Of a stretch of 64,000 nucleotides of DNA, positions 1 to 64,000 are shown in pieces. Each line of letters starts with the position of its first letter. The stretch's first letter is position 1. The notes below the pieces were generated by a model. That model worked only from the letters and a program-made list of their open reading frames with translations. It did no database searches and was not told the DNA's origin. Origin of the DNA: Methylocaldum szegediense (GTDB lineage: Bacteria > Pseudomonadota > Gammaproteobacteria > Methylococcales > Methylococcaceae); assembly GCF_949769195.1 (NCBI RefSeq), contig NZ_OX458333.1, forward strand, positions 2,914,001-2,978,000, written 5' to 3'. Made by a program: the position numbers and the translations under genes.

Positions 1-719
1 CCGGCTTCAATCAAAGGAATCTGACTGGGATGAATGGCGGTTTTCCCGCACAGACCGTGGGCGATGTCCTCTTTCACCTCGGCCTGGAGAATTTCCGGCC
101 GGTCGATGTGCTCGAATACCGGGGCCGTGAGCTCGAAACCATAAGGTTTGAACACGGTGACGATCTGGGCGATGGTGTGTCCAATCGGTGTCCGGTAGAT
201 CGTCATGTCGCGAGGGCGCCGTATGCCCAAAATCGATAACAAGTCGTTGCCTCCTATGCGCAAGGCCAAAATGCGCTTGTCGAAACCTTGCTCCATCAGA
301 TGATCCCGAAAAGCGGCCATTTGCCGCGGGTCGAAGGCGTCTTTGGTTTCGAGGGTCGGCATGGTCCAATAAGGTGTGCCCTGTACAAGGCTCATATAGC
401 TGTCCACCGTACACCGATCCACCTTGGGAAACACGAAACCGTCCAGTTTCTCCACACCGGACATGGACAAGACGCGTTCGAGGATATCCGGATTGCGGAC
501 CCTCACGAAACGCAACAAGCGACTGGTGGTGGACATTTGATCGAGGCAGTCGCTCAGATTTCGAAGCGCGTGTTCGAGTGCCGCAGGGGCGATCGAGTCT
601 TCCGTACAGAATATAACTGATCGCAGTTCCGGCCATTTCTGGCCATTGGCGATGTCCAGCAACGCGCGATGGTTTGCCGGCACGTATAAGGAAGCCCCCA
701 GTCGATGTGCACTAAGCAT
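1..719 (-). CDS. HpcH/HpaI aldolase / citrate lyase family protein (3' end cut by window)
   Basis: The reading frame begins at the ATG at 719 and stays open to the left edge, giving about 239 residues. It opens LSAHRLGASLYVPANHRALL, and near the visible end carries GKTAIHPSQI, a hallmark of the CitE-like branch of the HpcH/HpaI aldolase/citrate lyase superfamily. These are metal-dependent TIM-barrel enzymes that make or break C-C bonds of acyl-CoA or keto-acid substrates. The start overlaps the end of the upstream phosphoribosyltransferase-like gene by 8 bases, so the two are translationally coupled. Lyases of this type recur in Ter clusters proposed to make a nucleoside-like metabolite. The real substrate is unknown and the C-terminus lies outside the window. 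Confidence 0.85.
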   Translation of the reverse strand, partial: MLSAHRLGASLYVPANHRALLDIANGQKWPELRSVIFCTEDSIAPAALEHALRNLSDCLDQMSTTSRLLRFVRVRNPDILERVLSMSGVEKLDGFVFPKVDRCTVDSYMSLVQGTPYWTMPTLETKDAFDPRQMAAFRDHLMEQGFDKRILALRIGGNDLLSILGIRRPRDMTIYRTPIGHTIAQIVTVFKPYGFELTAPVFEHIDRPEILQAEVKEDIAHGLCGKTAIHPSQIPLIEA

Positions 720-1848
720 CGGTTATACCTTTTATGAGAGAAACGGCCCGGTAGGGCAGGGTCAATTCCGTTGTCCAAACGACCCCTTTTTCGCGGGCCA
801 GCTGGAGAAGATGGGCCACTGCCGGATCTTTTTCGTCGCGAACGATAACCCGCTCGGGAACGCGTCGCAACAAAACGCGGGTGGCTTCGCCAATGCCGGG
901 CTTGATCAAGTTTTCATCGGCGATGCCAAAACGGGCTCTTAGGTCTTCGAGCAGTCGCTGCGAACGGCAGCGCGCTGAAATAGGGTCGACCGGCTTCGGG
1001 GAAGGCGTGTGTCCTTCCTCAATCCGTTCGGAAACGGCCTTTACGATTTCATCGATAAACCATGTCGAAAGATCGTGCGCCTCGAATTCCCGGTAATAGA
1101 CGCAACCGTGGAAATCGTTGGGACCGATTTGCTCGTTCAGAATGGAACGGCTGATCAGACCCGAAACCGTGGAATTCAGAATGCTCGACGGTATCAGATA
1201 GTCGTCGTCGGACGGAGCGATGCCCACGCCGGCGAGATCGGTCAACACGAAGAGGGTGTAATCGAGTCGCGTACCGTGGCGCACGTTGAACTCGTGCGCA
1301 TATTTGCGGAGTTCACGGGCTATAACGCCTTTGCCGCTCCAGCCGTCGACGAAGACAATGCCGCTCTCGAAGCGTGCTTCGTGATCGAGTATGAAGCGAA
1401 GGGCATTGGTATCAATGCCCCGGTCGCGGATGATGGAAATGGAATAATGCTCGGCGTCCCGCGAGAAAAATCGCTGCAAGATGTGCTTCAGCGCCACCCC
1501 GATCGGCGTTCCGGCCCGCGCCAGCGAAACCAGGGTGATTTCATCGTTCCGACGCGCTGCGATAATGGCCGCCAAATTGAGCAAATCGAGCGCCATTCGC
1601 CGCCTGTTGAGTGCAAATGCTTTTCGGAAAATTTCCATATAGCGCGGCGACGGTAGATTCTCGGGGCTTAGCATTTCGCTATAGTGGCGGCGCCCGCTTT
1701 GGATCAGCCGTTCCTTCTCGGCAATACCGATCGGTTCGACACTGATCGGTTTCAGCAGAATCTTCACGTCTTCAGGACGGTAACTGCCGGAGAAAAATGC
1801 CGATGGTTCCGTCTCCGCGGCCGCTCGATTCATATTGCTCTGCGACAT
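712..1848 (-). CDS. Phosphoribosyltransferase-like protein with C-terminal PELOTA-like RNA-binding domain (StiP family)
   Basis: This 378-residue protein belongs to the family annotated as StiP or PRTase_1 in Ter clusters. Residues 108-117 read SLARAGTPIG. Around 163-176, ESGIVFVDGWSGKG occupies the place of the PRPP-binding loop of phosphoribosyltransferases. Residues from about 295 to the end fit the PELOTA-like RNA-binding domain fused to this enzyme in Ter operons. Family knowledge (comparative genomics of Ter stress systems) predicts a role in making a nucleoside-like or phosphoribosylated product, perhaps with RNA as partner or source. Some databases call it a cysteine protease; I see nothing that supports proteolysis. 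It follows the HAD gene by 21 bases. Confidence 0.85.
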   Translation of the reverse strand: MSQSNMNRAAAETEPSAFFSGSYRPEDVKILLKPISVEPIGIAEKERLIQSGRRHYSEMLSPENLPSPRYMEIFRKAFALNRRRMALDLLNLAAIIAARRNDEITLVSLARAGTPIGVALKHILQRFFSRDAEHYSISIIRDRGIDTNALRFILDHEARFESGIVFVDGWSGKGVIARELRKYAHEFNVRHGTRLDYTLFVLTDLAGVGIAPSDDDYLIPSSILNSTVSGLISRSILNEQIGPNDFHGCVYYREFEAHDLSTWFIDEIVKAVSERIEEGHTPSPKPVDPISARCRSQRLLEDLRARFGIADENLIKPGIGEATRVLLRRVPERVIVRDEKDPAVAHLLQLAREKGVVWTTELTLPYRAVSLIKGITDA

Positions 1849-1869
1849 GGCTTTGAAATGCCCGTGCCG

Positions 1870-2628
1870 TCAAGTCACGGACTTGCCGAACGTCCGCTCG
1901 AACAACTGCGAGGTCCGGGGTGTCAGAAGATAGTCGCATTCGGCCATGAACGCGCCATCGATCTCGCTGTCGCCGAGACCGAAAGTCAGGATGTTGCCGT
2001 GCTCGCGGCGCAGGTGCCCGATCAAATGGCGCACGGCGCGCTCCTTGCCGAGCGTCCGCGGCAACACGGCCAAATTGTTGCCGTTACGGTGCAGGCGGTA
2101 GGCTCCGTCCCGTGCCTCGACCCAGGGTTCCAGAACTTCCCGTTGCAAAAAATCCAGATCCGGTTCACGGCCGTTCTGGTATTTCGCCACCAGATAGAAC
2201 GTAAGGCCGAAATCCTCGATCAGACGGACACGTACAGAAAGGCCGCGGGTCGCAGCGAAATCGCAGGCCATTTCCAGTGCCTGCTTGAGCCCGCTCACGG
2301 CGGTGCAGGTCGCCGCACGCATGGATTCCAGCCAATCCTCGTCCGGATGACCGGACGCGTCGATAATAACGCCGCCGTAGTCGAGAATACTCCAGCTCCG
2401 AAACCGTAGATCGACCCGTCGATAGGCTTCCCAATCCCTCGCCGTCGTAGGGATGACAGTCATGTTCGTTTCCAGGAGGCGCCAAAGCGCTCGCTGCTTG
2501 GCCGTCATGAACGAATGGGCGCTGCCGTCGCGCAAAAAAGCGGCGGGATACAGCTCGCCTTCGGCCGGGCACTTGGCCCGGCTTTGGAACAGGGTGTCGT
2601 CCAGGTCGAGGAAAACGAACGCTTGCAC
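1870..2628 (-). CDS. HAD-superfamily phosphatase of the Ter cluster
   Basis: This 252-residue HAD hydrolase starts at a GTG (2628), three bases after the TGA of terB. Motif I is DLDDTLF at residues 8-14, with nucleophile D8 and acid/base D10. A motif II-like Thr lies in PTTARDWEAY. Motif IV is GLGDSEIDGAF at about 217-227. The spacing and the large C2-type cap resemble sucrose-phosphatase/Cof-like members that act on sugar or nucleotide phosphates. In Ter clusters a HAD phosphatase travels with the two PRTase-like enzymes, so a likely job is removing phosphate from the phosphoribosylated intermediate. That assignment is inferred from context. Confidence 0.85.
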   Translation of the reverse strand: MQAFVFLDLDDTLFQSRAKCPAEGELYPAAFLRDGSAHSFMTAKQRALWRLLETNMTVIPTTARDWEAYRRVDLRFRSWSILDYGGVIIDASGHPDEDWLESMRAATCTAVSGLKQALEMACDFAATRGLSVRVRLIEDFGLTFYLVAKYQNGREPDLDFLQREVLEPWVEARDGAYRLHRNGNNLAVLPRTLGKERAVRHLIGHLRREHGNILTFGLGDSEIDGAFMAECDYLLTPRTSQLFERTFGKSVT

Positions 2629-2630
2629 GA

Positions 2631-3086
2631 TCAGGTCAGTTCGAATTCCGCCGGATTTAGACCGAGCTCCATGGCGATCTTGCGTGCGACGCGTTTTTCA
2701 TTGTCGTCGAAATTGCCGTCCGCGCCTCCGATGCTGATGATAAGGCGCATGATCAGGCGAGCCGCGGCGTCGTTGTTTTTCATCTTGCGCAAGGCTTCAT
2801 AAGCTTTGGCTTCGCCTAAGTCCTTGTCGAACTCGATCTGACTCACCGCATTCTGAAAGGCATCGATCAGTTCTTTGGCGGAAAAGACGGACAGAGGTTC
2901 GTAATTTTCGATGAAACGCATCATTTTCTGTTTTTCTTCCGAAGAAATGATGCCGTCCGCCATCGAAACCAGCACCGAGCCGCTGACCGCCGCGTTCAGA
3001 AAGTCGCGATTCTTGAACTTCAGCGCCTCGGTCTTCAGTTCACTGGCCTTCTGCTTCAGGGCGTTAAAGAAGTCTTGGAAGCTCAT
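2631..3086 (-). CDS. terB: TerB-family tellurite resistance protein
   Basis: This 151-residue protein starts at the ATG at 3086 (MSFQDFFNALKQ) behind a good AGGAAAAG ribosome-binding site. The frame extends further upstream, but that part overlaps the preceding gene and does not look coding. The all-helical TerB fold is suggested by VSMADGIISSEEK (residues about 40-52) and GADGNFDDNEKR near 128-139. These two acidic loops match the metal-binding loops of TerB. TerB is a cytoplasmic, membrane-associated hub that links TerD-type calcium-binding proteins to the membrane and to processing enzymes. It lies between the VWA-TerD gene (52 bases upstream) and the HAD gene. Confidence 0.88.
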   Translation of the reverse strand: MSFQDFFNALKQKASELKTEALKFKNRDFLNAAVSGSVLVSMADGIISSEEKQKMMRFIENYEPLSVFSAKELIDAFQNAVSQIEFDKDLGEAKAYEALRKMKNNDAAARLIMRLIISIGGADGNFDDNEKRVARKIAMELGLNPAEFELT

Positions 3087-3138
3087 TTGTCTTTTCCTCA
3101 GGTCATGAAAAACTCGCGAGTGATCGCGATGTCCGGGT

Positions 3139-4392
3139 TCACGCCACGATCCCTTTGCGCCGTGCCTGTTCCAGCCACAAGGGAAATTCATTTAAAAGAC
3201 GGTCGTAAAGCTCGCTTTCGGAAATATCGTGCAAGTCATCCAAGGCGAAGAAATTGCAATTGTCGACAAAGCGCCGCGACAGAGTGTCCAGTTTTTCGAG
3301 AATTCCGTAGTTGCGACCGCCGATGCCGACGAACTGCCAAAAGATCGGCAGCTTGGACGCCTCTCTGATCAAGGCCTCGATTTCCCGATTCTTGTGGACA
3401 CCACCGTCGCTGATGAAAATGACGTAGGCCGGAATCCGAGTGTCGCGGTATTTCCGGATTACGTCGTTGATCGCGACGGGTTCGTCATTGACGCCGCCTA
3501 TGGGCGAAGAGGAAAAATATTTCCCGGCCCAAGGCGCTTCTCGTGCTATGTAGCCGTTGACGTTGCTCAAGGTAGCCGCCGGCAGCTCCATGCAACGGTC
3601 GGCGAAAATCCAGCAATCGAGCTCGCCGTCGTCGTCGAAGTGCACCGCCAGGGGTAGGATGCGGTCGACCAGTTCCTGAACGCGGCCTTTCCTGTACTGG
3701 GCCGTCATCGAACCGGATGCATCCAGCACTAAGCCCACGCGCGCCATAACGTGGGTCAAGCGTTTCTTTTCCAAAGAGATGCTGGCCTTTTTTGCCAGGC
3801 TCAGCAGCTGGGGCGCATGCAGCTCGACTTTTTTCTCCAGCGACAGCTTTGCAGGTGCTTCATCTCCGGCGGCGACCTCACCGCCGAAATGCCGGACCAA
3901 AGCGGCGAGACCACCGTTGAAACCCTGTCCCAAGGCACATAGCCGCCAGATGCCGTCCTTGCGGTAGATTTCGAGCAGCATCAAAGCCCGCTCCTCGGCA
4001 AAATCCGCTCCGGTGAACGAAAACCGCGCGGCTTCCCGGCTCCCATCCAGCAAACGCACATAGCCGCTCTGGATCGCCGACATGGTTCCGGCACCGTCGA
4101 TAGCCGCCGTGATCGTCAACCGCTCGATCGTGGCCGGAAGCCGGCCGAGGTCTATGCTGAAACCCGTCGTATCGCCGGGAGGCGTCACCGAGCCGACTCC
4201 GCCGCAGGGCGTCATCGGCTGGTTGAAGAAGGTCATGTAACGTTCGTCGGAGAGCTTGCCCTGGCTGTCTAGCCCGAAGCAGGCGAAGTCGATGACCAAG
4301 CCTGGAGCGTTCACCGTAACCCCGACCATGAACGTCTGGCCGTTTGGAATCAAGTCGGCGATTTTCGCCCGTTGTCCGCGCGATAAGTTCAT
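3139..4392 (-). CDS. TerD domain fused to a VWA (TerF-type) domain
   Basis: The protein is 417 residues. The N-terminal ~175 residues form a TerD domain ending in LEIYRKDGIWRLCALGQGFNGGL. A charged linker (180-215) follows, then a von Willebrand A domain with a perfect MIDAS start, VGLVLDASGSM, at 219-229. This is the TerF architecture. VWA domains use the DxSxS site to hold a divalent metal and bind partner proteins, so the fusion probably assembles the Ter complex. The usual TerD acidic calcium loop ([13 protein letters not shown]) is replaced here by a GGVGSVTPPGDTTGF segment, so calcium binding by this TerD domain may be weak or lost. Confidence 0.88.
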   Translation of the reverse strand: MNLSRGQRAKIADLIPNGQTFMVGVTVNAPGLVIDFACFGLDSQGKLSDERYMTFFNQPMTPCGGVGSVTPPGDTTGFSIDLGRLPATIERLTITAAIDGAGTMSAIQSGYVRLLDGSREAARFSFTGADFAEERALMLLEIYRKDGIWRLCALGQGFNGGLAALVRHFGGEVAAGDEAPAKLSLEKKVELHAPQLLSLAKKASISLEKKRLTHVMARVGLVLDASGSMTAQYRKGRVQELVDRILPLAVHFDDDGELDCWIFADRCMELPAATLSNVNGYIAREAPWAGKYFSSSPIGGVNDEPVAINDVIRKYRDTRIPAYVIFISDGGVHKNREIEALIREASKLPIFWQFVGIGGRNYGILEKLDTLSRRFVDNCNFFALDDLHDISESELYDRLLNEFPLWLEQARRKGIVA

Positions 4393-4427
4393 GGTTCGTT
4401 CTCGCTCCAGAAAACCGCGTGGGCGCT

Positions 4428-5006
4428 TTAACCGACGTTGACGCCGTGTTGCAGAGCCAAGGCTCTAAGTCCTCCGGAATAGCCCTGACCGACGGCTCGG
4501 AATTTCCAATCGCCGCTGTGACGATAGAGTTCCCCGAAGATCATGGCGGTTTCGGTCGAATAGTCTTCCGACAGGTCGTAGCGAACGATCTCCTGGTTAT
4601 TGTCGCGATTAACGATGCGCACGAAAGCATTGCGGACCTGTCCGAAATTTTGTTTGCGCGCCTCGGCGTCGTGGATGGTCACGACGACGACCAGCCGCTG
4701 CACCTCGGGCGGAACCTTGGAAAGAGTCACCAAGATGGATTCATCATCACCTTCGCCCTCGCCGGTCAGATTATCGCCGGTGTGTTCGACCGAGCCTTCG
4801 GGTGACTTCTTCTGATTGTAAAAAATGAAATAGGCGTCGCTCGGCACTTTTCCATCTTCCTTGACCATAAACAGGCTGGCGTCGAGATCGAACGGTTGTC
4901 CGTCGGTCGCGCGCGCGTCCCAGCCGAGTCCCACCAGAACATTTTCGAGATTCGGCGCTTCCTTGCTCAAATTGACGTTACCGCCTTTTTGAAGATTGAT
5001 AGCCAT
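4428..5006 (-). CDS. terD: TerD-family calcium-binding stress protein (paralogue 2)
   Basis: This is a 192-residue TerD protein. I chose the ATG at 5006 ([15 protein letters not shown]) because it matches the start of its paralogue at 8219 and sits behind a GAGGAGAAAA ribosome-binding site. Calcium-binding features are intact: FDLDASLFM after the GWDAR turn, then [13 protein letters not shown]. It is very similar in sequence to the TerD encoded at 7641-8219, including the [16 protein letters not shown] segment, so the two are recent duplicates. TerD proteins are cytoplasmic or membrane-associated Ca2+ binders needed for resistance to tellurite, phage or oxidative stress. A short hairpin (5041-5062) precedes the gene. 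Confidence 0.93.
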
Positions 5007-5040
5007 AGGTTTTCTCCTCGATGTTGTGAGCAAAACGAAC

Positions 5041-5062
5041 ACTCTCCTAAGAATAGGAGAGT
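5041..5062 (-). repeat. Perfect hairpin before terD paralogue 2
   Basis: ACTCTCCTA is followed after four bases by TAGGAGAGT, a perfect 9-bp stem. It spans the stop codon of the PRTase_2/TRSP gene and lies about 35 bases before the terD start on the minus strand. No long T-run follows immediately, so it is more likely an mRNA processing or stability element, or an operator half-site pair, than a strong terminator. A related ACTCTC...GAGAGT palindrome occurs in the leader of the first terD (8306-8325). Confidence 0.5.
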
Positions 5063-6207
5063 CCCGCCGGCTCCGTATACCGGTAAGGTACACAAGCCGG
5101 CCCGAGTTGCCGGAGCAGGTCGGTCAGACCGTCCGGCGGCGTTTCATGGCAAACGATGATACGTGCGTAATCACTGGGATCGACGTTGTACAGGTAATTG
5201 GGGATACCTTCGCCATAGTTGTCGGCGAAAACGAGGCGTCGGCCGATGCCCGCACCCGGCAAAATCGGCGAACGAGTGGTAGCCTGCACCGCCACGTCGA
5301 ACCCCATAGCCTCGAGTTCCAGGCCGGTCCGAAACGCGACATGCATGAACTCTCCGGTACCGAGAACCAAAACGCGAGCCGGGGGTTCGAGTCCCGCCAC
5401 TAGCCCGCGGATGTCATCGACCGGAACGTGAAGCTGCCTATCGATGCCGAAACGACCCAAGCGGTCCGCCACGAATCCCGGTTCGCAGACGTTGGCGCCA
5501 AACGCCGGGGCGGTGTTCTCCGCGTAAGCCTCATCCGCGGACTGGAAGGAAAAGGCGCCATGCAAGGCAGCCACGCATTGGACCGGTAGACCGAGGCGCG
5601 CGGAAAATCGTTCCGCGCACCGTTCGCCGCTGAAATTGGTGATGGCGACGAAGTGGACTCGCGCAAGCCCCGGATTGTGGGCGCGATAGGTGTCGACAAG
5701 GTTACAGAGCGTGGAACCGGTACTGATTTCATCATCCACGATAACCAGTTCGTGCGCGTTTCGGAACACATTCCGCTGATCTGCATCCAGCGGCTCGTAT
5801 AGATATTGATCGGGAGCATGGCAATGGCTTTCTTCGAACTGGAAGAACCTTCGTCCCGGAATTCGATAGCGAGTGGAATGCAGAAATAGGGCATTCGCGC
5901 CGGCGTGCTGGTCCAGGACGGCTTCGAAGATCCCTTGGCCCAAGCCCGTCGCGGTCTCCGCCATGGCAACGAAAAGCCAGGGACCGGGCCCCAGATCGAG
6001 CTTCGACGCCAGATATGCATGCACGCGGCGCATGGTCGTCGGCACTGCCGGCCAATGCTTGCCCAAAACCTTGCTCAAGAACAAAAACCCGCGCTTTCGA
6101 TTGTTGCGCGCGGCGAAATCGCAGAGTTCTTCCAGCGGGAATGCAGCTTCTCGCACTTCTACCGTCAGCACGCCGGTTTCGAGCTCGGCCCGTCGCAGGT
6201 TTCTCAT
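5047..6207 (-). CDS. PRTase_2/TRSP-domain phosphoribosyltransferase-like protein
   Basis: The protein is 386 residues. The N-terminal part is a type I phosphoribosyltransferase fold with [12 protein letters not shown] at 155-166, a clear PRPP-binding loop. The C-terminal part carries the TRSP signature at 311-314 (ATTRSPI), the name-giving motif of the TRSP domain that accompanies PRTase_2 in Ter operons. Conserved Cys and Asp residues around it suggest an active site. Known comparative work links this enzyme with StiP/PRTase_1, a HAD phosphatase and an ATP-grasp or lyase in synthesis of an unknown nucleoside-like compound. The gene lies between two terD genes. Confidence 0.88.
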
Positions 6208-6257
6208 GCTGACACCTATGCCAAGAAGCGCGGGCTGTTGCCGCTTTCCGCCCCGGA

Positions 6258-6854
6258 TTACAAGTGTGGACGAATTTGCGGCAGTAACTGCTCAAAGGTC
6301 CGGCCTTGGCCGGTTTCGCCGATCGCGTGCATTTTCCATTCGTCGTTGTGTCGGTAGACCTTCGCCATGATCATGGCGGTGTGATTGCCCTGACAGCTCA
6401 GGTCATAGCGCGCGAGCTCTTTGTCGTCCGCGGCGTTTACGATGCGACAAAACGCGTTTTCTACACGGGAGAAATCCTGGCCGGTGTAATTGTTCACGGT
6501 GAACACCAAGCTTTTCACTGTGGCCGGAACCTTGGGCAAATCGACGATGATTTGCTCGTCGTCGCCCTCACCCTCGCCGGTCAGATTGTCGCCTGTGTGC
6601 TGTATGCTGCCGTCCCGGCTACGCAACTGCCGGAACCAGACCGCGTCCACCAGATTGCCCTGCTCGTCGAATAAAAGACAGGAAGCGTCGAGATCGATGT
6701 TTCCGCCTCCGCCTCCCCCGAACAAGCTGCCCAAGAATCCCGAAGTCTTTGCTTTGGCGGCATCCCAGCCCAACCCCATGACGATCCGGGTTAAGCTGCC
6801 ATTGGCTTCCTTATCCAACGAGATTCTCTGCCCTTTTTGCAAATTGACGCCCAT
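6258..6854 (-). CDS. TerD-family protein with glycine-rich insert
   Basis: This 198-residue TerD-family protein begins MGVNLQKGQRISLDKEA. It keeps the acidic calcium loop [13 protein letters not shown]. It differs from the other two TerD proteins by an insert after GLGWDAAKAK (about residues 36-52) that contains FLGSLF followed by six glycines. A similar Gly-rich insert is known in some TerD/TerE homologues and may form a flexible or membrane-contacting loop. The C-terminus (GETGQGRTFEQLLPQIRPHL) also departs from the GLKALA ending of its neighbours. The gene is 31 bases downstream of the AIM24-like gene. Confidence 0.9.
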   Translation of the reverse strand: MGVNLQKGQRISLDKEANGSLTRIVMGLGWDAAKAKTSGFLGSLFGGGGGGNIDLDASCLLFDEQGNLVDAVWFRQLRSRDGSIQHTGDNLTGEGEGDDEQIIVDLPKVPATVKSLVFTVNNYTGQDFSRVENAFCRIVNAADDKELARYDLSCQGNHTAMIMAKVYRHNDEWKMHAIGETGQGRTFEQLLPQIRPHL

Positions 6855-6885
6855 CTTAGATACCTCGTTGTTAGAGTTGTCTTGG

Positions 6886-7584
6886 TTAAGCGGAACCTGC
6901 GCGTCGTGCTTGGCTGACGAACAGCTCGCGATTTCGCGAACATACCACGACCGAGCCCCGCCCGCGAAACTTGAGGACCAGGCCTTCGCCTGAGGTCACC
7001 GAATTCACCAAAGAGCCGAAAAGGCCACCTCCGGAGCGTGCGACACCCACTTCGTACTGTAGGGTAGAAGACCAGGCAACGGCATGATTGTTGTCGATGA
7101 CGACGTCCTTTCCCGGCTCCACATCCAGCCGGAAAATCGACCCGAAACCCGAAACAGCGAGCTTGCCCTGGCCTCTGGCTTCCATCACCACGAACCCCCC
7201 GGTGCCACCGAACAGTGCGCCTCCGAGGTTGTTCAACCGCGAACGGATGTCCACAGAAGACTCCGCCGCCACGAAGGCACCGTCGGCAAGCGTGTAGGCC
7301 TCACCCGGCGAAACCTCCAGAACTTCTATCCCACCCGGCAGAGCGGGGGACAGAAGACAATCGCCGTCACCGTCCACCGCCTCGATCTCCTGCTGGAAGA
7401 TCGATTCGTCATTCGCGAAACGACGTAAGAGAGCCTGTCCCAGACCACCTCGCATTTGCCCCTTGATCCTCAGCGTATCCTCCATCATGACCATCGCATC
7501 GGACTCGCAAAAGATCTTTTCGCCCTTTCTAAGGCTCACGTGTAGAAAGGGATCGACATCCCCGGTTACGGTGAACTGCGGCAT
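6886..7584 (-). CDS. AIM24-family (TIGR00266-like) protein
   Basis: This 232-residue protein of the AIM24/TIGR00266 beta-rich family opens PQFTVTGDVDPFLHVSLRKGEKIFCESDAMVMM. It continues with Gly-rich segments LGGALFGGTGGFVVMEARGQG and SGGGLFGSLVNS that are typical of the family. No signal peptide or membrane helix is visible. Homologues form trimers of double-stranded beta-helix repeats and are repeatedly found next to terD genes, but their biochemical role is unknown. The gene is between two terD genes in the same direction (57 bases after terD-1), so it is a member of the Ter operon. Confidence 0.85.
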   Translation of the reverse strand: MPQFTVTGDVDPFLHVSLRKGEKIFCESDAMVMMEDTLRIKGQMRGGLGQALLRRFANDESIFQQEIEAVDGDGDCLLSPALPGGIEVLEVSPGEAYTLADGAFVAAESSVDIRSRLNNLGGALFGGTGGFVVMEARGQGKLAVSGFGSIFRLDVEPGKDVVIDNNHAVAWSSTLQYEVGVARSGGGLFGSLVNSVTSGEGLVLKFRGRGSVVVCSRNRELFVSQARRAGSA

Positions 7585-7640
7585 GTTTACTGGTAGTCGT
7601 TTCCGAAACGCCTGCTATTCCGGTCAACTTAGAGTGCCGG

Positions 7641-8219
7641 TTAGCCGACGTTCACTCCAAAGTCGGTTGCCAACGCTTTCAGCCCGCCGGCAAAACCCTG
7701 GCCCACGGCTTTGAATTTCCATTCCGAGCCATACCGGTAGATTTCGCCGAAGATCATGGCAGTCTCTGTGGAATAGTCTTCGGAAAGGTCGAAACGGGCA
7801 ATTTCCGTATTGGTGTCCTTATTGACCACGCGCATATAAGCGTTACGCACCATGCCGAAATTCTGCTTCCGGCTTTCGGCTTCGTGTATGGTCACAGTAA
7901 CCACGATGCGCTGAATGTTGGCGTCAACTTTCGACAGATTGACGGAAATTTCTTCGTCGTCGCCTTCACCGGCTCCGGTAGTGTTGTCCCCCGAATGGAC
8001 CACCGCGCCGTCCGGCGATGTTTTTTGGTTGTAGAAAACAAAATGGGCATCGGAAAGGACCTTTCCCGACTCGCCCACCAAGAAAACGCTAGCATCGAGA
8101 TCAAATGCTGCCCCGTCGGTGGAACGGGCATCCCAACCCAATCCGACTGAAGCATTGACGAGACCCGGGTCTGTCTTCGTCAAACTGACGTTGCCGCCCT
8201 TCTGCAAGTTGATAGCCAT
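7641..8219 (-). CDS. terD: TerD-family calcium-binding stress protein (paralogue 1, first gene of operon)
   Basis: This 192-residue TerD protein is probably the first gene of the Ter operon. It has a GGGGAG ribosome-binding site before the ATG at 8219. Features include [10 protein letters not shown] and the acidic loop [13 protein letters not shown], which supply the calcium ligands known from the TerD structure. It closely matches the protein of 4428-5006. The 264-base gap to glmS holds a promoter, a palindrome and a terminator-like hairpin, so its expression may be controlled by attenuation. Confidence 0.93.
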
Positions 8220-8241
8220 TCTCTACTCCCCAAGTGCAAGA

Positions 8242-8274
8242 CCCTTAAAAAGATTACGCCGACTAACGTCGGCG
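8242..8274 (-). terminator. Intrinsic-terminator-like hairpin in the ter leader
   Basis: On the minus strand CGCCGAC-GTTA-GTCGGCG forms a perfect 7-bp GC-rich stem (8257-8274), followed by TAATCTTTTT. It ends only about 22 bases before the terD-1 start codon, so the terD promoter must lie upstream of it and transcripts have to read through. It could instead end glmS transcripts, but its position in front of terD suggests a conditional terminator. Confidence 0.6.
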
Positions 8275-8305
8275 AGTCAGTTTGTTGTAATTGGCATTTT
8301 GACAC

Positions 8306-8325
8306 CACTCTCCAATACGAGAGTG
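8306..8325 (-). repeat. Palindrome in ter leader
   Basis: CACTCTC and GAGAGTG form a perfect 7-bp inverted repeat with a 6-base spacer, located just downstream of the predicted ter transcription start. It could be an RNA hairpin of the leader or a repressor site. On the minus strand it is followed by a six-codon ATG...TGA frame (Met-Pro-Ile-Thr-Thr-Asn) that stops just before the terminator-like hairpin. Confidence 0.5.
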
Positions 8326-8340
8326 TCCTGCATAGACGGT

Positions 8341-8368
8341 ATTATCGTACCGATACTATTTTTGGCAA
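8341..8368 (-). promoter_or_regulatory. Predicted sigma70-type promoter of the ter operon
   Basis: On the minus strand TTGCCA (8368-8363) and GATAAT (8346-8341) are separated by 16 bases. Each matches five of six consensus positions. It lies in the glmS-terD gap, and the expected start near 8334 would give a leader of about 115 bases containing the palindrome and the terminator-like hairpin. Confidence 0.5.
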
Positions 8369-8483
8369 AAAAACCCTTCCGCGCAAAGATAGTAGCCCAC
8401 AAATCCCTTTTAGGCGAACAGTCCCGACCTGCATATAAAAATCAGGTACTTGGCACGCAGGTTGGACTCGTGAGTGGAGGGTT

Positions 8484-10316
8484 TTACTCCACCGTAACCG
8501 ATTTGGCTAAGTTACGAGGTTGATCCACATCGGTGCCTTTGATCAAGGCGACATGGTAGGCGAGCATCTGCAAGGGTACTGTATAGACGATAGGCGCGAC
8601 GACTTCGTCAGTCTCGGCAACGCGCAACAGATTGACGCCTGGTGCGCTATCCATAGGCACGCGCACGTCGGCGAAGACATAGAGCTCGCCGCCACGGGCT
8701 TGCACTTCCTGAAGATTGGATTTGAGTTTTTCCAAAAGCTCGTTGTTCGGAGCAACTGCCACCACCGGCATTTCGGCATCGATGAGCGCGAGCGGTCCGT
8801 GTTTGAGTTCCCCGGACGGATACGCTTCGGCATGGATATACGAGATTTCCTTCAGTTTCAGCGCACCCTCCATTGCAACCGGATAGTGGGCGCCACGGCC
8901 CAAATAGAGCGCATGCCGCTTTTCTCCGAAGCGCTCCGCCCATTGCTGGATTTCGTCTTCGAGAAGCAGGACGCGCTCGATCTGCGCCGGCAAATTTTCA
9001 AGTTCCTTGACGATCCGCGCTTCCTGCTCCGGCGGGAGCCCGTTCCGCTTGCCTAAAGCCACAACTAGGAGGAGCAGGGCTGTCAACTGCGTGGTGAAGG
9101 CTTTGGTCGACGCGACGCCGACCTCTGGGCCGGCTCGGGTCATCAGGGTCGATTCAGATTCCCGGACAATCGAGCTTTCCGGCACGTTGCAGATCGCGAG
9201 GGTATGGGCGTACCCCAACTTCTTGGCTTCCTTCAACGCCGCCAAGGTATCGGCGGTCTCGCCGGATTGTGAAATGCTGACGAATAGGGCTCCCGGCGGA
9301 ACCACATGCTTGCGGTAACGGAATTCGCTGGCCACTTCCACGCTACAGGGAAGCCCTGCGATCGACTCTATCCAGTAGCGCGCAACCATACCGGCGTGAT
9401 AACTGGTACCGCAGGCCACAATCTGCACCGATTTGATGTGGTCGAACGCCTTTTCGGCATACGGCCCGAACGCCGCGTCGAGTACTCTTCCGGCCCGAAT
9501 CCGGCCATCCAGTGTTTTTTCGATGGCCACCGGCTGCTCGTGAATTTCCTTCTGCATATAGTGGCGATATTCGCCGCGTTCCACCGCGTCCGCCGCCAAT
9601 TTGGTTTCATGGACGGGCCTTTCCACCGGATTGCCGTATCTGTCGTAGATATCGACCGTTTCCGTGGACAAATCGGCGATGTCGCCGTCTTCGAGGAAAA
9701 TAAAGCGCTGGGTTTCACCGACGAGCGCGAACACATCGGACGCGATGAAGTTCTCACTTTCGCCGAGACCGATCACCAAGGGGCTCCCGTGACGCGCGGC
9801 GACCAGCCGTTTCGGTTCGTTGATGCTGACCACCCCGATGGCATAAGCACCCTCCAGCCGTTTGCAGGTTTCTTTGACGGCCTCAAGAAGGCTCAGTCCT
9901 TTTTCCAAAAACTCGTGAATCTGGTGAACGATGACCTCCGTATCCGTATCCGAATCGAAATCGTATCCCTTTTCCTGCAGTTCCCGCCTGAGCTCTTCGT
10001 GATTTTCAATGATGCCGTTGTGAACCACGGCCACGGATTCCCGGCAGATATGAGGGTGGGCGTTACGCTCGGAGGGGATGCCATGGGTGGCCCAGCGGGT
10101 GTGGGCGATACCGACCTTGCCTTCGACCAGCGAGGTTTCCAGGGCATTTTCCAGCTCTTTGATCTTCCCTTTTCTGCGTACCCGCTGGAGCTGGGCGGAA
10201 TCGTCCAATACCGCCAGTCCCGCCGAATCATAGCCGCGATACTCCAGGCGGCGGAGTCCTTCCAACAGAACAGGGGTAACGACTCTGTGCGCAACGGCAC
10301 CAACAATACCACACAT
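8484..10316 (-). CDS. glmS: Glutamine--fructose-6-phosphate aminotransferase (isomerizing)
   Basis: This 610-residue full-length GlmS makes glucosamine-6-phosphate from fructose-6-phosphate and glutamine, the first step of UDP-GlcNAc synthesis for wall and LPS. It starts MCGIVGAV, so Cys2 is the N-terminal nucleophile of the glutaminase domain. HTRWATHG is the glutamine-site segment. Two SIS domains follow (about 285-425 and 460-600) with CGTSYHAGM and SQSGETADT. The end [11 protein letters not shown] is the canonical C-terminus. It lies four bases after glmU in the same direction; the pair is probably co-transcribed, as in many gammaproteobacteria. Confidence 0.98.
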
Positions 10317-10320
10317 AATC

Positions 10321-11691
10321 TCAACTCCTTTTTTTAGTGGGTCGTTGCCAACCCTCGACGGTTACTTGCTTCGCTCGGCTAAGAGTCAGCGCATTTTCGG
10401 GTGCGTCCCGGGTAATCGTTGCCCCGGCACCTATGGTGGCGTTCCTGCCTATCCGCACCGGAGCGACCAATTGGGTGTCGGAACCGATGAACGCACCGTC
10501 CTCTATGATCGTTTGATGCTTATTCGCACCGTCGTAATTACAGGTGATCGTACCGGCACCGACGTTGACATCACGGCCGATGATGGTGTCGCCGATATAG
10601 CTGAGATGGTTAACTTTGGAACCATCGGCAATCACCGACTTCTTGACTTCCACGAAATTGCCGACATGGACGTGGCTTTCAATCCGTGTTTCCGGACGGA
10701 TGCGTGCGAACGGGCCGATACGGGAACTCTCACCGATGACGGCGCCTTCGATGACACAATTCGGAAGGATCTCGACGCCGTTGCCGATCTCGCTGTTCTT
10801 GATTACGCAATTGGCACCGATACGCACGTTATCGCCGATTTTCACCCGACCTTCCAGAACGACGTTGATGTCGATCTCCACGTCTCGTCCGACCGATTCG
10901 ATTTGTCCCCTTAGATCAAAGCGCGAAGGGTCGCGCAGGGTAACACCGTTCCGCATGAGGTCTTGGGCGAGTTTTCGCTGAAACACACGTTCCAGGTAAG
11001 CCAGTTGCTCACGATCGTTGACTCCTAACACCTCATCCGGATCGCGTGGTTGAACGGTTTCCACCCGAACGCCGTCGACGACAGCCATGGCGATCACATC
11101 GGTGAGGTAGTATTCGCGCTGGGCGTTGTTATTTTCCAACCGCCCGAGCCAGGTCTTGAGGTGTTTGCCTTTTATGGCGAGTATGCCAGTATTGACTTCG
11201 CGGATCTTGCGCTCGTCCTCGGTCGCATCTTTTTCCTCCACGATCTTGATTACGCGACCGCTGCCGTCTCTAACGACACGGCCATAGCCGTACGGATCGG
11301 GCAGATTGACGGTTAGTAGGCCAAGCTGGTCCGCCTGCGCAAGCGGAATCAGCTTCTCGACCGTGACCTGGCCGAGCAACGGCACATCGCCATAAAGAAT
11401 CAACACGGTGCGGGCTTCATCGATGTCGTCGGCAACCTGCATGACCGCGTGGCCGGTGCCGAGCTGTTCCCTCTGCTCGACCCAGACGACATTGAGATGC
11501 TCAAGCGTTCGAAGAACCTTCTCGCCCCCGTGGCCGTAGATCACGCTGATCTTGTCGGGGCGCAGCCTGGAAGCTAAAGCGTACACGTGTTCGAGCAGGG
11601 GCCGGTCGCCGAGCTTGTGTAGAATCTTGGGAAGTGACGAACGCATACGCGTTCCCTGGCCGGCAGCCAGAATGACGATTTCCAAAGACAT
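10321..11691 (-). CDS. glmU: Bifunctional GlcNAc-1-P uridyltransferase / GlcN-1-P acetyltransferase
   Basis: The protein is 456 residues. The N-terminal uridyltransferase domain carries [18 protein letters not shown] (residues 7-24), the nucleotide-binding signature. The C-terminal half is a left-handed beta-helix of hexapeptide repeats with the acetyltransferase active-site region [20 protein letters not shown]. The cytoplasmic trimer makes UDP-GlcNAc from the product of GlmS/GlmM. The ATG at 11691 follows a 164-base gap after atpC that includes the atp terminator, so glmU likely has its own promoter. Confidence 0.97.
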
Positions 11692-11790
11692 CTCCCGTTT
11701 TTCCTTGTTGAAGAAGCGGAAAATAGAGACTCTAGTAGTCCTTCCGGTGAACCGGCTGGACGCTTGTATTTAATATTAACGTGAAAAAAT

Positions 11791-11840
11791 GAAAAACCCA
11801 GCAAAATAGCGGAGCAGCGCGCTCCGCACTTTGCTGGGTG
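11791..11840 (-). terminator. Rho-independent terminator of the atp operon
   Basis: ACCCAGCAAA and TTTGCTGGGT (11796-11839) form a perfect outer 10-bp stem, with an inner GGAGC/GCTCC stem. On the minus strand the hairpin is followed by TTTTTCATTTTTT. It lies 16 bases after the atpC stop codon. Confidence 0.88.
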
Positions 11841-11855
11841 AAAAAATCCCGAAAC

Positions 11856-12278
11856 TTAAGCCCGGCCTTTCCGATACTTCTCTAAGGTTCGGAGCTGCAT
11901 GACGGCCTCGGCAAGCTGTGCCTGTGCCAAGGCGTAATCGATCTTGCCGGACTTGTCCGCCAGCATCTCTTCCGCGCGCCGCTTGGCTTCTAGCGCTGCC
12001 GCTTCGTCGATATCCTTGGCGCGAACGGCGGTATCGGCCAGTATGGTCACGACGTGCGGTTGGACTTCCAGCATGCCTCCCGAAATAAAGAACAGCTGGA
12101 CATCCTGATCGTTGACCTTTACCCGTACTTCACCGGGCTTCAACCGGGTCAAGAAGGGCGCGTGCCGTGCGGCAATACCGACTTCGCCAAGCTCCGCCGG
12201 AGCCACCACCAATTCCGCGAGCCCGGAATAAATTTCCGCCTCCGCGCTCACGATGTCTACATGGATGGTCATCGCCAT
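11856..12278 (-). CDS. atpC: F1Fo ATP synthase subunit epsilon
   Basis: This 140-residue protein has a beta-sandwich N-terminal domain ([19 protein letters not shown]) and a C-terminal helical hairpin ([22 protein letters not shown]...). Epsilon is the rotor-stalk subunit of F1; it inhibits ATP hydrolysis and couples gamma to the c-ring. It is the last gene of the atp operon and is followed at once by a strong terminator. The family usually has 135-145 residues, so it is complete. Confidence 0.96.
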
Positions 12279-12296
12279 ATCGCTTTTCTCTTCGAA

Positions 12297-13712
<1,416 letters not shown>

Positions 13713-13724
13713 TTAGGGATTCGC

Positions 13725-14591
13725 TTACACAGCAGCCGCGCCGCCGACGATTTCCGCGATTTCCTGGGTGATGGCCGCCTGCCTCGCCTTGTTGTAGATC
13801 AGCTGCAACTCTTTGATGAGTTTTCCGGCATTGTCGGACGCGCTTTTCATCGCGACCATTCGCGCCGCCTGCTCGCACGCATTGTTCTCGACTAAGCCTT
13901 GGAAGACGATCGATTCCACATAGCGAATCAACAACTGATCAAGCACTTCTTTGGCATCGGGCTCGTAGATGTAATCCCAGTGTTTTCTTTCCGCTTCGCT
14001 GATTTCCTCCGGCCGAATGGGAAGCAGCTGGATGAACCGCGGCTTTTGCGTCATCGTGTTGACGAATTCGTTATAAAACACGTACAGCTCATCGATCGTC
14101 CCATTCGAATATTCGTCGATCATCGTCTTGATGACGCCGATGATGTCATGCAAGTGGGGGCGGTCGCCGAGTCTCGTGACCTGAGCGATCACATTGGCAC
14201 CGATCGAGCTGAAAAATACGCTACCCTTTTGCCCGATGGTGCTGAGTACGACCGGCTTTCCTTCCGCATCCCACCCGCGCATCTGCCGCAAGGCCAATCG
14301 GAACAAATTGGCATTCAGGCCGCCACAGAGCCCTCTATCCGACGAAATCAGTATCGCTCCAATTCGATTTACCGGGCGTTGGACCGTGAACGGGTGCTTG
14401 TATTCCGGGTTCGCCTCCGCCAAATGCTTGATGATTTGGGCGATTTTCCGGGAATAAGGACGTGTTGCCTGCATCCTATCCTGCGTCTTCCTCATCTTGC
14501 TCGCTGCCACCATTTCCATGGCCCGCGTGATCTTCTGAGTATTCTTGATACTCGTGATCTTCAGACGGATTTCTTTTCCGACGGCCATCAA
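13725..14591 (-). CDS. atpG: F1Fo ATP synthase subunit gamma
   Basis: This 288-residue central-shaft subunit has an N-terminal helix ([29 protein letters not shown]) and a C-terminal helix ([29 protein letters not shown]) that form the coiled coil rotating inside the alpha3beta3 ring. The segment [17 protein letters not shown] is a family signature. The first two residues are MM, so the start may be at 14591 or 14588. It follows atpA by seven bases. Confidence 0.97.
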
Positions 14592-14598
14592 TCGTTCC

Positions 14599-16140
14599 CT
14601 ACCACGTGTGGGTTTCTTTGTACTTCGTCACCGCAGCATGCAGCGCCGCCTGAATTTCGTCGTTGTAATCCCCGGTTGCGTTGATCTTTTCCATAAGATC
14701 CGCGTGTTCCGACTTCATGTAATTTTGCAGACCGTCTTCGAAGTCCTTTACTTTGTTGACCGGAACGTCGTCCAAGAAGCCTTCGTTGGCTGCGAACAGG
14801 GATACCGCGGTCTGCGCGACGCTAAACGGCGAATATTGGCTTTGTTTCATGATTTCGGTCACGCGCTGACCACGCTCGATCTGTTTACGCGTAGCCTCAT
14901 CCAAATCCGAAGCAAACTGCGCGAAAGCGGCCAACTCACGGAACTGGGCCAAATCGAGACGGACACCGCCGCCCAACTTCTTGATGATTTTCGTCTGCGC
15001 TGCACCACCGACACGCGATACCGAAAGACCCGCATTTACAGCCGGACGAACACCCGCGTTGAACAAATTAGTCTCGAGATAAATCTGACCGTCCGTGATC
15101 GAGATCACATTGGTGGGAACGAACGCCGATACGTCGCCCGCCTGGGTTTCGATGATAGGCAAGGCGGTCAGCGAACCTGTCTTTCCTTTCACCTTCCCAC
15201 CGGTCAGCTTCTCGACTTCGGCCGCGTTGATTCGGGCGGCGCGTTCCAACAAGCGCGAGTGCAGATAAAAAATGTCACCTGGATAGGCTTCGCGGCCCGG
15301 CGGGCGGCGCAGCAACAACGAAATTTGCCGGTATGCCCAAGCCTGCTTGGTCAAATCGTCGTAGATGATCAGCGCGTCTTCGCCCCGATCCCGGAAATAC
15401 TCGCCCATGGCACATCCGGCGTACGGCGCGATGAATTGCAGCGCCGCGGACTCCGAGGCCGAAGCGGCAACCACGATGGTGTGGGCCATCGCACCGTGCT
15501 CTTCGAGTTTGCGCACTACGTTGGCGATCGAAGACTGCTTTTGGCCGATGGCGACATAGATACATTTAACGCCGGTGCCTTTTTGATTGATGATGGTGTC
15601 GATCGCGATGGCGGTTTTCCCGGTCTGACGGTCGCCGATGATCAATTCGCGCTGGCCGCGGCCGATCGGAATCATGGAATCGATGGCCTTGAGTCCGGTT
15701 TGGAGCGGTTGGCTGACCGACTGTCTGGCGATCACGCCCGGTGCGATCTTTTCGATAGGGGAACGTTCTTGAGCCTCGATGGGACCTTTGCCATCGATCG
15801 GCCGACCCAAAGCGTCGACGACGCGCCCTAGCAATGCCTCGCCCACCGGAACATCCAGAATCCGCCCCGTACATTTCGCAGTATCGCCTTCGGCCAAATG
15901 CTCGTAGGAACCCAGTACTACCGCACCGACCGAATCGCGCTCCAGGTTCAGGGCCACCCCGAAGGTATTGTCTTTGAATTCGATCATTTCGCCCTGCATC
16001 ACTTCGGTCAGACCGTGGATGCGGACGATACCGTCGGTCACGCTGACGATCGTACCCTCGGTCCGGGCTTCGGCACCGATATCGAACTGCTCGATTCGCT
16101 TCTTGATAAGCTCACTGATTTCGGATGGATTCAGCTGCAT
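14599..16140 (-). CDS. atpA: F1Fo ATP synthase subunit alpha
   Basis: This 513-residue regulatory alpha subunit has Walker [19 protein letters not shown], the alpha signature [19 protein letters not shown], and the usual N-terminus [19 protein letters not shown] that contacts delta. It binds non-catalytic nucleotides and completes the catalytic sites. The length equals the standard 513 residues of gammaproteobacteria. Confidence 0.98.
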
Positions 16141-16153
16141 GATTCTTCTCGCT

Positions 16154-16690
16154 TTAAGTCCAGAGTCTCTTTGCTAATCGTTCAACCTGGCCGCGGATGG
16201 ATGCGTCGATCACGCGGTCACCCGCCTTGATGTAGACACCGCCGATCAAAGATGGATCGACCGCGACGCGCAAACGGGCCTTCCTCTGTAGGACTCGTTC
16301 CAGTACCGAGGATAACCGGGCCTGCTCGGCTTCTTTCAAGGGAAAGGCCGTACTGACGTCGACGTCGATGTAGCCCTCGTCGTCAGCCTTGTACTGATTG
16401 AAAAGTTCGGCGATGTACTTGATCAGGCCAAGCCGGCGATTGTGAATCAGCAGCCGAACGAAATTTTGCGCTTCGGTATCCAGGTGATCTTTGCAGAGAT
16501 CGAGAAAAGCTTCCGTAAACTGCTCGCGGTTCGCTTTAGGATTGGCCGCGGCTTTGGCTAGCTGCTCGTTTTCCATGAGCATAGTGACGAAAGCGAGCGC
16601 GTCGCTCCATTTTTCAGCCGTTCCCGTTTCTTTGGCCCTCTTGTAAACCGCAACGGCATAAGGCCTCGCCAACGTCGCTAACTCGCCCAT
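16154..16690 (-). CDS. atpH: F1Fo ATP synthase subunit delta
   Basis: This 178-residue delta (OSCP) subunit has an N-terminal helical domain ([18 protein letters not shown]) and a C-terminal part with the family segment [28 protein letters not shown]. It links the top of F1 to the b-subunit stator. Its ATG overlaps the stop codon of atpF by one base, as usual for translationally coupled atpF-atpH. Confidence 0.96.
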
Positions 16691-17169
16691 TATGCCTGAC
16701 CCAACTGCTTATCGAGGTTGTCGATGATTTCCCGATGCTTTTTCTGATCCACTTCCTTCTGCAAAATTTGCTCGGCTGCGGCTACGGCCAGGGTTGCGAC
16801 TTGTTGGCGCAATCCTTCTTTCGCCTGTTGCAACTCGCGCTCAATCTCGGCTTTAGCGGCGGCGATGATTCGCTCGCCTTCTTCCTTGGCCGTTTGCTTG
16901 GATTCCTCGACGACTTCGTTGGCGCGCTTTTGCGCGAGGTTCACGATCTCCGCCGCCTGATCCTTAGCTTCCCGCAACAAAGCGGTTGCGCGTTTTTCGG
17001 CCAACTCCATTTCATGCTTGCCTTTCTCAGCCGAAGCGAGACCGTCGGCAATCTTTTTCTTGCGCTCTTCCAGGGCTTGCATCAAAGGCGGCCACACGTA
17101 CTTCATGGTGAACCACACCAGAAGCGCAAATGTGATCATCTGGCCGATCAGAGTGGCGTTAATACTCAC
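16690..17169 (-). CDS. atpF: F1Fo ATP synthase subunit b
   Basis: This 159-residue stator subunit has a single N-terminal membrane helix ([25 protein letters not shown]). A long Ala/Glu/Lys-rich coiled coil follows over the rest of the protein, dimerising and reaching up to delta. Length and features are standard for class b; only one b gene is present, as expected for a homodimeric stator in gammaproteobacteria. Confidence 0.96.
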
Positions 17170-17221
17170 AGCGCTTTCCCCTTTGGTTATTTGCCGTTAA
17201 AGCGTCGCAACCGCGGCTTGC

Positions 17222-18702
<1,481 letters not shown>

Positions 18703-18743
18703 CGAGGGCCCTCAAATAAAAACCCTCACAGAAAAGCTGTCGA

Positions 18744-18772
18744 ATGATAACAATCGAAACGTTGAAGATCAA
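18744..18772 (-). promoter_or_regulatory. Predicted sigma70 promoter of the atp operon
   Basis: On the minus strand TTGATC (18772-18767) and TATCAT (18749-18744) are separated by 17 bases; four and five of six positions match consensus. It lies in the 80-base parB-atpI gap and would start transcription near 18737, giving a short leader before atpI. Confidence 0.5.
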
Positions 18773-18782
18773 CGCTGCATGT

Positions 18783-19628
18783 TTATTTCAAACGGTCGAG
18801 CACGCCCTCGAGTTGATCCAAGCTATCGTAGTGGATGACCAGTTGGCCTGAGCCTTTCTTGCCGTGCTTGATCGACACGGGAGCTCCGATTCGTGTGGCT
18901 ATACGCTCTTCGAGCCGGCGAATGTCGGGATCCTTGACCTCCGGTTTCTTGGCCTTTTGTCCATCCCGCAATCTTTGGATAAGCAATTCGGTCGCGCGAA
19001 CGCTCAACTTCGCTCCGGCGACTTTACGTGCGACTTCGGCTTGAAGCTGAAATTCCAATCCGAGTATCGCGCGGGCATGCCCCATTTCAATGGCGCCGGT
19101 GAGCAGCAAATGCTTGGCCTCGGGATGAAGGTCGTTCAAGCGGAGTAAGTTGGTGACGGTTGCCCTGGATTTGCCGACTGCGTCCGCGACTTGCTGGTGG
19201 GTCATTTCGAATTCTTCGAGCAGTCGTTTGAGGGCTTCCGCCTCTTCTAGGGGATTCAGGTCCTCCCGCTGAATATTTTCAATGAGGGCGATGGCCAGGG
19301 CAGCCTGATCGGTAACCTCGCGCACGACAACCGGTAAATCGTGCAACCCCGCCAATTGAGCGGCACGCCAGCGTCGCTCGCCAGCGATGATTTCATACTG
19401 GCTGTCGCCCAGGGATCTGACCACCACCGGTTGAACCACGCCCTGGGCACTGATCGAGTCCGCCAACTCTTGAAGCCGCGCCGGATCGATGTCTTTGCGC
19501 GGCTGAAAGCGATTCGGCCTGAGTTGATCGATGGGGAGCATTCTGAGCCTTTCCGTCTCCTTTTCCAGCTTGGCCCCGCTCAACAGGACATCGAGGCCGC
19601 GGCCGAGTCCTCGTCTTTTTGCCGTCAT
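18783..19628 (-). CDS. parB: Chromosome-partitioning protein ParB
   Basis: The protein is 281 residues. It has an N-terminal ParA-interaction region (RRGLGRGLDVLLSG), a ParB/Srx CTPase-type domain with the GERRWRAAQ box, a helix-turn-helix (MTHQQVADAVGKSRATVTNLLRL) that reads parS, and a C-terminal dimerisation domain ending LEGVLDRLK. Together with ParA it segregates the origin region. No canonical parS site (GTTTCACGTGAAAC-like) was noticed in this window. Confidence 0.97.
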   Translation of the reverse strand: MTAKRRGLGRGLDVLLSGAKLEKETERLRMLPIDQLRPNRFQPRKDIDPARLQELADSISAQGVVQPVVVRSLGDSQYEIIAGERRWRAAQLAGLHDLPVVVREVTDQAALAIALIENIQREDLNPLEEAEALKRLLEEFEMTHQQVADAVGKSRATVTNLLRLNDLHPEAKHLLLTGAIEMGHARAILGLEFQLQAEVARKVAGAKLSVRATELLIQRLRDGQKAKKPEVKDPDIRRLEERIATRIGAPVSIKHGKKGSGQLVIHYDSLDQLEGVLDRLK

Positions 19629-19637
19629 GATTCGAAT

Positions 19638-20432
19638 TTATTGGAGGATTGAAGGGATTTTCGGCGATTTTTGATTGCGCCGGACGATTTCTCCGGCCAA
19701 GGCTAGATAGGCTATCGCTCCCCGTGAGGACTTGTCGTACTTCATAACGGGCAAACCGTGGCTCGGAGCTTCGGCTAGCCGGATATTGCGGGGGATGATA
19801 GTACGGAAGACGTTATCGCTGAAATGCGCGATCAATTGCGCGGACACATCGTTGGCCAATCGGCTGCGGGGATCGTACATGGTTCGAAGCAGCCCCTCGA
19901 TGCGGAGGTCGGGATTGACCGAGTCGCGGATATTTCCAAGTGTGTCCATGAGATCCGAAAGTCCTTCCAAGGCGTAATACTCGCACTGCATCGGGATCAA
20001 CACGCTGTCGGCGGCGACCAGGGCGTTGAGCGTCAGTACGTTAAGCGACGGGGGGCAGTCGATGAGGATGAACTGGTATTCCCCGCGACAGCTCTTGAGC
20101 GCCTCGGCAAGCGCGCGTTCTTTGTTCGGCTGCTTCATCAGCTCCACCTGCGCGGCGGTAAGATCGGCATTCCCCGGGAGCAAATCGATTCCAAGCTCGG
20201 TCAGCGACGTGATCGCTTCACGCACTGTTGCCTGTCGGATGAGGACGTCGTACGACGAGACCTTGAGACCTTTCTTGTCCACGCCCAATCCCATCGTCGT
20301 ATTGCCTTGCGGATCCAGATCTACTAGTAAAACGCGATGCTTGATCGCCGCCAAAGATGCAGCCAGGTTGATGCTGGTGGTCGTTTTTCCCACCCCCCCT
20401 TTTTGGTTGGCTACCGCGATAATCTTGCCCAT
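19638..20432 (-). CDS. parA: Chromosome-partitioning ATPase ParA (Soj type)
   Basis: This 264-residue ATPase opens MGKIIAVANQKGGVGKTTTSINLA, the deviant Walker A motif of ParA/MinD ATPases. It also has the Walker A' region DLDPQGNTTMGLG and the Walker B-like FILIDCPPSLN. It has no N-terminal DNA-binding extension, which marks it as a chromosomal Soj/ParA rather than a type Ia plasmid ParA. It sits directly after rsmG and nine bases before parB. Confidence 0.97.
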   Translation of the reverse strand: MGKIIAVANQKGGVGKTTTSINLAASLAAIKHRVLLVDLDPQGNTTMGLGVDKKGLKVSSYDVLIRQATVREAITSLTELGIDLLPGNADLTAAQVELMKQPNKERALAEALKSCRGEYQFILIDCPPSLNVLTLNALVAADSVLIPMQCEYYALEGLSDLMDTLGNIRDSVNPDLRIEGLLRTMYDPRSRLANDVSAQLIAHFSDNVFRTIIPRNIRLAEAPSHGLPVMKYDKSSRGAIAYLALAGEIVRRNQKSPKIPSILQ

Positions 20433-20439
20433 GGTTTCC

Positions 20440-21060
20440 TCAACCGATAGCTATTTCGACCAAATGACGTTCAACGTCCAGGCCCGGAATCGTCAACTTG
20501 TGCGTCCTAACCGTGCAGTGCTTTACAGACTGGACTTCCTTTTCCGGCAACTGGCCTTTCTGCGCCAATATCACACCCCGAGGAATCAACAATCTTCTCG
20601 TTTTGGCCAATATGTCGGCAAGGCTCGCATAAGCCCTAGTGACTACCGTATCGAAGGCGCGTTCCGGACGGTAATCTTCCACCCGCGTGGTGATCACCTC
20701 CACGTTGGGCAAGCCCAATTCGATCACCGCCTGCTGTACGAACCGGGTTTTCTTCGCATTGCTGTCCAAAAGAACGAAATGTCGACTTCCGCTCATGATG
20801 GCCAAGGGAATCCCCGGCAGACCGGCACCGGTTCCGACGTCGATAATCCGCTCACCCCGGAGATACGGCCAAACCGTAAGGGAGTCAAGTAGATGCAAGT
20901 CCACTCCGGTCCGAAGGTCGCGGATAGCCGTCAAGTTGTACACCCGATTCCATTTGTCAATTAGGCGCAAAAAGGCCAAAAGTTTTCGTTGCTGCTCCTG
21001 CGTGGACGGTATGTCTAACGCGCTGATTCCTTCGGAAAGCCGTATGCCAAGGTCATCCAC
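20440..21060 (-). CDS. rsmG: 16S rRNA (guanine-527-N7)-methyltransferase
   Basis: This 206-residue enzyme, formerly GidB, has a class I SAM-binding motif IDVGTGAGLPGIPLAI followed by LLDSNAKKTRFVQQA. RsmG methylates G527 of 16S rRNA in the decoding-site region; loss gives low-level streptomycin resistance in other bacteria. It starts five bases after mnmG, keeping the conserved gidA-gidB order, and parA follows eight bases later. Confidence 0.97.
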   Translation of the reverse strand: MDDLGIRLSEGISALDIPSTQEQQRKLLAFLRLIDKWNRVYNLTAIRDLRTGVDLHLLDSLTVWPYLRGERIIDVGTGAGLPGIPLAIMSGSRHFVLLDSNAKKTRFVQQAVIELGLPNVEVITTRVEDYRPERAFDTVVTRAYASLADILAKTRRLLIPRGVILAQKGQLPEKEVQSVKHCTVRTHKLTIPGLDVERHLVEIAIG

Positions 21061-21065
21061 TTCGT

Positions 21066-22940
21066 TCAGGCGCTTTTCTTCTTGAGGTGGACCAACAACA
21101 ACGAAATCGCGGCCGGCGTAACGCCCGGAATTCGGGCCGCCTGTCCGATAGTCTCCGGACGTTGCAGCTTAAGCTTTTCCCGGACCTCGTTGGACAGCCC
21201 AACCACGTTCTGATAATCGAGATCCTCCGGCAAACGCCAATGATCGTAACGGCGCGAGCGTTCGATCTCCGCCTGCTGGCGATCGATGTAGCCTTGGTAC
21301 TTCGCTTGAATTTCGACTTGGTCGAGCACTTGCTCGTTTTCTTCCTCGGCCAAGCGGGCGAATAGCGCCTTGAGATGCTCGATGCGAATCTCCGGGCGCC
21401 GCAGCAGCTCGAGTAAGGTGGAGTCGTGCGCCAATGGCGCGCTCAGGAATGGGCTTATGGCTTCCGCTTCCGCCGTATTCGGTCTGACATAATGCTTCGC
21501 CAGACCCGTCTGAATCTCGGCAATCGCCTGCTGCTTCGTTTCGAATGCACGCCAGCGCTCATCGTCTACCAATCCCAGTTCACGGCCTTTGGCGGTCAGA
21601 CGCAGATCGGCGTTGTCCTCTCGGAGCAGCAAACGGTACTCCGCTCGGCTGGTGAACATGCGATAGGGTTCGCTGGTGCCGCGGGTGATGAGATCGTCGA
21701 TTAACACCCCGATATAAGCCTCGTCGCGGGTGGGCGACCAAGGTTCCAATTCCTTCGCCTTGCGCGCGGCGTTGAGCCCGGCGATCAAGCCTTGCGCGGC
21801 GGCTTCCTCGTACCCCGTCGTGCCGTTGATCTGTCCGGCGAAGAACAAATTCTCGATGTACTTGGTTTCGAGCGAGGACTTCAAATCGCGCGGATCGAAG
21901 AAATCGTATTCGATGGCATAGCCCGGACGCGTGATATGGGCGTTTTCGAAACCGCGAATAGACCTCACCAGCTCGTACTGCACGTCAAACGGCAAACTGG
22001 TCGATATACCGTTCGGATAAATTTCGTGGGTGTCGAGTCCTTCCGGTTCGACGAAAATCTGGTGCGAATCCCTTTCCGCAAACCGCACAATCTTGTCCTC
22101 GATGGACGGACAATAGCGCGGTCCGACACCTTCAATGACGCCGGCGTACATCGGCGAGCGGTCGAGGCTGGAACGGATGATATCGTGCGTCCTTTCGTTG
22201 GTACGAGTAATGAAGCAGGACACTTGGCGGGGGTGCTCCTCGCGCCTGCCGAGAAACGAAAACACCGGCACGGGCTCGTCGCCGCGCTGCTCCTGCATAA
22301 CTGTGTAATCAATGCTTCGCCCGTCGATGCGCGGCGGCGTACCGGTCTTCAGCCGACCGACCCGAAATGGCAGGTCCCGCAAACGCGCCGCCAAAGCGTT
22401 CGAGGGCGGATCGCCCGCCCGGCCGCCTTCATAGTTTTCAAGACCGATGTGAATCCGGCCGCCAAGAAAGGTGCCAACCGTGAGAACCACGGCGCGCGCC
22501 TTGAACTTAAGCCCGATCTGCGTGACGACGCCAGCTGCGCGGTGGTTTTCCACGATCAAGTCAGAGACCGTTTGCTGAAACAAGGTCAGGTTGGGCTGGG
22601 TTTCCAGCGCTCGCCGCACGGCCTGTTTGTAAAGCACGCGGTCCGCTTGGGCGCGAGTTGCCCGCACCGCCGGACCTTTGCTGGCATTCAGCACACGGAA
22701 CTGGATCCCGGCGCGATCCGCCGCACGGGCCATCAGGCCGCCGAGAGCATCGATCTCCTTCACCAAATGTCCTTTGCCGATTCCCCCGATAGCGGGATTG
22801 CAGCTCATCTGGCCGAGGGTCTCGATGTTCTGGGTGAGCAGCAGCGTCTTGGAGCCGGTTCGGGCGGCCGCCAACGCCGCCTCCGTACCGGCGTGTCCGC
22901 CACCGACCACGATGACGTCGAATTCGGTGGAAAAATGCAT
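21066..22940 (-). CDS. mnmG: tRNA uridine-5-carboxymethylaminomethyl modification enzyme MnmG
   Basis: This 624-residue FAD protein (GidA) has dinucleotide-binding motif [21 protein letters not shown] at residues 9-29, the [17 protein letters not shown] segment, and the C-terminal helical domain that binds MnmE and tRNA. With MnmE it makes cmnm5U at the wobble position. It is the first gene of the mnmG-rsmG-parA-parB set. Its usual partner mnmE is not in the window, and a decayed segment lies upstream instead. Confidence 0.98.
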
Positions 22941-23301
22941 GAGCGTCGAAAATTCAAGCAGATAGACTGGTCCTGCACTTCCCTAAAGTGCGCGCATAGC
23001 TTACTACATCGGATGCCAAAATTGGCATTCCGTTTAAGCCGAAACACTTCCTATCTTGTCTTGTCTCGACGCAAGACTAAGCAACCCTTACAAAGCGCCA
23101 GCAATGAACGCATTCAGGATGAGACGTTATCGATTTGAATCAAGCGACGCTCCACCGTCTCTGAACAAACCCGTATCCGGGCGGCAGGACACATTGCCGT
23201 TCGTTACCCAGAAAAACATGTTCAGCACCGTTGGAAGAGATACCAACGCCCGGCTCCCTCCAAGCATAGATCCCGGAAACGCTTGGCAGAACAGCCGGAC
23301 C
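22941..23301. other. Intergenic stretch upstream of mnmG
   Basis: About 360 bases without a supported gene. It should hold the mnmG promoter on the minus strand. Frames on both strands here show no recognisable protein. An imperfect GCCGGGCC/GGTCCGGC hairpin lies at its upstream end around 23300, just after the nsrR relic, without a T-run. Confidence 0.5.
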
Positions 23302-23700
23302 TTATGGCCCGGCGCCGCTGACGGACGAACCGCCTCTATTGCTGAGCAATTCACTCAGTGAGACGTGGCTCTTGAGTAGATCGGCCAAGGTATACCGATC
23401 GAGAACATCCTGAAACGCCGAAGCCGCTTCGAAGAGCGCTTTTTTCAGTTGGCATGCGGGCATGATTCGGCATGGGCTTTTCCGAAATTCAAAACATTCC
23501 GCGATGAAGAAGCACGGCTCCATGCGGCGCAAGACTTTACCGAGATTGATCCTTTCCGGAGTTTGCCCCAGCGTTATTCGCCGCGCTTGCCACGGAAACT
23601 TTCGATATAGCCCGCAGTAGCGAGTTGCTGAACCACCTTTGCCAGATGGTGGTAGGATCAGTACCCGTAGTGCATAATCGGCATACAGCGTCAATTACAT
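23302..23700 (-). pseudogene. nsrR: Broken nsrR-like (Rrf2 family) nitric-oxide-sensing repressor
   Basis: The relic reads LTLYADYALRVLI at the start and later ITLGQTPERINLGKVLRRMEP...CRIMPACQLKKALFEAASAFQDVLDRYTLADLL, which is NsrR/Rrf2. I see three lesions. Codon 2 is TAA where CAA (Gln) is expected after the ATG at 23700. About 20 codons between LRVLI and the recognition helix are missing, and the join is out of frame: HLAKVVQQLATAGYIESFRGKRG is in another frame. One base is then missing, which restores the first frame at RRITLGQ. The three Fe-S cysteines region (CFEF..CRIMPAC) is still readable. NsrR normally represses nirK-type genes when NO is absent; this copy cannot make a full protein. 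Confidence 0.85.
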
Positions 23701-24838
23701 GGTATTCGTCGTTCTCTCCCGAAAACCGTCCACTCCTTAATCCTGGCATCCCGACGCAATGGCTGTATGATGAATGTCCGCCGCTGATGCTCGGACTGGT
23801 GTTGACCACTGATTGGAACACTGCCGGGTTCTCTGGTCCTTCCACTGTCAGGAACGCCGCCGCTCCTTTATGCAGCCGCGCGAGGCTGTGGTCGACCAGA
23901 ATGTAAGTGCCGGGTACGTCCAGCTTGACCTCGAAGATAGCGGCAGCGCCCGCCGGAACCAGATGGGATTGCACGTTGCTAAGCGGTTCCGATGCTCCTT
24001 CCGGATACACCCGGTCGAAAATCTCGCCGATGAGATGGACGCTGGAAGTCGTATTCGGTCCCCCGACACCGAAAAAGACGCGCACCGTTTCGCCTACGTT
24101 GGCCCTCAGTGCATTCTCTTCGCTCAAAGCGCCGACACTGCCGTTGAAAACCACATAATCGGGTTCTTCCTTCAACATCTTGTCAACGACGGCTTCGTGC
24201 ATTCCGGGCTGGGTCGGATCGCCGCTAAGGTAGAAATCGCCTTGCATGATGTAAAACTCACGGTCCACCTTGGGCCAGCCTTTTGGCGGCTCGACCACCA
24301 TAAGGCCATACAGGCCGTGACTGATGTGATGGGGGATCATTGGCGTCGCGCAATGGTAAATGTAGACGCCCGGATTCAGGGCCTTGAACCGGAATACGCT
24401 GGTGCCGCCCGGCAGGGTTTGAGTGAGCTTGCCACCTCCACCAGGTCCCGTCACGCCGTGCGAGTCGATACTGTGGCTTACAGGGCTATCCAGAGAATTC
24501 TTCAGCGTCAGCTCTACGGTATCGCCCTGCCGTACCCGAATCATCGGTCCTGGTACGGTGCCATTGTAGGTCCAGTAGGTGTAGCCAACACCGTCAGCCA
24601 TCAAGGCGGTGACCACCTTCGTTTCCAATTCGACGGACACTATCGCGGGGTTGTCGCGATTCACAGGCGGAGCGACTTGCGGCTGCGGCAGGCGCATAAG
24701 GCCGACGGGCAGTGCCACAGCCTTAGCCCCGCCCGATTGTTGCCCTGACGAGCCGGAAGGAAGCTTTGCGCACGAGGACAAGCCCAGAAGTAACAGACCC
24801 GCCAAACAGTAATGCGAGAAAGCCATGTTTCTCTTCAT
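23537..24838 (-). CDS. nirK: Copper-containing nitrite reductase (NirK) lipoprotein with unusual axial residue and run-on C-terminus
   Basis: NirK reduces nitrite to NO in the periplasm. The ATG at 24838 gives a lipoprotein signal (MKRNMAFSHYCLAGLLLLGL, lipobox LSSC, Cys23). By alignment with known NirK, type-1 copper ligands are H122, C163 and H171; type-2 ligands are H127, H162 and H317; catalytic Asp is D125 and catalytic His is H268. All are present, but the axial type-1 Met is Leu176 (CTG) in HHISHGLYG. The family would end soon after VEGPENPAVFQ; here about 90 more residues follow, and the last ~55 read through the nsrR relic out of frame. The native stop was therefore probably lost by a frameshift. 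It may be active, altered, or on the way to being a pseudogene. Confidence 0.85.
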   Translation of the reverse strand: MKRNMAFSHYCLAGLLLLGLSSCAKLPSGSSGQQSGGAKAVALPVGLMRLPQPQVAPPVNRDNPAIVSVELETKVVTALMADGVGYTYWTYNGTVPGPMIRVRQGDTVELTLKNSLDSPVSHSIDSHGVTGPGGGGKLTQTLPGGTSVFRFKALNPGVYIYHCATPMIPHHISHGLYGLMVVEPPKGWPKVDREFYIMQGDFYLSGDPTQPGMHEAVVDKMLKEEPDYVVFNGSVGALSEENALRANVGETVRVFFGVGGPNTTSSVHLIGEIFDRVYPEGASEPLSNVQSHLVPAGAAAIFEVKLDVPGTYILVDHSLARLHKGAAAFLTVEGPENPAVFQSVVNTSPSISGGHSSYSHCVGMPGLRSGRFSGENDEYHVIDAVCRLCTTGTDPTTIWQRWFSNSLLRAISKVSVASAANNAGANSGKDQSR

Positions 24839-25029
24839 CGAGGTCTCCATCATCGAACATCGTTTAGGGCCGGCCGAAACACGGGAAAGGCCACAAAATC
24901 CGGCCGCTTGACGAAATGGAAGGGCCATCGATGGCAGCAATCCCTTGCAGCGCTATTGAGCACGCGCCATAACCCTTGAATTGGGATCGGCACTACCCTC
25001 AGCGTAGCTGCTCATCAGGCGCAAGAATC

Positions 25030-25431
25030 TCACCCCTTGACCAACAGCTTACCCTTCATGCCCGCTTCCTTGTGGCCGGGAAGATCACAAATGAATTCAT
25101 ATTCGCCAGAACGGTCGAAGACGACCGTTTTTCGGGCCACTTCACCCGCCCTTACCTCCAAGCGCACCCCGAACTCGACAAGGGTCAAGCCGTGCTCCGT
25201 TGCTGCTCTGGAGTTGTCGATAAGCAAACTCACGGGAACGCCCGCCGGCACCTCGAGCACATTCGGCTCGTACTTAAATTCGGTCGCTACGATACGTAAC
25301 TCGATCGGCACTGTGGCACTCTTCTTGGATGAAGAAGACGAGGAGGCGCAGGCTGCGCACAACCCCAGCAGTCCCACTGCGGCCACGGTGATGACAGATC
25401 GCCAAAAGTTTTTAAATTTGAAACCTTCCAT
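25030..25431 (-). CDS. Cupredoxin-domain lipoprotein (plastocyanin/azurin-like)
   Basis: This 133-residue protein starts at 25431 behind a strong GGAGG site. An N-terminal signal with lipobox-like LCAAC is followed by a Ser-rich linker and one cupredoxin domain. Type-1 copper ligands are visible as H80 (TEHGL), then C115, H120 and M125 in CDLPGHKEAGM. Such proteins carry electrons in the periplasm; next to nirK it is a plausible electron donor to nitrite reductase. The usual methionine ligand is kept here, unlike in the adjacent NirK. Confidence 0.88.
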   Translation of the reverse strand: MEGFKFKNFWRSVITVAAVGLLGLCAACASSSSSSKKSATVPIELRIVATEFKYEPNVLEVPAGVPVSLLIDNSRAATEHGLTLVEFGVRLEVRAGEVARKTVVFDRSGEYEFICDLPGHKEAGMKGKLLVKG

Positions 25432-25559
25432 ATTTTTTCCTCCGGAGCTTACGCATTAGATCGAGCTCCCTTTCAAAAAATCTCGGTCAGCCTCCAACCG
25501 TGCGGCGCGTAAATTTCCCGTCGGCGTTTCACCTCACGATGTACAAACCGTTCTGATCC

Positions 25560-25931
25560 CTAAGAATCCAGAGGATGCGAGAACACCGGAATTGTCACTG
25601 CTAATGGATCGGAGGAATCGGCCTCGTCTTTGGCGGATTCCGTCAACCCATCCCCGGCTGGCCGAAGGTTGGAGCGCAAGTTGGCCACCACTCCATGAGT
25701 GCTGAAACTCTTCACCTGCAACATCTGAGCGCGGAGCGGAATCGCCAAGGTTTCCATTCCAAAATCGTGCCTGTTAATCACGGAAAATTTCCTTGCGAAT
25801 CCGCAGTTGCGCCCAGAATTTTGTCCGTGGGCAAAACCATTTCTCCTACTATCGTTTCGATTCGCAATGAGAGACGAAGATCGCCCGAATGCCGAGGATG
25901 CCAAACCGTTGTTTTTTGTTCGCCTGATCAT
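25560..25931 (-). CDS. Possible small gene or decayed gene, unrecognised
   Basis: This 123-residue frame begins at an ATG with a textbook AAGGAG site eight bases upstream, which argues that a gene once started here. The N-terminal third is rich in Ser, Asn and Arg and looks like a shifted frame. A neighbouring frame reads KKQRFGILGIRAIF (signal-peptide-like) and another reads TIVGEMVLPTDKILGATADSQGNF. The last part, HDFGMETLAIPLRAQMLQVK, looks coding in the stated frame. This pattern suggests a small exported protein broken by frameshifts. I do not recognise the family. Confidence 0.3.
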   Translation of the reverse strand: MIRRTKNNGLASSAFGRSSSLIANRNDSRRNGFAHGQNSGRNCGFARKFSVINRHDFGMETLAIPLRAQMLQVKSFSTHGVVANLRSNLRPAGDGLTESAKDEADSSDPLAVTIPVFSHPLDS

Positions 25932-26078
25932 GTGCTGTTCTCCTTAAAAGCACAGGAAGGAGAAAGGTGCCGCGGTCAACTGTCGTTAGTTGTCAAACCT
26001 ATTTGCGATAGGAATACATCGGCTTGAGGTACCGGTCGCTCTGGCGCTGAGAGTTGGGGCTGACACGGCGGGGGATAG

Positions 26079-26801
26079 TTGTTGCGGTTTCTATGTGAGG
26101 AAGGCATAGATGACCGCCATGTTGTGAGACTAGGCGATCGCTCCGGCTTCGGAATAGGCTTCATCGCACCGAACGACGAAAATTTCCGGGCCGCTTATCC
26201 GGGCGCCAACGTGTTGTTGCGCGCAGAACACTTGAGCGGGGCGCTTGAATCTCTGGGACGCGAGGACTGGGTTTATGCCGGGTTCGAAATCAATGAAAAG
26301 CCTATATTGGCCTCATTTCGGTATGCGCATCAGCAAGGGGCGCACACGGTGTTGAATCCTTCACCCTGGCGCTTCCCAGACTTGGCTTTGTCGAAGGTCA
26401 CGGATATCCTCATGGTCAACAGGTCTGAAGCCGCCCTTTTGTTGGGGCTAGATTCCGGCACGGCGCGAAGCCCGCAACTCTGGTCGTCACTTCTATCGGA
26501 ATGGATTGCGCGATAAGGTTGGACAGGTGAATTGATGGTGGCGACACTTGGCGCAGAAGGCTGCGGTGCCGTGTCGCGGAACGAGCCACCCCTGTGTCAA
26601 CCCGCTTACCCTATTACGCCGGTCGATGCTTTCAGCGCCGGACTTTTGGCAGCCCTCGCGTTCTGGATGACGCTAACCGATGCACTTCGATGGGCGAACG
26701 CCTGCGGTGCCTGGGTAGCGTCGAGAATGGGCGTGTTACGTGCGTTGCCCCGTGCCACCGAGGTGGAGGATTTCATTCAAACCATTCAAATACCAAAGTA
26801 G
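26079..26801 (+). pseudogene. PfkB-family (ribokinase-like) sugar kinase relic
   Basis: The translated remains match the middle and C-terminal parts of a PfkB kinase: CEEGIDDRHVV, GFGIGFIAPND, AYPGANVLL, TVLNPSPWRF, ILMVNRSEAALLLG, then VATLGAEGCGAV and AFSAGLLAALAF. An in-frame TAA at 26514-26516 interrupts it. The N-terminal third is missing, with a stop codon directly before 26079. The catalytic block TTGAGD normally between PVD and AFSAG is deleted in frame, probably by slippage between the two Asp codons. It cannot encode an active kinase. It converges on a GntR relic, as in sugar-amine utilisation clusters. Confidence 0.85.
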
Positions 26802-26841
26802 ACGGTGTAACGGGGCGAGTTACCTTGGTCGAATCACGGCC

Positions 26842-27601
26842 TTACAATTGCAGTATTACCCGATAAGCGTAGGCGTCGCCTCTGAATGTCCTCTCTACCT
26901 ACTCTGCCATGGGCCCATTCGTGGAATCAGTCTTGCGCTTCAAAAGCAGGCAAGACCGAGGCTCGGGAAACCCGAACGCTTCCTCCTCCACATCGCTGCT
27001 CATTACCGCTTCTATGGTTTGCTCGACATACGTCAGCAACACGCCGTACTGCTCCTGCAAAAACGCGTAAACCGAGCCGGAGAGATCTCAGTCGGCCCGT
27101 TCGGGCGTGAGGGTAAGATCGTACCGGGCACATTCCCGCGACAGAAGGATGTCATCGCCCAGGCGCAAACGCATTAGTTTTAGAAACTCGCCGTCGAGGG
27201 ACGGCCGAAAATCGAAGACACGATACGATCTTGCACGATAGCCCGTTCCAGTACGCGGGTCGAAGGGCGCATGCCCAATTCACGCATCTCTTCGGTAAGG
27301 CCTTTCAGCCGGCCCATCTTGGGACTAATTCCCGGAGGCGGCTTAAGCTTCACCCCGAGACGCCGTGCGTGCTGATGCGGTTCTGTGCGCGTAGTTCGTC
27401 GTAGCAGCGCCGCACCGTGGTGCAGCTGATATTGGGCGCTTCCGCCAGAGCACGCTCCGACGGCAAGCGGTACCCATCAGCAATTTCCCCGGACTGAATC
27501 ATCGCAGAAATACGATTTAGCGGCTGTTTGTAGACCGGCTCGGAGAGCCCGGGGTCCGGCTTTAATCGCTCGATGAGCGTCTCGCTGTCGTTAACGACTG
27601 T
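26842..27601 (-). pseudogene. GntR/HutC-family transcription regulator relic (HTH plus UTRA)
   Basis: On the minus strand the fragments follow the order of a HutC-type regulator. First comes a winged helix (PVYKQPLNRISAMIQSGEIADGY, LPSERALAEA, TTVRRCYDELRAQ). Then UTRA-domain pieces follow: MGRLKGLTEEMRELGMRPSTRVLE, FLKLMRLRLGDDILLSRECARYDL, VYAFLQEQYGVLLTYVEQTIEAV and FRGDAYAYRVIL. They lie in different frames and are broken by at least three stops or frameshifts, including a TAG after GPMAE. It is decayed beyond function. A GntR regulator beside a PfkB kinase suggests the remains of one sugar-utilisation locus. Confidence 0.82.
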
Positions 27602-27796
27602 GTCGAGAGCGGCGCTCCTTGAAACACGTTAAAAACCGTAGGGCATCACTTCTAGCTCATAAAAAGATACCCGATTTGAGGATCAAAACCGATTCCGGCG
27701 TTTTCACACTACAAACAAAGACCAGGGTGAGGTCAGCCGCCCCACGCTTTGCGACAAAGCTATACTTCGTTCCGAAGACGATTTCTCAGGTTCCAC

Positions 27797-28711
27797 ATGC
27801 GCAACGCTCTAAACCGACTCTTCCAGACCGCTAATACCATTATCCTCGGCAAACCGCGCCAAATCCGTCTTGCGGTTTGCTGCCTGCTAGCACGAGGGCA
27901 TTTGCTGATCGAGGATGTCCCCGGGGTCGGCAAAACGACATTAGCACACACGCTCGCCAATCTGTTGGGCCTCGACTATCAGCGCATCCAATTTACTAGC
28001 GATCTGTTGCCGGCCGATATCGTCGGCTCCTCGATTTTCGACGGAAAGAGCCATACGTTTCTTTTTCAACCTGGCCCGATTTTCCATCAGATGATTCTCG
28101 CGGACGAAATTAACCGTGCCACGCCGAAGGCGCAGAGCGCCCTGCTCGAGGCAATGGAAGAGCACCAAGTTACGGTCGAGGGCCAAACCCGTTCGCTACC
28201 GGAACCGTTTTTCGTCATCGCCACTCAAAACCCCGTGTGCCAAATCGGAACCTTTCCTTTGCCCGAATCCCAGTTAGATCGTTTCCTGATGCGAATAAGC
28301 CTGGGTTATCCGGACAGCCGTTCCGAGCGCGCCTTGTTGAAGGGTGTGGAGCGCGCCATTCTGCTTGAACAAATTCCAGTTTGTCTGCCTGCCGACGAGT
28401 TGCTTACCTTACAGGGCATGGTCAAAACCGTTCATGTCTCCGACCCCTTGTTGGATTATCTTCAGGCACTGATTCGGTTCAGCCGCGAATCGGGCCATTA
28501 CGAATACGGCTTGTCACCGCGTGCGGGTCTCGCCCTCCTGAACGCCGCCCGCGCCTGGGCTTTCATCGAAGGCCGCGACGCGGTCCTGCCCGAGGACGTA
28601 CAGGCGGTTTTGGGTCCGGTTTGCGCGCACCGGCTGCGTCCTATATCAAACGGCGGAGCTGGTCCGGATGCCGTTGTCTCGCCGATGCTGGAACAAGTGC
28701 CGGCAGTATGA
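27797..28711 (+). CDS. MoxR-family AAA+ ATPase
   Basis: This roughly 304-residue AAA+ ATPase uses the ATG at 27797 (MRNALNRLFQTANTIILGK); an upstream in-frame start would add 16 basic residues and is less likely. Walker A is EDVPGVGKTTLAH and Walker B is MILADEINRATPKAQSALLEAMEE, followed by the sensor ATQNPV. MoxR proteins act with DUF58 and transglutaminase-like or VWA partners as chaperone-like systems for protein maturation or envelope stress. It overlaps the DUF58 gene by four bases (ATGA). Confidence 0.93.
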   Translation: MRNALNRLFQTANTIILGKPRQIRLAVCCLLARGHLLIEDVPGVGKTTLAHTLANLLGLDYQRIQFTSDLLPADIVGSSIFDGKSHTFLFQPGPIFHQMILADEINRATPKAQSALLEAMEEHQVTVEGQTRSLPEPFFVIATQNPVCQIGTFPLPESQLDRFLMRISLGYPDSRSERALLKGVERAILLEQIPVCLPADELLTLQGMVKTVHVSDPLLDYLQALIRFSRESGHYEYGLSPRAGLALLNAARAWAFIEGRDAVLPEDVQAVLGPVCAHRLRPISNGGAGPDAVVSPMLEQVPAV

Positions 28712-29667
28712 AGATGGCAACGTTCACGCTCCGTGAACGCTTAAGCCCGCACCGCTTTTTCCGCGGCGAGAAAGCCACGGACGCACCCATCACCTTGCGT
28801 CATCGGCGCATTTTCATTGTTCCCAGTCGATCCGGTTTCGGCCTTGCGCTGCTGCTCGTCATCCAATGGCTCGCTGCCATCAATTACGGCAGCAACCTGG
28901 CATTCATCCTCACCTTCCTGCTCGCTGCTGCGGCGATTTCGTCGATGCTATATAGCTATCGAAATTTATCCGGACTGATTGTGACCCGAGGCAATGCCAG
29001 TCCGGTATTCGCCGGCGATCAGGCACTTTTCGAGCTCCGGTTGAGCAACCCCGATGCTTTGCCGCGCTATGGGGTCGACGTGAGAATCGGAAATGCGACT
29101 CCGATACGGTTGGACATACCGCCCAAAAACACCGTTTTGGCGCCTCTTCGTGTCCGAGCTGAAAAGCGCGGGTGGCTCGAACTCGAAACCGTAACCATCA
29201 GCACCTTGTTTCCGTTAGGAATCTTCTATGCCTGGTCACCGATCAATCTGAAATACAGGATTTTGGTTTACCCGAGACCCTCTCGGGAGCGGCTGCCCTT
29301 CCCGCGCTTCTCCGGCGCACGGGTCGATGCCTCCGCGGGCAGTGCTTCCGACGACTTCCAAGGATTTCGGGCTTATCACGCAGGTGATCCGCTCAAGCGT
29401 ATTCATTGGAAAAGCCTGGCGAAAGGGCTCGATCCGCTTATCAAGCAATATTCAGGGGGAGAAACCGAGACGCTGCGTTTAAGCTGGTCGGCCACCGAAG
29501 GAACGGATACGGAAGCGCGCCTCAGTCGGCTTTGCCGTTGGGTGCTGGATGCGGAACAGGCGCGAATGCGCTACTCGCTCGATCTTCCGGGAATCGCCAT
29601 ACCGGCGGGTCATGGGGCGTCGCACTGCCGAAAATGTCTCGAGGCGCTGGCTCTTTTCGGCTCATGA
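28708..29667 (+). CDS. DUF58 domain membrane protein
   Basis: This 319-residue protein starts at the ATG that overlaps the MoxR stop codon. Two membrane helices (about residues 38-77: FGLALLLVIQWLAAINYG and FILTFLLAAAAISSML) are followed by a beta-rich part and the DUF58 core with DDFQGFRAYHAGDPLKRIHWK, the family signature. DUF58 is distantly related to VWA domains and is the constant partner of MoxR ATPases. The stop codon overlaps the next start (ATGA), so all three genes are translationally coupled. Confidence 0.92.
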   Translation: MKMATFTLRERLSPHRFFRGEKATDAPITLRHRRIFIVPSRSGFGLALLLVIQWLAAINYGSNLAFILTFLLAAAAISSMLYSYRNLSGLIVTRGNASPVFAGDQALFELRLSNPDALPRYGVDVRIGNATPIRLDIPPKNTVLAPLRVRAEKRGWLELETVTISTLFPLGIFYAWSPINLKYRILVYPRPSRERLPFPRFSGARVDASAGSASDDFQGFRAYHAGDPLKRIHWKSLAKGLDPLIKQYSGGETETLRLSWSATEGTDTEARLSRLCRWVLDAEQARMRYSLDLPGIAIPAGHGASHCRKCLEALALFGS

Positions 29668-31649
29668 AGATTAGCACGCCATCGTTCAGGCCGAACCGTA
29701 CGCAGCAGAACCTGCTCTTGTTCAGCGTATTCTTCGTAGCAGCGCCGCATCTCCTCAATTTGGGCCTGGGAATCGTCCTTTACTTTTCTTTGATGGCGGC
29801 TTGGCGATGCGCTTCCCAGTATCGGCCCAGCTTGCAGCCCGGCCGCCTCCTACTCTTTCTGCTGACCGTCGGCGGAGCGGCCTTGGTTTACGTCGATTAC
29901 CATCGTTTTTACGGACGCGAGGCCGGATCCAGCCTATTTCTCGTCGGCCTCGGACTCAAGTTGCTGGAAATGCGGACCCGACGCGATGTCTACCTAGTGG
30001 TCTATCTCGCGTTCTTTGTGGCCTTAACCCAGTACCTGTTTTCCCAGAGCGTCGTCTTGGCGATCTATACCCTGGCTGCCGTCGGTTTGCTCATCTCAGT
30101 GCTGATCGGATTAAACGCCGGCTCCGTTCTGTCTCTCAAAGCTCAGTTGAAAATGGCGGCGCTGTTGGTGGCACAAGCGTCGCCGATCATGGTGGTTCTG
30201 TTCATATTTTTCCCGCGTATCGCGGGGCCTTTATGGGCTCTTCCGGATGATCCGAACGTGGCGAAAACCGGCCTCAGCGACATCATCGAGCCGGGTAGCG
30301 TGAGCCGTCTCGCCTTATCGAGGGAGCCCGCCTTTCGCGTCGATTTCGACGGCCCCATTCCGCCACCCGAGGATCGCTATTGGCGGGGGCCGGTATTCTG
30401 GCATACCGACGGAAAACGCTGGACCCTGCTGCCCAAACAGGGGCGAAACGATATTCGACCGCCGCAATTCGTCGGAACGGCTTACCGTTACACGATCACT
30501 CTGGAGCCGCATCAAAACCGTTGGGTGTTCGCCTTGGACCTACCCGCAACGTTTCCTCCTAACCTCTCCCTAACGCGCGACTATCTGCTATTAGCACCGC
30601 AAACAATCGGCGAGCGCCGGCAATTCACGATCACGTCATATCCGAACTACCGAACCGGCGAACTTAGCCCGGCCGAACGCAAGCTAGGCCTACAATTACC
30701 GGATAAGCCGTCGAAACGCATTGTCCGACTAGTCGAGCGCTGGCGCAGGTCCTCGTCTGCTCCGCACGACATCGTGAACAAGGCGCTGCTTCATTTCCGA
30801 GAGGAGCCTTTTGTATACACACTCAATCCGCCACCGATTTCGGACAAACCCGTGGATACGTTCCTTTTCGAGACCCGCAGAGGCTTCTGTGAGCATTACG
30901 CCACGGCGTTCGTTTACCTCATGCGCGCCGCGGGAATTCCGGCCAGGGTGGTGACCGGGTATCAGGGAGGGCAGTGGAACCCAGTAGGCCATTTCCTGGA
31001 GGTGCGGCAAGCCGACGCCCATGCTTGGGCCGAAGCGTGGTTACCTGGGAAAGGCTGGACTCGTATCGATCCGACTGCCGCGGTGGCTCCGTACCGAATC
31101 GAGCAGGGTATGGATTTGGACCGACAGTGGGCGGACTCCCAAGGCGGTCTTGATGCCGTCGAACGAGCTATGTCCGATCCTGCTCTGAGGTTCCAAGACT
31201 GGTACCTTCGGGTCCGCCTTGTTTGGAGCAGTATCGATCACGCGTGGAACCAATGGGTACTAAGCTACAACCCGGAATATCAAAAGCGGTTCTGGGAAGC
31301 ACTTGGCATCGTTGACTGGCGAGGGTTGATCACCTGGTTGGCGGCACTCTTGGTTTTTCTCGCCGCATTACTCGGACTTTGGCTCAGGCCTCGCCAAAAA
31401 CCGGCAACAATCGATCCCGCTCTCAAGGCATACAGTCGTTTTCTCGGGAAATTGGCGAAACGCGGTGTGATCAAGCGGCCGGGTGAAGGACCCCGGGACT
31501 TCGCCCTGCGCGCCGCGTCTGAACATTCCGAGGCTGAGGAAGCCATCGCCGCGATTACCGCGCTCTTCCTCAAGATCCGCTACGGACGGCAAGCGGAGTC
31601 ATCCGACATCGATCGGTTGCGGCGGCGCGTCAAAGCGTTTCGAATTTGA
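29664..31649 (+). CDS. TgpA-type transmembrane transglutaminase-like protein
   Basis: The protein is 661 residues. An N-terminal membrane region of several helices (DUF3488) is followed by a periplasmic transglutaminase-like domain and one last membrane helix (GLITWLAALLVFLAALLGLWL). The catalytic triad is visible as Cys in ETRRGFCEHYATAF, His in QADAHAWAEAWLPG and Asp in WTRIDPTAA. A C-terminal DUF4129-type cytoplasmic tail follows. In Pseudomonas aeruginosa the homologue TgpA is essential and sits in the same MoxR-DUF58-TgpA order. The substrate is unknown. Confidence 0.93.
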   Translation: MKISTPSFRPNRTQQNLLLFSVFFVAAPHLLNLGLGIVLYFSLMAAWRCASQYRPSLQPGRLLLFLLTVGGAALVYVDYHRFYGREAGSSLFLVGLGLKLLEMRTRRDVYLVVYLAFFVALTQYLFSQSVVLAIYTLAAVGLLISVLIGLNAGSVLSLKAQLKMAALLVAQASPIMVVLFIFFPRIAGPLWALPDDPNVAKTGLSDIIEPGSVSRLALSREPAFRVDFDGPIPPPEDRYWRGPVFWHTDGKRWTLLPKQGRNDIRPPQFVGTAYRYTITLEPHQNRWVFALDLPATFPPNLSLTRDYLLLAPQTIGERRQFTITSYPNYRTGELSPAERKLGLQLPDKPSKRIVRLVERWRRSSSAPHDIVNKALLHFREEPFVYTLNPPPISDKPVDTFLFETRRGFCEHYATAFVYLMRAAGIPARVVTGYQGGQWNPVGHFLEVRQADAHAWAEAWLPGKGWTRIDPTAAVAPYRIEQGMDLDRQWADSQGGLDAVERAMSDPALRFQDWYLRVRLVWSSIDHAWNQWVLSYNPEYQKRFWEALGIVDWRGLITWLAALLVFLAALLGLWLRPRQKPATIDPALKAYSRFLGKLAKRGVIKRPGEGPRDFALRAASEHSEAEEAIAAITALFLKIRYGRQAESSDIDRLRRRVKAFRI

Positions 31650-31658
31650 AAACCGCGT

Positions 31659-32099
31659 CTACTCCGCTTTTTCCACCTTCAGAATTACGCCGTCCGCAGC
31701 CACTACCCTAATCTTGCTGCCCGGTTCGCAGTCCTCCCCTTGCACCTTCCAGATGGAATCATCCACACGGATCCGACCCTGACCGTTGACGATTGGGTGC
31801 TCGAGCGTAAAAAGCCGTCCTACGTATTGGGCAGCCCGTTGATTCAGCAAAGGTTGGTCAGTCTCGATCGGATGCCTTTTCAGAAATAGCCGGAACACCG
31901 CGATACTGACGACCGACAGCACTGAGAACAGTATCAGCTGATACTCCCACGCCAGCGCAGGCACGATCAGCTTGACCACACCGACCACGAAAGCCGATTC
32001 GGCCATCCACAAAAAGAATATCCCCGGAGCAAGGAGTTCGACGATGAGAAGGAAGACACCGAGCGCCCACCAGTGCCAAAAAACGACCTCGAATGCCAT
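31659..32099 (-). CDS. NfeD-family membrane protein
   Basis: This 146-residue short-type NfeD has two or three membrane helices in the first 70 residues (FWHWWALGVFLLIVELLAPG, LILFSVLSVVSIAVFRLFL). A C-terminal OB-fold follows (VGRLFTLEHPIVNGQGRIRVDDSIWKVQG). It is the usual partner of SPFH proteins such as QmcA. The start codon directly abuts the stop codon of the qmcA-like gene (TAAATG). The gene converges with tgpA, leaving nine bases between them. Confidence 0.92.
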   Translation of the reverse strand: MAFEVVFWHWWALGVFLLIVELLAPGIFFLWMAESAFVVGVVKLIVPALAWEYQLILFSVLSVVSIAVFRLFLKRHPIETDQPLLNQRAAQYVGRLFTLEHPIVNGQGRIRVDDSIWKVQGEDCEPGSKIRVVAADGVILKVEKAE

Positions 32100-33023
32100 T
32101 TAGCTTGCCTTCTTCGAAAACGCTTCTTTAGTGATTTCGCCGATGCCGCTCAAAGCCCCGATCACGCTGGAGGCCTCCAATGGCATGAGAATAATCTTGT
32201 TGTTTTCCGCGGCCGCCAGATTTTGTAGGGCTTCGACGTATTTTTGAGCGACGAAGTAATTGATGGCCTGAACGTCGCCTTTGCCGATGGCTTCAGATAC
32301 CATCAAAGTGGCTCGTGCCTCCGCCTGGGCAAGGCGCTCGCGGGCTTCCGCCTCCCGGAATGCAGCCTCCTTTCGACCTTCGGCTTCCAGAATGGCGGCT
32401 TGTTTTTCGCCGTCGGCGCGCAGTATGGCTGCTTGTTTGAGACCTTCCGCCTCGAGCACGGCCGCGCGCTTGTCTCGTTCCGCTTTCATCTGACGCGCCA
32501 TGGCGTCTACCAGATCCTGCGGAGGGGTAATGTCTTTGATCTCGATACGCGTTACTTTGACACCCCAGGGCGTGGTCGCATCGTCAACCACCGAGAGCAA
32601 GCGAGCGTTAATTTCGTCCCGCTTCGACAACAGTTCGTCGAGATCCATAGACCCCATGACGGTACGGATGTTCGTCATCGTGAGCTGCATGATGGCGAGG
32701 TTCAAATCGCTTACTTCGTAGGCTGCTTTAGCTGCATTCACAACCTGGAAGAACACAACGCCATCCACTGTGATCATGGCATTGTCCTTGGTGATGACCT
32801 CCTGCGATGGTACGTCCAGGACTTGCTCCATCATATTAATCCGTGCGCCGATTTGATCGACGATCGGTACGATGACATTGAGTCCGGGCTTAAGCGTCGC
32901 CGTGTATTTTCCGAATCGCTGCACCGTGTATTCCCAACCTTGGGGAACGAACTTGACACTCAGTACAACCAGAACGATGGACAGCACCAAGAGAAACAAT
33001 ACGAAAACACTAAATGCGCTCAT
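32100..33023 (-). CDS. qmcA: SPFH/stomatin-family membrane protein (QmcA-like)
   Basis: The protein is 307 residues. An N-terminal membrane anchor ([20 protein letters not shown]) is followed by an SPFH domain ([52 protein letters not shown]). An Ala/Glu-rich coiled coil (about 190-245) and a C-terminal region complete it. Such proteins form large ring-like cages in membrane microdomains and work with NfeD and FtsH. A GGGGGGAG site precedes the ATG. It heads a two-gene operon. Confidence 0.94.
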
Positions 33024-33526
33024 CTCTCCCCCCTTTATCGATTCTTACTGCGTGACGCCTTTGTTAGAGATCGGCTGGCTTCAAACGAAAAAGTCAACCG
33101 TGTCTTTTTTTGTGGCTGCCGAAGCTTAGCTATGAACACGGAAAGGACATGCTAGTGTTCACATTGCCAAATTTTAACGATTCAGAAATTTTCCCAATTG
33201 ATTACAAGCTCCGGCAAAACTTGTCTATTTCTTTGATCTTTCATTTTAAAACAAAGCTTTATACGATACACAAAGCTGTGTCAAAAACAGTGTACGCCTG
33301 TGACGGAGTTGTGGATAATTTTGCCCCGGATTTCTTCACGTTCGTTCGGCACATTCTTTCCACAAACTTTAGCAGGAGTTTTCAAAGGAGGGATGAGAGC
33401 CGCTGTCCGAAGCTAACAACGGAATAAAGACGGTTTTGTGCCGTTAAGGAAAGTGCTAGAGGGACGTGCGAGATCTCGACAAGCTTGCTGAGATCGTTGA
33501 TAGGAGCATCGCCTGGGGAGGAAAAA
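33024..33526. other. AT-rich intergenic region with a DnaA-box match
   Basis: About 500 bases between divergent genes; no gene is recognised. It is clearly AT-richer than its surroundings (33160-33300). It contains TGTGGATAA at 33310-33318 (perfect complement of the DnaA box TTATCCACA), a weaker CTTTCCACA at 33356-33364, and GATCTTTCATTTT at 33235-33247, one mismatch from the E. coli oriC 13-mer. It must also hold the promoters of qmcA and of the membrane protein gene downstream. Confidence 0.45.
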
Positions 33527-34165
33527 ATGTACCAGCTATCAAACAGAGACTCTGCCCACGTGACGGAGAAGTCCAAGTCTTATTGGCACCAAGGAAAATA
33601 CAAATATCGGAGTTCTTCCCGCACCAAGCTGATTTTTTTCTTGTCCATCGTATCGATCGTCGAAGCGGTGATGCTTCTAATCCTGTTTATCCAGTTGGCA
33701 CTGACCGAACAGGAAAAGCTGGAATTGACAGTCTTGGAGAAGAAACAGGCCCAGGAACTCAAAGCGCTTAGACCCGAAGTTGAAAGACTACGGGCCGAGA
33801 TTGCCTCGTTAACGGCTTCGCGCTTGCCGAATTTGGCCAAGCTGGAGTTAGATAAAGTAATCAACCTCGAAATGGACTATGTGAAAAACATTGTTTTCAC
33901 TGTAGCGGGCAAGGGCTCCGATAAGCATTACGAGTATAAGATCGTCATGGAGAATTCGGGTCTGTCGCTGGTCCACCCGGCGGTTGACATCCTTTTCTTC
34001 GACCGGGTCGGCGTTCAGGTGGGCTTGTCGAAGATAGGATTTCATGAGGACGGCACGCCGAATCTGGATATGCTAGAACGGGGCGAGGTCCGCTCTTTTT
34101 CCGCAAGCGTCGATTTGGTGGATGACGCCAAACCGGAATATTTCCGGGTTAAAATTCACAAATGA
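33527..34165 (+). CDS. Hypothetical single-pass membrane protein
   Basis: The protein is 212 residues from the ATG at 33527, behind a GGGGAGG site. A basic N-terminal tail (about 33 residues) is followed by one membrane helix (about 34-58, LIFFLSIVSIVEAVMLLILF). A coiled coil (60-95) and a soluble domain (about 105-212: MDYVKNIVFTVAGKGSDKHYEYKIVMENSGLS) complete it. The C-terminal domain looks like an all-beta, transthyretin- or immunoglobulin-like fold (VHPAVDILFFDRVGVQVG). I do not recognise the family. It stands alone, convergent with the thioredoxin-like gene, and may be regulated from the AT-rich region upstream. Confidence 0.75.
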   Translation: MYQLSNRDSAHVTEKSKSYWHQGKYKYRSSSRTKLIFFLSIVSIVEAVMLLILFIQLALTEQEKLELTVLEKKQAQELKALRPEVERLRAEIASLTASRLPNLAKLELDKVINLEMDYVKNIVFTVAGKGSDKHYEYKIVMENSGLSLVHPAVDILFFDRVGVQVGLSKIGFHEDGTPNLDMLERGEVRSFSASVDLVDDAKPEYFRVKIHK

Positions 34166-34176
34166 GCGTTGGCCCG

Positions 34177-34992
34177 TCAGACATATAAGGCGCTGGCGAG
34201 CCGCCCGCGGTACTCCCGCGTGAGATCGTGATCGTCGCCAAGGAATGCGAAAACGGCGAGACAAGCTTTCCGTGCACCGTCGTCGTCGTAGTGCCTAGCC
34301 TTTCTCACCACGTCGATGAAGCCTGACAGGGCCCGCTCGAAATCGGCACTCTTCAAGTGCTTAATCGCGGAGAGATAGGCTGTCTTGACGGGAGCGTCGG
34401 GCAGGGTTTCCGGCTGCTCGGTATACTCGAACAACCGGGAAAAAGTACGAATACTTTCGGCCAGCGGATAAACATCCGAATCGGGGCCAATCCCAGCAAC
34501 CATCGCCGCGGCTCTCTTATGGTCGGATGAGAGTAGCAGGCGAGCCAGCATGACAGCTGCCGCGGCATTGCCCGGCTCGGCAGCAAGTACCTCTTCCAAA
34601 AGCGCGGCAGCTTTATCGGAGTGGCCGGCCAATATCTCGTTCTCCGCCTGCCTGATCTTTGCTCTAAGCGGACTCGGCAGGACGCGGTTCAGCCACTCCT
34701 CGATCATGGATTCCGGCAATGCACCAGTAAACTCGTCGATCACTTGGCCATCGACGAAAAGCTTGACATTCGGGATGCTTCGAATCCCATAGCGTGCGGC
34801 GATTTCCGGCAATTCCTCCGTGTTAATCTTGACCAGGGTGAAACGCTCCGAATGTTTTCCGGCAAGGCGTTCCAAGATCGGACCTAAAGCACGGCAGGGC
34901 GCACACCAAGGGGCCCAGAAATCGACCAGAACCGGGATGGTGTGGCTGCGCTTAAGTACATCACTGTCAAAGTCGATAGTTGAGTCAGACAT
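34177..34992 (-). CDS. cnoX: Thioredoxin-like co-chaperone (CnoX/YbbN family)
   Basis: The protein is 271 residues. The N-terminal thioredoxin domain with active site WAPWCAPCR is followed by four TPR-like helical repeats (from about residue 110), the CnoX/YbbN layout. CnoX protects clients from over-oxidation and hands them to GroEL and DnaK. The E. coli protein lacks a redox-active CXXC pair (SXXC), whereas this one keeps both cysteines, so it may also act as an oxidoreductase. It is monocistronic and converges with the preceding gene. Confidence 0.92.
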   Translation of the reverse strand: MSDSTIDFDSDVLKRSHTIPVLVDFWAPWCAPCRALGPILERLAGKHSERFTLVKINTEELPEIAARYGIRSIPNVKLFVDGQVIDEFTGALPESMIEEWLNRVLPSPLRAKIRQAENEILAGHSDKAAALLEEVLAAEPGNAAAAVMLARLLLSSDHKRAAAMVAGIGPDSDVYPLAESIRTFSRLFEYTEQPETLPDAPVKTAYLSAIKHLKSADFERALSGFIDVVRKARHYDDDGARKACLAVFAFLGDDHDLTREYRGRLASALYV

Positions 34993-35286
34993 GAGTACTC
35001 CGTCTGGATATCAAGGTTCTGCTTGGCACTATATATACCTATTTTTCGGAAGTTGAACTATTCTTTTGCTCGGTCAGGAGCTAAAGGCTGGTTTCGAGCT
35101 GTACTGGCAAAAAACCTCCAAATGCCGTTCAAGGTATCCACTCTTGGTCTATAGGACATGCTGGTCTTTGCCAGGCAGTCCTTGTTTCCCTACACCTATC
35201 CAACGCCGGCGAAAAGACTAGTGTTCGCGGTTCAATGATCGGGTAGATCGCACCTCCCGGAATCTCGGATAAAAGACTGGATTATC

Positions 35287-36495
35287 ATGAGAAACGATTT
35301 TCTCATCGGACGACAACAAATTTTCGACCGCGATTTGCGCGTTTTTGCTTATGAATTACTGTTCCGCGACATAAACGGCAACACGGTGGAAGCATTCGGG
35401 CCGACGGCCGCCAGCAACCAAGTCATTGTAGATAGCCTGCTCGAATATGGTTTGGATCAGATTGTCGGGACGCAACTCGCTTTCATCAATTTGACTCGGG
35501 AAAACCTACTCTCCGAGACCGCCTTGCTGCTGCCGAAAGAAAAGACAGTCATCGAGGTGTTGGAAGACGTCCATATCGATGATGCTTTGATTAAGGCCCT
35601 GCAAAATTTGGTTACGCAAGGTTACAAGATTGCGCTCGACGATTTCGATTTAGACGAACGTTGGCTCCCTCTGATCGAATTCGCGCATTTCATCAAGCTC
35701 GACATTCAAAAAATCACGGTGGACGCTGCCAGATCGATGATACAGCGGCTAAAGAAGCTGCCGATTCGATTTCTGGCAGAAAAGGTGGAAACACAGGAGC
35801 AATATCAGGAATATCGCGCACTCGGCTGCGAGTATTTTCAAGGATTTTTTTTCAGCCGGCCCAACATCCTGCGGGGAAGACGGCTGGAAACGAGCCAACA
35901 TGCGGTCTTGCAGCTTCTGGCCAAGATCAATCAGCCGAATATCTCTATCCCGGAACTGACGCGCACGATTTCCACAGACGTGGGACTCAGCTACAAGCTT
36001 CTCCGCTACATCAACTCAGCATTTTATGCGCTACCGAAAAAGATCGACTCTCTGAAATATGCGATTACTTACCTCGGTATCCGCGAAATCCAGCGTTGGG
36101 CATCTCTGATCAGCCTGGCGAGCTTTCCCGATCAATCAAGCGAAATCATCAAGATCGCACTGATTCGAGCGAAAATGTGCGAATCGCTCGCGGCTACCCG
36201 GAGGTTGCCGAACAGCGACCAGTTCTTCCTTGTTGGTCTCATGTCAACTATCGATCAATTGCTCGAGATCCCTTTGGACGAAGCGGTTTCGAGCCTGCCT
36301 TTAGCAGGCGAGGTCAAAGAAGCGCTGGTGTTTCACACAGGGCTCGCGGGAGAGGCCCTCGACTGCGCGATCAACTATGAACGCTGGCAACTGGACGCGG
36401 TGCATTTCGAACATCTCGACTTGGGTCAAGTCGGCCGGATTCATCTGGACAGCGTCGGCTGGGCAAACAAGATTTTCGAAGTGCTGGAAAGATAG
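35287..36495 (+). CDS. EAL-HDOD signalling protein (YuxH family)
   Basis: The protein is 402 residues. The N-terminal EAL-type domain starts RNDFLIGRQQIFDRDLRVFAYELLFRD, where the EALLR signature is degenerate (YELLFR). It retains parts of the fold (IALDDFDLDERWLP, LAEKVET, GCEYFQGFFFSRP). The C-terminal HDOD domain (about 200-400) contains LQLLAKINQPNISIPELTRTISTDVGLSYKLLRYINSA. Because the catalytic Glu position is changed, it probably binds rather than hydrolyses c-di-GMP. It replaces iscR, which often follows cysE in related genomes, and converges with cysE. Confidence 0.93.
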   Translation: MRNDFLIGRQQIFDRDLRVFAYELLFRDINGNTVEAFGPTAASNQVIVDSLLEYGLDQIVGTQLAFINLTRENLLSETALLLPKEKTVIEVLEDVHIDDALIKALQNLVTQGYKIALDDFDLDERWLPLIEFAHFIKLDIQKITVDAARSMIQRLKKLPIRFLAEKVETQEQYQEYRALGCEYFQGFFFSRPNILRGRRLETSQHAVLQLLAKINQPNISIPELTRTISTDVGLSYKLLRYINSAFYALPKKIDSLKYAITYLGIREIQRWASLISLASFPDQSSEIIKIALIRAKMCESLAATRRLPNSDQFFLVGLMSTIDQLLEIPLDEAVSSLPLAGEVKEALVFHTGLAGEALDCAINYERWQLDAVHFEHLDLGQVGRIHLDSVGWANKIFEVLER

Positions 36496-36539
36496 CTTCC
36501 GCGACGGCGTGATTCGCGGCTGGAACAGGTGCTTTCTCT

Positions 36540-37298
36540 TTACTTTTCCTCACCTGTTTTCAACTCGCAATGCTCCAATTCGGGTAATGGTTCTTCCGAG
36601 ACGTTGATTCCTTGCTGTTTCAGCGCTCGCTTTAACGCTTCGATTTGCTCGTCCAGCGCCTGTATGTGATCGAGCATATGGTTGATAGCGTGAGCCACCG
36701 GATCGGGCATGTCGGGCGTCAAACCGTAGGCGTCGAAACGCAGTTTGCTGGCGATAGCCTGCCGCCGCGCTTCGTGAGCCTGGCGATCGGCGCTCACCAC
36801 ATGGCCTGGAATTCCGACGACCGTAGCGCCGGGCGGGACATTCTTCAGTACGACAGAATTGGAGCCGATACGGGCGCCGTCGGCTACCGTAATGGGACCC
36901 AGTATCTTGGCTCCGGCGCCGACCACGACCCCATTTCCCAGCGTCGGATGACGTTTTCCCTTTTTCCAGGATGTTCCCCCTAATGTCACGCCGTGGTACA
37001 GCGTGCAATCATCACCGATCACCGCCGTTTCGCCGATGACGACCCCCATGCCGTGGTCGATAAAGAAACGCCTCCCGATTCGTGCGGCAGGATGGATTTC
37101 GATGCCCGTCCACCAACGGGCCAGGGTTGAAATAAACCGCGCCGGCCACTTGAACCCCAAGTTCCACAAACGATGGCTAAATCGGTGCGCCAAAATCGCG
37201 TGCACACCCGGATAGGTCGTAAAAATTTCGAAATAGGATTGCGCTGCCGGATCGCGCTCGAAAATGCAGCTGAATTCTTCTTTTAATCGTTGCCACAT
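36540..37298 (-). CDS. cysE: Serine O-acetyltransferase
   Basis: The protein is 252 residues with an N-terminal helical domain ([35 protein letters not shown]). A left-handed beta-helix of hexapeptide repeats follows, with the active-site region [31 protein letters not shown]. CysE makes O-acetylserine from serine and acetyl-CoA for cysteine synthesis. The tail after residue 190 is longer than in plant-type enzymes and may mediate feedback control. It lies six bases after trmJ; the trmJ-cysE pair is common in gammaproteobacteria. Confidence 0.96.
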
Positions 37299-37304
37299 AA
37301 ACGA

Positions 37305-38030
37305 TCAGGTCTGAGGTCGTATTCGCATTTGAACGGCCGTCAATATGCCGCGTAAAAGATGGATTTCCTTTTTCTCCAGCTTAGAACGGTTAAAGATGCG
37401 CCTGAGCCTGCGCATGACCGAAGGCCCCGCTTTCCTCTCGTGGAGAAACCGAAGGTCGTGCAAAGTGCGCTCCAGGTGTCCGTAAAAAGACTCCATTTCT
37501 TCGGCTGTCGCCAACGCCGGAGCGGCAAAGTCGGCAGATGCTTGTTCCCGAGCGGCCAAAAACAGCTCGTAGGCTACGATCTGAACGGCAGCCGCGACAT
37601 TCAGCGAGCTGAACTCGGGATTGCAGGGAATGTGGAGCAAATAATGACATCGTTCCAATTCCTCGTTGGTGAGCCCAGAATGTTCCCGTCCGAACAAAAT
37701 GGCTGTCTTTGCGTTGCTCGCGCTGACCAGTTGCGCGCATTCCCGCGGATCGAGCTGAGGCCAAGAAATCGTGCGTAGCCGTGCACTGGCTCCGACCACC
37801 AAGGCGCAATCGCCTATGGCTTCCTGTAGGTGATGGCAAAGCCGCGCGCCGGCCAGTATGTCATCGGCCCCGGACGCCCGGGCGGTAGCTTCTCCGCTGG
37901 GAAAAACTTTGGGCGAGACCAAGGCCAGATCGCGCAGTCCCATGTTTTTCATGGCGCGTGCCGTCGCGCCAATGTTGCCGGGATGCGTGGTTCCGACGAG
38001 CACGATCCTGACATGGGACAAGCAGTTCAT
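37305..38030 (-). CDS. trmJ: tRNA (Cm32/Um32) 2'-O-methyltransferase TrmJ
   Basis: This 241-residue SPOUT-class methyltransferase has IVLVGTTHPGNIGATARAMKNMGL (motif 1), ILFGREHSGLTNEEL (motif 2) and HIPCNPEFSSLNVAAAVQIVAYE (motif 3), which together form the trefoil-knot SAM site. A C-terminal helical extension binds tRNA. TrmJ methylates the ribose of position 32 in several tRNAs. The divergent neighbour suhB and the downstream cysE match the standard gammaproteobacterial arrangement. Confidence 0.96.
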   Translation of the reverse strand: MNCLSHVRIVLVGTTHPGNIGATARAMKNMGLRDLALVSPKVFPSGEATARASGADDILAGARLCHHLQEAIGDCALVVGASARLRTISWPQLDPRECAQLVSASNAKTAILFGREHSGLTNEELERCHYLLHIPCNPEFSSLNVAAAVQIVAYELFLAAREQASADFAAPALATAEEMESFYGHLERTLHDLRFLHERKAGPSVMRRLRRIFNRSKLEKKEIHLLRGILTAVQMRIRPQT

Positions 38031-38115
38031 GCGTCAGCGATGGGAAAACCGAAAAAAGTAAAATATTATCAGAAATTTGATAACCTAAATTGTTTTTCAA
38101 CCAGCCGATTCCAAT

Positions 38116-38949
38116 ATGGATCCCATGCTCACTATCGCGGTTCGCGCGGCTCGGGCGGCGGGCGATATTATTGTCCGTTCGATGGACCGGGTGAACCTAC
38201 TTACGATCACGCCGAAGGGACGAAACGACTTTGTCAGCGAAGTAGACCGCCAGGCGGAACGTGAAATCATTCACACTCTGCAGAAAGCGTACCCCACCCA
38301 CGCTTTTCTCGGCGAAGAAAGCGGTCGTCAAGGGGCGGCAAAGACCGATTTCGTCTGGATCATTGACCCCCTGGATGGGACCACTAATTTTCTCCACGGC
38401 TTTCCTCAGTTTTGTGTGTCCATTGCTCTGCTCCATCGCGGGCGCATCGAAAAGGGAGTGATCTACGACCCGCTTCGGCAGGAACTGTTCACAGCCGCGC
38501 GCGGCGCGGGTGCATCACTCAACAACCGGCGCATCCGGGTGAGCAAGCAGAACGGGTTGAAAGGAGCGCTACTCGGCACCGGTTTCCCGTTCAAAGATCA
38601 GCGTCATGTCGATGCCTATCTCGGTATGCTGCGAGATCTCATGAAGGATACAGCGGGCATTCGGCGCGCCGGATCTGCCGCGTTGGACCTGGCTTATGTG
38701 GCAGCGGGACGTCTGGACGGGTTTTGGGAAATTGGCCTCAAAAAGTGGGACATGGCCGCGGGTGTCCTGCTGATTCAGGAAGCGGGCGGCATCGTGACCG
38801 ATTTGGCTGGAACGGGCAAATATTTCGAGTCCGGCAATGTGCTAACGGCCAATCCCAAGCTCCATCAAATCATGCAGGGCGTTATTCAGCCTCATTTGAC
38901 CGATGCGCTGCGCGCCACAGTCGACCCAACCGACGACCCGTCGGAATGA
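38116..38949 (+). CDS. suhB: Inositol-1-monophosphatase (SuhB)
   Basis: The 277-residue protein contains the metal-binding signatures FLGEESG, WIIDPLDGTTNFLHGFPQF and KKWDMAAGVLLIQEAGG of the inositol monophosphatase family. In gammaproteobacteria SuhB also binds the rRNA antitermination complex. The start may be ATG 38116 (MDPMLTIAV) or the second Met three codons later. It is divergent from trmJ with 85 bases between. Confidence 0.96.
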   Translation: MDPMLTIAVRAARAAGDIIVRSMDRVNLLTITPKGRNDFVSEVDRQAEREIIHTLQKAYPTHAFLGEESGRQGAAKTDFVWIIDPLDGTTNFLHGFPQFCVSIALLHRGRIEKGVIYDPLRQELFTAARGAGASLNNRRIRVSKQNGLKGALLGTGFPFKDQRHVDAYLGMLRDLMKDTAGIRRAGSAALDLAYVAAGRLDGFWEIGLKKWDMAAGVLLIQEAGGIVTDLAGTGKYFESGNVLTANPKLHQIMQGVIQPHLTDALRATVDPTDDPSE

Positions 38950-39001
38950 CCCCCGCGGGTGCGTAAATCGCTTATCTAGTTTCTTCTGTTGCCTCGACCT
39001 A

Positions 39002-39068
39002 CCTGGGTTGTGAGCACACCCGGGAAGCACTGTCCCGGAGTCGCCCGGCCTGGAAATCCAGGCCGGGC
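39002..39068. terminator. Cluster of GC-rich hairpins between convergent suhB and channel genes
   Basis: The strongest hairpin is GCCCGGCCTGG-AAAT-CCAGGCCGGGC at 39043-39068, a perfect 11-bp stem. CCGGGA...TCCCGG at 39020-39038 is a second, and an imperfect one (CCTGGGTTGTG/CACACCCGGG) lies at the left. No T-run follows on either strand, so they may stabilise mRNA ends or act as Rho-assisted or bidirectional stops. Confidence 0.55.
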
Positions 39069-39078
39069 AAATGAATTC

Positions 39079-41499
39079 TCAATCCGCCGACGGCCTGTTG
39101 TCCCCGCGCGCCGTCAGGATTTGCCGTAGCTGATCACCGTTCAGATTCAGATTCACGTTCCGAGGCGGGAATGGGAACGGGATTCCTTCCTTGCGGAAGG
39201 TATCGTCGATCTCGAAACAAAGATCGCTGATCACCGCATCGAGTTTTCCAGCATCGTGGACAAATGCGATCAGCTCGAAGTTTCTGACACTTTCCGCAAA
39301 GCCTTTGAACAAAACGACGGGCGGAGGCACTCGTCGGATTTCCGGGTGATCCAGCGCGATCTTCGACAGAAGGTCACGCACCCGTTTGGCGTCCGTATCA
39401 TGAGACAAGCCGAGTGGGAGCGAAATGCGCCCCACCGGTTTGTCGGCATAGGTCCGATTCGTCAGCGCACCCGAAATCAACGTGGAGTTGGGAATGTAAA
39501 CCGACGCGCGATCGGAGGTCGTAATTTCAGTCGCCCGGACGCTAATCTTTTTGACATGGCCCTGATGATCGCCCACCACGACCCAATCGCCGGCTTTGAT
39601 TGGGCGTTCGATGAGAAGAATCAGCCCCGACACGAAATTGTTGACGATATTCTGCAAGCCGAAACCGATGCCGACGGATAGGGCACCAGCAATGATGGCT
39701 AGATTGGAGAGGTCTATCCCCAAGCTTGAGATCGCCAGCATGGCCGCCACGGCAAATCCCACGTAGCCGGTCCCGGAGCGGATCGAGTGCCGGACGCCGA
39801 CATCCAGTCGCGTCTTCGGGAAAATGCGCTGATCCAGAGCCTTCTGTAACATGCGAGTGGCCGCGAGTAGCCCAGCGAAGAGCGCCAGCGCCACGAGCAA
39901 GTCAGCCACCGACAAGGTGATGCTGCCAATCCGGAAACCGAAGAAGACGTCGTGAAGCCAAGCGGTAAGATCTTTGCCGGCGGCACCCCACAAGATCAAC
40001 AGCGCAACCAACCCCATGACCATAATCAAGAGGTTCAGGGTCCCTCCAACCCAGAACTTGAGCATCTCCGCACCATCGTCACTCAGAACCAAGCTGCTGC
40101 GGAGTTTTGCGCCCAGAGCCGATTCCTTACTCAAGATGTGGTCGACGAGTTCGTAACTGAGCTTCCGGAGGAGAAGCACGGACAAATAAAGTCCAACCGT
40201 CAACACCAGCTGAGTAGCCAAATACTCGGACAACACCACATAACCGAGCAATCCCGCTATCGGGATGACGTAAACCAAGGCCTTCAGCACATATCGAAGG
40301 CGCTGCCAGCCGGGGCTGAGTGGTTCTCTATCGGGGGAGAACCATATCCCTCGGCGCAGCAGACTGAGCAACAATGCGGCAATCAGCACGCCGAACAGAA
40401 ATTTTTGCAAAAGGGTCGATTCGACCGAGGCATTAAACTGAGCTCCGACTTGCGCTAAGACCCGGTCTAAAGCAAATACAATGGCCAAACCTTTCACCGT
40501 GCGGCTGATCGCCAGAGCCCCGGCGTCATGAACGTGAACCAGCCGCCATACGGGCTCGAACGGAGCCAACGCCGCCCGGGAAAAGCCCGTCACGAAAAAA
40601 AGCGCAACCAGCGAGAACAAAGCTGTACGTGCCACCGCGAATGATCGCTCAGTCAACACGCCCGTATAAAGGAGGCTCAGGAACAGCGCCAAAGCGGCGG
40701 CCGACGGCAGTAAAGCCCGAATGAACCCCGTGAACAGTGCCGTTCTCAGCCGGTCGCCGTAGGTCGGTTCCGCTTCGATTTCGATATAGCCGAATTTTCG
40801 GATCAACTGCCTGCGTAAGGGAAACGCTAGGAGGATCGCCGTGCCTACTCCTAAGGCCAAACGCCAGCCGATAGCCCACGCGTCTTTCGCAAAGGTGTTG
40901 CTGGTCCACCACTGCTGAACGTTGTGCGTGATGACGCTAAGTCCCGTATTCACCTCAGACCAGGCTTTACGCCATACTGCTGGTGAAAGCGGCGACACGC
41001 CACGCTTCAGGACGTGCTCCGTGAAACGGGCGCGTCGCAAGGACTTCACGTCCCCCGCAATGCGGGCGGCGCGAGCGATAATGAGGTCGGCCTCTTTGAT
41101 CGCACCTTCCGCGGCAGCCAGCCGTTCGTTGATGGCTTTACGCTTAGCCGCCACCGTCGGTACTTCGGGGGGAGCACCCTCCGTGGGTGGCGGCCCCAAC
41201 GCAGTAAGCTCGTCTCGAATCACTTGAATTTGGGGACGAGCGGCTTCTTCCGCAGCGCGGGCCTCAAGCTGAATCGTTGTCAGTTGATCGCGCAGAGCCG
41301 CAAGCCTTCGGTCGGAAATTTCAGGGTCGGCCAATTCTTTCTCGGCTTCGTCCAGGACTTTTTGCCACTCTTTCAGCAATTCGTTCAGCGGGCGTGCCTG
41401 CTCCGACTCGGCCGACCAGCCGAGTCCGAAATACGACCCCAACAAAAGAAGCAGCAGGACCAGCCAAAGGAAGCGCAGTATCGGAGAATATCTAGTCAT
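39079..41499 (-). CDS. Large mechanosensitive channel of the MscS family (DUF3772 type)
   Basis: The protein is 806 residues. A signal peptide (ILRFLWLVLLLLLLGSYFGLG) is followed by a periplasmic coiled-coil region (DUF3772, about 30-190), then about eleven membrane helices. The MscS pore and beta domain come near 600-800 (ISSLGIDLSNLAIIAGALSVGIGFGLQNIVNNFVSGLILLIERPIKAGDWVVVGDHQGHVKKI). It is of the MscK/YbiO-like large class that opens on hypo-osmotic shock. It lies alone between ubiD and the convergent suhB. Confidence 0.94.
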   Translation of the reverse strand: MTRYSPILRFLWLVLLLLLLGSYFGLGWSAESEQARPLNELLKEWQKVLDEAEKELADPEISDRRLAALRDQLTTIQLEARAAEEAARPQIQVIRDELTALGPPPTEGAPPEVPTVAAKRKAINERLAAAEGAIKEADLIIARAARIAGDVKSLRRARFTEHVLKRGVSPLSPAVWRKAWSEVNTGLSVITHNVQQWWTSNTFAKDAWAIGWRLALGVGTAILLAFPLRRQLIRKFGYIEIEAEPTYGDRLRTALFTGFIRALLPSAAALALFLSLLYTGVLTERSFAVARTALFSLVALFFVTGFSRAALAPFEPVWRLVHVHDAGALAISRTVKGLAIVFALDRVLAQVGAQFNASVESTLLQKFLFGVLIAALLLSLLRRGIWFSPDREPLSPGWQRLRYVLKALVYVIPIAGLLGYVVLSEYLATQLVLTVGLYLSVLLLRKLSYELVDHILSKESALGAKLRSSLVLSDDGAEMLKFWVGGTLNLLIMVMGLVALLILWGAAGKDLTAWLHDVFFGFRIGSITLSVADLLVALALFAGLLAATRMLQKALDQRIFPKTRLDVGVRHSIRSGTGYVGFAVAAMLAISSLGIDLSNLAIIAGALSVGIGFGLQNIVNNFVSGLILLIERPIKAGDWVVVGDHQGHVKKISVRATEITTSDRASVYIPNSTLISGALTNRTYADKPVGRISLPLGLSHDTDAKRVRDLLSKIALDHPEIRRVPPPVVLFKGFAESVRNFELIAFVHDAGKLDAVISDLCFEIDDTFRKEGIPFPFPPRNVNLNLNGDQLRQILTARGDNRPSAD

Positions 41500-41546
41500 C
41501 TCAAAAGGTGCAGCGATGGTGATTGCAACCTGTCAACAGGTCTCGT

Positions 41547-43010
41547 CTAAATCCCCAAGCTATCCCAGAGCCGATCGATCTTCAGCCGAACGGCTTCGGT
41601 CATCGCGATGGGTCTTCCCCATTCGCGAGATGTTTCACCGGGCCACTTGTTGGTCGCATCGAAACCGACCTTCGAGCCCAGACCGGAAACTGGCGAGGCA
41701 AAATCCAGATAATCGATCGGCGTGTTTTCGATCAGCACCATGTCGCGCGCTGGATCCATGCGGGTCGTCATCGCCCAGATCACGTCCCGCCAATTGCGCG
41801 CATCGATGTCGTCGTCCACGACAATCACGAACTTGGTGTACATGAACTGACGCAGGAACGACCACACGCCGAACATCACCCGTTTTGCGTGCCCTGGATA
41901 TTGCTTTTTCATGCTCACGACGGCGAGCCGGTAAGAACAGCCCTCGGGAGGTAGGTAGAAGTCAACGATCTCCGGAAACTGCTTCTGCAGGATGGGCACG
42001 AAGACTTCGTTCAGGGCGAGGCCTAGAACAGCCGGTTCATCCGGCGGGCGTCCCGTATATGTACTGTGATAGATGGGGTTTTCCCTCTGGGTGATGCGCT
42101 CGATCGTGAAAACGGGAAATTCTTCCACTTCGTTGTAATAGCCGGTGTGATCGCCGAAGGGCCCTTCCGGTGCGGTTTCGCCGGGGTAAATAAAGCCTTC
42201 GAGGATGATCTCGGCCGTCGCAGGTACTTGCAGATCGCTCAACAGACATTTCGCCACTTCCGTTTTGGCACCGCGCAAGAGTCCCGCGAAAGCGTATTCG
42301 GAGAGTGAATCCGGCACCGGCGTCACGGCTCCAAGAATAGTCGCGGGATCTGCCCCCAATGCGACCGCCACAGGAAACGGCCGGCCAGGATGAACTTCCT
42401 GCCAGTCCTTGAAATCCAGCGCACCTCCCCGGTGCGCGAGCCAGCGCATGATGACTTTGTTCTCAGCGATGACCTGTTGCCGGTAAATGCCCAAATTTTG
42501 TCTTTCCTTGTGTGGACCTCGGGTGATGACTAGCGCCCAGGTGATCAAAGGCCCCGCGTCTCCTGGCCAGCAAGTTTGGATCGGATAACGGCCTAGATCG
42601 ACATCCGCACCGGCGTAGACAATTTCCTGGCAGGGTGCACTCTTCACTTCCTTGGTCGGCATGTTCAGCACCTGCTTGAACAGCGGCAGCTTGTCGAACA
42701 TATCGCGCATGCCTTTCGGAGGCTCCGGTTCCTTGAGAAAAGCCAGGAGCTTTCCGATTTCCCGCAGTGCTTCGACCGACTCCTGCCCCATTCCTAAGGC
42801 AACCCGTTTTGGCGTGCCAAACAAATTCGCGAGCACACGGATATCCGATCCTGTCGGCCGCTCGAACAACAGTGCAGGACCGCCCGCCTTGAGTGTTCGA
42901 TCGCAGATTTCGGTCATCTCCAGATTGGGATCGATTTCGACGGTAATGCGCTTAAGCTCGCCGATCGCTTCCAGATAGAGAATGAATTCGCGGAGATCAC
43001 GGTATTTCAT
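41547..43010 (-). CDS. ubiD: UbiD family 3-polyprenyl-4-hydroxybenzoate decarboxylase
   Basis: The protein is 487 residues with the prenylated-FMN binding and catalytic features of Ubi[27 protein letters not shown], and the acid-rich stretch [12 protein letters not shown] that holds the catalytic Glu-Arg-Glu network. It decarboxylates octaprenyl-hydroxybenzoate in ubiquinone synthesis and needs the flavin prenyltransferase UbiX, which is not in this window. The length matches the usual 485-500. Confidence 0.96.
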
Positions 43011-43741
43011 GGAATCGTGACTCGGGCATTAATGAGACGGGCTATTGTACCCGCAGCGGAGACTTGCTTTTAGGCTGGACATGCCGAAAACCGGCTTTAT
43101 CTCGTGCGCAAGTCCGCCATCGACATGTGTAGAACCTGCGCAAAATGCTGTGGGCAAGCTGTATTGAAGCCACGGATGGCTCAACCAAGCCTCGTTATCC
43201 ACAGTTCTTGCCCAGGGGAACGACAATTATTGTCCACAGCAGCGGTTGCCTTAACTCTTTGTTTTGTCGGATAGAAAAACACTTATTTCAACAAATTCAC
43301 CGGGCTAACTGTGAACACGAAGAGAAATTTTCACCTGTTTGCAATTGGCACAGTGGGCAATGAGATTTCTACTAGCGGTGGCCGCCTTTCCTAGGCCGAT
43401 TCCGTGCTTCTGAGTCCGAATTACGGGCTGCTCTGGCTATCGAGATCGCCATGACATCGCATCATTCCAGATAGGCGCTTGCAATCGATGTGTGCAGGAT
43501 TGCACGAGAAAACGAATGTGCAGGAGAAAAAACTTCAGTCTCGTATGTTTGTTGGACTTAGCTCGATTTACAGTCCGATCGTCGTCTTTACTCCGAGGCC
43601 TTGGAGTTATTTCAGTGGGCGGTTTGTGCTGAAACGGGTTCGAAGGTTTTTCGTAGTCCTTGGGATAAGCGCTTAGCGAAACATTCCCTCAGACCGGGTT
43701 GTCGAAAGAGCGGGGACATAAACATCATGACGAGGTGAGGT
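43011..43741. other. Long intergenic region with two DnaA-box matches
   Basis: About 730 bases without a recognised gene. It contains TTATCCACA at 43195-43203 (perfect DnaA-box consensus) and TTGTCCACA at 43230-43238 (one mismatch), in the same orientation 35 bases apart. The rest shows no homology I can name. Promoters for ubiD (minus) and for the secreted protein at 43742 (plus) must lie here. Confidence 0.45.
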
Positions 43742-44128
43742 ATGAACTTCTATAAGATGCTTTGGCTGACGGCAGCCCTTTCGCTGTTCACACCTGGTCC
43801 TGTTTCGGCGGAATTCGAGAGAGACGGAACGGCACCGGATCAAACGTCGCGCCCGGGTCTCATTTACGTCGATAAGGCATTCAATAACGCCATTTTTAGT
43901 TATTGGGCTTTCGACGGAATTCGCTTCTACGTCAAAGATCCGCAAATCGTCTATGTGAACAAAGCGTACGGGCAGGCCATATACAGCTACCCGGGCGTCG
44001 GACCGGATACCGTTACCGCTTTCAATCTGGAATATGTCAGCCCCGCTTTCGGGCAGGCTATTTACAGCTATCCGGGAAACTACAACGTCCCGGGTTCGGC
44101 AGACGGGTTAAGGCGACTGATCGACTGA
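43742..44128 (+). CDS. Small secreted protein with three copies of an AIYSYPG-type repeat
   Basis: The protein is 128 residues with a GAGGTGAGGT site before the ATG. The signal peptide ends after VSA (residue 23). The mature part holds three related units: IYVDKAFNNAIFSY (41-54), VYVNKAYGQAIYSYPG (70-85) and EYVSPAFGQAIYSYPG (97-112), spaced 27-29 residues apart. The consensus YV-x-x-A-(F/Y)-x-x-AI-(F/Y)-SYPG is Tyr-rich and free of Cys in the mature part. I do not recognise the family. It could be a short beta-strand repeat of an exported or surface protein. It lies in an accessory stretch and is followed 205 bases later by the TDO-like gene. Confidence 0.7.
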   Translation: MNFYKMLWLTAALSLFTPGPVSAEFERDGTAPDQTSRPGLIYVDKAFNNAIFSYWAFDGIRFYVKDPQIVYVNKAYGQAIYSYPGVGPDTVTAFNLEYVSPAFGQAIYSYPGNYNVPGSADGLRRLID

Positions 44129-44333
44129 ACCCGCTGTTCGAACAAACAGGCGCCGATTTCCACGTTCGATGCATAATCCTACGGTTGATAAGGAAGCTGA
44201 CCGAGGATCGTATTTTCACGCATAGACCAGAGATTTTTCCGGGCGCGATACTGCAATTCTGCCTATAGGTAGATGGTGTCGGTTCCGGAGGATCCCACTG
44301 GTCGGACAGATTGCGACCGAGGAATAGGGACTT

Positions 44334-45470
44334 ATGACACCGGTCGAGAAGTTGCCTCCAAGAAGGACTCGAGGGGAGAGGGATGCTATGAGAGGATCAA
44401 CGGGCGAAGAACTCCAATATTCGGATTATTTAGGGCTTGATGTGTTTCTCAAAGCCCCGGTTCCAGAAAGCGGGCGAGTGCCTGGGGCAGTTCACGATGA
44501 AACCCTGTTTATCATCGCGCATGAGGTGCGTGAGCTGTGGCTCAAGGAAATCCTTCATGAACTGAAGTCGGTGCTCGAGTTGTTTTCGGTGGTGCCCCTG
44601 GGGCGGCGAAAGATCGGGTTGATCGCGGCGCGCCTCGGTCGCCTAGTCGCGGTCCAGCGAATCATGAATCGTCAGATGGAGGTCCTGGAAACAATCTCGC
44701 CGCTTGACTTTCTCGAATTACGGGATCGTTTTTCCTCGAACACTATGTTCGAGAGCAGTCGGCTACGCGAGATCGAACTTCGTCTGGGACTTGCGGCACG
44801 AGGGACCCAGCAATCACTCGATCGGTTTCGGCCTGAAGAACGTGCGGCCCTTCGCAAAGCACAAGGCGAGAAGAGCTTGTTCGAGGCCGTCGATGATTGG
44901 CTTACGACCATGCCTTTTCGAAGCATCGACATGAGGGAATTCTGGTCGCGTTACCGCAAGATTGTGCATGATACCCTGGAACGGGATTACCAGTCGGTGC
45001 AGAGCGATCCTAGGCTGTCCGGCTGGGATCGAAAAAGGCAGCTCGGCAGACTCGAAAATGCCCACTATCGGTTCGATGCGCTGTTCAAGCCGGAAGAGTA
45101 CGAATTGTTGCGGGAAGAAGGATTATTTCATTTCCGCCAATCCGCCGTGTTGTCTGCCCTATTTCTTCTACTCTATCGGGAGGAACCGTTTCTGGACGGG
45201 CCATTTACTATCCTCAAGCGGTTGATGGATATCGACGATCAGCTGGTCGCTTGGCGCATTGATCGTGCCTTGTTCCAGCAACAGGTGTGGGGAGCTAAAC
45301 TGGGACCGGGCGGAAGCACGAGCTACGACTACGTTCAGGAAACGATGGAAGAAAAAAGAATCTTCAAGGATTTGTCGGGTCTTGCGACGTTTCTGGTTTC
45401 GCGTTCCGATTTACCGGCGCTGCCTCAAGAGATCAGAAGAAGCATTGATGTTCACTTCGGTTCCGATTGA
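44334..45470 (+). CDS. Tryptophan 2,3-dioxygenase-family protein lacking the heme-ligand histidine
   Basis: This 378-residue homologue of TDO has YSDYLGLDVFL (29-39), HDETLFIIAHEVRELWLKEILHEL (54-77), MFESSRLREIELRLG (138-152), FLLLYREEPFLDGPF (277-291) and LMDIDDQLVAWRIDRALF (297-314). Aligned to human TDO, distal His76 is kept (H63) and the carboxylate-binding Arg is kept (R145). The proximal heme ligand His328 is Arg311 (CGT), and active-site Thr342 in the KAGTGGSSGY loop is Pro325 (KLGPGGSTSY). A normal TDO reaction is therefore unlikely. The ATG at 44334 has GAGGAATAGGG upstream; a second start at 44388 is possible. No kynurenine-pathway partner is nearby. Confidence 0.85.
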   Translation: MTPVEKLPPRRTRGERDAMRGSTGEELQYSDYLGLDVFLKAPVPESGRVPGAVHDETLFIIAHEVRELWLKEILHELKSVLELFSVVPLGRRKIGLIAARLGRLVAVQRIMNRQMEVLETISPLDFLELRDRFSSNTMFESSRLREIELRLGLAARGTQQSLDRFRPEERAALRKAQGEKSLFEAVDDWLTTMPFRSIDMREFWSRYRKIVHDTLERDYQSVQSDPRLSGWDRKRQLGRLENAHYRFDALFKPEEYELLREEGLFHFRQSAVLSALFLLLYREEPFLDGPFTILKRLMDIDDQLVAWRIDRALFQQQVWGAKLGPGGSTSYDYVQETMEEKRIFKDLSGLATFLVSRSDLPALPQEIRRSIDVHFGSD

Positions 45471-45602
45471 TTTCGACGAAGATAGGCACCTGCGGAAAGT
45501 TCGATCTCGTGGTGAGCTCTGTCGTTTCGTATCCGGCTAGCTCGGGAATGTGAAGTCTGAAGTAGAAACAATGCTTCAGAGGTCTCAGCGATGGTGGTTT
45601 AG

Positions 45603-46205
45603 ATGCTTCTCTGTCAGCACTGCGGAAGTGACCGGATCGTCTGAAACGGTGCCGCACCTGTGATCGGTAATGTCGTCAATGTCCCGCGCCCCGCGGCTCT
45701 TCCGAAGCCGAGCGCGAACAGCTTCTGCCTGCCTATCAGGAGCGCAGCAGCTTACGGGGGCTCCAACGGACCTTTGGCGTCGCGCCCGCCACGGTCGCCG
45801 AGTGGCTCAAGAAAAGTCCAAAGCCTGCCGCCTCTGAGCACCACAATAGTCGAATCACCTCAGGCCAGCGGGGTTTCACCCGTGCTTGAATGCGATGAGG
45901 CCGGGAGCTATGTTGGCTTGAAAGCCACACTGGTGTGGCTGTCGATCGCCTCCGCCTCGCACGCTCGCCGAATCGTGGCCTACGCTTTGGGTGACCGTAC
46001 GGAGGCCACGGCTCGCCAACTGTGGGATCGAGTTTCGGGCTGCTATGATGAGGCCGAGGCCTGGGACCCCTATAGTGCTGTGACCCGTGAATCAACATCG
46101 GCCTTGCCGGAAATCGGCGGGTCGAACGGTTCACGTCGAACGTTGGGACAAGACCTTATGCCACCGCCTGCCGCTATACCCGAACGGTCTCGTACTATCC
46201 AAAAT
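45603..46205 (+). pseudogene. IS1-family transposase relic
   Basis: Fragments in several frames match InsA/InsB of IS1. These are LLCQHCGSDRIV, then C-x-x-C zinc-finger pieces, LRGLQRTFGVAPATVAEWLKK, VLECDEAGSYVGLKATLVWLSIA, RRIVAYALGDRTEATARQLWDRV, and near the end SAGRTVHVERWDKTLCHRL. A TGA replaces the codon after RIV, another stop follows in the zinc-finger part, and later parts change frame at least twice. No flanking terminal inverted repeats were identified. It is an old, inactive insertion. Confidence 0.85.
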
Positions 46206-46440
46206 AGCTCCGCACGGCGGCTTCGATCAGGTTCCACGGAACGATGAGCGGCTTTTTAGAAATCCGGATTGAGAGCGTATCGCCGTTGATCCGATAGTGT
46301 CCCTCGATTCCATTGCCGGCAAATTGTCCTTTTTGTTCGTCGCCGACGAAATGGATACCCTTGTCGCGTGCTGCTTCTTTGGCCTTGGCGACGAGTTCTT
46401 CCGCCGGGCGGTTTAGCTTGACCTCCACTACTTTGCTCAT
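46195..46440 (-). CDS. Small conserved hypothetical protein
   Basis: The protein is 81 residues from the ATG at 46440 (MSKVVEVKLNRPAEELVAKAKEAARDKGI); the longer frame upstream is less likely. Features are one N-terminal helix, then a beta-rich part (FVGDEQKGQFAGNGIEGHYRINGDTLSIRISKKPLIVPW) and an amphipathic C-terminal helix. It resembles small proteins of the polyhydroxyalkanoate-granule-associated type in layout, but the similarity is too weak to name it. It converges with the IS1 relic. Confidence 0.6.
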   Translation of the reverse strand: MSKVVEVKLNRPAEELVAKAKEAARDKGIHFVGDEQKGQFAGNGIEGHYRINGDTLSIRISKKPLIVPWNLIEAAVRSYFG

Positions 46441-46716
46441 GATCGGGGTGCCCAACGTTGAGTAATGACTCAACTATATTAAATGATCTCGTCTGGCGTA
46501 GCATGGCATTCTCGGCAAAAAGCCGCATGTCGGGCTCGACCGCGAAACAATCGGATTCCCATAGGCGTAGTTAACCTTTATCATCAATAATAATGTGGCG
46601 AATGATGCTGAAGTTTCAGCGGCGCCTTCACCGGGTGGGATGCCAAGCAAGAATTTCTTGAAAAACAACGAGAAGTCTCATCGATAATGCTACCGGATGG
46701 GAGGAGAGACAACACA

Positions 46717-47358
46717 ATGCAGCTCGAATACATCCTGAAATCGTACGCACGTTATGCACCAGTATACGACCAGACTTTTGGTTGGATGCTGAGCTTCCGT
46801 GGCCGTTCGATGGCGGCCGGCGTTACCAACAAGCGTCCGGGCAAAATACTTGAGGTTGGGGTAGGCACTGGTATTAGCCTTTCTTATTACCGCAAGGAGC
46901 ATGAAGTTCATGGCATCGATATTTCACCGGACATGCTGGAAAGAGCGCGGCAGCGGGTTGCGAAAGGCAAACTTACCCATGTTTCGAGCCTGCGCATCAT
47001 GGATGCGCGACAGCTTGAATTTCCCGACAACACTTTCGATGCTGTAGTCGCGGCGTACGTCATGTCGGTAGTTCCGAACCCGGAAAAGGTGATCCGCGAA
47101 ATCGAACGGGTTTGTAAACCTGGCGGAGATGTGGTTATCGTGAATCATTTCGCGGCAGAAAAGGGTATCAGGCGCGATATCGAAAAATTTCTGGCGCCGC
47201 TCTCCAATAAGCTGGGTTGGCGTCCCGACATGCCAGTTCAAGAAATCCTAAGCAACACTTCGTTGCGCGAGGTCAAACGGCACACACTGCCGCCGCTGGG
47301 TATGTTCACCATGTTGCATCTTCGTAAGGATCTCGACACGACGTCGCAGGCGGTGTAA
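46717..47358 (+). CDS. Class I SAM-dependent methyltransferase (PmtA-like)
   Basis: The protein is 213 residues from the ATG at 46717 (MQLEYILKSYARYAPVYDQTFG). The SAM-binding motif ILEVGVGTGISLSYY is followed by VHGIDISPDMLERARQRV, and later VVAAYVMSVVPNPEKVIREIERVCKPGGDVVIVNHF. The opening YARYAPVYDxTFG and the ending match Rhodobacter-type phosphatidylethanolamine N-methyltransferases, which make phosphatidylcholine. A related lipid or quinone substrate is possible. It is monocistronic and ends at a strong terminator. Confidence 0.85.
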   Translation: MQLEYILKSYARYAPVYDQTFGWMLSFRGRSMAAGVTNKRPGKILEVGVGTGISLSYYRKEHEVHGIDISPDMLERARQRVAKGKLTHVSSLRIMDARQLEFPDNTFDAVVAAYVMSVVPNPEKVIREIERVCKPGGDVVIVNHFAAEKGIRRDIEKFLAPLSNKLGWRPDMPVQEILSNTSLREVKRHTLPPLGMFTMLHLRKDLDTTSQAV

Positions 47359-47403
47359 TAGGGTTCAAGCAGTCACCTCGCTTCGACGAGCGGAGCAAGG
47401 CAG

Positions 47404-47436
47404 AAAAAAAAGGTGACCCGGGGTCACCTTTTTTCA
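47404..47436. terminator. Bidirectional rho-independent terminator
   Basis: GGTGACC-CGG-GGTCACC-like stem flanked by a run of eight A on the left and six T on the right, so it works for the methyltransferase gene on the plus strand and for rpoH on the minus strand. It lies 45 bases after the former and 20 bases after the latter. Confidence 0.88.
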
Positions 47437-47456
47437 TTCATGACTCTTGCTGAGTC

Positions 47457-48323
47457 TCAAGCTTCCAATAAACAATTTCGCAGCTTTTTCATGGCGGTAT
47501 TTTCTAACTGGCGAATCCTTTCAGCAGACACTTGGTAGCGCATTGCGAGATCGTGAAGGGTCAGTTTTTCCTCGCTCAGCCAACGACTCCTGACGATATC
47601 CCGGCTGCGTTCGTCCAGCTTCTCGATGGCGGCCGCCAATTGCTGCTGCTTGTGCTGACCCCAATCGTTAGCTTCAAGCAAATCCGCCGGATCGGCATTT
47701 TCCTGCTGAAGGTAATGAATGGGGGCTGGCGCTTCTCGATCATCGCTCTCGGCATCGCTGGCCTCGAAGGCAACATCCTGGTTGTTTAGACGATTTTCCA
47801 TTTCATAAACCGTCGCGACATCGACGCCCAGTTCGTCGGCAAGGACATTAGCCTCGTCACGGCTCAACCATCCCAAGCGGTTCTTGAACTTGCGCAAATT
47901 GAAGAACAATTTGCGCTGAGCTTTAGTGGTCGCGACTTTAACGATGCGCCAGTTTTGAATAATGAACTCATGAATTTCCGCCTTGATCCAATGGACCGCA
48001 AAGGAAACCAGCCGGACGCCGACCGCCGGGTCATAGCGTTTCACGGCTTTCATGAGGCCGATGTTTCCTTCCTGGATCAAATCGGGGAGCGGCAAACCGT
48101 AGCCGAGATAACCCCGCGCAATGTGGACAACGAAGCGTAGATTGCCGAGTACTAGCTGTCGTGCCGCCTCGAGATCGTTATGCTCGCGAAAGCGTAAGGC
48201 CAATGCACGTTCTTCCTCGGCACTATAGCGCGGCAGCGCGTTTACGGCCGCGACATAGTCTTCGATGGAGCCGAGCGAGAGATTAACCGGAAGCGTTAAT
48301 GCGTTGCTCATAAGTTTCCTCAA
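47457..48323 (-). CDS. rpoH: Heat-shock sigma factor sigma-32
   Basis: The 288-residue protein carries region 2 ([38 protein letters not shown]), the RpoH box ([17 protein letters not shown]) and region 4 ([25 protein letters not shown]). It directs RNA polymerase to heat-shock promoters. It is the last gene after ftsE-ftsX, as in E. coli. A near-perfect CIRCE element lies 22 bases upstream of the start codon, suggesting repression by HrcA. Confidence 0.97.
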
Positions 48324-48344
48324 TATTGATTTCCGTTGCTTAGC

Positions 48345-48371
48345 TTAGCACTCAACAATAACGACTGCTAA
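48345..48371 (-). promoter_or_regulatory. CIRCE-like operator (HrcA binding site) upstream of rpoH
   Basis: TTAGCACTC (48345-48353), nine bases, then GACTGCTAA (48363-48371). The CIRCE consensus is TTAGCACTC-N9-GAGTGCTAA, so there is one mismatch in 18 and the spacer is exact. It lies between the ftsX stop and the rpoH start, where the rpoH-proximal promoter should be. HrcA itself is not encoded in the window. Confidence 0.8.
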
Positions 48372-48397
48372 TAGTTAAAGTTAGAAAATTTGCGCAA

Positions 48398-49405
48398 TCA
48401 AGTAGGATCGAGCTCCCGTAAATGATAAGTGACGACTATCCATGCCCCGATAACCCCTAGTAAGACCGATACTCCAATTAGGAGTTCGGTCTCCGCAAGC
48501 CCGAGAAACGAGAGCGTGAAAGGACTTCCATAGAGTTCGGCCAAACGTCGGGAAGGCCCACGCAAAAACAACAGGAAAAAGCTGACGATAAGCCAGGCGA
48601 GCGTTCCGCCCAAAAAGCCATACCAGAAACCGGCATATAGAAAAGGACGGCGGATGAAGCGGTCGGTTGCGCCGATGAGCTTCGCGACGACGATTTCGTC
48701 GCGGCGATTTTGCAATTCTAGACGGATCGTATTCCCGACGATGAAGAGTACGCCAAGGCTTAAGAGCACGCTGAACACGATAACGGTGCGCTGGGCTATC
48801 GTTAACAGGGAGTGCAGCTTGTGCATCCACTCAGTGTCGAGCTGGACGAAATCGGTTTCCGGCAGTGCTTGAAGCTCGCCCAATAATTTCTCTACCTCTT
48901 CGGGACGAGTCAGAGAGTCCTTCGGCTTGATACTGACAACCACCGGAAGTGGGTTGAAATCAAGGGCCTGCAGAGCGTCGCCAAAACCGCTGTAGCTCTT
49001 GAGTTCCTGTAAACCCGCTTCTTTGGTGATCAGCTCTGCCGCCTCGATCTGCGGGTGCTTTTTGAGCGCTTCGGCGAGTTTGCTGCCCGTATCGTTGGAC
49101 AGCTCGGGTTTCAGGAACAACGACACCTGATTAGTGGCCTCTAGGGTTGAACTAGCCTGCCGGACATTCTTGATAAAGACGTGGAAACTTGCCGGTATCG
49201 TCAGGGCTATGGCGATCACCAGCACCGTCATGATGCTAGCGACTGGCGTTCGACGAAGACGGACAAAACTCGATTTAAGGGTGTCGACGTGCAAATCGGC
49301 GTAAGCGCGCAGCCGTTTTCCTGGGCCGTTGCGGGTACGTCTGAGGCGAACCGCATTCGGTTCTCGCTTTCTGCGAGGCGTCTGCTTGTTTCTTACGATC
49401 GGCAC
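48398..49405 (-). CDS. ftsX: Cell-division protein FtsX
   Basis: The protein is 335 residues, starting at a GTG three bases after ftsE. It has a cytoplasmic basic N-terminus, membrane helix 1 ([23 protein letters not shown]), a periplasmic loop (about 85-190), and three more helices near the C-terminus ([41 protein letters not shown] is the conserved FtsX core). With FtsE it controls amidase activators at the division septum. Confidence 0.96.
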
Positions 49406-49408
49406 GTT

Positions 49409-50068
49409 TCAGCCGCCTTCGACCAATCGGCCTTGGTGTAATTTAAGATTTCGGCAGGCGAACCTAGAAATCAGATCAAGATTGTGGCTCGCGATCAAGA
49501 GCGTTACGCCGACCTGGTTGAATTCTCGGAATAACTCCATGATTTCGGCCGACAGCTCTGGGTCCAAGTTTCCGGTGGGCTCGTCAGCCAGGATCAGGGA
49601 GGGTTTGTGTACGATGGCCCGTGCGATCCCAACCCGCTGCTGCTCCCCGCCGGACAGCGCTAAAGGGTATCGCTTTTCTTTGCGGAGCAAGCCGACCTTA
49701 TCGAGTGCGGCTCTGACGCGCCGGGCTGTTTCCTGCTGGCCGTAGCCGGCTATTTGCAAAGGCAGAGCCACGTTATCAAAAACCGTTCTATCGTGCAGCA
49801 AGCGATAATCCTGGAAAATCAGCCCCAATTTTCGGCGTAGATAAGGCACCTGTCGCTTGGGTAAATGATTTATGGGCTTTCCCTCGAAAAGAACTTGTCC
49901 GCGGGTAGGTCTTTCGATCAGGGGAATCAGTTTGAGCATGGTGCTCTTGCCGGCTCCGGAGTGACCAGTCAAGAAGGCCATTTCGCCTTGTTCCAGCCGG
50001 AAACTGATGTTCGACAGAACCTCTCCACTATCCAAATAACGCTTGCTGACGTTGATGAATTGCAGCAT
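49409..50068 (-). CDS. ftsE: Cell-division ATP-binding protein FtsE
   Basis: This 219-residue ABC ATPase has Walker [15 protein letters not shown]-loop LIFQDYRLL, signature [16 protein letters not shown], and Walker [16 protein letters not shown]. It drives FtsX. The ftsY gene that precedes ftsE in E. coli is absent; upstream is nearly 1 kb with only a relic. Confidence 0.97.
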
Positions 50069-51043
50069 GACAACCGACCAGCTAAGAGAGGACGGTTTCA
50101 GGAAAATGAAAGCAAAGGCTTCGTATCAAGCGCATAATGTTTAGCTACGATTGCCGCCCGCTCCGCCGGCGCAGCTAAAGCCGTAGTCGGCTAAAGTATG
50201 GGCCGCCCTTCCAAGCTCAGCGACAGACGTTTTGAGAAAGAATGCGTTTTGGCCCGCAGTACTGCACCCCGGGAAAGGTCGAGCATCTGGTTGAAGTCGC
50301 AGGCCTCCATATCAGTTTGTCAAGCGCCGCCGATCAAACAGCGGCTCGTGACGCCCCAAAAATTGTTCGAACTGTGGCTGTTCCACACTGAAGCCATGTG
50401 GTCATCGGACCTCGACAGACTGATTAAGTGTGTGCAGCCGAAACGCCGTCTCGGCAATCGCCAAGGGTGTACAACCGGTTTAAAACGATCCCGTAGCAGT
50501 TTTCGTTCTCGCGCTTATAGATTTTTCTAGTTCGGTCAGCGACGACGGCAAAGCGGTACCTTGTGGATTGTAGCCCAAATTCAGAAATCAGAACGGAATC
50601 GAGCCGGCTGGAACGGAAGTTCGGATTCACTTCGCGAGTTCCGTCGGTGAAGTCGGACCTTATTGCCCCAGAAGCGCGGACGGATTTGGTTAGCCGAGTC
50701 GCTGTCTTTGGGCCCTTCATCTCCGTACGTTTCAGGCCCGTGCCGACCGGACAGTAGAAGCTTTGCTGATTGCAGCGATAGCCCAGATCGACCTGTAGAG
50801 TGTCTAGCCGATTATGGATGACGCGCGGGAAATCGGCGCGCTTCAGCCAAGCCAGAGGATCGTGCATGATTCTAAAGTTCGCGCTGTTATCGACTCTATA
50901 TGGAGAGTACCGTGTTTGTTCCCGATTTTGCAAAAGCCGCGATTCGGATGATGTCAGACCTTGACGACCGGGTTACGCGAGCAGCCGGCTTCAGCTTAAA
51001 ATTCGAGGGGCGGCGAAATCAAAAATAAATAATCCCGGAGGTT
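50069..51043. other. Intergenic stretch with one gene relic
   Basis: Nearly 1 kb between ftsE and sodC. Apart from the arsS-like relic (50603-50867) I see no supported gene. A frame at 50198 starting MGRPSKLSD is too short and unconserved to call. The ftsE promoter (minus) and sodC promoter (plus) must lie at its two ends. Confidence 0.5.
50603..50867 (-). pseudogene. Relic of an ArsS-like radical SAM protein
   Basis: From the ATG at 50867 the frame reads HDPLAWLKRADFPRVIHNRLDTLQVDLGYRCNQQSFYC..., then KRTEM and TDGTREVNPNFR. This follows the N-terminal part of the arsenosugar-biosynthesis radical SAM protein ArsS without gaps for about 88 residues. The CX3-4CX2C cluster has lost its second Cys (CNQQSFYC where CNQxCxHC is expected). 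The conserved GGAPELNPHFR has become DGTREVNPNFR, and no ArsS similarity continues after that. It cannot bind the 4Fe-4S cluster properly and is truncated, so it is non-functional. Confidence 0.75.
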
Positions 51044-51556
51044 ATGATGCACAAATTGGCAACGGTGGCCGCAGGCGCGGCGATGGTCTTTTGCTCGCTC
51101 TCTTACGCCGAAGAAGTCCAAGTGGAAATGAACAAGATCGATGAAACGGGAATCGGAGAGGCGATCGGAGTGATTGTTGCGGTGGATACGCCTGTTGGAT
51201 TGCAGTTGACTCCGAATCTGAAAGGCTTGCCGCCCGGGCCGCACGGCTTTCATGTTCACGAGTTCCCCGACTGTAATCCCAAGGAAAAAGACGGAAAACC
51301 AGTAGCGGGGCTCGCGGCAGGCGGTCACTTCGACCCCGAGAAAACTGGAAAACATGCGGGTCCCGAGGGAGATGGTCACGCAGGAGATCTACCAGTCCTC
51401 AAGGTGGCGCCTGATGGCACAGCCAAGGAAGCGGTCACCACCAAGCGATTGCATGTCGCCGATCTCAAAGGACGTTCACTGATGATCCATGCGGAGGACG
51501 ACAACTACGCTGACAAGCTGGGCGGAGCCCGCATCGCCTGTGGCGTCGTGAAATAA
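51044..51556 (+). CDS. sodC: Periplasmic Cu/Zn superoxide dismutase
   Basis: The protein is 170 residues with a signal peptide ending near SYA-EE (residue 22) and a CGGAGG site. Copper and zinc ligands are visible in GPHGFHVHEFPDC and GGHFDPEKTGKHAGPEGDGHAGDLP, and the last copper His in SLMIHAEDDNY. The catalytic Arg is in GGARIACGVV, and Cys residues in FPDC and IACG form the disulfide. It removes superoxide in the periplasm. The start may be either of two adjacent ATGs. It converges with pyrC'. Confidence 0.96.
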   Translation: MMHKLATVAAGAAMVFCSLSYAEEVQVEMNKIDETGIGEAIGVIVAVDTPVGLQLTPNLKGLPPGPHGFHVHEFPDCNPKEKDGKPVAGLAAGGHFDPEKTGKHAGPEGDGHAGDLPVLKVAPDGTAKEAVTTKRLHVADLKGRSLMIHAEDDNYADKLGGARIACGVVK

Positions 51557-51591
51557 CCGTGTTGCCGTCTTGTAAGAACGGGAGCGGTGTT

Positions 51592-52887
51592 TTATGGCTG
51601 GTCCGGCCGGGTTTCGAAAACCACCTGGCCGTCCAGTAGCGTACAAGTTACTCTGCCTTTGACTGTTTCCCCCCAGTAGGGCGTGTTCCGGCCGTTGCTT
51701 CGCCACGTGGAATCGTCGACCGTCCAAATGCGTTCAGGGTCGAAGATGCAAATGTCGGCCGGTGAACCAACGCTCAGAGCGCCTGCCCGAAGGCCCATGA
51801 TAGCTGCGGGACCATGTGTGAGGGCTGCAATGGCTTGACTCAATGAAAGAATTTCTTCGTCGACCAATCGCAGCGTCAAGGGGAGCAGCGTTTCCAACGA
51901 CGCCATGCCGGGCTCGGTGGACGGAAAAACGTCCAGCTTGGCGTCGGGTTCGTGGGGTTGATGGTCTGAACAGATCGCCGTGACCACGCCCGTCTTGAGA
52001 GCTTCACGGAGAGCGTCTCTATCGGCAAGGCTTCGCAGAGGCGGTCTGACGTGGCACATCGCGTTGAATCCGTCGACGTCCATCTCGGTTAGATGGAGCT
52101 GATGCGCGGCCACATCGGCACTGACGGGCGCGCCCTTTTCCCGTGCTCTGGCGATCATTCGGACGGCGCGCGCTGAGCTCAGTTGCGCGAAATGGACTCG
52201 GGTCTCGGTGTGCTCAATCAGCGCTAGGACCTGAGCGATAGCCACGGTCTCCGCAGCATCCGGAATTCCAGGCAAGCCTAAGCGGGTTGCCGTCGGCCCT
52301 TCGTGAACACAGCCTCGGTCAGCCAACCAAGGGTCTTCCGGGCGGATGACGATGAGAAGCTCGTGGCTGGCGGCGTATTCGAGTGCTCGGCGCAACACGA
52401 GAGTATTAGCCATCGGCGAGTTGGCATTGCTGAGCGCAACACAGCCGGCGCGCTTCAAAGCACTCATTTCGCTGAGGTCCTTGCCGTTAAGACCGCGGGT
52501 TAAGGCGCCTATGGGAAAAACTCTCAACTTACCAATGTGTTGCGCCTTTTCGCGAATCAGGTTGGCCACGGCGGGGGTGTCGATGACTGGATCGGTATCG
52601 GGAGGGCAGCAAAGGCTGGTGATCCCGCCCGCGGCGGCAGCTTCGCTTTCGCTGGCGATCCCCGCCTTATGTTCTTGGCCGGGCTCGCGCAGACGGGCAC
52701 AAAGATCGACGAAGCCGGGACATACGATATACCCCTCCGCGGGAATCGTTCGATCGGCTGTGAACCCGTCTGGTGCAGTCCCGAGTGCCACCACGCGCCC
52801 TTCGGCTAGGTAAAGATCCTGCGCTCCCTCGACCCCGTTCGAGGGATCAACCACATATCCGCCTTGGATGACGATGCGGTCGGTCAT
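51592..52887 (-). CDS. Dihydroorotase-like, catalytically inactive PyrC' (PyrX)
   Basis: This 431-residue amidohydrolase homologue overlaps pyrB by four bases (ATGA). The metal motif DxHxH of active dihydroorotase is D61-L-C63-A-R65 ([14 protein letters not shown]), so both histidines are lost. The later metal His is also replaced ([12 protein letters not shown] where HxxHxS is normal), while SDHQPH keeps its Asp. In Pseudomonas the equivalent pyrC' product has no activity but is needed to assemble the dodecameric aspartate transcarbamoylase with PyrB. The same structural role is expected here. An active dihydroorotase must be encoded elsewhere. Confidence 0.93.
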
Positions 52888-53879
52888 GCCGCCCTTTCTC
52901 CGGAGGGTGTTTCGAGATCGGGACGCATGGCCATGGATAGAATCGCCATGCGAACGGCAATCCCGTGGTCGACTTGCTTAAGAATGACGGAATGGGGTCC
53001 GTCGGCTACCTGCGAGTCGATTTCGACACCTCGATTGATGGGGCCGGGATGCATCACAATAACGTCCGGCTTGGCGCGGGCAAGGCGCTTTTCGGTCAGT
53101 CCGAAGCAGGCGAAATATTCGTGTTCGCTCGGAATGAAAGCTCCACTCATGCGCTCCCTCTGAAGACGTAGCATGATGATGACGTCCACATCCTCGAGGC
53201 CTCGGTCTAGGTCGTAAAACGTTTTGACGCCCAAGGTTTCGACCGCGGTCGGCAGCAGCGTCTTAGGCCCGATCACGCGTATCTCGGCGACGCCGAGTGT
53301 GTTCAGGGCATGAATCTCGGACCTGGCGACGCGGGAATGCAGAATGTCACCGACGATGGCGATTTTTAAATGCGAGAAACCGCCCTTTACTTTGCGGATG
53401 GTGAATACGTCCAGCATGGCCTGGGTCGGGTGGGCGTGGCGCCCGTCCCCGCCGTTGATGACACTGATATGTGGAGCGACATGGCGTGCTATGAAATGGG
53501 CCGCGCCGCTTTCCGCATGCCGAACTACGAACATGTCGACATGCATGGCTTCCAGATTGCGGATGGTGTCCAGCAGAGATTCGCCTTTTGAGGTGGCGGA
53601 CGTGGCGATGTTGAGATTGAGTACATCGGCCGAAAGCCGTTTTGCAGCCAGCTCGAAGGTCGTACGGGTGCGCGTGCTGTTTTCGAAGAACAGGTTGACT
53701 ACGGTCTTGCCGCGCAACAAAGGTACCTTCTTCACCGTCTGCTCGGTGACGCTGGCGAAAGACTCCGCCGTATCCATGATCTTGACCAGCAACTCGCGAC
53801 TCAAGCCCTCGACAGTAAGAAAGTGCTTCAGGCGTCCGTTCGAATCCAATTGAAGAGGGTCGGTCCGGATCGGATTCAT
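52884..53879 (-). CDS. pyrB: Aspartate carbamoyltransferase catalytic subunit
   Basis: The protein is 331 residues from the ATG at 53879, which overlaps the pyrR stop (ATGA). The carbamoyl-phosphate site is [19 protein letters not shown], and the aspartate loop is MLRLQRERM with [10 protein letters not shown]. It makes carbamoyl-aspartate in pyrimidine synthesis. It has the long class A-type N-terminal extension and no pyrI partner gene, so it probably assembles with the inactive PyrC' encoded next. Confidence 0.97.
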
Positions 53880-54415
53880 GATGGCGAAGAAACTGAGTGG
53901 ATACGAAGCTTGAGTGGGCTGGGTCCACTGAGCGTAATGCGCTGGTCTGGGGAGAGCGCTATTGTACTCCCCACGCAATCCGGACGAATGGGAATTTGCC
54001 TTCCGTCGCGCTCGATCAGGACGCCTAGCAAAACCTGCGCGGGGCGGCCGTAATCGAAGATCTCGTTGAGCGCGGCACGGACGGTGCGGCCGGTATAGAA
54101 CACATCATCGATCAGCAATATGTTCCGACCCTCGACGCGAAACGGTAGAACGCTCGGCTTGACTTGGGGGTGCATGCCGGTGTGCGAAAAATCATCCCGG
54201 TAAAACGAGATATTCAAGAAGCCCAAGGGTTCCTTCAGTCCGAGCCGTGCGTGCAGGCGTTCGGCGATCCATGCTCCACCGGTGTGAATCCCGATCATAG
54301 CCGGGTTGGAAAAGCCGCGGCGGACCATTTCCTCGCGCAGAGAGATTTCCAGGCGGTCGAGCAACGGCTCGACCTGCAGATCCATCTGTGAGTCGCTATC
54401 GGACATGTTGGGCAT
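53876..54415 (-). CDS. pyrR: Pyrimidine operon regulator / uracil phosphoribosyltransferase PyrR
   Basis: This 179-residue type I phosphoribosyltransferase has the PRPP loop [20 protein letters not shown] and the RNA-binding-type segment [11 protein letters not shown]. In gammaproteobacteria PyrR lacks a clear attenuation target and may act as a weak UPRTase or a DNA-level regulator. It overlaps ruvX by up to 20 bases; the second Met at 54406 is an alternative start. Confidence 0.94.
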
Positions 54416-54869
54416 CCTTTTCGGCGGTGTGAGCCAGCCAGGTCTGGAGAATCAACTGAGCGGCAATTTCGTCCTTAACATCGGCAAAATGCGTAGACCG
54501 TTTCGAACGCCTTCGATAGAAAATCTCGCGGGATTCACGAGTGGATAGAGTTTCGTCCATGGTGTGGACCGGTAGGTGATAGCGGCTTTCCAATTGACGA
54601 CAGAAGCGCCGAATAGGTTCTACGATCGGGTTTTCTTCACCTTCGGGATTATAGGGCAAACCCACCACGAATGCCGACGGACGCCAGGTCTGAACCAAGC
54701 GGGATACCGCATCCCATAAGGCTTTTTTGCTGGTTACGCGTATCGTTTCGAGGGCCGTCGCCGTGCCCGTCACGCGCTGGCCTACGGCTACACCGATATT
54801 TTTTTCGCCGAAGTCGAAGCCGAGATACGTGGACTCATTCGTTTTACGACTCGTGGAGTCAAAATCCAT
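54396..54869 (-). CDS. ruvX: Holliday-junction resolvase-like RuvX (YqgF)
   Basis: This 157-residue RNase H-fold nuclease opens with YLGFDFGEKNIGVAVGQRVTGTA (catalytic Asp) and has the second acidic segment VGLPYNPEGEENP and DETLSTRES. The essential family is best supported for processing of pre-16S rRNA 5' ends, with possible recombination roles. It starts three bases after yqgE, and both genes are paired in nearly all gammaproteobacteria. Confidence 0.94.
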   Translation of the reverse strand: MDFDSTSRKTNESTYLGFDFGEKNIGVAVGQRVTGTATALETIRVTSKKALWDAVSRLVQTWRPSAFVVGLPYNPEGEENPIVEPIRRFCRQLESRYHLPVHTMDETLSTRESREIFYRRRSKRSTHFADVKDEIAAQLILQTWLAHTAEKDAQHVR

Positions 54870-54872
54870 GAA

Positions 54873-55445
54873 CTACCCGTGTCCCGCTTGAGAGGTGAGA
54901 AGCGAGATATCGATTCCCATCAGCTCGGCGGCGGCTTTCCAGCGCTGTGCAGGTGCGTAGTCGAACATAATGGACTCGTCGGCAGGAGCGCTGAGCCAGG
55001 AATTCTCGACAATCTCCCTTTCGAGTTGTCCTTTTTCCCAGCCAGCATAGCCCAGAGCTACTAAGACTCTTCGGGGGCCTTCGCCGACACTCAGCGCTTC
55101 CAAGATGTCGCGGGAGGTCGTCAGAGAAATGGAATCCGACACCCTCAGGGTAGAATTCCAGTTACCGCAGGACTCGTGGAGCACGAAGCCGCGCTCGGCC
55201 TGCACCGGGCCTCCGAAATAAACCGGCATTTGGCCAATAGTCTCATTGCGTACATCGATGTCCATCTGTTGCATCACCTCACCCAAGGTGAGGTCGGACG
55301 GACGGTTGATAATGATACCTAATGCACCTTCAGGACCATGCTGGCAGAGATAAGTGACGGTGCGGGCGAAAAACGGGTCCGTCAAGCCCGGCATGGCGAT
55401 GAGAAAGCTGTTGGTCAGATTCGCGGTCACGTCAATCATGCTCAT
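54873..55445 (-). CDS. yqgE: YqgE/AlgH family protein
   Basis: The 190-residue protein has the family signatures NSFLIAMPGLTDPFFARTVTYLCQH, GALGIIINRPSDLTLGEVM and PVYFGGPVQAERGFVLH. The structure is known in other bacteria but the biochemical role is not; a transcription-regulator name (AlgH) is historical. It links the signalling block upstream with ruvX-pyrRBC' downstream. Confidence 0.93.
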   Translation of the reverse strand: MSMIDVTANLTNSFLIAMPGLTDPFFARTVTYLCQHGPEGALGIIINRPSDLTLGEVMQQMDIDVRNETIGQMPVYFGGPVQAERGFVLHESCGNWNSTLRVSDSISLTTSRDILEALSVGEGPRRVLVALGYAGWEKGQLEREIVENSWLSAPADESIMFDYAPAQRWKAAAELMGIDISLLTSQAGHG

Positions 55446-55475
55446 AGTATCGAGGTAGACCGGCGAGCCTGCAAG

Positions 55476-56222
55476 TCAGTTCACGAAGGTATCCATAAGA
55501 TCGATCATAAATTCCATCTCTTCTTCGTCGACAGGTTCCCAGCGGGAAATCTTGAGCGCTGCGAGAACGCTTCCGCCCTTGTCATTCTCGGACATGGCGA
55601 GCAGCGCGTCTAGTAGCCGATCGCGCCGATCCGCAATTCTCGGCCCTATCATCAGCGCGTGGTGTACGACCTGAATCTGACTCCTCACCAGTGCCCGGAG
55701 TTGCTTGCGTATGACTGAGGAGAGATCGTCGAAAGCCTCGGCGAGAAAAATACCGGCATCGCAGTTACCGTTGACCAGCTTCTTGGCGACCAAGACGTAG
55801 GAGTCGCAGACATCCGTTTCGATGTTCGAAGCGTCGAGATCGGCCGGCTCCAGCATGATCATGCCCATCATGTTCACGTCCGGATCCTCGGTGATCGCGA
55901 GCTTAATCGAGCCTGGCAAGTCCTCGACATCACGATAGGGACTTTCAGCGTTCACTGCGATGACGGCTTCGTCCGCCTTGCCTTCAGGCTTGACCAGGGG
56001 CTTGAAGCCTTTTTCCCGGACGAGCATGGCGGCGTCGTAAGGATTGGCGTAAATGAGATCTATCTGGTCGGAACGAATCGCGTCCCGCTGACTGTGGAAG
56101 TCGTCGAACAACTGCAAATGAAAGGCTTCGTCCAACGCCTTTTGCAGCCAAGTATTAAAAATGAACCAGCCCGACAGGTGCTCCGGGGTGAAGTCTGGGC
56201 TCACCGTGAAAACATACGGCAT
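55476..56222 (-). CDS. PhnD/SsuA-like periplasmic-binding-protein fold without signal peptide
   Basis: The protein is 248 residues starting MPYVFTVSPDFTPEHLSGWFIFNTWL behind a GAGGA site. It resembles phosphonate/phosphite-type substrate-binding proteins (RSDQIDLIYANPYDAAMLVREKGFKPLVKP, then LPGSIKLAITEDPDVNMMG). There is no signal peptide or lipobox, so it should stay in the cytoplasm. No ABC permease or ATPase is nearby. It ends an operon of PAS, roadblock and GTPase genes, so a ligand-sensing role in that pathway is plausible. The ligand is unknown. Confidence 0.75.
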   Translation of the reverse strand: MPYVFTVSPDFTPEHLSGWFIFNTWLQKALDEAFHLQLFDDFHSQRDAIRSDQIDLIYANPYDAAMLVREKGFKPLVKPEGKADEAVIAVNAESPYRDVEDLPGSIKLAITEDPDVNMMGMIMLEPADLDASNIETDVCDSYVLVAKKLVNGNCDAGIFLAEAFDDLSSVIRKQLRALVRSQIQVVHHALMIGPRIADRRDRLLDALLAMSENDKGGSVLAALKISRWEPVDEEEMEFMIDLMDTFVN

Positions 56223-56250
56223 GGCGATAGTCCTCGTGGAATTGGGACGC

Positions 56251-56724
56251 TCAGAACATCGTGGGATAGAGGCGCACGCATTCGGCGATTTTCTGCCGAG
56301 AGGGCTTGCGTCGAACCGAGGTGTAGCCGATGATCCGGGCGTTTCGGATATTGGGGATGACGGTGGCTTTCACCCAATAGTAACCGCCGTCTTTGCGCAG
56401 GTTTTTGACGTAGCCCTGCCATTTCTCCCCGCGCTTTACGGTTTCCCAAAGATCTGCGAAAGCCGCAGGCGGCATGTCGGGATGGCGCAGAATGTAATGC
56501 GGTGCGCCGATCAATTCCTCCCTGGAATATCCGGACATGTCCACGAAGGACTGGTTAACATGTGTGATGATCCCGGCCGGATCGGTCCGCGAAACGATCA
56601 AGCGACCGTCCGGATACGGCGACTCGATATCTGTTACCAACACTTTCCGGCGGGTTCCGTCGAAATAGACGAGGGTATGTTCGCGATAGGGTCCGACGAC
56701 GTCTTCAGGCTTCATGTCTTGCAT
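56251..56724 (-). CDS. Stand-alone PAS-domain protein (Aer-type)
   Basis: The protein is 157 residues with a GGAGG site. One PAS domain of the Aer redox-sensor type (about 40-145) contains TDPAGIITHVNQSFVDMSGYSREELIGAPHYILRHPDMPPAAF and W-x-G-YVKNLRKDGGYYWVKATVIP. In Aer-type PAS domains this pocket binds FAD. No output domain is attached, so signal transfer must be by protein contacts with its operon partners. Confidence 0.88.
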   Translation of the reverse strand: MQDMKPEDVVGPYREHTLVYFDGTRRKVLVTDIESPYPDGRLIVSRTDPAGIITHVNQSFVDMSGYSREELIGAPHYILRHPDMPPAAFADLWETVKRGEKWQGYVKNLRKDGGYYWVKATVIPNIRNARIIGYTSVRRKPSRQKIAECVRLYPTMF

Positions 56725-56764
56725 GGCGGCCTCCTGGGAAAGCGATAGAAAGTCGAACCGATTA

Positions 56765-57127
56765 TCAGATCAAACCGGCTATGGTTTCGGCCGCCCGCTT
56801 GACGTCGAGAAAAATCAAACCTAGTTTGGCATTCGGCTTGGCCATCACGGTCAACACGGCTTCCTTGCCCGCGTATGTCATCAGTACGTATCCCTTGTCG
56901 CCTTTGATCAACACTTGTTCAAGCGTACCCCGAGACAACTCCTGGGCGGTGCGATCACCCAGGGACAGCATGGCGGCGCTCATGGCGCCCACCCGGTCCT
57001 CGTCCAGGTTCTGGGGCAATACGGCTGCCATCATCAAGCCGTCGGTGGAAATCACGCCGGACGCTTCGATGTCGGCCGAGGTGCCGTTCAATTCACTTAG
57101 GATGGATGTCAACATTTCTGCACGCAT
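56765..57127 (-). CDS. Roadblock/LC7-domain protein
   Basis: The protein is 120 residues: a single roadblock/LC7 domain from LTSILSELNGTSADIEASGVISTDGLMMAAVLP to VLTVMAKPNAKLGLIFLDVKRAAETI. It belongs to the MglB/longin-like class that binds Ras-like GTPases and often acts as their GAP. It lies in the same operon as the small GTPase at 57828-58370. Confidence 0.92.
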   Translation of the reverse strand: MRAEMLTSILSELNGTSADIEASGVISTDGLMMAAVLPQNLDEDRVGAMSAAMLSLGDRTAQELSRGTLEQVLIKGDKGYVLMTYAGKEAVLTVMAKPNAKLGLIFLDVKRAAETIAGLI

Positions 57128-57186
57128 ACTGAACCTCGCTCAGAGTTTCGGATGATTTCAGGAAAAATCCTTTTAAATTCACGGTT

Positions 57187-57831
57187 TCAGGCGCCGACGC
57201 CGGCGTACCGGCGGCTCAGCGCCCAGACCAACGTAACGAAGGCCGGCGTGTTGAACCTCGGCATCCCCGCGGCGACGAGTACGAATCGCTCTTTGCCCAA
57301 ATAAAGAGGCCAAAATCCCATTTTGCTGTTGCCGGCGGAGTCCACGACCGACCAGGCACTCGAATTGAGTCCCAAGTTGTTGAGCAGAAGACCGGAGCGC
57401 CGTTCATGCAGATTGGCCAGATCGGCACTGAGCGCCGAAAGCTCCTCGGCGACCTCATGAGGAAAGCCGTGGGTTGCGAGATAAAACCCTTGGGTGTCGG
57501 CCAAGAGCACCTTGGCTTGGCTGCTGAGTTCGCTTAAAAGGCCCGGCAGAATTTCGGAAAGAGGCTGGTTCGGACATCTCAGAGGTTCTTTCAAACCTTG
57601 CAGCAGTCTAGCTTCTTGCGCGTGGTGAAGCATAGCGTAAGCCCGTTCGGGATCCTCCATGGCCGACCAATCTTTGAGGCCGGCCAAAGTCAGCGCGGGG
57701 CTGGACTCCATTTGCAGCAAGCTTCTAATAAGGCGCCTGGCCGGGCTGTGCGCCCTGGTCGTCACCGCATGGTAGGCGCCGCCCGGGGTGGGATGCAGAT
57801 AAAGGTGCTCCGCGAGCTTGTAGTCCTTCAT
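57187..57831 (-). CDS. Second roadblock-like protein of the GTPase operon
   Basis: The protein is 214 residues from the ATG at 57831, which overlaps the GTPase stop (ATGA). The N-terminal half looks like a helical effector part (LAEHLYLHPTPGGAYHAV...). The C-terminal half (about 105-214: LLADTQGFYLATHGFPHEVAEELSALSADLANLHERRSG, then KMGFWPLYLGKERFVLVAAG) has the alternating pattern of a roadblock/LC7 domain. The assignment is weaker than for the neighbour. Two different roadblock proteins beside one GTPase would allow a heteromeric regulator. Confidence 0.7.
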   Translation of the reverse strand: MKDYKLAEHLYLHPTPGGAYHAVTTRAHSPARRLIRSLLQMESSPALTLAGLKDWSAMEDPERAYAMLHHAQEARLLQGLKEPLRCPNQPLSEILPGLLSELSSQAKVLLADTQGFYLATHGFPHEVAEELSALSADLANLHERRSGLLLNNLGLNSSAWSVVDSAGNSKMGFWPLYLGKERFVLVAAGMPRFNTPAFVTLVWALSRRYAGVGA

Positions 57832-58370
57832 TGATCCTCCAAGCCGGGATCGATGGAGTAAAGCAAGGCCTGCACTAGAAGAGAAACGTCTTTCTTGCGA
57901 CGGGCGTCGACTTCGAAGATCGGCGGGTTGAGACCAGTTCCCACAAATTGTTTGTGATAATCCGATAAAACTGGTGTCGCGCGGATATCCATCTGGGTGA
58001 CGCCTACTACTAGGCTTGTGTCTTTGATAAAACCGCTGAATTTGTTCAAGAAAAAGCGGAGATCCTGAAACGGGTCTGCACGAGTGTTGTCGAGCAGCAG
58101 GACTAAGCCGATTCCGCCAGTGGTGAGGATGTCCCACATGAAATCGAACCGTTCCTGGCCAGGGGTTCCGTACAGATGGATTTTCTCGCCGCCAGGCAGG
58201 ATCATCACCCCGTAGTCCAGGGCAACGGTAGTCGACCCTTTCCGGTTCTTGGTCATATCGGTGGCCAATTCGTCCGTTTTGATCGGCGGTACGTCACTGA
58301 TCGAGGTGATGGCGGTCGTTTTCCCGGCGCCGACCGGACCGGTGAAAATGATTTTGTTGTACTGAATCAC
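57828..58370 (-). CDS. Small Ras-like GTPase (MglA/COG2229-type)
   Basis: The protein is 180 residues, starting at a GTG (58370). G1 is FTGPVGAGKTTAITSI, G3 is LYGTPGQERFDFMWDIL (YGTPGQ instead of DTAGQ), and G4 is VGVTQMD (TQMD instead of NKxD). This fits the bacterial GTPases that are found with roadblock proteins. MglA-type proteins act as polarity switches, controlling where motility machinery such as type IV pili works. The target here is not shown. Confidence 0.9.
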   Translation of the reverse strand: MIQYNKIIFTGPVGAGKTTAITSISDVPPIKTDELATDMTKNRKGSTTVALDYGVMILPGGEKIHLYGTPGQERFDFMWDILTTGGIGLVLLLDNTRADPFQDLRFFLNKFSGFIKDTSLVVGVTQMDIRATPVLSDYHKQFVGTGLNPPIFEVDARRKKDVSLLVQALLYSIDPGLEDQ

Positions 58371-58388
58371 GATTCGATTCCGCTCCCG

Positions 58389-59579
58389 TTAAGACATTCT
58401 CAAATGTTTCAAAATCTTCCCGAGAAAAGAGATGCGCTCCGGTTCCGGTCTCGGCGGCGGAGCTTCCACGCGGTCGGCTTGCCGCTTAGGCCGCTGTTCA
58501 ATGAGGCGCAGGGCATGAGCGGCGCTGACGAACGCAAACACGTACTGCTGCCGTATCCCTAGGCTCTGCGCCGCCTCGCAAACTGTATGCGAGCCCTGGC
58601 ACAACAGTGCGGCGATTCGCATGGTGTGCGGGATCAAGAGGAAGCGAGTCAGATTGGGCCAATGTTTCAGGACGATCTCGCGCTCGAGCGAGATATCCAC
58701 GGGAATTTTTCCTTTCGAGGTCCAGATCGCCATTTTCCATAGGAATGCATCCAGCGGGATTAAGCGTTCCGGATCGACTGGAGTCTCGCTGGGGTCGATC
58801 GGGGTCACCTTCAAATCCTTGACGGTTTGCGCGTGTGCTCTGCCGATGTCCATATGTGCAAGATTGTTGATGCGAAGCCCACAAGCTGCGCGTAGTTGCG
58901 CGTCGTCGGCATCGATCCACAAGCGTCGAGTCTGCGGGAACACGACGAGCGGCTTCCACGGCGTCTCCACTCGCAAAGCTTGCTGACGCGACAAGGCGAG
59001 CGCGCAGGCGGATTCGAAGCAGCCTTGAAGATACTCCCTTGGGTCGTAGCGCACGGCTGCCACCTGCGTCGGGTTGGCGGGATCGATATCGTCGCGGACC
59101 CCCAGATAACTCAGGAAGCTTTGTTCGTCCATTAGGGCCGCCACTTTGGATACGGATCCGTCTGGCTTTTCGACCGCGGCGACGGTTCGAAGCGGGATCG
59201 TATCGGGCTCCGATTTAGCCCTCTCGGCTTCCTTCGACCGGCGGCTTTCCAGAATTTCCCGAACGCGCCGGATCGCCTGCAGCATACTTTCGGTTTGAAC
59301 GGGTTTTTTGACGAAGACCTCCTCCGGCGAGGACGTGCAGTCGTTTAGAGCAAGTAGGATGCGCACCCGATCGGGATGGATCTTTCGTTCCCGTTCGAGC
59401 AGTTCGGTAGCTCGCTGCACGTCCATGTCGATTAGGCAGGCGTCCGCAGCTTGTCCGTCGCTGACCAACTCGGCCTGCTTGCGACAAGGGCCTTGCAAGA
59501 ACATCCTGAACAGTTTCACGGTGCGCTCATCCATCCCTTGAAACGCTAGCCGTAATGGCACCATGGCTAAATCGGTCAT
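58389..59579 (-). CDS. Degenerate receiver-like protein with helical C-terminus, unrecognised family
   Basis: The protein is 396 residues from the ATG at 59579, overlapping the upstream stop (ATGA). The first ~110 residues follow the receiver fold: LRLAFQGMDERTVKLFRMFL, ADACLIDMD (Asp at the phospho-acceptor strand), and EEVFVKKPVQTESMLQAIRRV (the Lys-Pro of receivers). The middle (165-300) and the winged-helix-like part near 330-370 (TMRIAALLCQGSHTVCEAAQSLGIRQQYVFAFVSAAHALRLI) are not familiar. It may be a scaffold or regulator of the adjacent GTPase. Confidence 0.6.
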   Translation of the reverse strand: MTDLAMVPLRLAFQGMDERTVKLFRMFLQGPCRKQAELVSDGQAADACLIDMDVQRATELLERERKIHPDRVRILLALNDCTSSPEEVFVKKPVQTESMLQAIRRVREILESRRSKEAERAKSEPDTIPLRTVAAVEKPDGSVSKVAALMDEQSFLSYLGVRDDIDPANPTQVAAVRYDPREYLQGCFESACALALSRQQALRVETPWKPLVVFPQTRRLWIDADDAQLRAACGLRINNLAHMDIGRAHAQTVKDLKVTPIDPSETPVDPERLIPLDAFLWKMAIWTSKGKIPVDISLEREIVLKHWPNLTRFLLIPHTMRIAALLCQGSHTVCEAAQSLGIRQQYVFAFVSAAHALRLIEQRPKRQADRVEAPPPRPEPERISFLGKILKHLRMS

Positions 59580-60334
59580 GGGGTCTGGTCCTTTCGTAGG
59601 TGTCGTTCGCAGTCGTCCCAAATCGGCGGCAGGGAGTCTACGATTTGTTGAAGTTTTTCCCGAGTACGCAAGAAACCGTCGAGATTACCTGTCGCCCGAT
59701 ACAGCAGCAACAGCTCCGTTTGTAAATCGATTCGATGTGGTTCGTTGGCCAGCGCCTCTTCCAATACGGTCTGAGCTTCATCGAGCTGGCTGTACTCGAT
59801 GTGCTCTCGTGCTTCCACCAGAGGATCCCTGCTTCCGTCAAGGGTATCGACCGACACCCGAACCAAATCGAGCAAGCCGACGATTCCAGGCGTTAGAACC
59901 GATCGGGTGACGGGAAGCAATTCGTGCCAGTGGGGTGCAAGTCCGGAGCGGAGCCAATGATCGAGGCGCGCGTAGTAGTCCTTGCGCAAGCGATGACGCA
60001 CCCCGTTCAGCAATCGTCTGCGCAGGTCGTGCCCTCTTTGGCCTAGCGCGATGAAGAGGTCTACGAGCGCCGCGTAAAGGCCGTCATGGTCGTTTTGACG
60101 GTAGTGGTGAAATATCCGCTGGGTATGCCGCAGGAGGTTGTCGGGTTCGGCCGCCACGGAATGGGCGAGGTAATCGGCAATTACGTCGGCCGTGCCGGGG
60201 CAAAGTGGGTCCAGCTCCGGGGAATCCTGGATCAGGAATACGGGTTCGGCAAGGTCGAGCAAATCGAGGCCGCGCTCCGTATCGCCGCACAGCGGCAAAG
60301 CCGGTCGCTGATCTTGAGTGAGATGATCGGCCAT
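59576..60334 (-). CDS. Hypothetical helical protein with C-terminal TPR-like repeats
   Basis: The protein is about 251 residues from the ATG at 60334; a TTG at 60370 in the same frame is possible. It is rich in Leu, His and Asp with no signal peptide. The C-terminal ~70 residues (DPLVEAREHIEYSQLDEAQTVLEEALANEPHRIDLQTELLLLYRATGNLDGF) form two TPR-like helical pairs that resemble the cytoplasmic FimV C-terminal repeat. FimV is a polar hub for type IV pilus control, which fits a link to the GTPase. It is the first gene of the block. Confidence 0.6.
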   Translation of the reverse strand: MADHLTQDQRPALPLCGDTERGLDLLDLAEPVFLIQDSPELDPLCPGTADVIADYLAHSVAAEPDNLLRHTQRIFHHYRQNDHDGLYAALVDLFIALGQRGHDLRRRLLNGVRHRLRKDYYARLDHWLRSGLAPHWHELLPVTRSVLTPGIVGLLDLVRVSVDTLDGSRDPLVEAREHIEYSQLDEAQTVLEEALANEPHRIDLQTELLLLYRATGNLDGFLRTREKLQQIVDSLPPIWDDCERHLRKDQTP

Positions 60335-60791
60335 CGTTGCTTGATTCGGAAGAAGCGGCTCAGCAGTCAAATCGAATCGGGTGAACGGAGTACGGGAACG
60401 GCTGACACGGGCGCGCCAGCGAGGATTCGTCAGCGAACCCGGGCGTCCGTGGCAGACGCATGATCAAGAATAGTCGGTTTTTCGAGGAAGGCTAGGCAGG
60501 CGACTGGCGCTCCTGCGTGTCGTTCGAGTGTCGTCGGGCGTGGTTTGGCCTTGGCGTAGGTAAGCTCTGAGTACGCGGAATTTCGCCCCGCCGCTTCCGC
60601 ACGCTCAGGACAGATCTTTGGACGGGCTCAACTCGAATGGTTTACCGAGCTGAGGCTGTCTAGTGAAAGCTTTCTCGACAGAAGGGAAAAAACGTCCCGG
60701 TTGCACGGCATAGTGCGCATTCGTTGAAACTGCTCACGCTGTTTGCTGGATGCGCTTGTAGTTTTTCACTGCCATGTTGAACCGGGGTGGA
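60335..60791. other. Intergenic stretch upstream of the signalling block
   Basis: About 450 bases between the tonB stop and the first gene of the GTPase block. No gene is recognised. It should contain the block's promoter on the minus strand, but I see no clear -35/-10 pair. No intrinsic terminator for tonB is obvious either. Confidence 0.4.
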
Positions 60792-61643
60792 TCAGGGACC
60801 AGTCTCGAGACGGTGATTGTCCTCGAAACGCCATGTGCGCGTGATAACCAAGACATCCGCCTGCTGGCGAAGCTCTTGGGGGAAAGGCGCAAAAGGAGCA
60901 GCAAGCTGCACGATGTTCATAGCGGCGTCGTCCAACACTTGATGACCGGACGAATGCCGGATTTGTACGCTGTACACGGTTCCGTCCGGCTTAATGCCAA
61001 CGCTCAGAAGCAGGCTCCCGGAAAGTTTCCGGCGGCGCGCCTCGTCAGGATAATTGAGATTGCCGATGCGTTCGATTTTTTCCTGCCAGGCTTTCTCGTA
61101 GGCGGCCGCCTTGTATTTGTGAGCGTTCACCGAATTGATGTACACCAGTCTCGGACGGCGGGCATATTCCTCCCGCGACTTGTTGAGTTCGGCGCTCAAT
61201 TCCGCAATCTGCTGGCTGAGCGCTGCGGCGGTGAGTTTAACCGGCTGTGGGTTCGGCTGTACCTCCGTGCCCCGGTCCATGACGATTTTCTTTTCGGACG
61301 TTTGCTGTTTCAGCACGCGTTTGAGCTTGGCTTCCTGGACAGGCGCGGGGCTGGGCGAATTCTCGGCTTGCCGGCCCTGGCCCTCCTGGGGCGTGGGATC
61401 GCTTCGCGGAATCGCCTTTTCGGTATGGGTCCCGCTCCCGAACTGGTTTTCTGGGGCAAGGAAATCGGCTTTCTCAGGCGCTTTCTGCGAAGGGTTTCGG
61501 ACCAGCGCGATGGTAAGGGATTTATTGGCTTCGGGTTCCTTGGGTATTTCGAAGCTGACGCCCAGAATCAGAACAGCATGTGCGACGGCAGCAAAAAGCA
61601 GGGATAGAAGGAAGCGGTCGGAAAAAACCTTTTCGCTATTCAT
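60792..61643 (-). CDS. tonB: TonB-family energy transducer
   Basis: The protein is 283 residues. An N-terminal membrane anchor (FLLSLLFAAVAHAVLILGVSF) has the His typical of TonB helices. A Pro/Lys/Glu-rich spacer (about 35-130), a coiled coil and the C-terminal TonB domain follow (IGNLNYPDEARRRKLSGSLLLSVGIKPDGTVYSVQI, VLVITRTWRFED). It couples proton motive force to outer-membrane events. In Pseudomonas aeruginosa the tonB next to gshB (tonB3) is linked to twitching motility. It follows gshB by nine bases. Confidence 0.93.
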   Translation of the reverse strand: MNSEKVFSDRFLLSLLFAAVAHAVLILGVSFEIPKEPEANKSLTIALVRNPSQKAPEKADFLAPENQFGSGTHTEKAIPRSDPTPQEGQGRQAENSPSPAPVQEAKLKRVLKQQTSEKKIVMDRGTEVQPNPQPVKLTAAALSQQIAELSAELNKSREEYARRPRLVYINSVNAHKYKAAAYEKAWQEKIERIGNLNYPDEARRRKLSGSLLLSVGIKPDGTVYSVQIRHSSGHQVLDDAAMNIVQLAAPFAPFPQELRQQADVLVITRTWRFEDNHRLETGP

Positions 61644-61652
61644 GAGGCTACC

Positions 61653-62606
61653 TTACTGAACCCGCACAGTGGACTCGATATGATTCATGAGTAAGGCACT
61701 GATATTCAATCCGAACAATGCGTCTAGCTCCTGCACGCAGGTAGGGCTGGTTACATTCACCTCGGTCAAGTAGTCTCCAATAACATCCAGTCCCACGAAA
61801 ACCAACCCTCTTTCCTTGAGTGTTGGTCCGACCTGGTCAACGATCCAGCGATCCCTTGGCGTCAGTTCGCGGCCTTCTGCGCGCCCTCCGGCGGCAAGGT
61901 TTCCGCGGCTTTCACCCAGCGCTGGGATACGCGCTAGCGCATAGGGAACGGCCTCGCCGTTCACCACCAGGATGCGTTTGTCACCGTCGACGATTTCCGG
62001 CAGATAGCGCTGAGCCATAACGAAGCGCGCGTTGTGCCGGGTCATGGTTTCCAGGATGACGCTCAGGTTGGGATCGTTCTCCGCTACGCGGAAAATGGAG
62101 GCACCGCCCATGCCGTCCAGAGGTTTCAGGATGATTTCGCCCTGTTCGTGCAGGAACTCCCGAATCTTCCGTGCTTCCCGCGCCACAAGGGTCGGCGGAC
62201 AGCAATGCGGAAACCAGGAGGTGAATAGCTTTTCGTTGGCGTCGCGCAGCGAGCGAGGCTTGTTGACTACGTAAAGTCCCCGATTTTCCGCGCATTCCAA
62301 TAGATAGGTGGCGTAGATGTATTCCTGGTCGAAAGGGGGGTCTTTGCGCATCAGTACCACGTCCAGCGAGTCCAGCGGAGCTTCGGTCTCGCCAAAGAAG
62401 CTGAACCAGGACTGTGGCTGGCGCTGCACGCTCAGTCGTCGCATCCTCGCGTAAGTGCGTCCGTCGCGCAAGTAAAGATCGTTGAGCTCCATGTAGTAAA
62501 GCTCGTAACCCCTAGACTGGGCTTCCAACAGCATGGCGAAGCTGGTGTCTTTCTCAATTTTGATGTTCCCGATGGGATCCATAACGATCCCGAGTTTCAG
62601 ACACAT
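61653..62606 (-). CDS. gshB: Glutathione synthetase
   Basis: This 317-residue ATP-grasp enzyme has LKLGIVMDPIGNIKIEKDTSFAMLLEAQ at the start, the ATP-binding loop LKPLDGMGGASIFRV, and the metal-binding Glu in LTEVNVTSPTC. It joins gamma-glutamylcysteine and glycine. The gshB-tonB pair matches the Pseudomonas order. It is divergent from rpmB. Confidence 0.97.
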   Translation of the reverse strand: MCLKLGIVMDPIGNIKIEKDTSFAMLLEAQSRGYELYYMELNDLYLRDGRTYARMRRLSVQRQPQSWFSFFGETEAPLDSLDVVLMRKDPPFDQEYIYATYLLECAENRGLYVVNKPRSLRDANEKLFTSWFPHCCPPTLVAREARKIREFLHEQGEIILKPLDGMGGASIFRVAENDPNLSVILETMTRHNARFVMAQRYLPEIVDGDKRILVVNGEAVPYALARIPALGESRGNLAAGGRAEGRELTPRDRWIVDQVGPTLKERGLVFVGLDVIGDYLTEVNVTSPTCVQELDALFGLNISALLMNHIESTVRVQ

Positions 62607-62635
62607 ATCGGTATTTCCCTACAGAATAGCGCGGC

Positions 62636-62665
62636 TTGACTTGAAAACCTCGAATCATATATAAA
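62636..62665 (+). promoter_or_regulatory. Predicted sigma70 promoter of rpmB-rpmG
   Basis: TTGACT (62636-62641) is followed after 16 bases by TATATA or after 18 by TATAAA (62660-62665), then a GC-containing start region. It lies in the 99-base gshB-rpmB gap and is a strong-looking promoter as expected for ribosomal protein genes. Confidence 0.6.
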
Positions 62666-62705
62666 GCCTAGTTTCCGTTCCAGCTAGGCGAGTTAGAGGT
62701 TTATC

Positions 62706-62942
62706 ATGCCGAGAGTATGCCAGGTGACGGGCAAGCGCCGTATTGTAGGCAATAATGTCTCGCACGCTAATAACAAAACGAAGCGCTTGTTCAATCCGAA
62801 TCTGCACCAACACCGTTTTTGGGTCGAGAGCGAAAACCGTTGGGTGACCCTTCGTGTTTCCAGCCACGGTATGCGCATCATCGACAAGAAAGGTATAGAC
62901 GCCGTTTTGGCGGAGATCCGTAAGCGTGGTGAAAAAGTCTGA
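62706..62942 (+). CDS. rpmB: 50S ribosomal protein L28
   Basis: The 78-residue L28 begins [27 protein letters not shown], the conserved start, and ends with [17 protein letters not shown]. It has one Cys near the N-terminus rather than the zinc-binding C+ form. It is followed by rpmG with 14 bases between, the standard bacterial pair. Confidence 0.98.
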
Positions 62943-62956
62943 TCGAGGTGTGAATC

Positions 62957-63112
62957 ATGCGCGACAAAATCAAATTGGTATCCAGCGCCGGCACCGGCCA
63001 TTTTTACACGACCACCAAGAACAAGCGGAACATGCCGGAAAAGATGGAGATCAAGAAATTCGATCCCGTCATCCGCAAGCATGTCCTGTACAAGGAAGCG
63101 AAAATCAAATAA
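62957..63112 (+). CDS. rpmG: 50S ribosomal protein L33
   Basis: The 51-residue L33 ([20 protein letters not shown], then [22 protein letters not shown]) is too short to stand out by length alone but is unmistakable in sequence and position. It has no cysteines, so it is the zinc-free form. No clear terminator follows; the 267-base gap to the next gene holds only a direct repeat of ATCCGTGAT. Confidence 0.97.
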
Positions 63113-63379
63113 TCCGTGATTTGTCCGGGTCGCGGACCTCAACGATATCCGTGATCCGGCTCATCGCTACCCGCCCCGCCTAGACGGTCAACCCGCCTTT
63201 TCGGCTCTACTCAAGATTAGCCTATTTGCTCGGCGACATAATCCAAGAAAGGCTAACGCCTCGTTTTTCGACTCGCTCGAAGCGGTTCGAAAAATCTTGG
63301 AAGTGTCGGTCGGCATTTCCAGCCATATACGCGGTCACGGCGAAAAGCTCTCGAGGAGCACAAGGAAACTTCGCTCTGA

Positions 63380-64000
63380 CTAGAGTGGCTCGAAAAAAGC
63401 GCTAAGCTCCTCCAGTAACGCCCGCTCCTGCTCAACCCGTTCCGGATAATCGGAGTGCCCGGCTTTGAGAACGAACAAGCGCTTGGGTCCCGGTAGCGCA
63501 TTATAGATGGCGAATTGGCCGGGTGGCGCAACGAAAGGATCGGACAAGGCCGCCGCAACATGAACGGGAATCCGAATGTGCCGCGCAGCGCAGGCAGCGT
63601 CGTAATAGCGTAAGGTTTCCAGCACAGACCCGTGCCGGCGCTCGTAGCGTCGGACGGCTTCCCCACTCCCTAAAGTGGGCAAGGTAAGCCTCAAGGGCTG
63701 GTGGCCGAAGGTCGGAACGTTCAGATGGGCGATTTGAATGCGCGGCTCCCAGGGTAGTGCCAAAGCGCCGATGCCGCCGCCGAAACTGATTCCCGAGTAG
63801 GCGATATGCCCTTCGACTTGCGGAAAGATGTGCAGCAGCACCGAAACCGCCAGCCATAAATCCTCGACGCAGCTGCCTAGGATGTAATGATCACGCTGGT
63901 CAATGCCGTGCAGGACGTGACGAGCAGGGTCGTCCGGCAGGCGCGGATCGCGGCTCGCGGAAAGCCCGCGGAAGCAGGGAAACAAAACCGCCGCCTCCCG
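63380..64000 (-). CDS. Acetylxylan-esterase-like alpha/beta hydrolase (5' end cut by window)
   Basis: The frame is open to the right edge, with about 206 residues visible. Features of the AXE1/cephalosporin-C deacetylase family are FPCFRGLSAS (oxyanion region), YSGISFGGGIGAL (GxSxGG with the nucleophile Ser), SDPFVAPPGQFAIYNAL (catalytic Asp) and KAGHSDYPE (catalytic His). Such esterases remove acetyl groups from short sugars or antibiotics. No signal peptide can be judged because the start is missing. No sugar-utilisation partner is visible. Confidence 0.88.
   Translation of the reverse strand, partial: REAAVLFPCFRGLSASRDPRLPDDPARHVLHGIDQRDHYILGSCVEDLWLAVSVLLHIFPQVEGHIAYSGISFGGGIGALALPWEPRIQIAHLNVPTFGHQPLRLTLPTLGSGEAVRRYERRHGSVLETLRYYDAACAARHIRIPVHVAAALSDPFVAPPGQFAIYNALPGPKRLFVLKAGHSDYPERVEQERALLEELSAFFEPL

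Follow-up and report, generated by a model that had tools for sequence, protein, structure and literature searches.

The analysed window, a 64-kb stretch (64,000 nucleotides) of the Methylocaldum szegediense chromosome, carries on its minus strand rpoH, the gene for sigma-32 (47457–48311; 284 amino acids; TIGR02392, 398 bits against a cut-off of 323), preceded on the same strand by ftsE (49409–50068; TIGR02673, 288 bits) and ftsX (48398–49405; TIGR00439, 357 bits). The RpoH protein is 91% identical to that of Methylocaldum sp. 14B and 95% identical to that of a MAG labelled Methyloversatilis. Its ATG start (48309–48311; MSNALTLPV...) is conserved in relatives and follows GAGGAAA, a Shine–Dalgarno-like element read from the sequence (48315–48321, minus strand) whose GAGGA is kept in all three congeners. 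Between ftsX and rpoH, at 48345–48371, lies a CIRCE element, the operator of the repressor HrcA, with the sequence TTAGCACTC-N9-GACTGCTAA (the full 27-base dyad, in window letters, being TTAGCACTCAACAATAACGACTGCTAA); read on the rpoH strand, it is TTAGCAGTC-N9-GAGTGCTAA and is conserved in place in relatives. The site agrees with the consensus TTAGCACTC-N9-GAGTGCTAA at 17 of 18 positions and has the exact 9-base spacer, just as an earlier note on this DNA had described its sequence, coordinates and spacing. That note had also placed the operator 22 bases from the rpoH start, a gap that runs to an upstream TTG at 48323; because the start at 48311 is the one conserved in relatives, the gap from CIRCE to the gene is 33 bases.

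No other stretch of the window came within three mismatches of CIRCE, and shuffled sequences led us to expect a mean of 0.02 such sites per window. Read on the rpoH strand, the mismatch (lower case in TTAGCAgTC) falls in the arm farther from the gene, at a position where 99% of 147 aligned rpoH CIRCEs have C. All three congeners carry a perfect dyad at rpoH, from which the window copy differs by one base, and a search of GTDB contigs for its exact 27-mer returned no matches.

The 4.9-Mb genome encodes one complete HrcA with both of its domains, DNA-binding and C-terminal (PF01628, PF03444; TIGR00331, 329 bits), and the gene order is hrcA-grpE-dnaK-dnaJ. A whole-genome search allowing up to three mismatches revealed four CIRCE sites, at groES1 (no mismatches), rpoH (one), hrcA (one) and groES2 (two), all adjoining heat-shock genes, with no site elsewhere. 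The reversed pattern gave two matches in the whole genome at the same loose cut-off, so specificity rests on the sites with zero or one mismatch and on the heat-shock location of all four. At the hrcA-grpE-dnaK-dnaJ locus (L145, G000:C1:3449000-3456200), the CIRCE with one change lies 5' of hrcA, and dnaK has no separate CIRCE. The second groES locus (L004) and its equivalents in two congeners (G005 and G007) all carry a CIRCE with an identical changed arm (GGCTGCTAA), which hints that a weaker site has been conserved.

Comparisons within the family and class linked the operator to the presence of its repressor. In the family, hrcA was found in 37 of 38 genomes and a full rpoH match in 35 of 38; CIRCE was directly upstream of rpoH, 29–41 bases off, in all 33 of these 35 genes for which it could be placed from the listings, including those of the three congeners. 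Of 80 named rpoH loci retrieved through sequence similarity, 76 had a CIRCE with up to three mismatches, leaving four exceptions. A class sample of one genome per family, drawn from a GTDB class that includes the beta-proteobacteria (as seen from the named loci of the wider group), showed CIRCE at this threshold upstream of rpoH in 55 of 58 genomes with hrcA (three exceptions) versus 3 of 22 without (Fisher P 1.8e-12, kinship ignored). On the RpoH tree, which is poorly resolved with only three starred branches, hrcA needs at least 13 changes, and independent well-supported contrasts agreed with co-loss in 2.7 of 3 cases on average, a number too small for the sign test to reach significance. 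These counts indicate that HrcA stands above sigma-32 in most families of the class that keep hrcA, and that hrcA-less lineages lost or never had the link. On this sampling, CIRCE at rpoH is an old arrangement, common to most gamma- and beta-proteobacteria with HrcA.

Alignment of 147 rpoH regions on CIRCE, with no motif assumed, showed that the most frequent letters from −16 through −10 before the operator spell GGAACTT. Information in the CIRCE spacer was left-sided only (T at 9 and A at 11, from 58 sequences across the class), the mirrored places carrying little. The resulting GGAACTT-N16-TC(T/A)nA, with a −10 (TCnAA) that uses CIRCE's own TC, would by its resemblance to the consensus be a sigma-E-type promoter like P3 of E. 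coli rpoH, which sigma-E recognises and which has GGAACTT (review PMC8103513). Such a putative GGAACTT-N16-TCnAA promoter lies in front of rpoH in most relatives with hrcA; unlike that of P3, its −10 lies inside the HrcA operator, and the window's own genus is without it. A scan detected a strong GGAACTT-type match in 86 of 148 rpoH regions, 75 of them 14–17 bases before CIRCE, compared with none in 146 windows further upstream and 1.8 expected from shuffles. To the right of CIRCE, nAT followed in 115 of 146 regions, completing TGCTAA(A/T)AT, a sigma-70-type extended −10 that was present at only 1 of 14 true groES or hrcA control sites in the family (a set that leaves out L088 and L101, both of which are rpoH sites). 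An independent test, in which 369 genomes were searched for GGAACTT-N8-10 followed by a perfect CIRCE, yielded 28 matches, one per genome, and none for the reversed pattern. All 28 were followed by rpoH, 20 of them in genomes unused before, showing that the composite element is specific to rpoH. A phylum-wide scan of 60 genomes, mostly of other classes, contained no exact GGAACTT-CIRCE.

On balance, we favour a reading of these patterns in which the rpoH control region of most hrcA-bearing gamma- and beta-proteobacteria is one interlocked element, where a putative sigma-E promoter builds its −10 from CIRCE's left arm and spacer, a sigma-70-like extended −10 (TGCTAAAAT) takes up the right arm, and HrcA gates both. 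If true, full induction of sigma-32 would require both HrcA release, through cytoplasmic unfolded protein, and sigma-E activity, through envelope stress, a testable wiring in which the two kinds of stress sensing meet on rpoH. No published account of this interlocking was found, which, given incomplete coverage of the literature, is weak evidence of novelty.

Methylocaldum would depart from this design. Both the TGCTAAAAT element and the sigma-E-type element are missing upstream of the window rpoH, where the best match to GGAACTT-N15-17-TCnAA was 5 of 7 plus 3 of 4, off the conserved place, and a sigma-70 promoter scan of the ftsX–rpoH intergenic region detected none at threshold. The congeners have TTGAT(T/C)-N18-TACTAT ending on the first base of CIRCE, resembling the family groES layout, in which TTGACA...TATGAT runs into CIRCE. 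The window version is weaker: a sigma-70-like candidate, TTGATT-N19-AACTAT (48371–48401, minus strand), proposed from consensus resemblance, with a −10 that overlaps the first CIRCE base. The adjoining promoter is clear in relatives and a weak candidate in the window species. As part of the composite reading, the genus would have given up the interlocked design, its −10 now abutting CIRCE as at groES. A sigma-E or sigma-32 promoter was also considered for the genus and rejected for want of a convincing match; the genome has two sigma-E-like factors, the proteins above the cut-off of the RpoE profile TIGR02939 (L227 and L228).

With one hrcA and four heat-shock CIRCE sites in the genome, HrcA repression of rpoH is the best reading, and 48345–48371 is very probably a working operator that represses rpoH transcription at normal temperature. 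HrcA, made from hrcA-grpE-dnaK-dnaJ on the same chromosome, would bind the 27-bp dyad beside the promoter of rpoH, blocking RNA polymerase. Heat or unfolded protein would draw GroEL off, and HrcA activity would be lost; GroEL-dependent relief of HrcA is established in Bacillus and others. Derepression would be joint, at hrcA-dnaK, both groES loci and rpoH, and the rise in sigma-32 would then increase the wider heat-shock regulon, a predicted feed-forward in which GroE, DnaK and sigma-32 are released at once. For this species, we infer HrcA binding, repression, GroEL-dependent relief and the exact promoter. The hierarchy that the earlier note had proposed, with HrcA above sigma-32, is well supported as a prediction: hrcA, on whose presence the note had made its proposal depend, exists as one complete copy, further CIRCE sites were found at hrcA, groES1 and groES2, and the operator is conserved in relatives and tracks hrcA across families. 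Repression might be weak here, as a 99%-conserved base is changed and no confident promoter is recognisable.

The changed base raises the alternative that this species has an operator in decay, with HrcA binding poorly and rpoH controlled mainly post-transcriptionally or from promoters upstream in ftsEX. The perfect rpoH sites of the three congeners, a single change in the genome's hrcA CIRCE as well and the missing sigma-E-type and TGCTAAAAT elements are consistent with decay; we nevertheless consider it unlikely, because the site keeps 17 of 18 positions, an intact spacer and one intact arm, and across the family groES, hrcA and rpoH often have sites with one or two changes. The inverted repeat could instead work as RNA, as its arms pair within the predicted 5' region, giving a hairpin that could tune rpoH mRNA stability or heat-dependent translation, and E. 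coli rpoH is controlled by mRNA structure. However, the region folds no better than shuffled sequence (z −0.32) and has no match in Rfam, the arm letters are fixed and do not covary, the dyad is lost together with hrcA, and in most relatives a −10-like element after the dyad would put the start of that transcript beyond it, making this explanation highly improbable. The one arm base that is off would also fit a chance resemblance to CIRCE, but the low expectation per window and the conservation of position across genera and families, which already refutes it, leave this idea practically negligible.

HrcA usually controls groE or dnaK. E. coli, the usual model for sigma-32, is without hrcA, and HrcA and sigma-32 are therefore often presented as alternatives; E. 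coli was not among the control genomes with HrcA-family matches. Set against the classic system, in which HrcA and CIRCE control groE and hrcA-grpE-dnaK-dnaJ, the operator, repressor and chaperone targets are identical here, with the difference that the sigma-32 gene is added, so that a positive regulator joins the HrcA regulon. The main earlier survey of beta- and gamma-proteobacteria, by Permina and Gelfand in 2003, is the paper likeliest to list CIRCE at rpoH in this group. The rarity implied by the earlier note does not hold, as the arrangement is near-universal among the sampled hrcA-bearing gamma- and beta-proteobacteria. CIRCE at rpoH as such is already known and not unusual: Rodionov et al. 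(2004; PMC545781, table 8) listed it for Geobacter sulfurreducens, where a perfect CIRCE at −51 of rpoH accompanies sites at groESL and hrcA-grpE-dnaK-dnaJ, the same target set as in Methylocaldum; in contrast to that species, which belongs to another phylum, the Methylocaldum genome has two groES loci and one changed base in the rpoH CIRCE.

At L176 (G097) and L029, the CIRCE in front of rpoH has lost one base (TTGGCACTC-TTATTTGTT-GATGCTAA); G097 has no detectable hrcA, yet this deleted-base CIRCE remains at rpoH, apparently an operator caught in decay. Extra rpoH-like copies are present in L210 (G063) and G108, the second G063 copy being without CIRCE, and at G094:C39:148762-152840 a distance of about 3 kb separates hrcA from rpoH.
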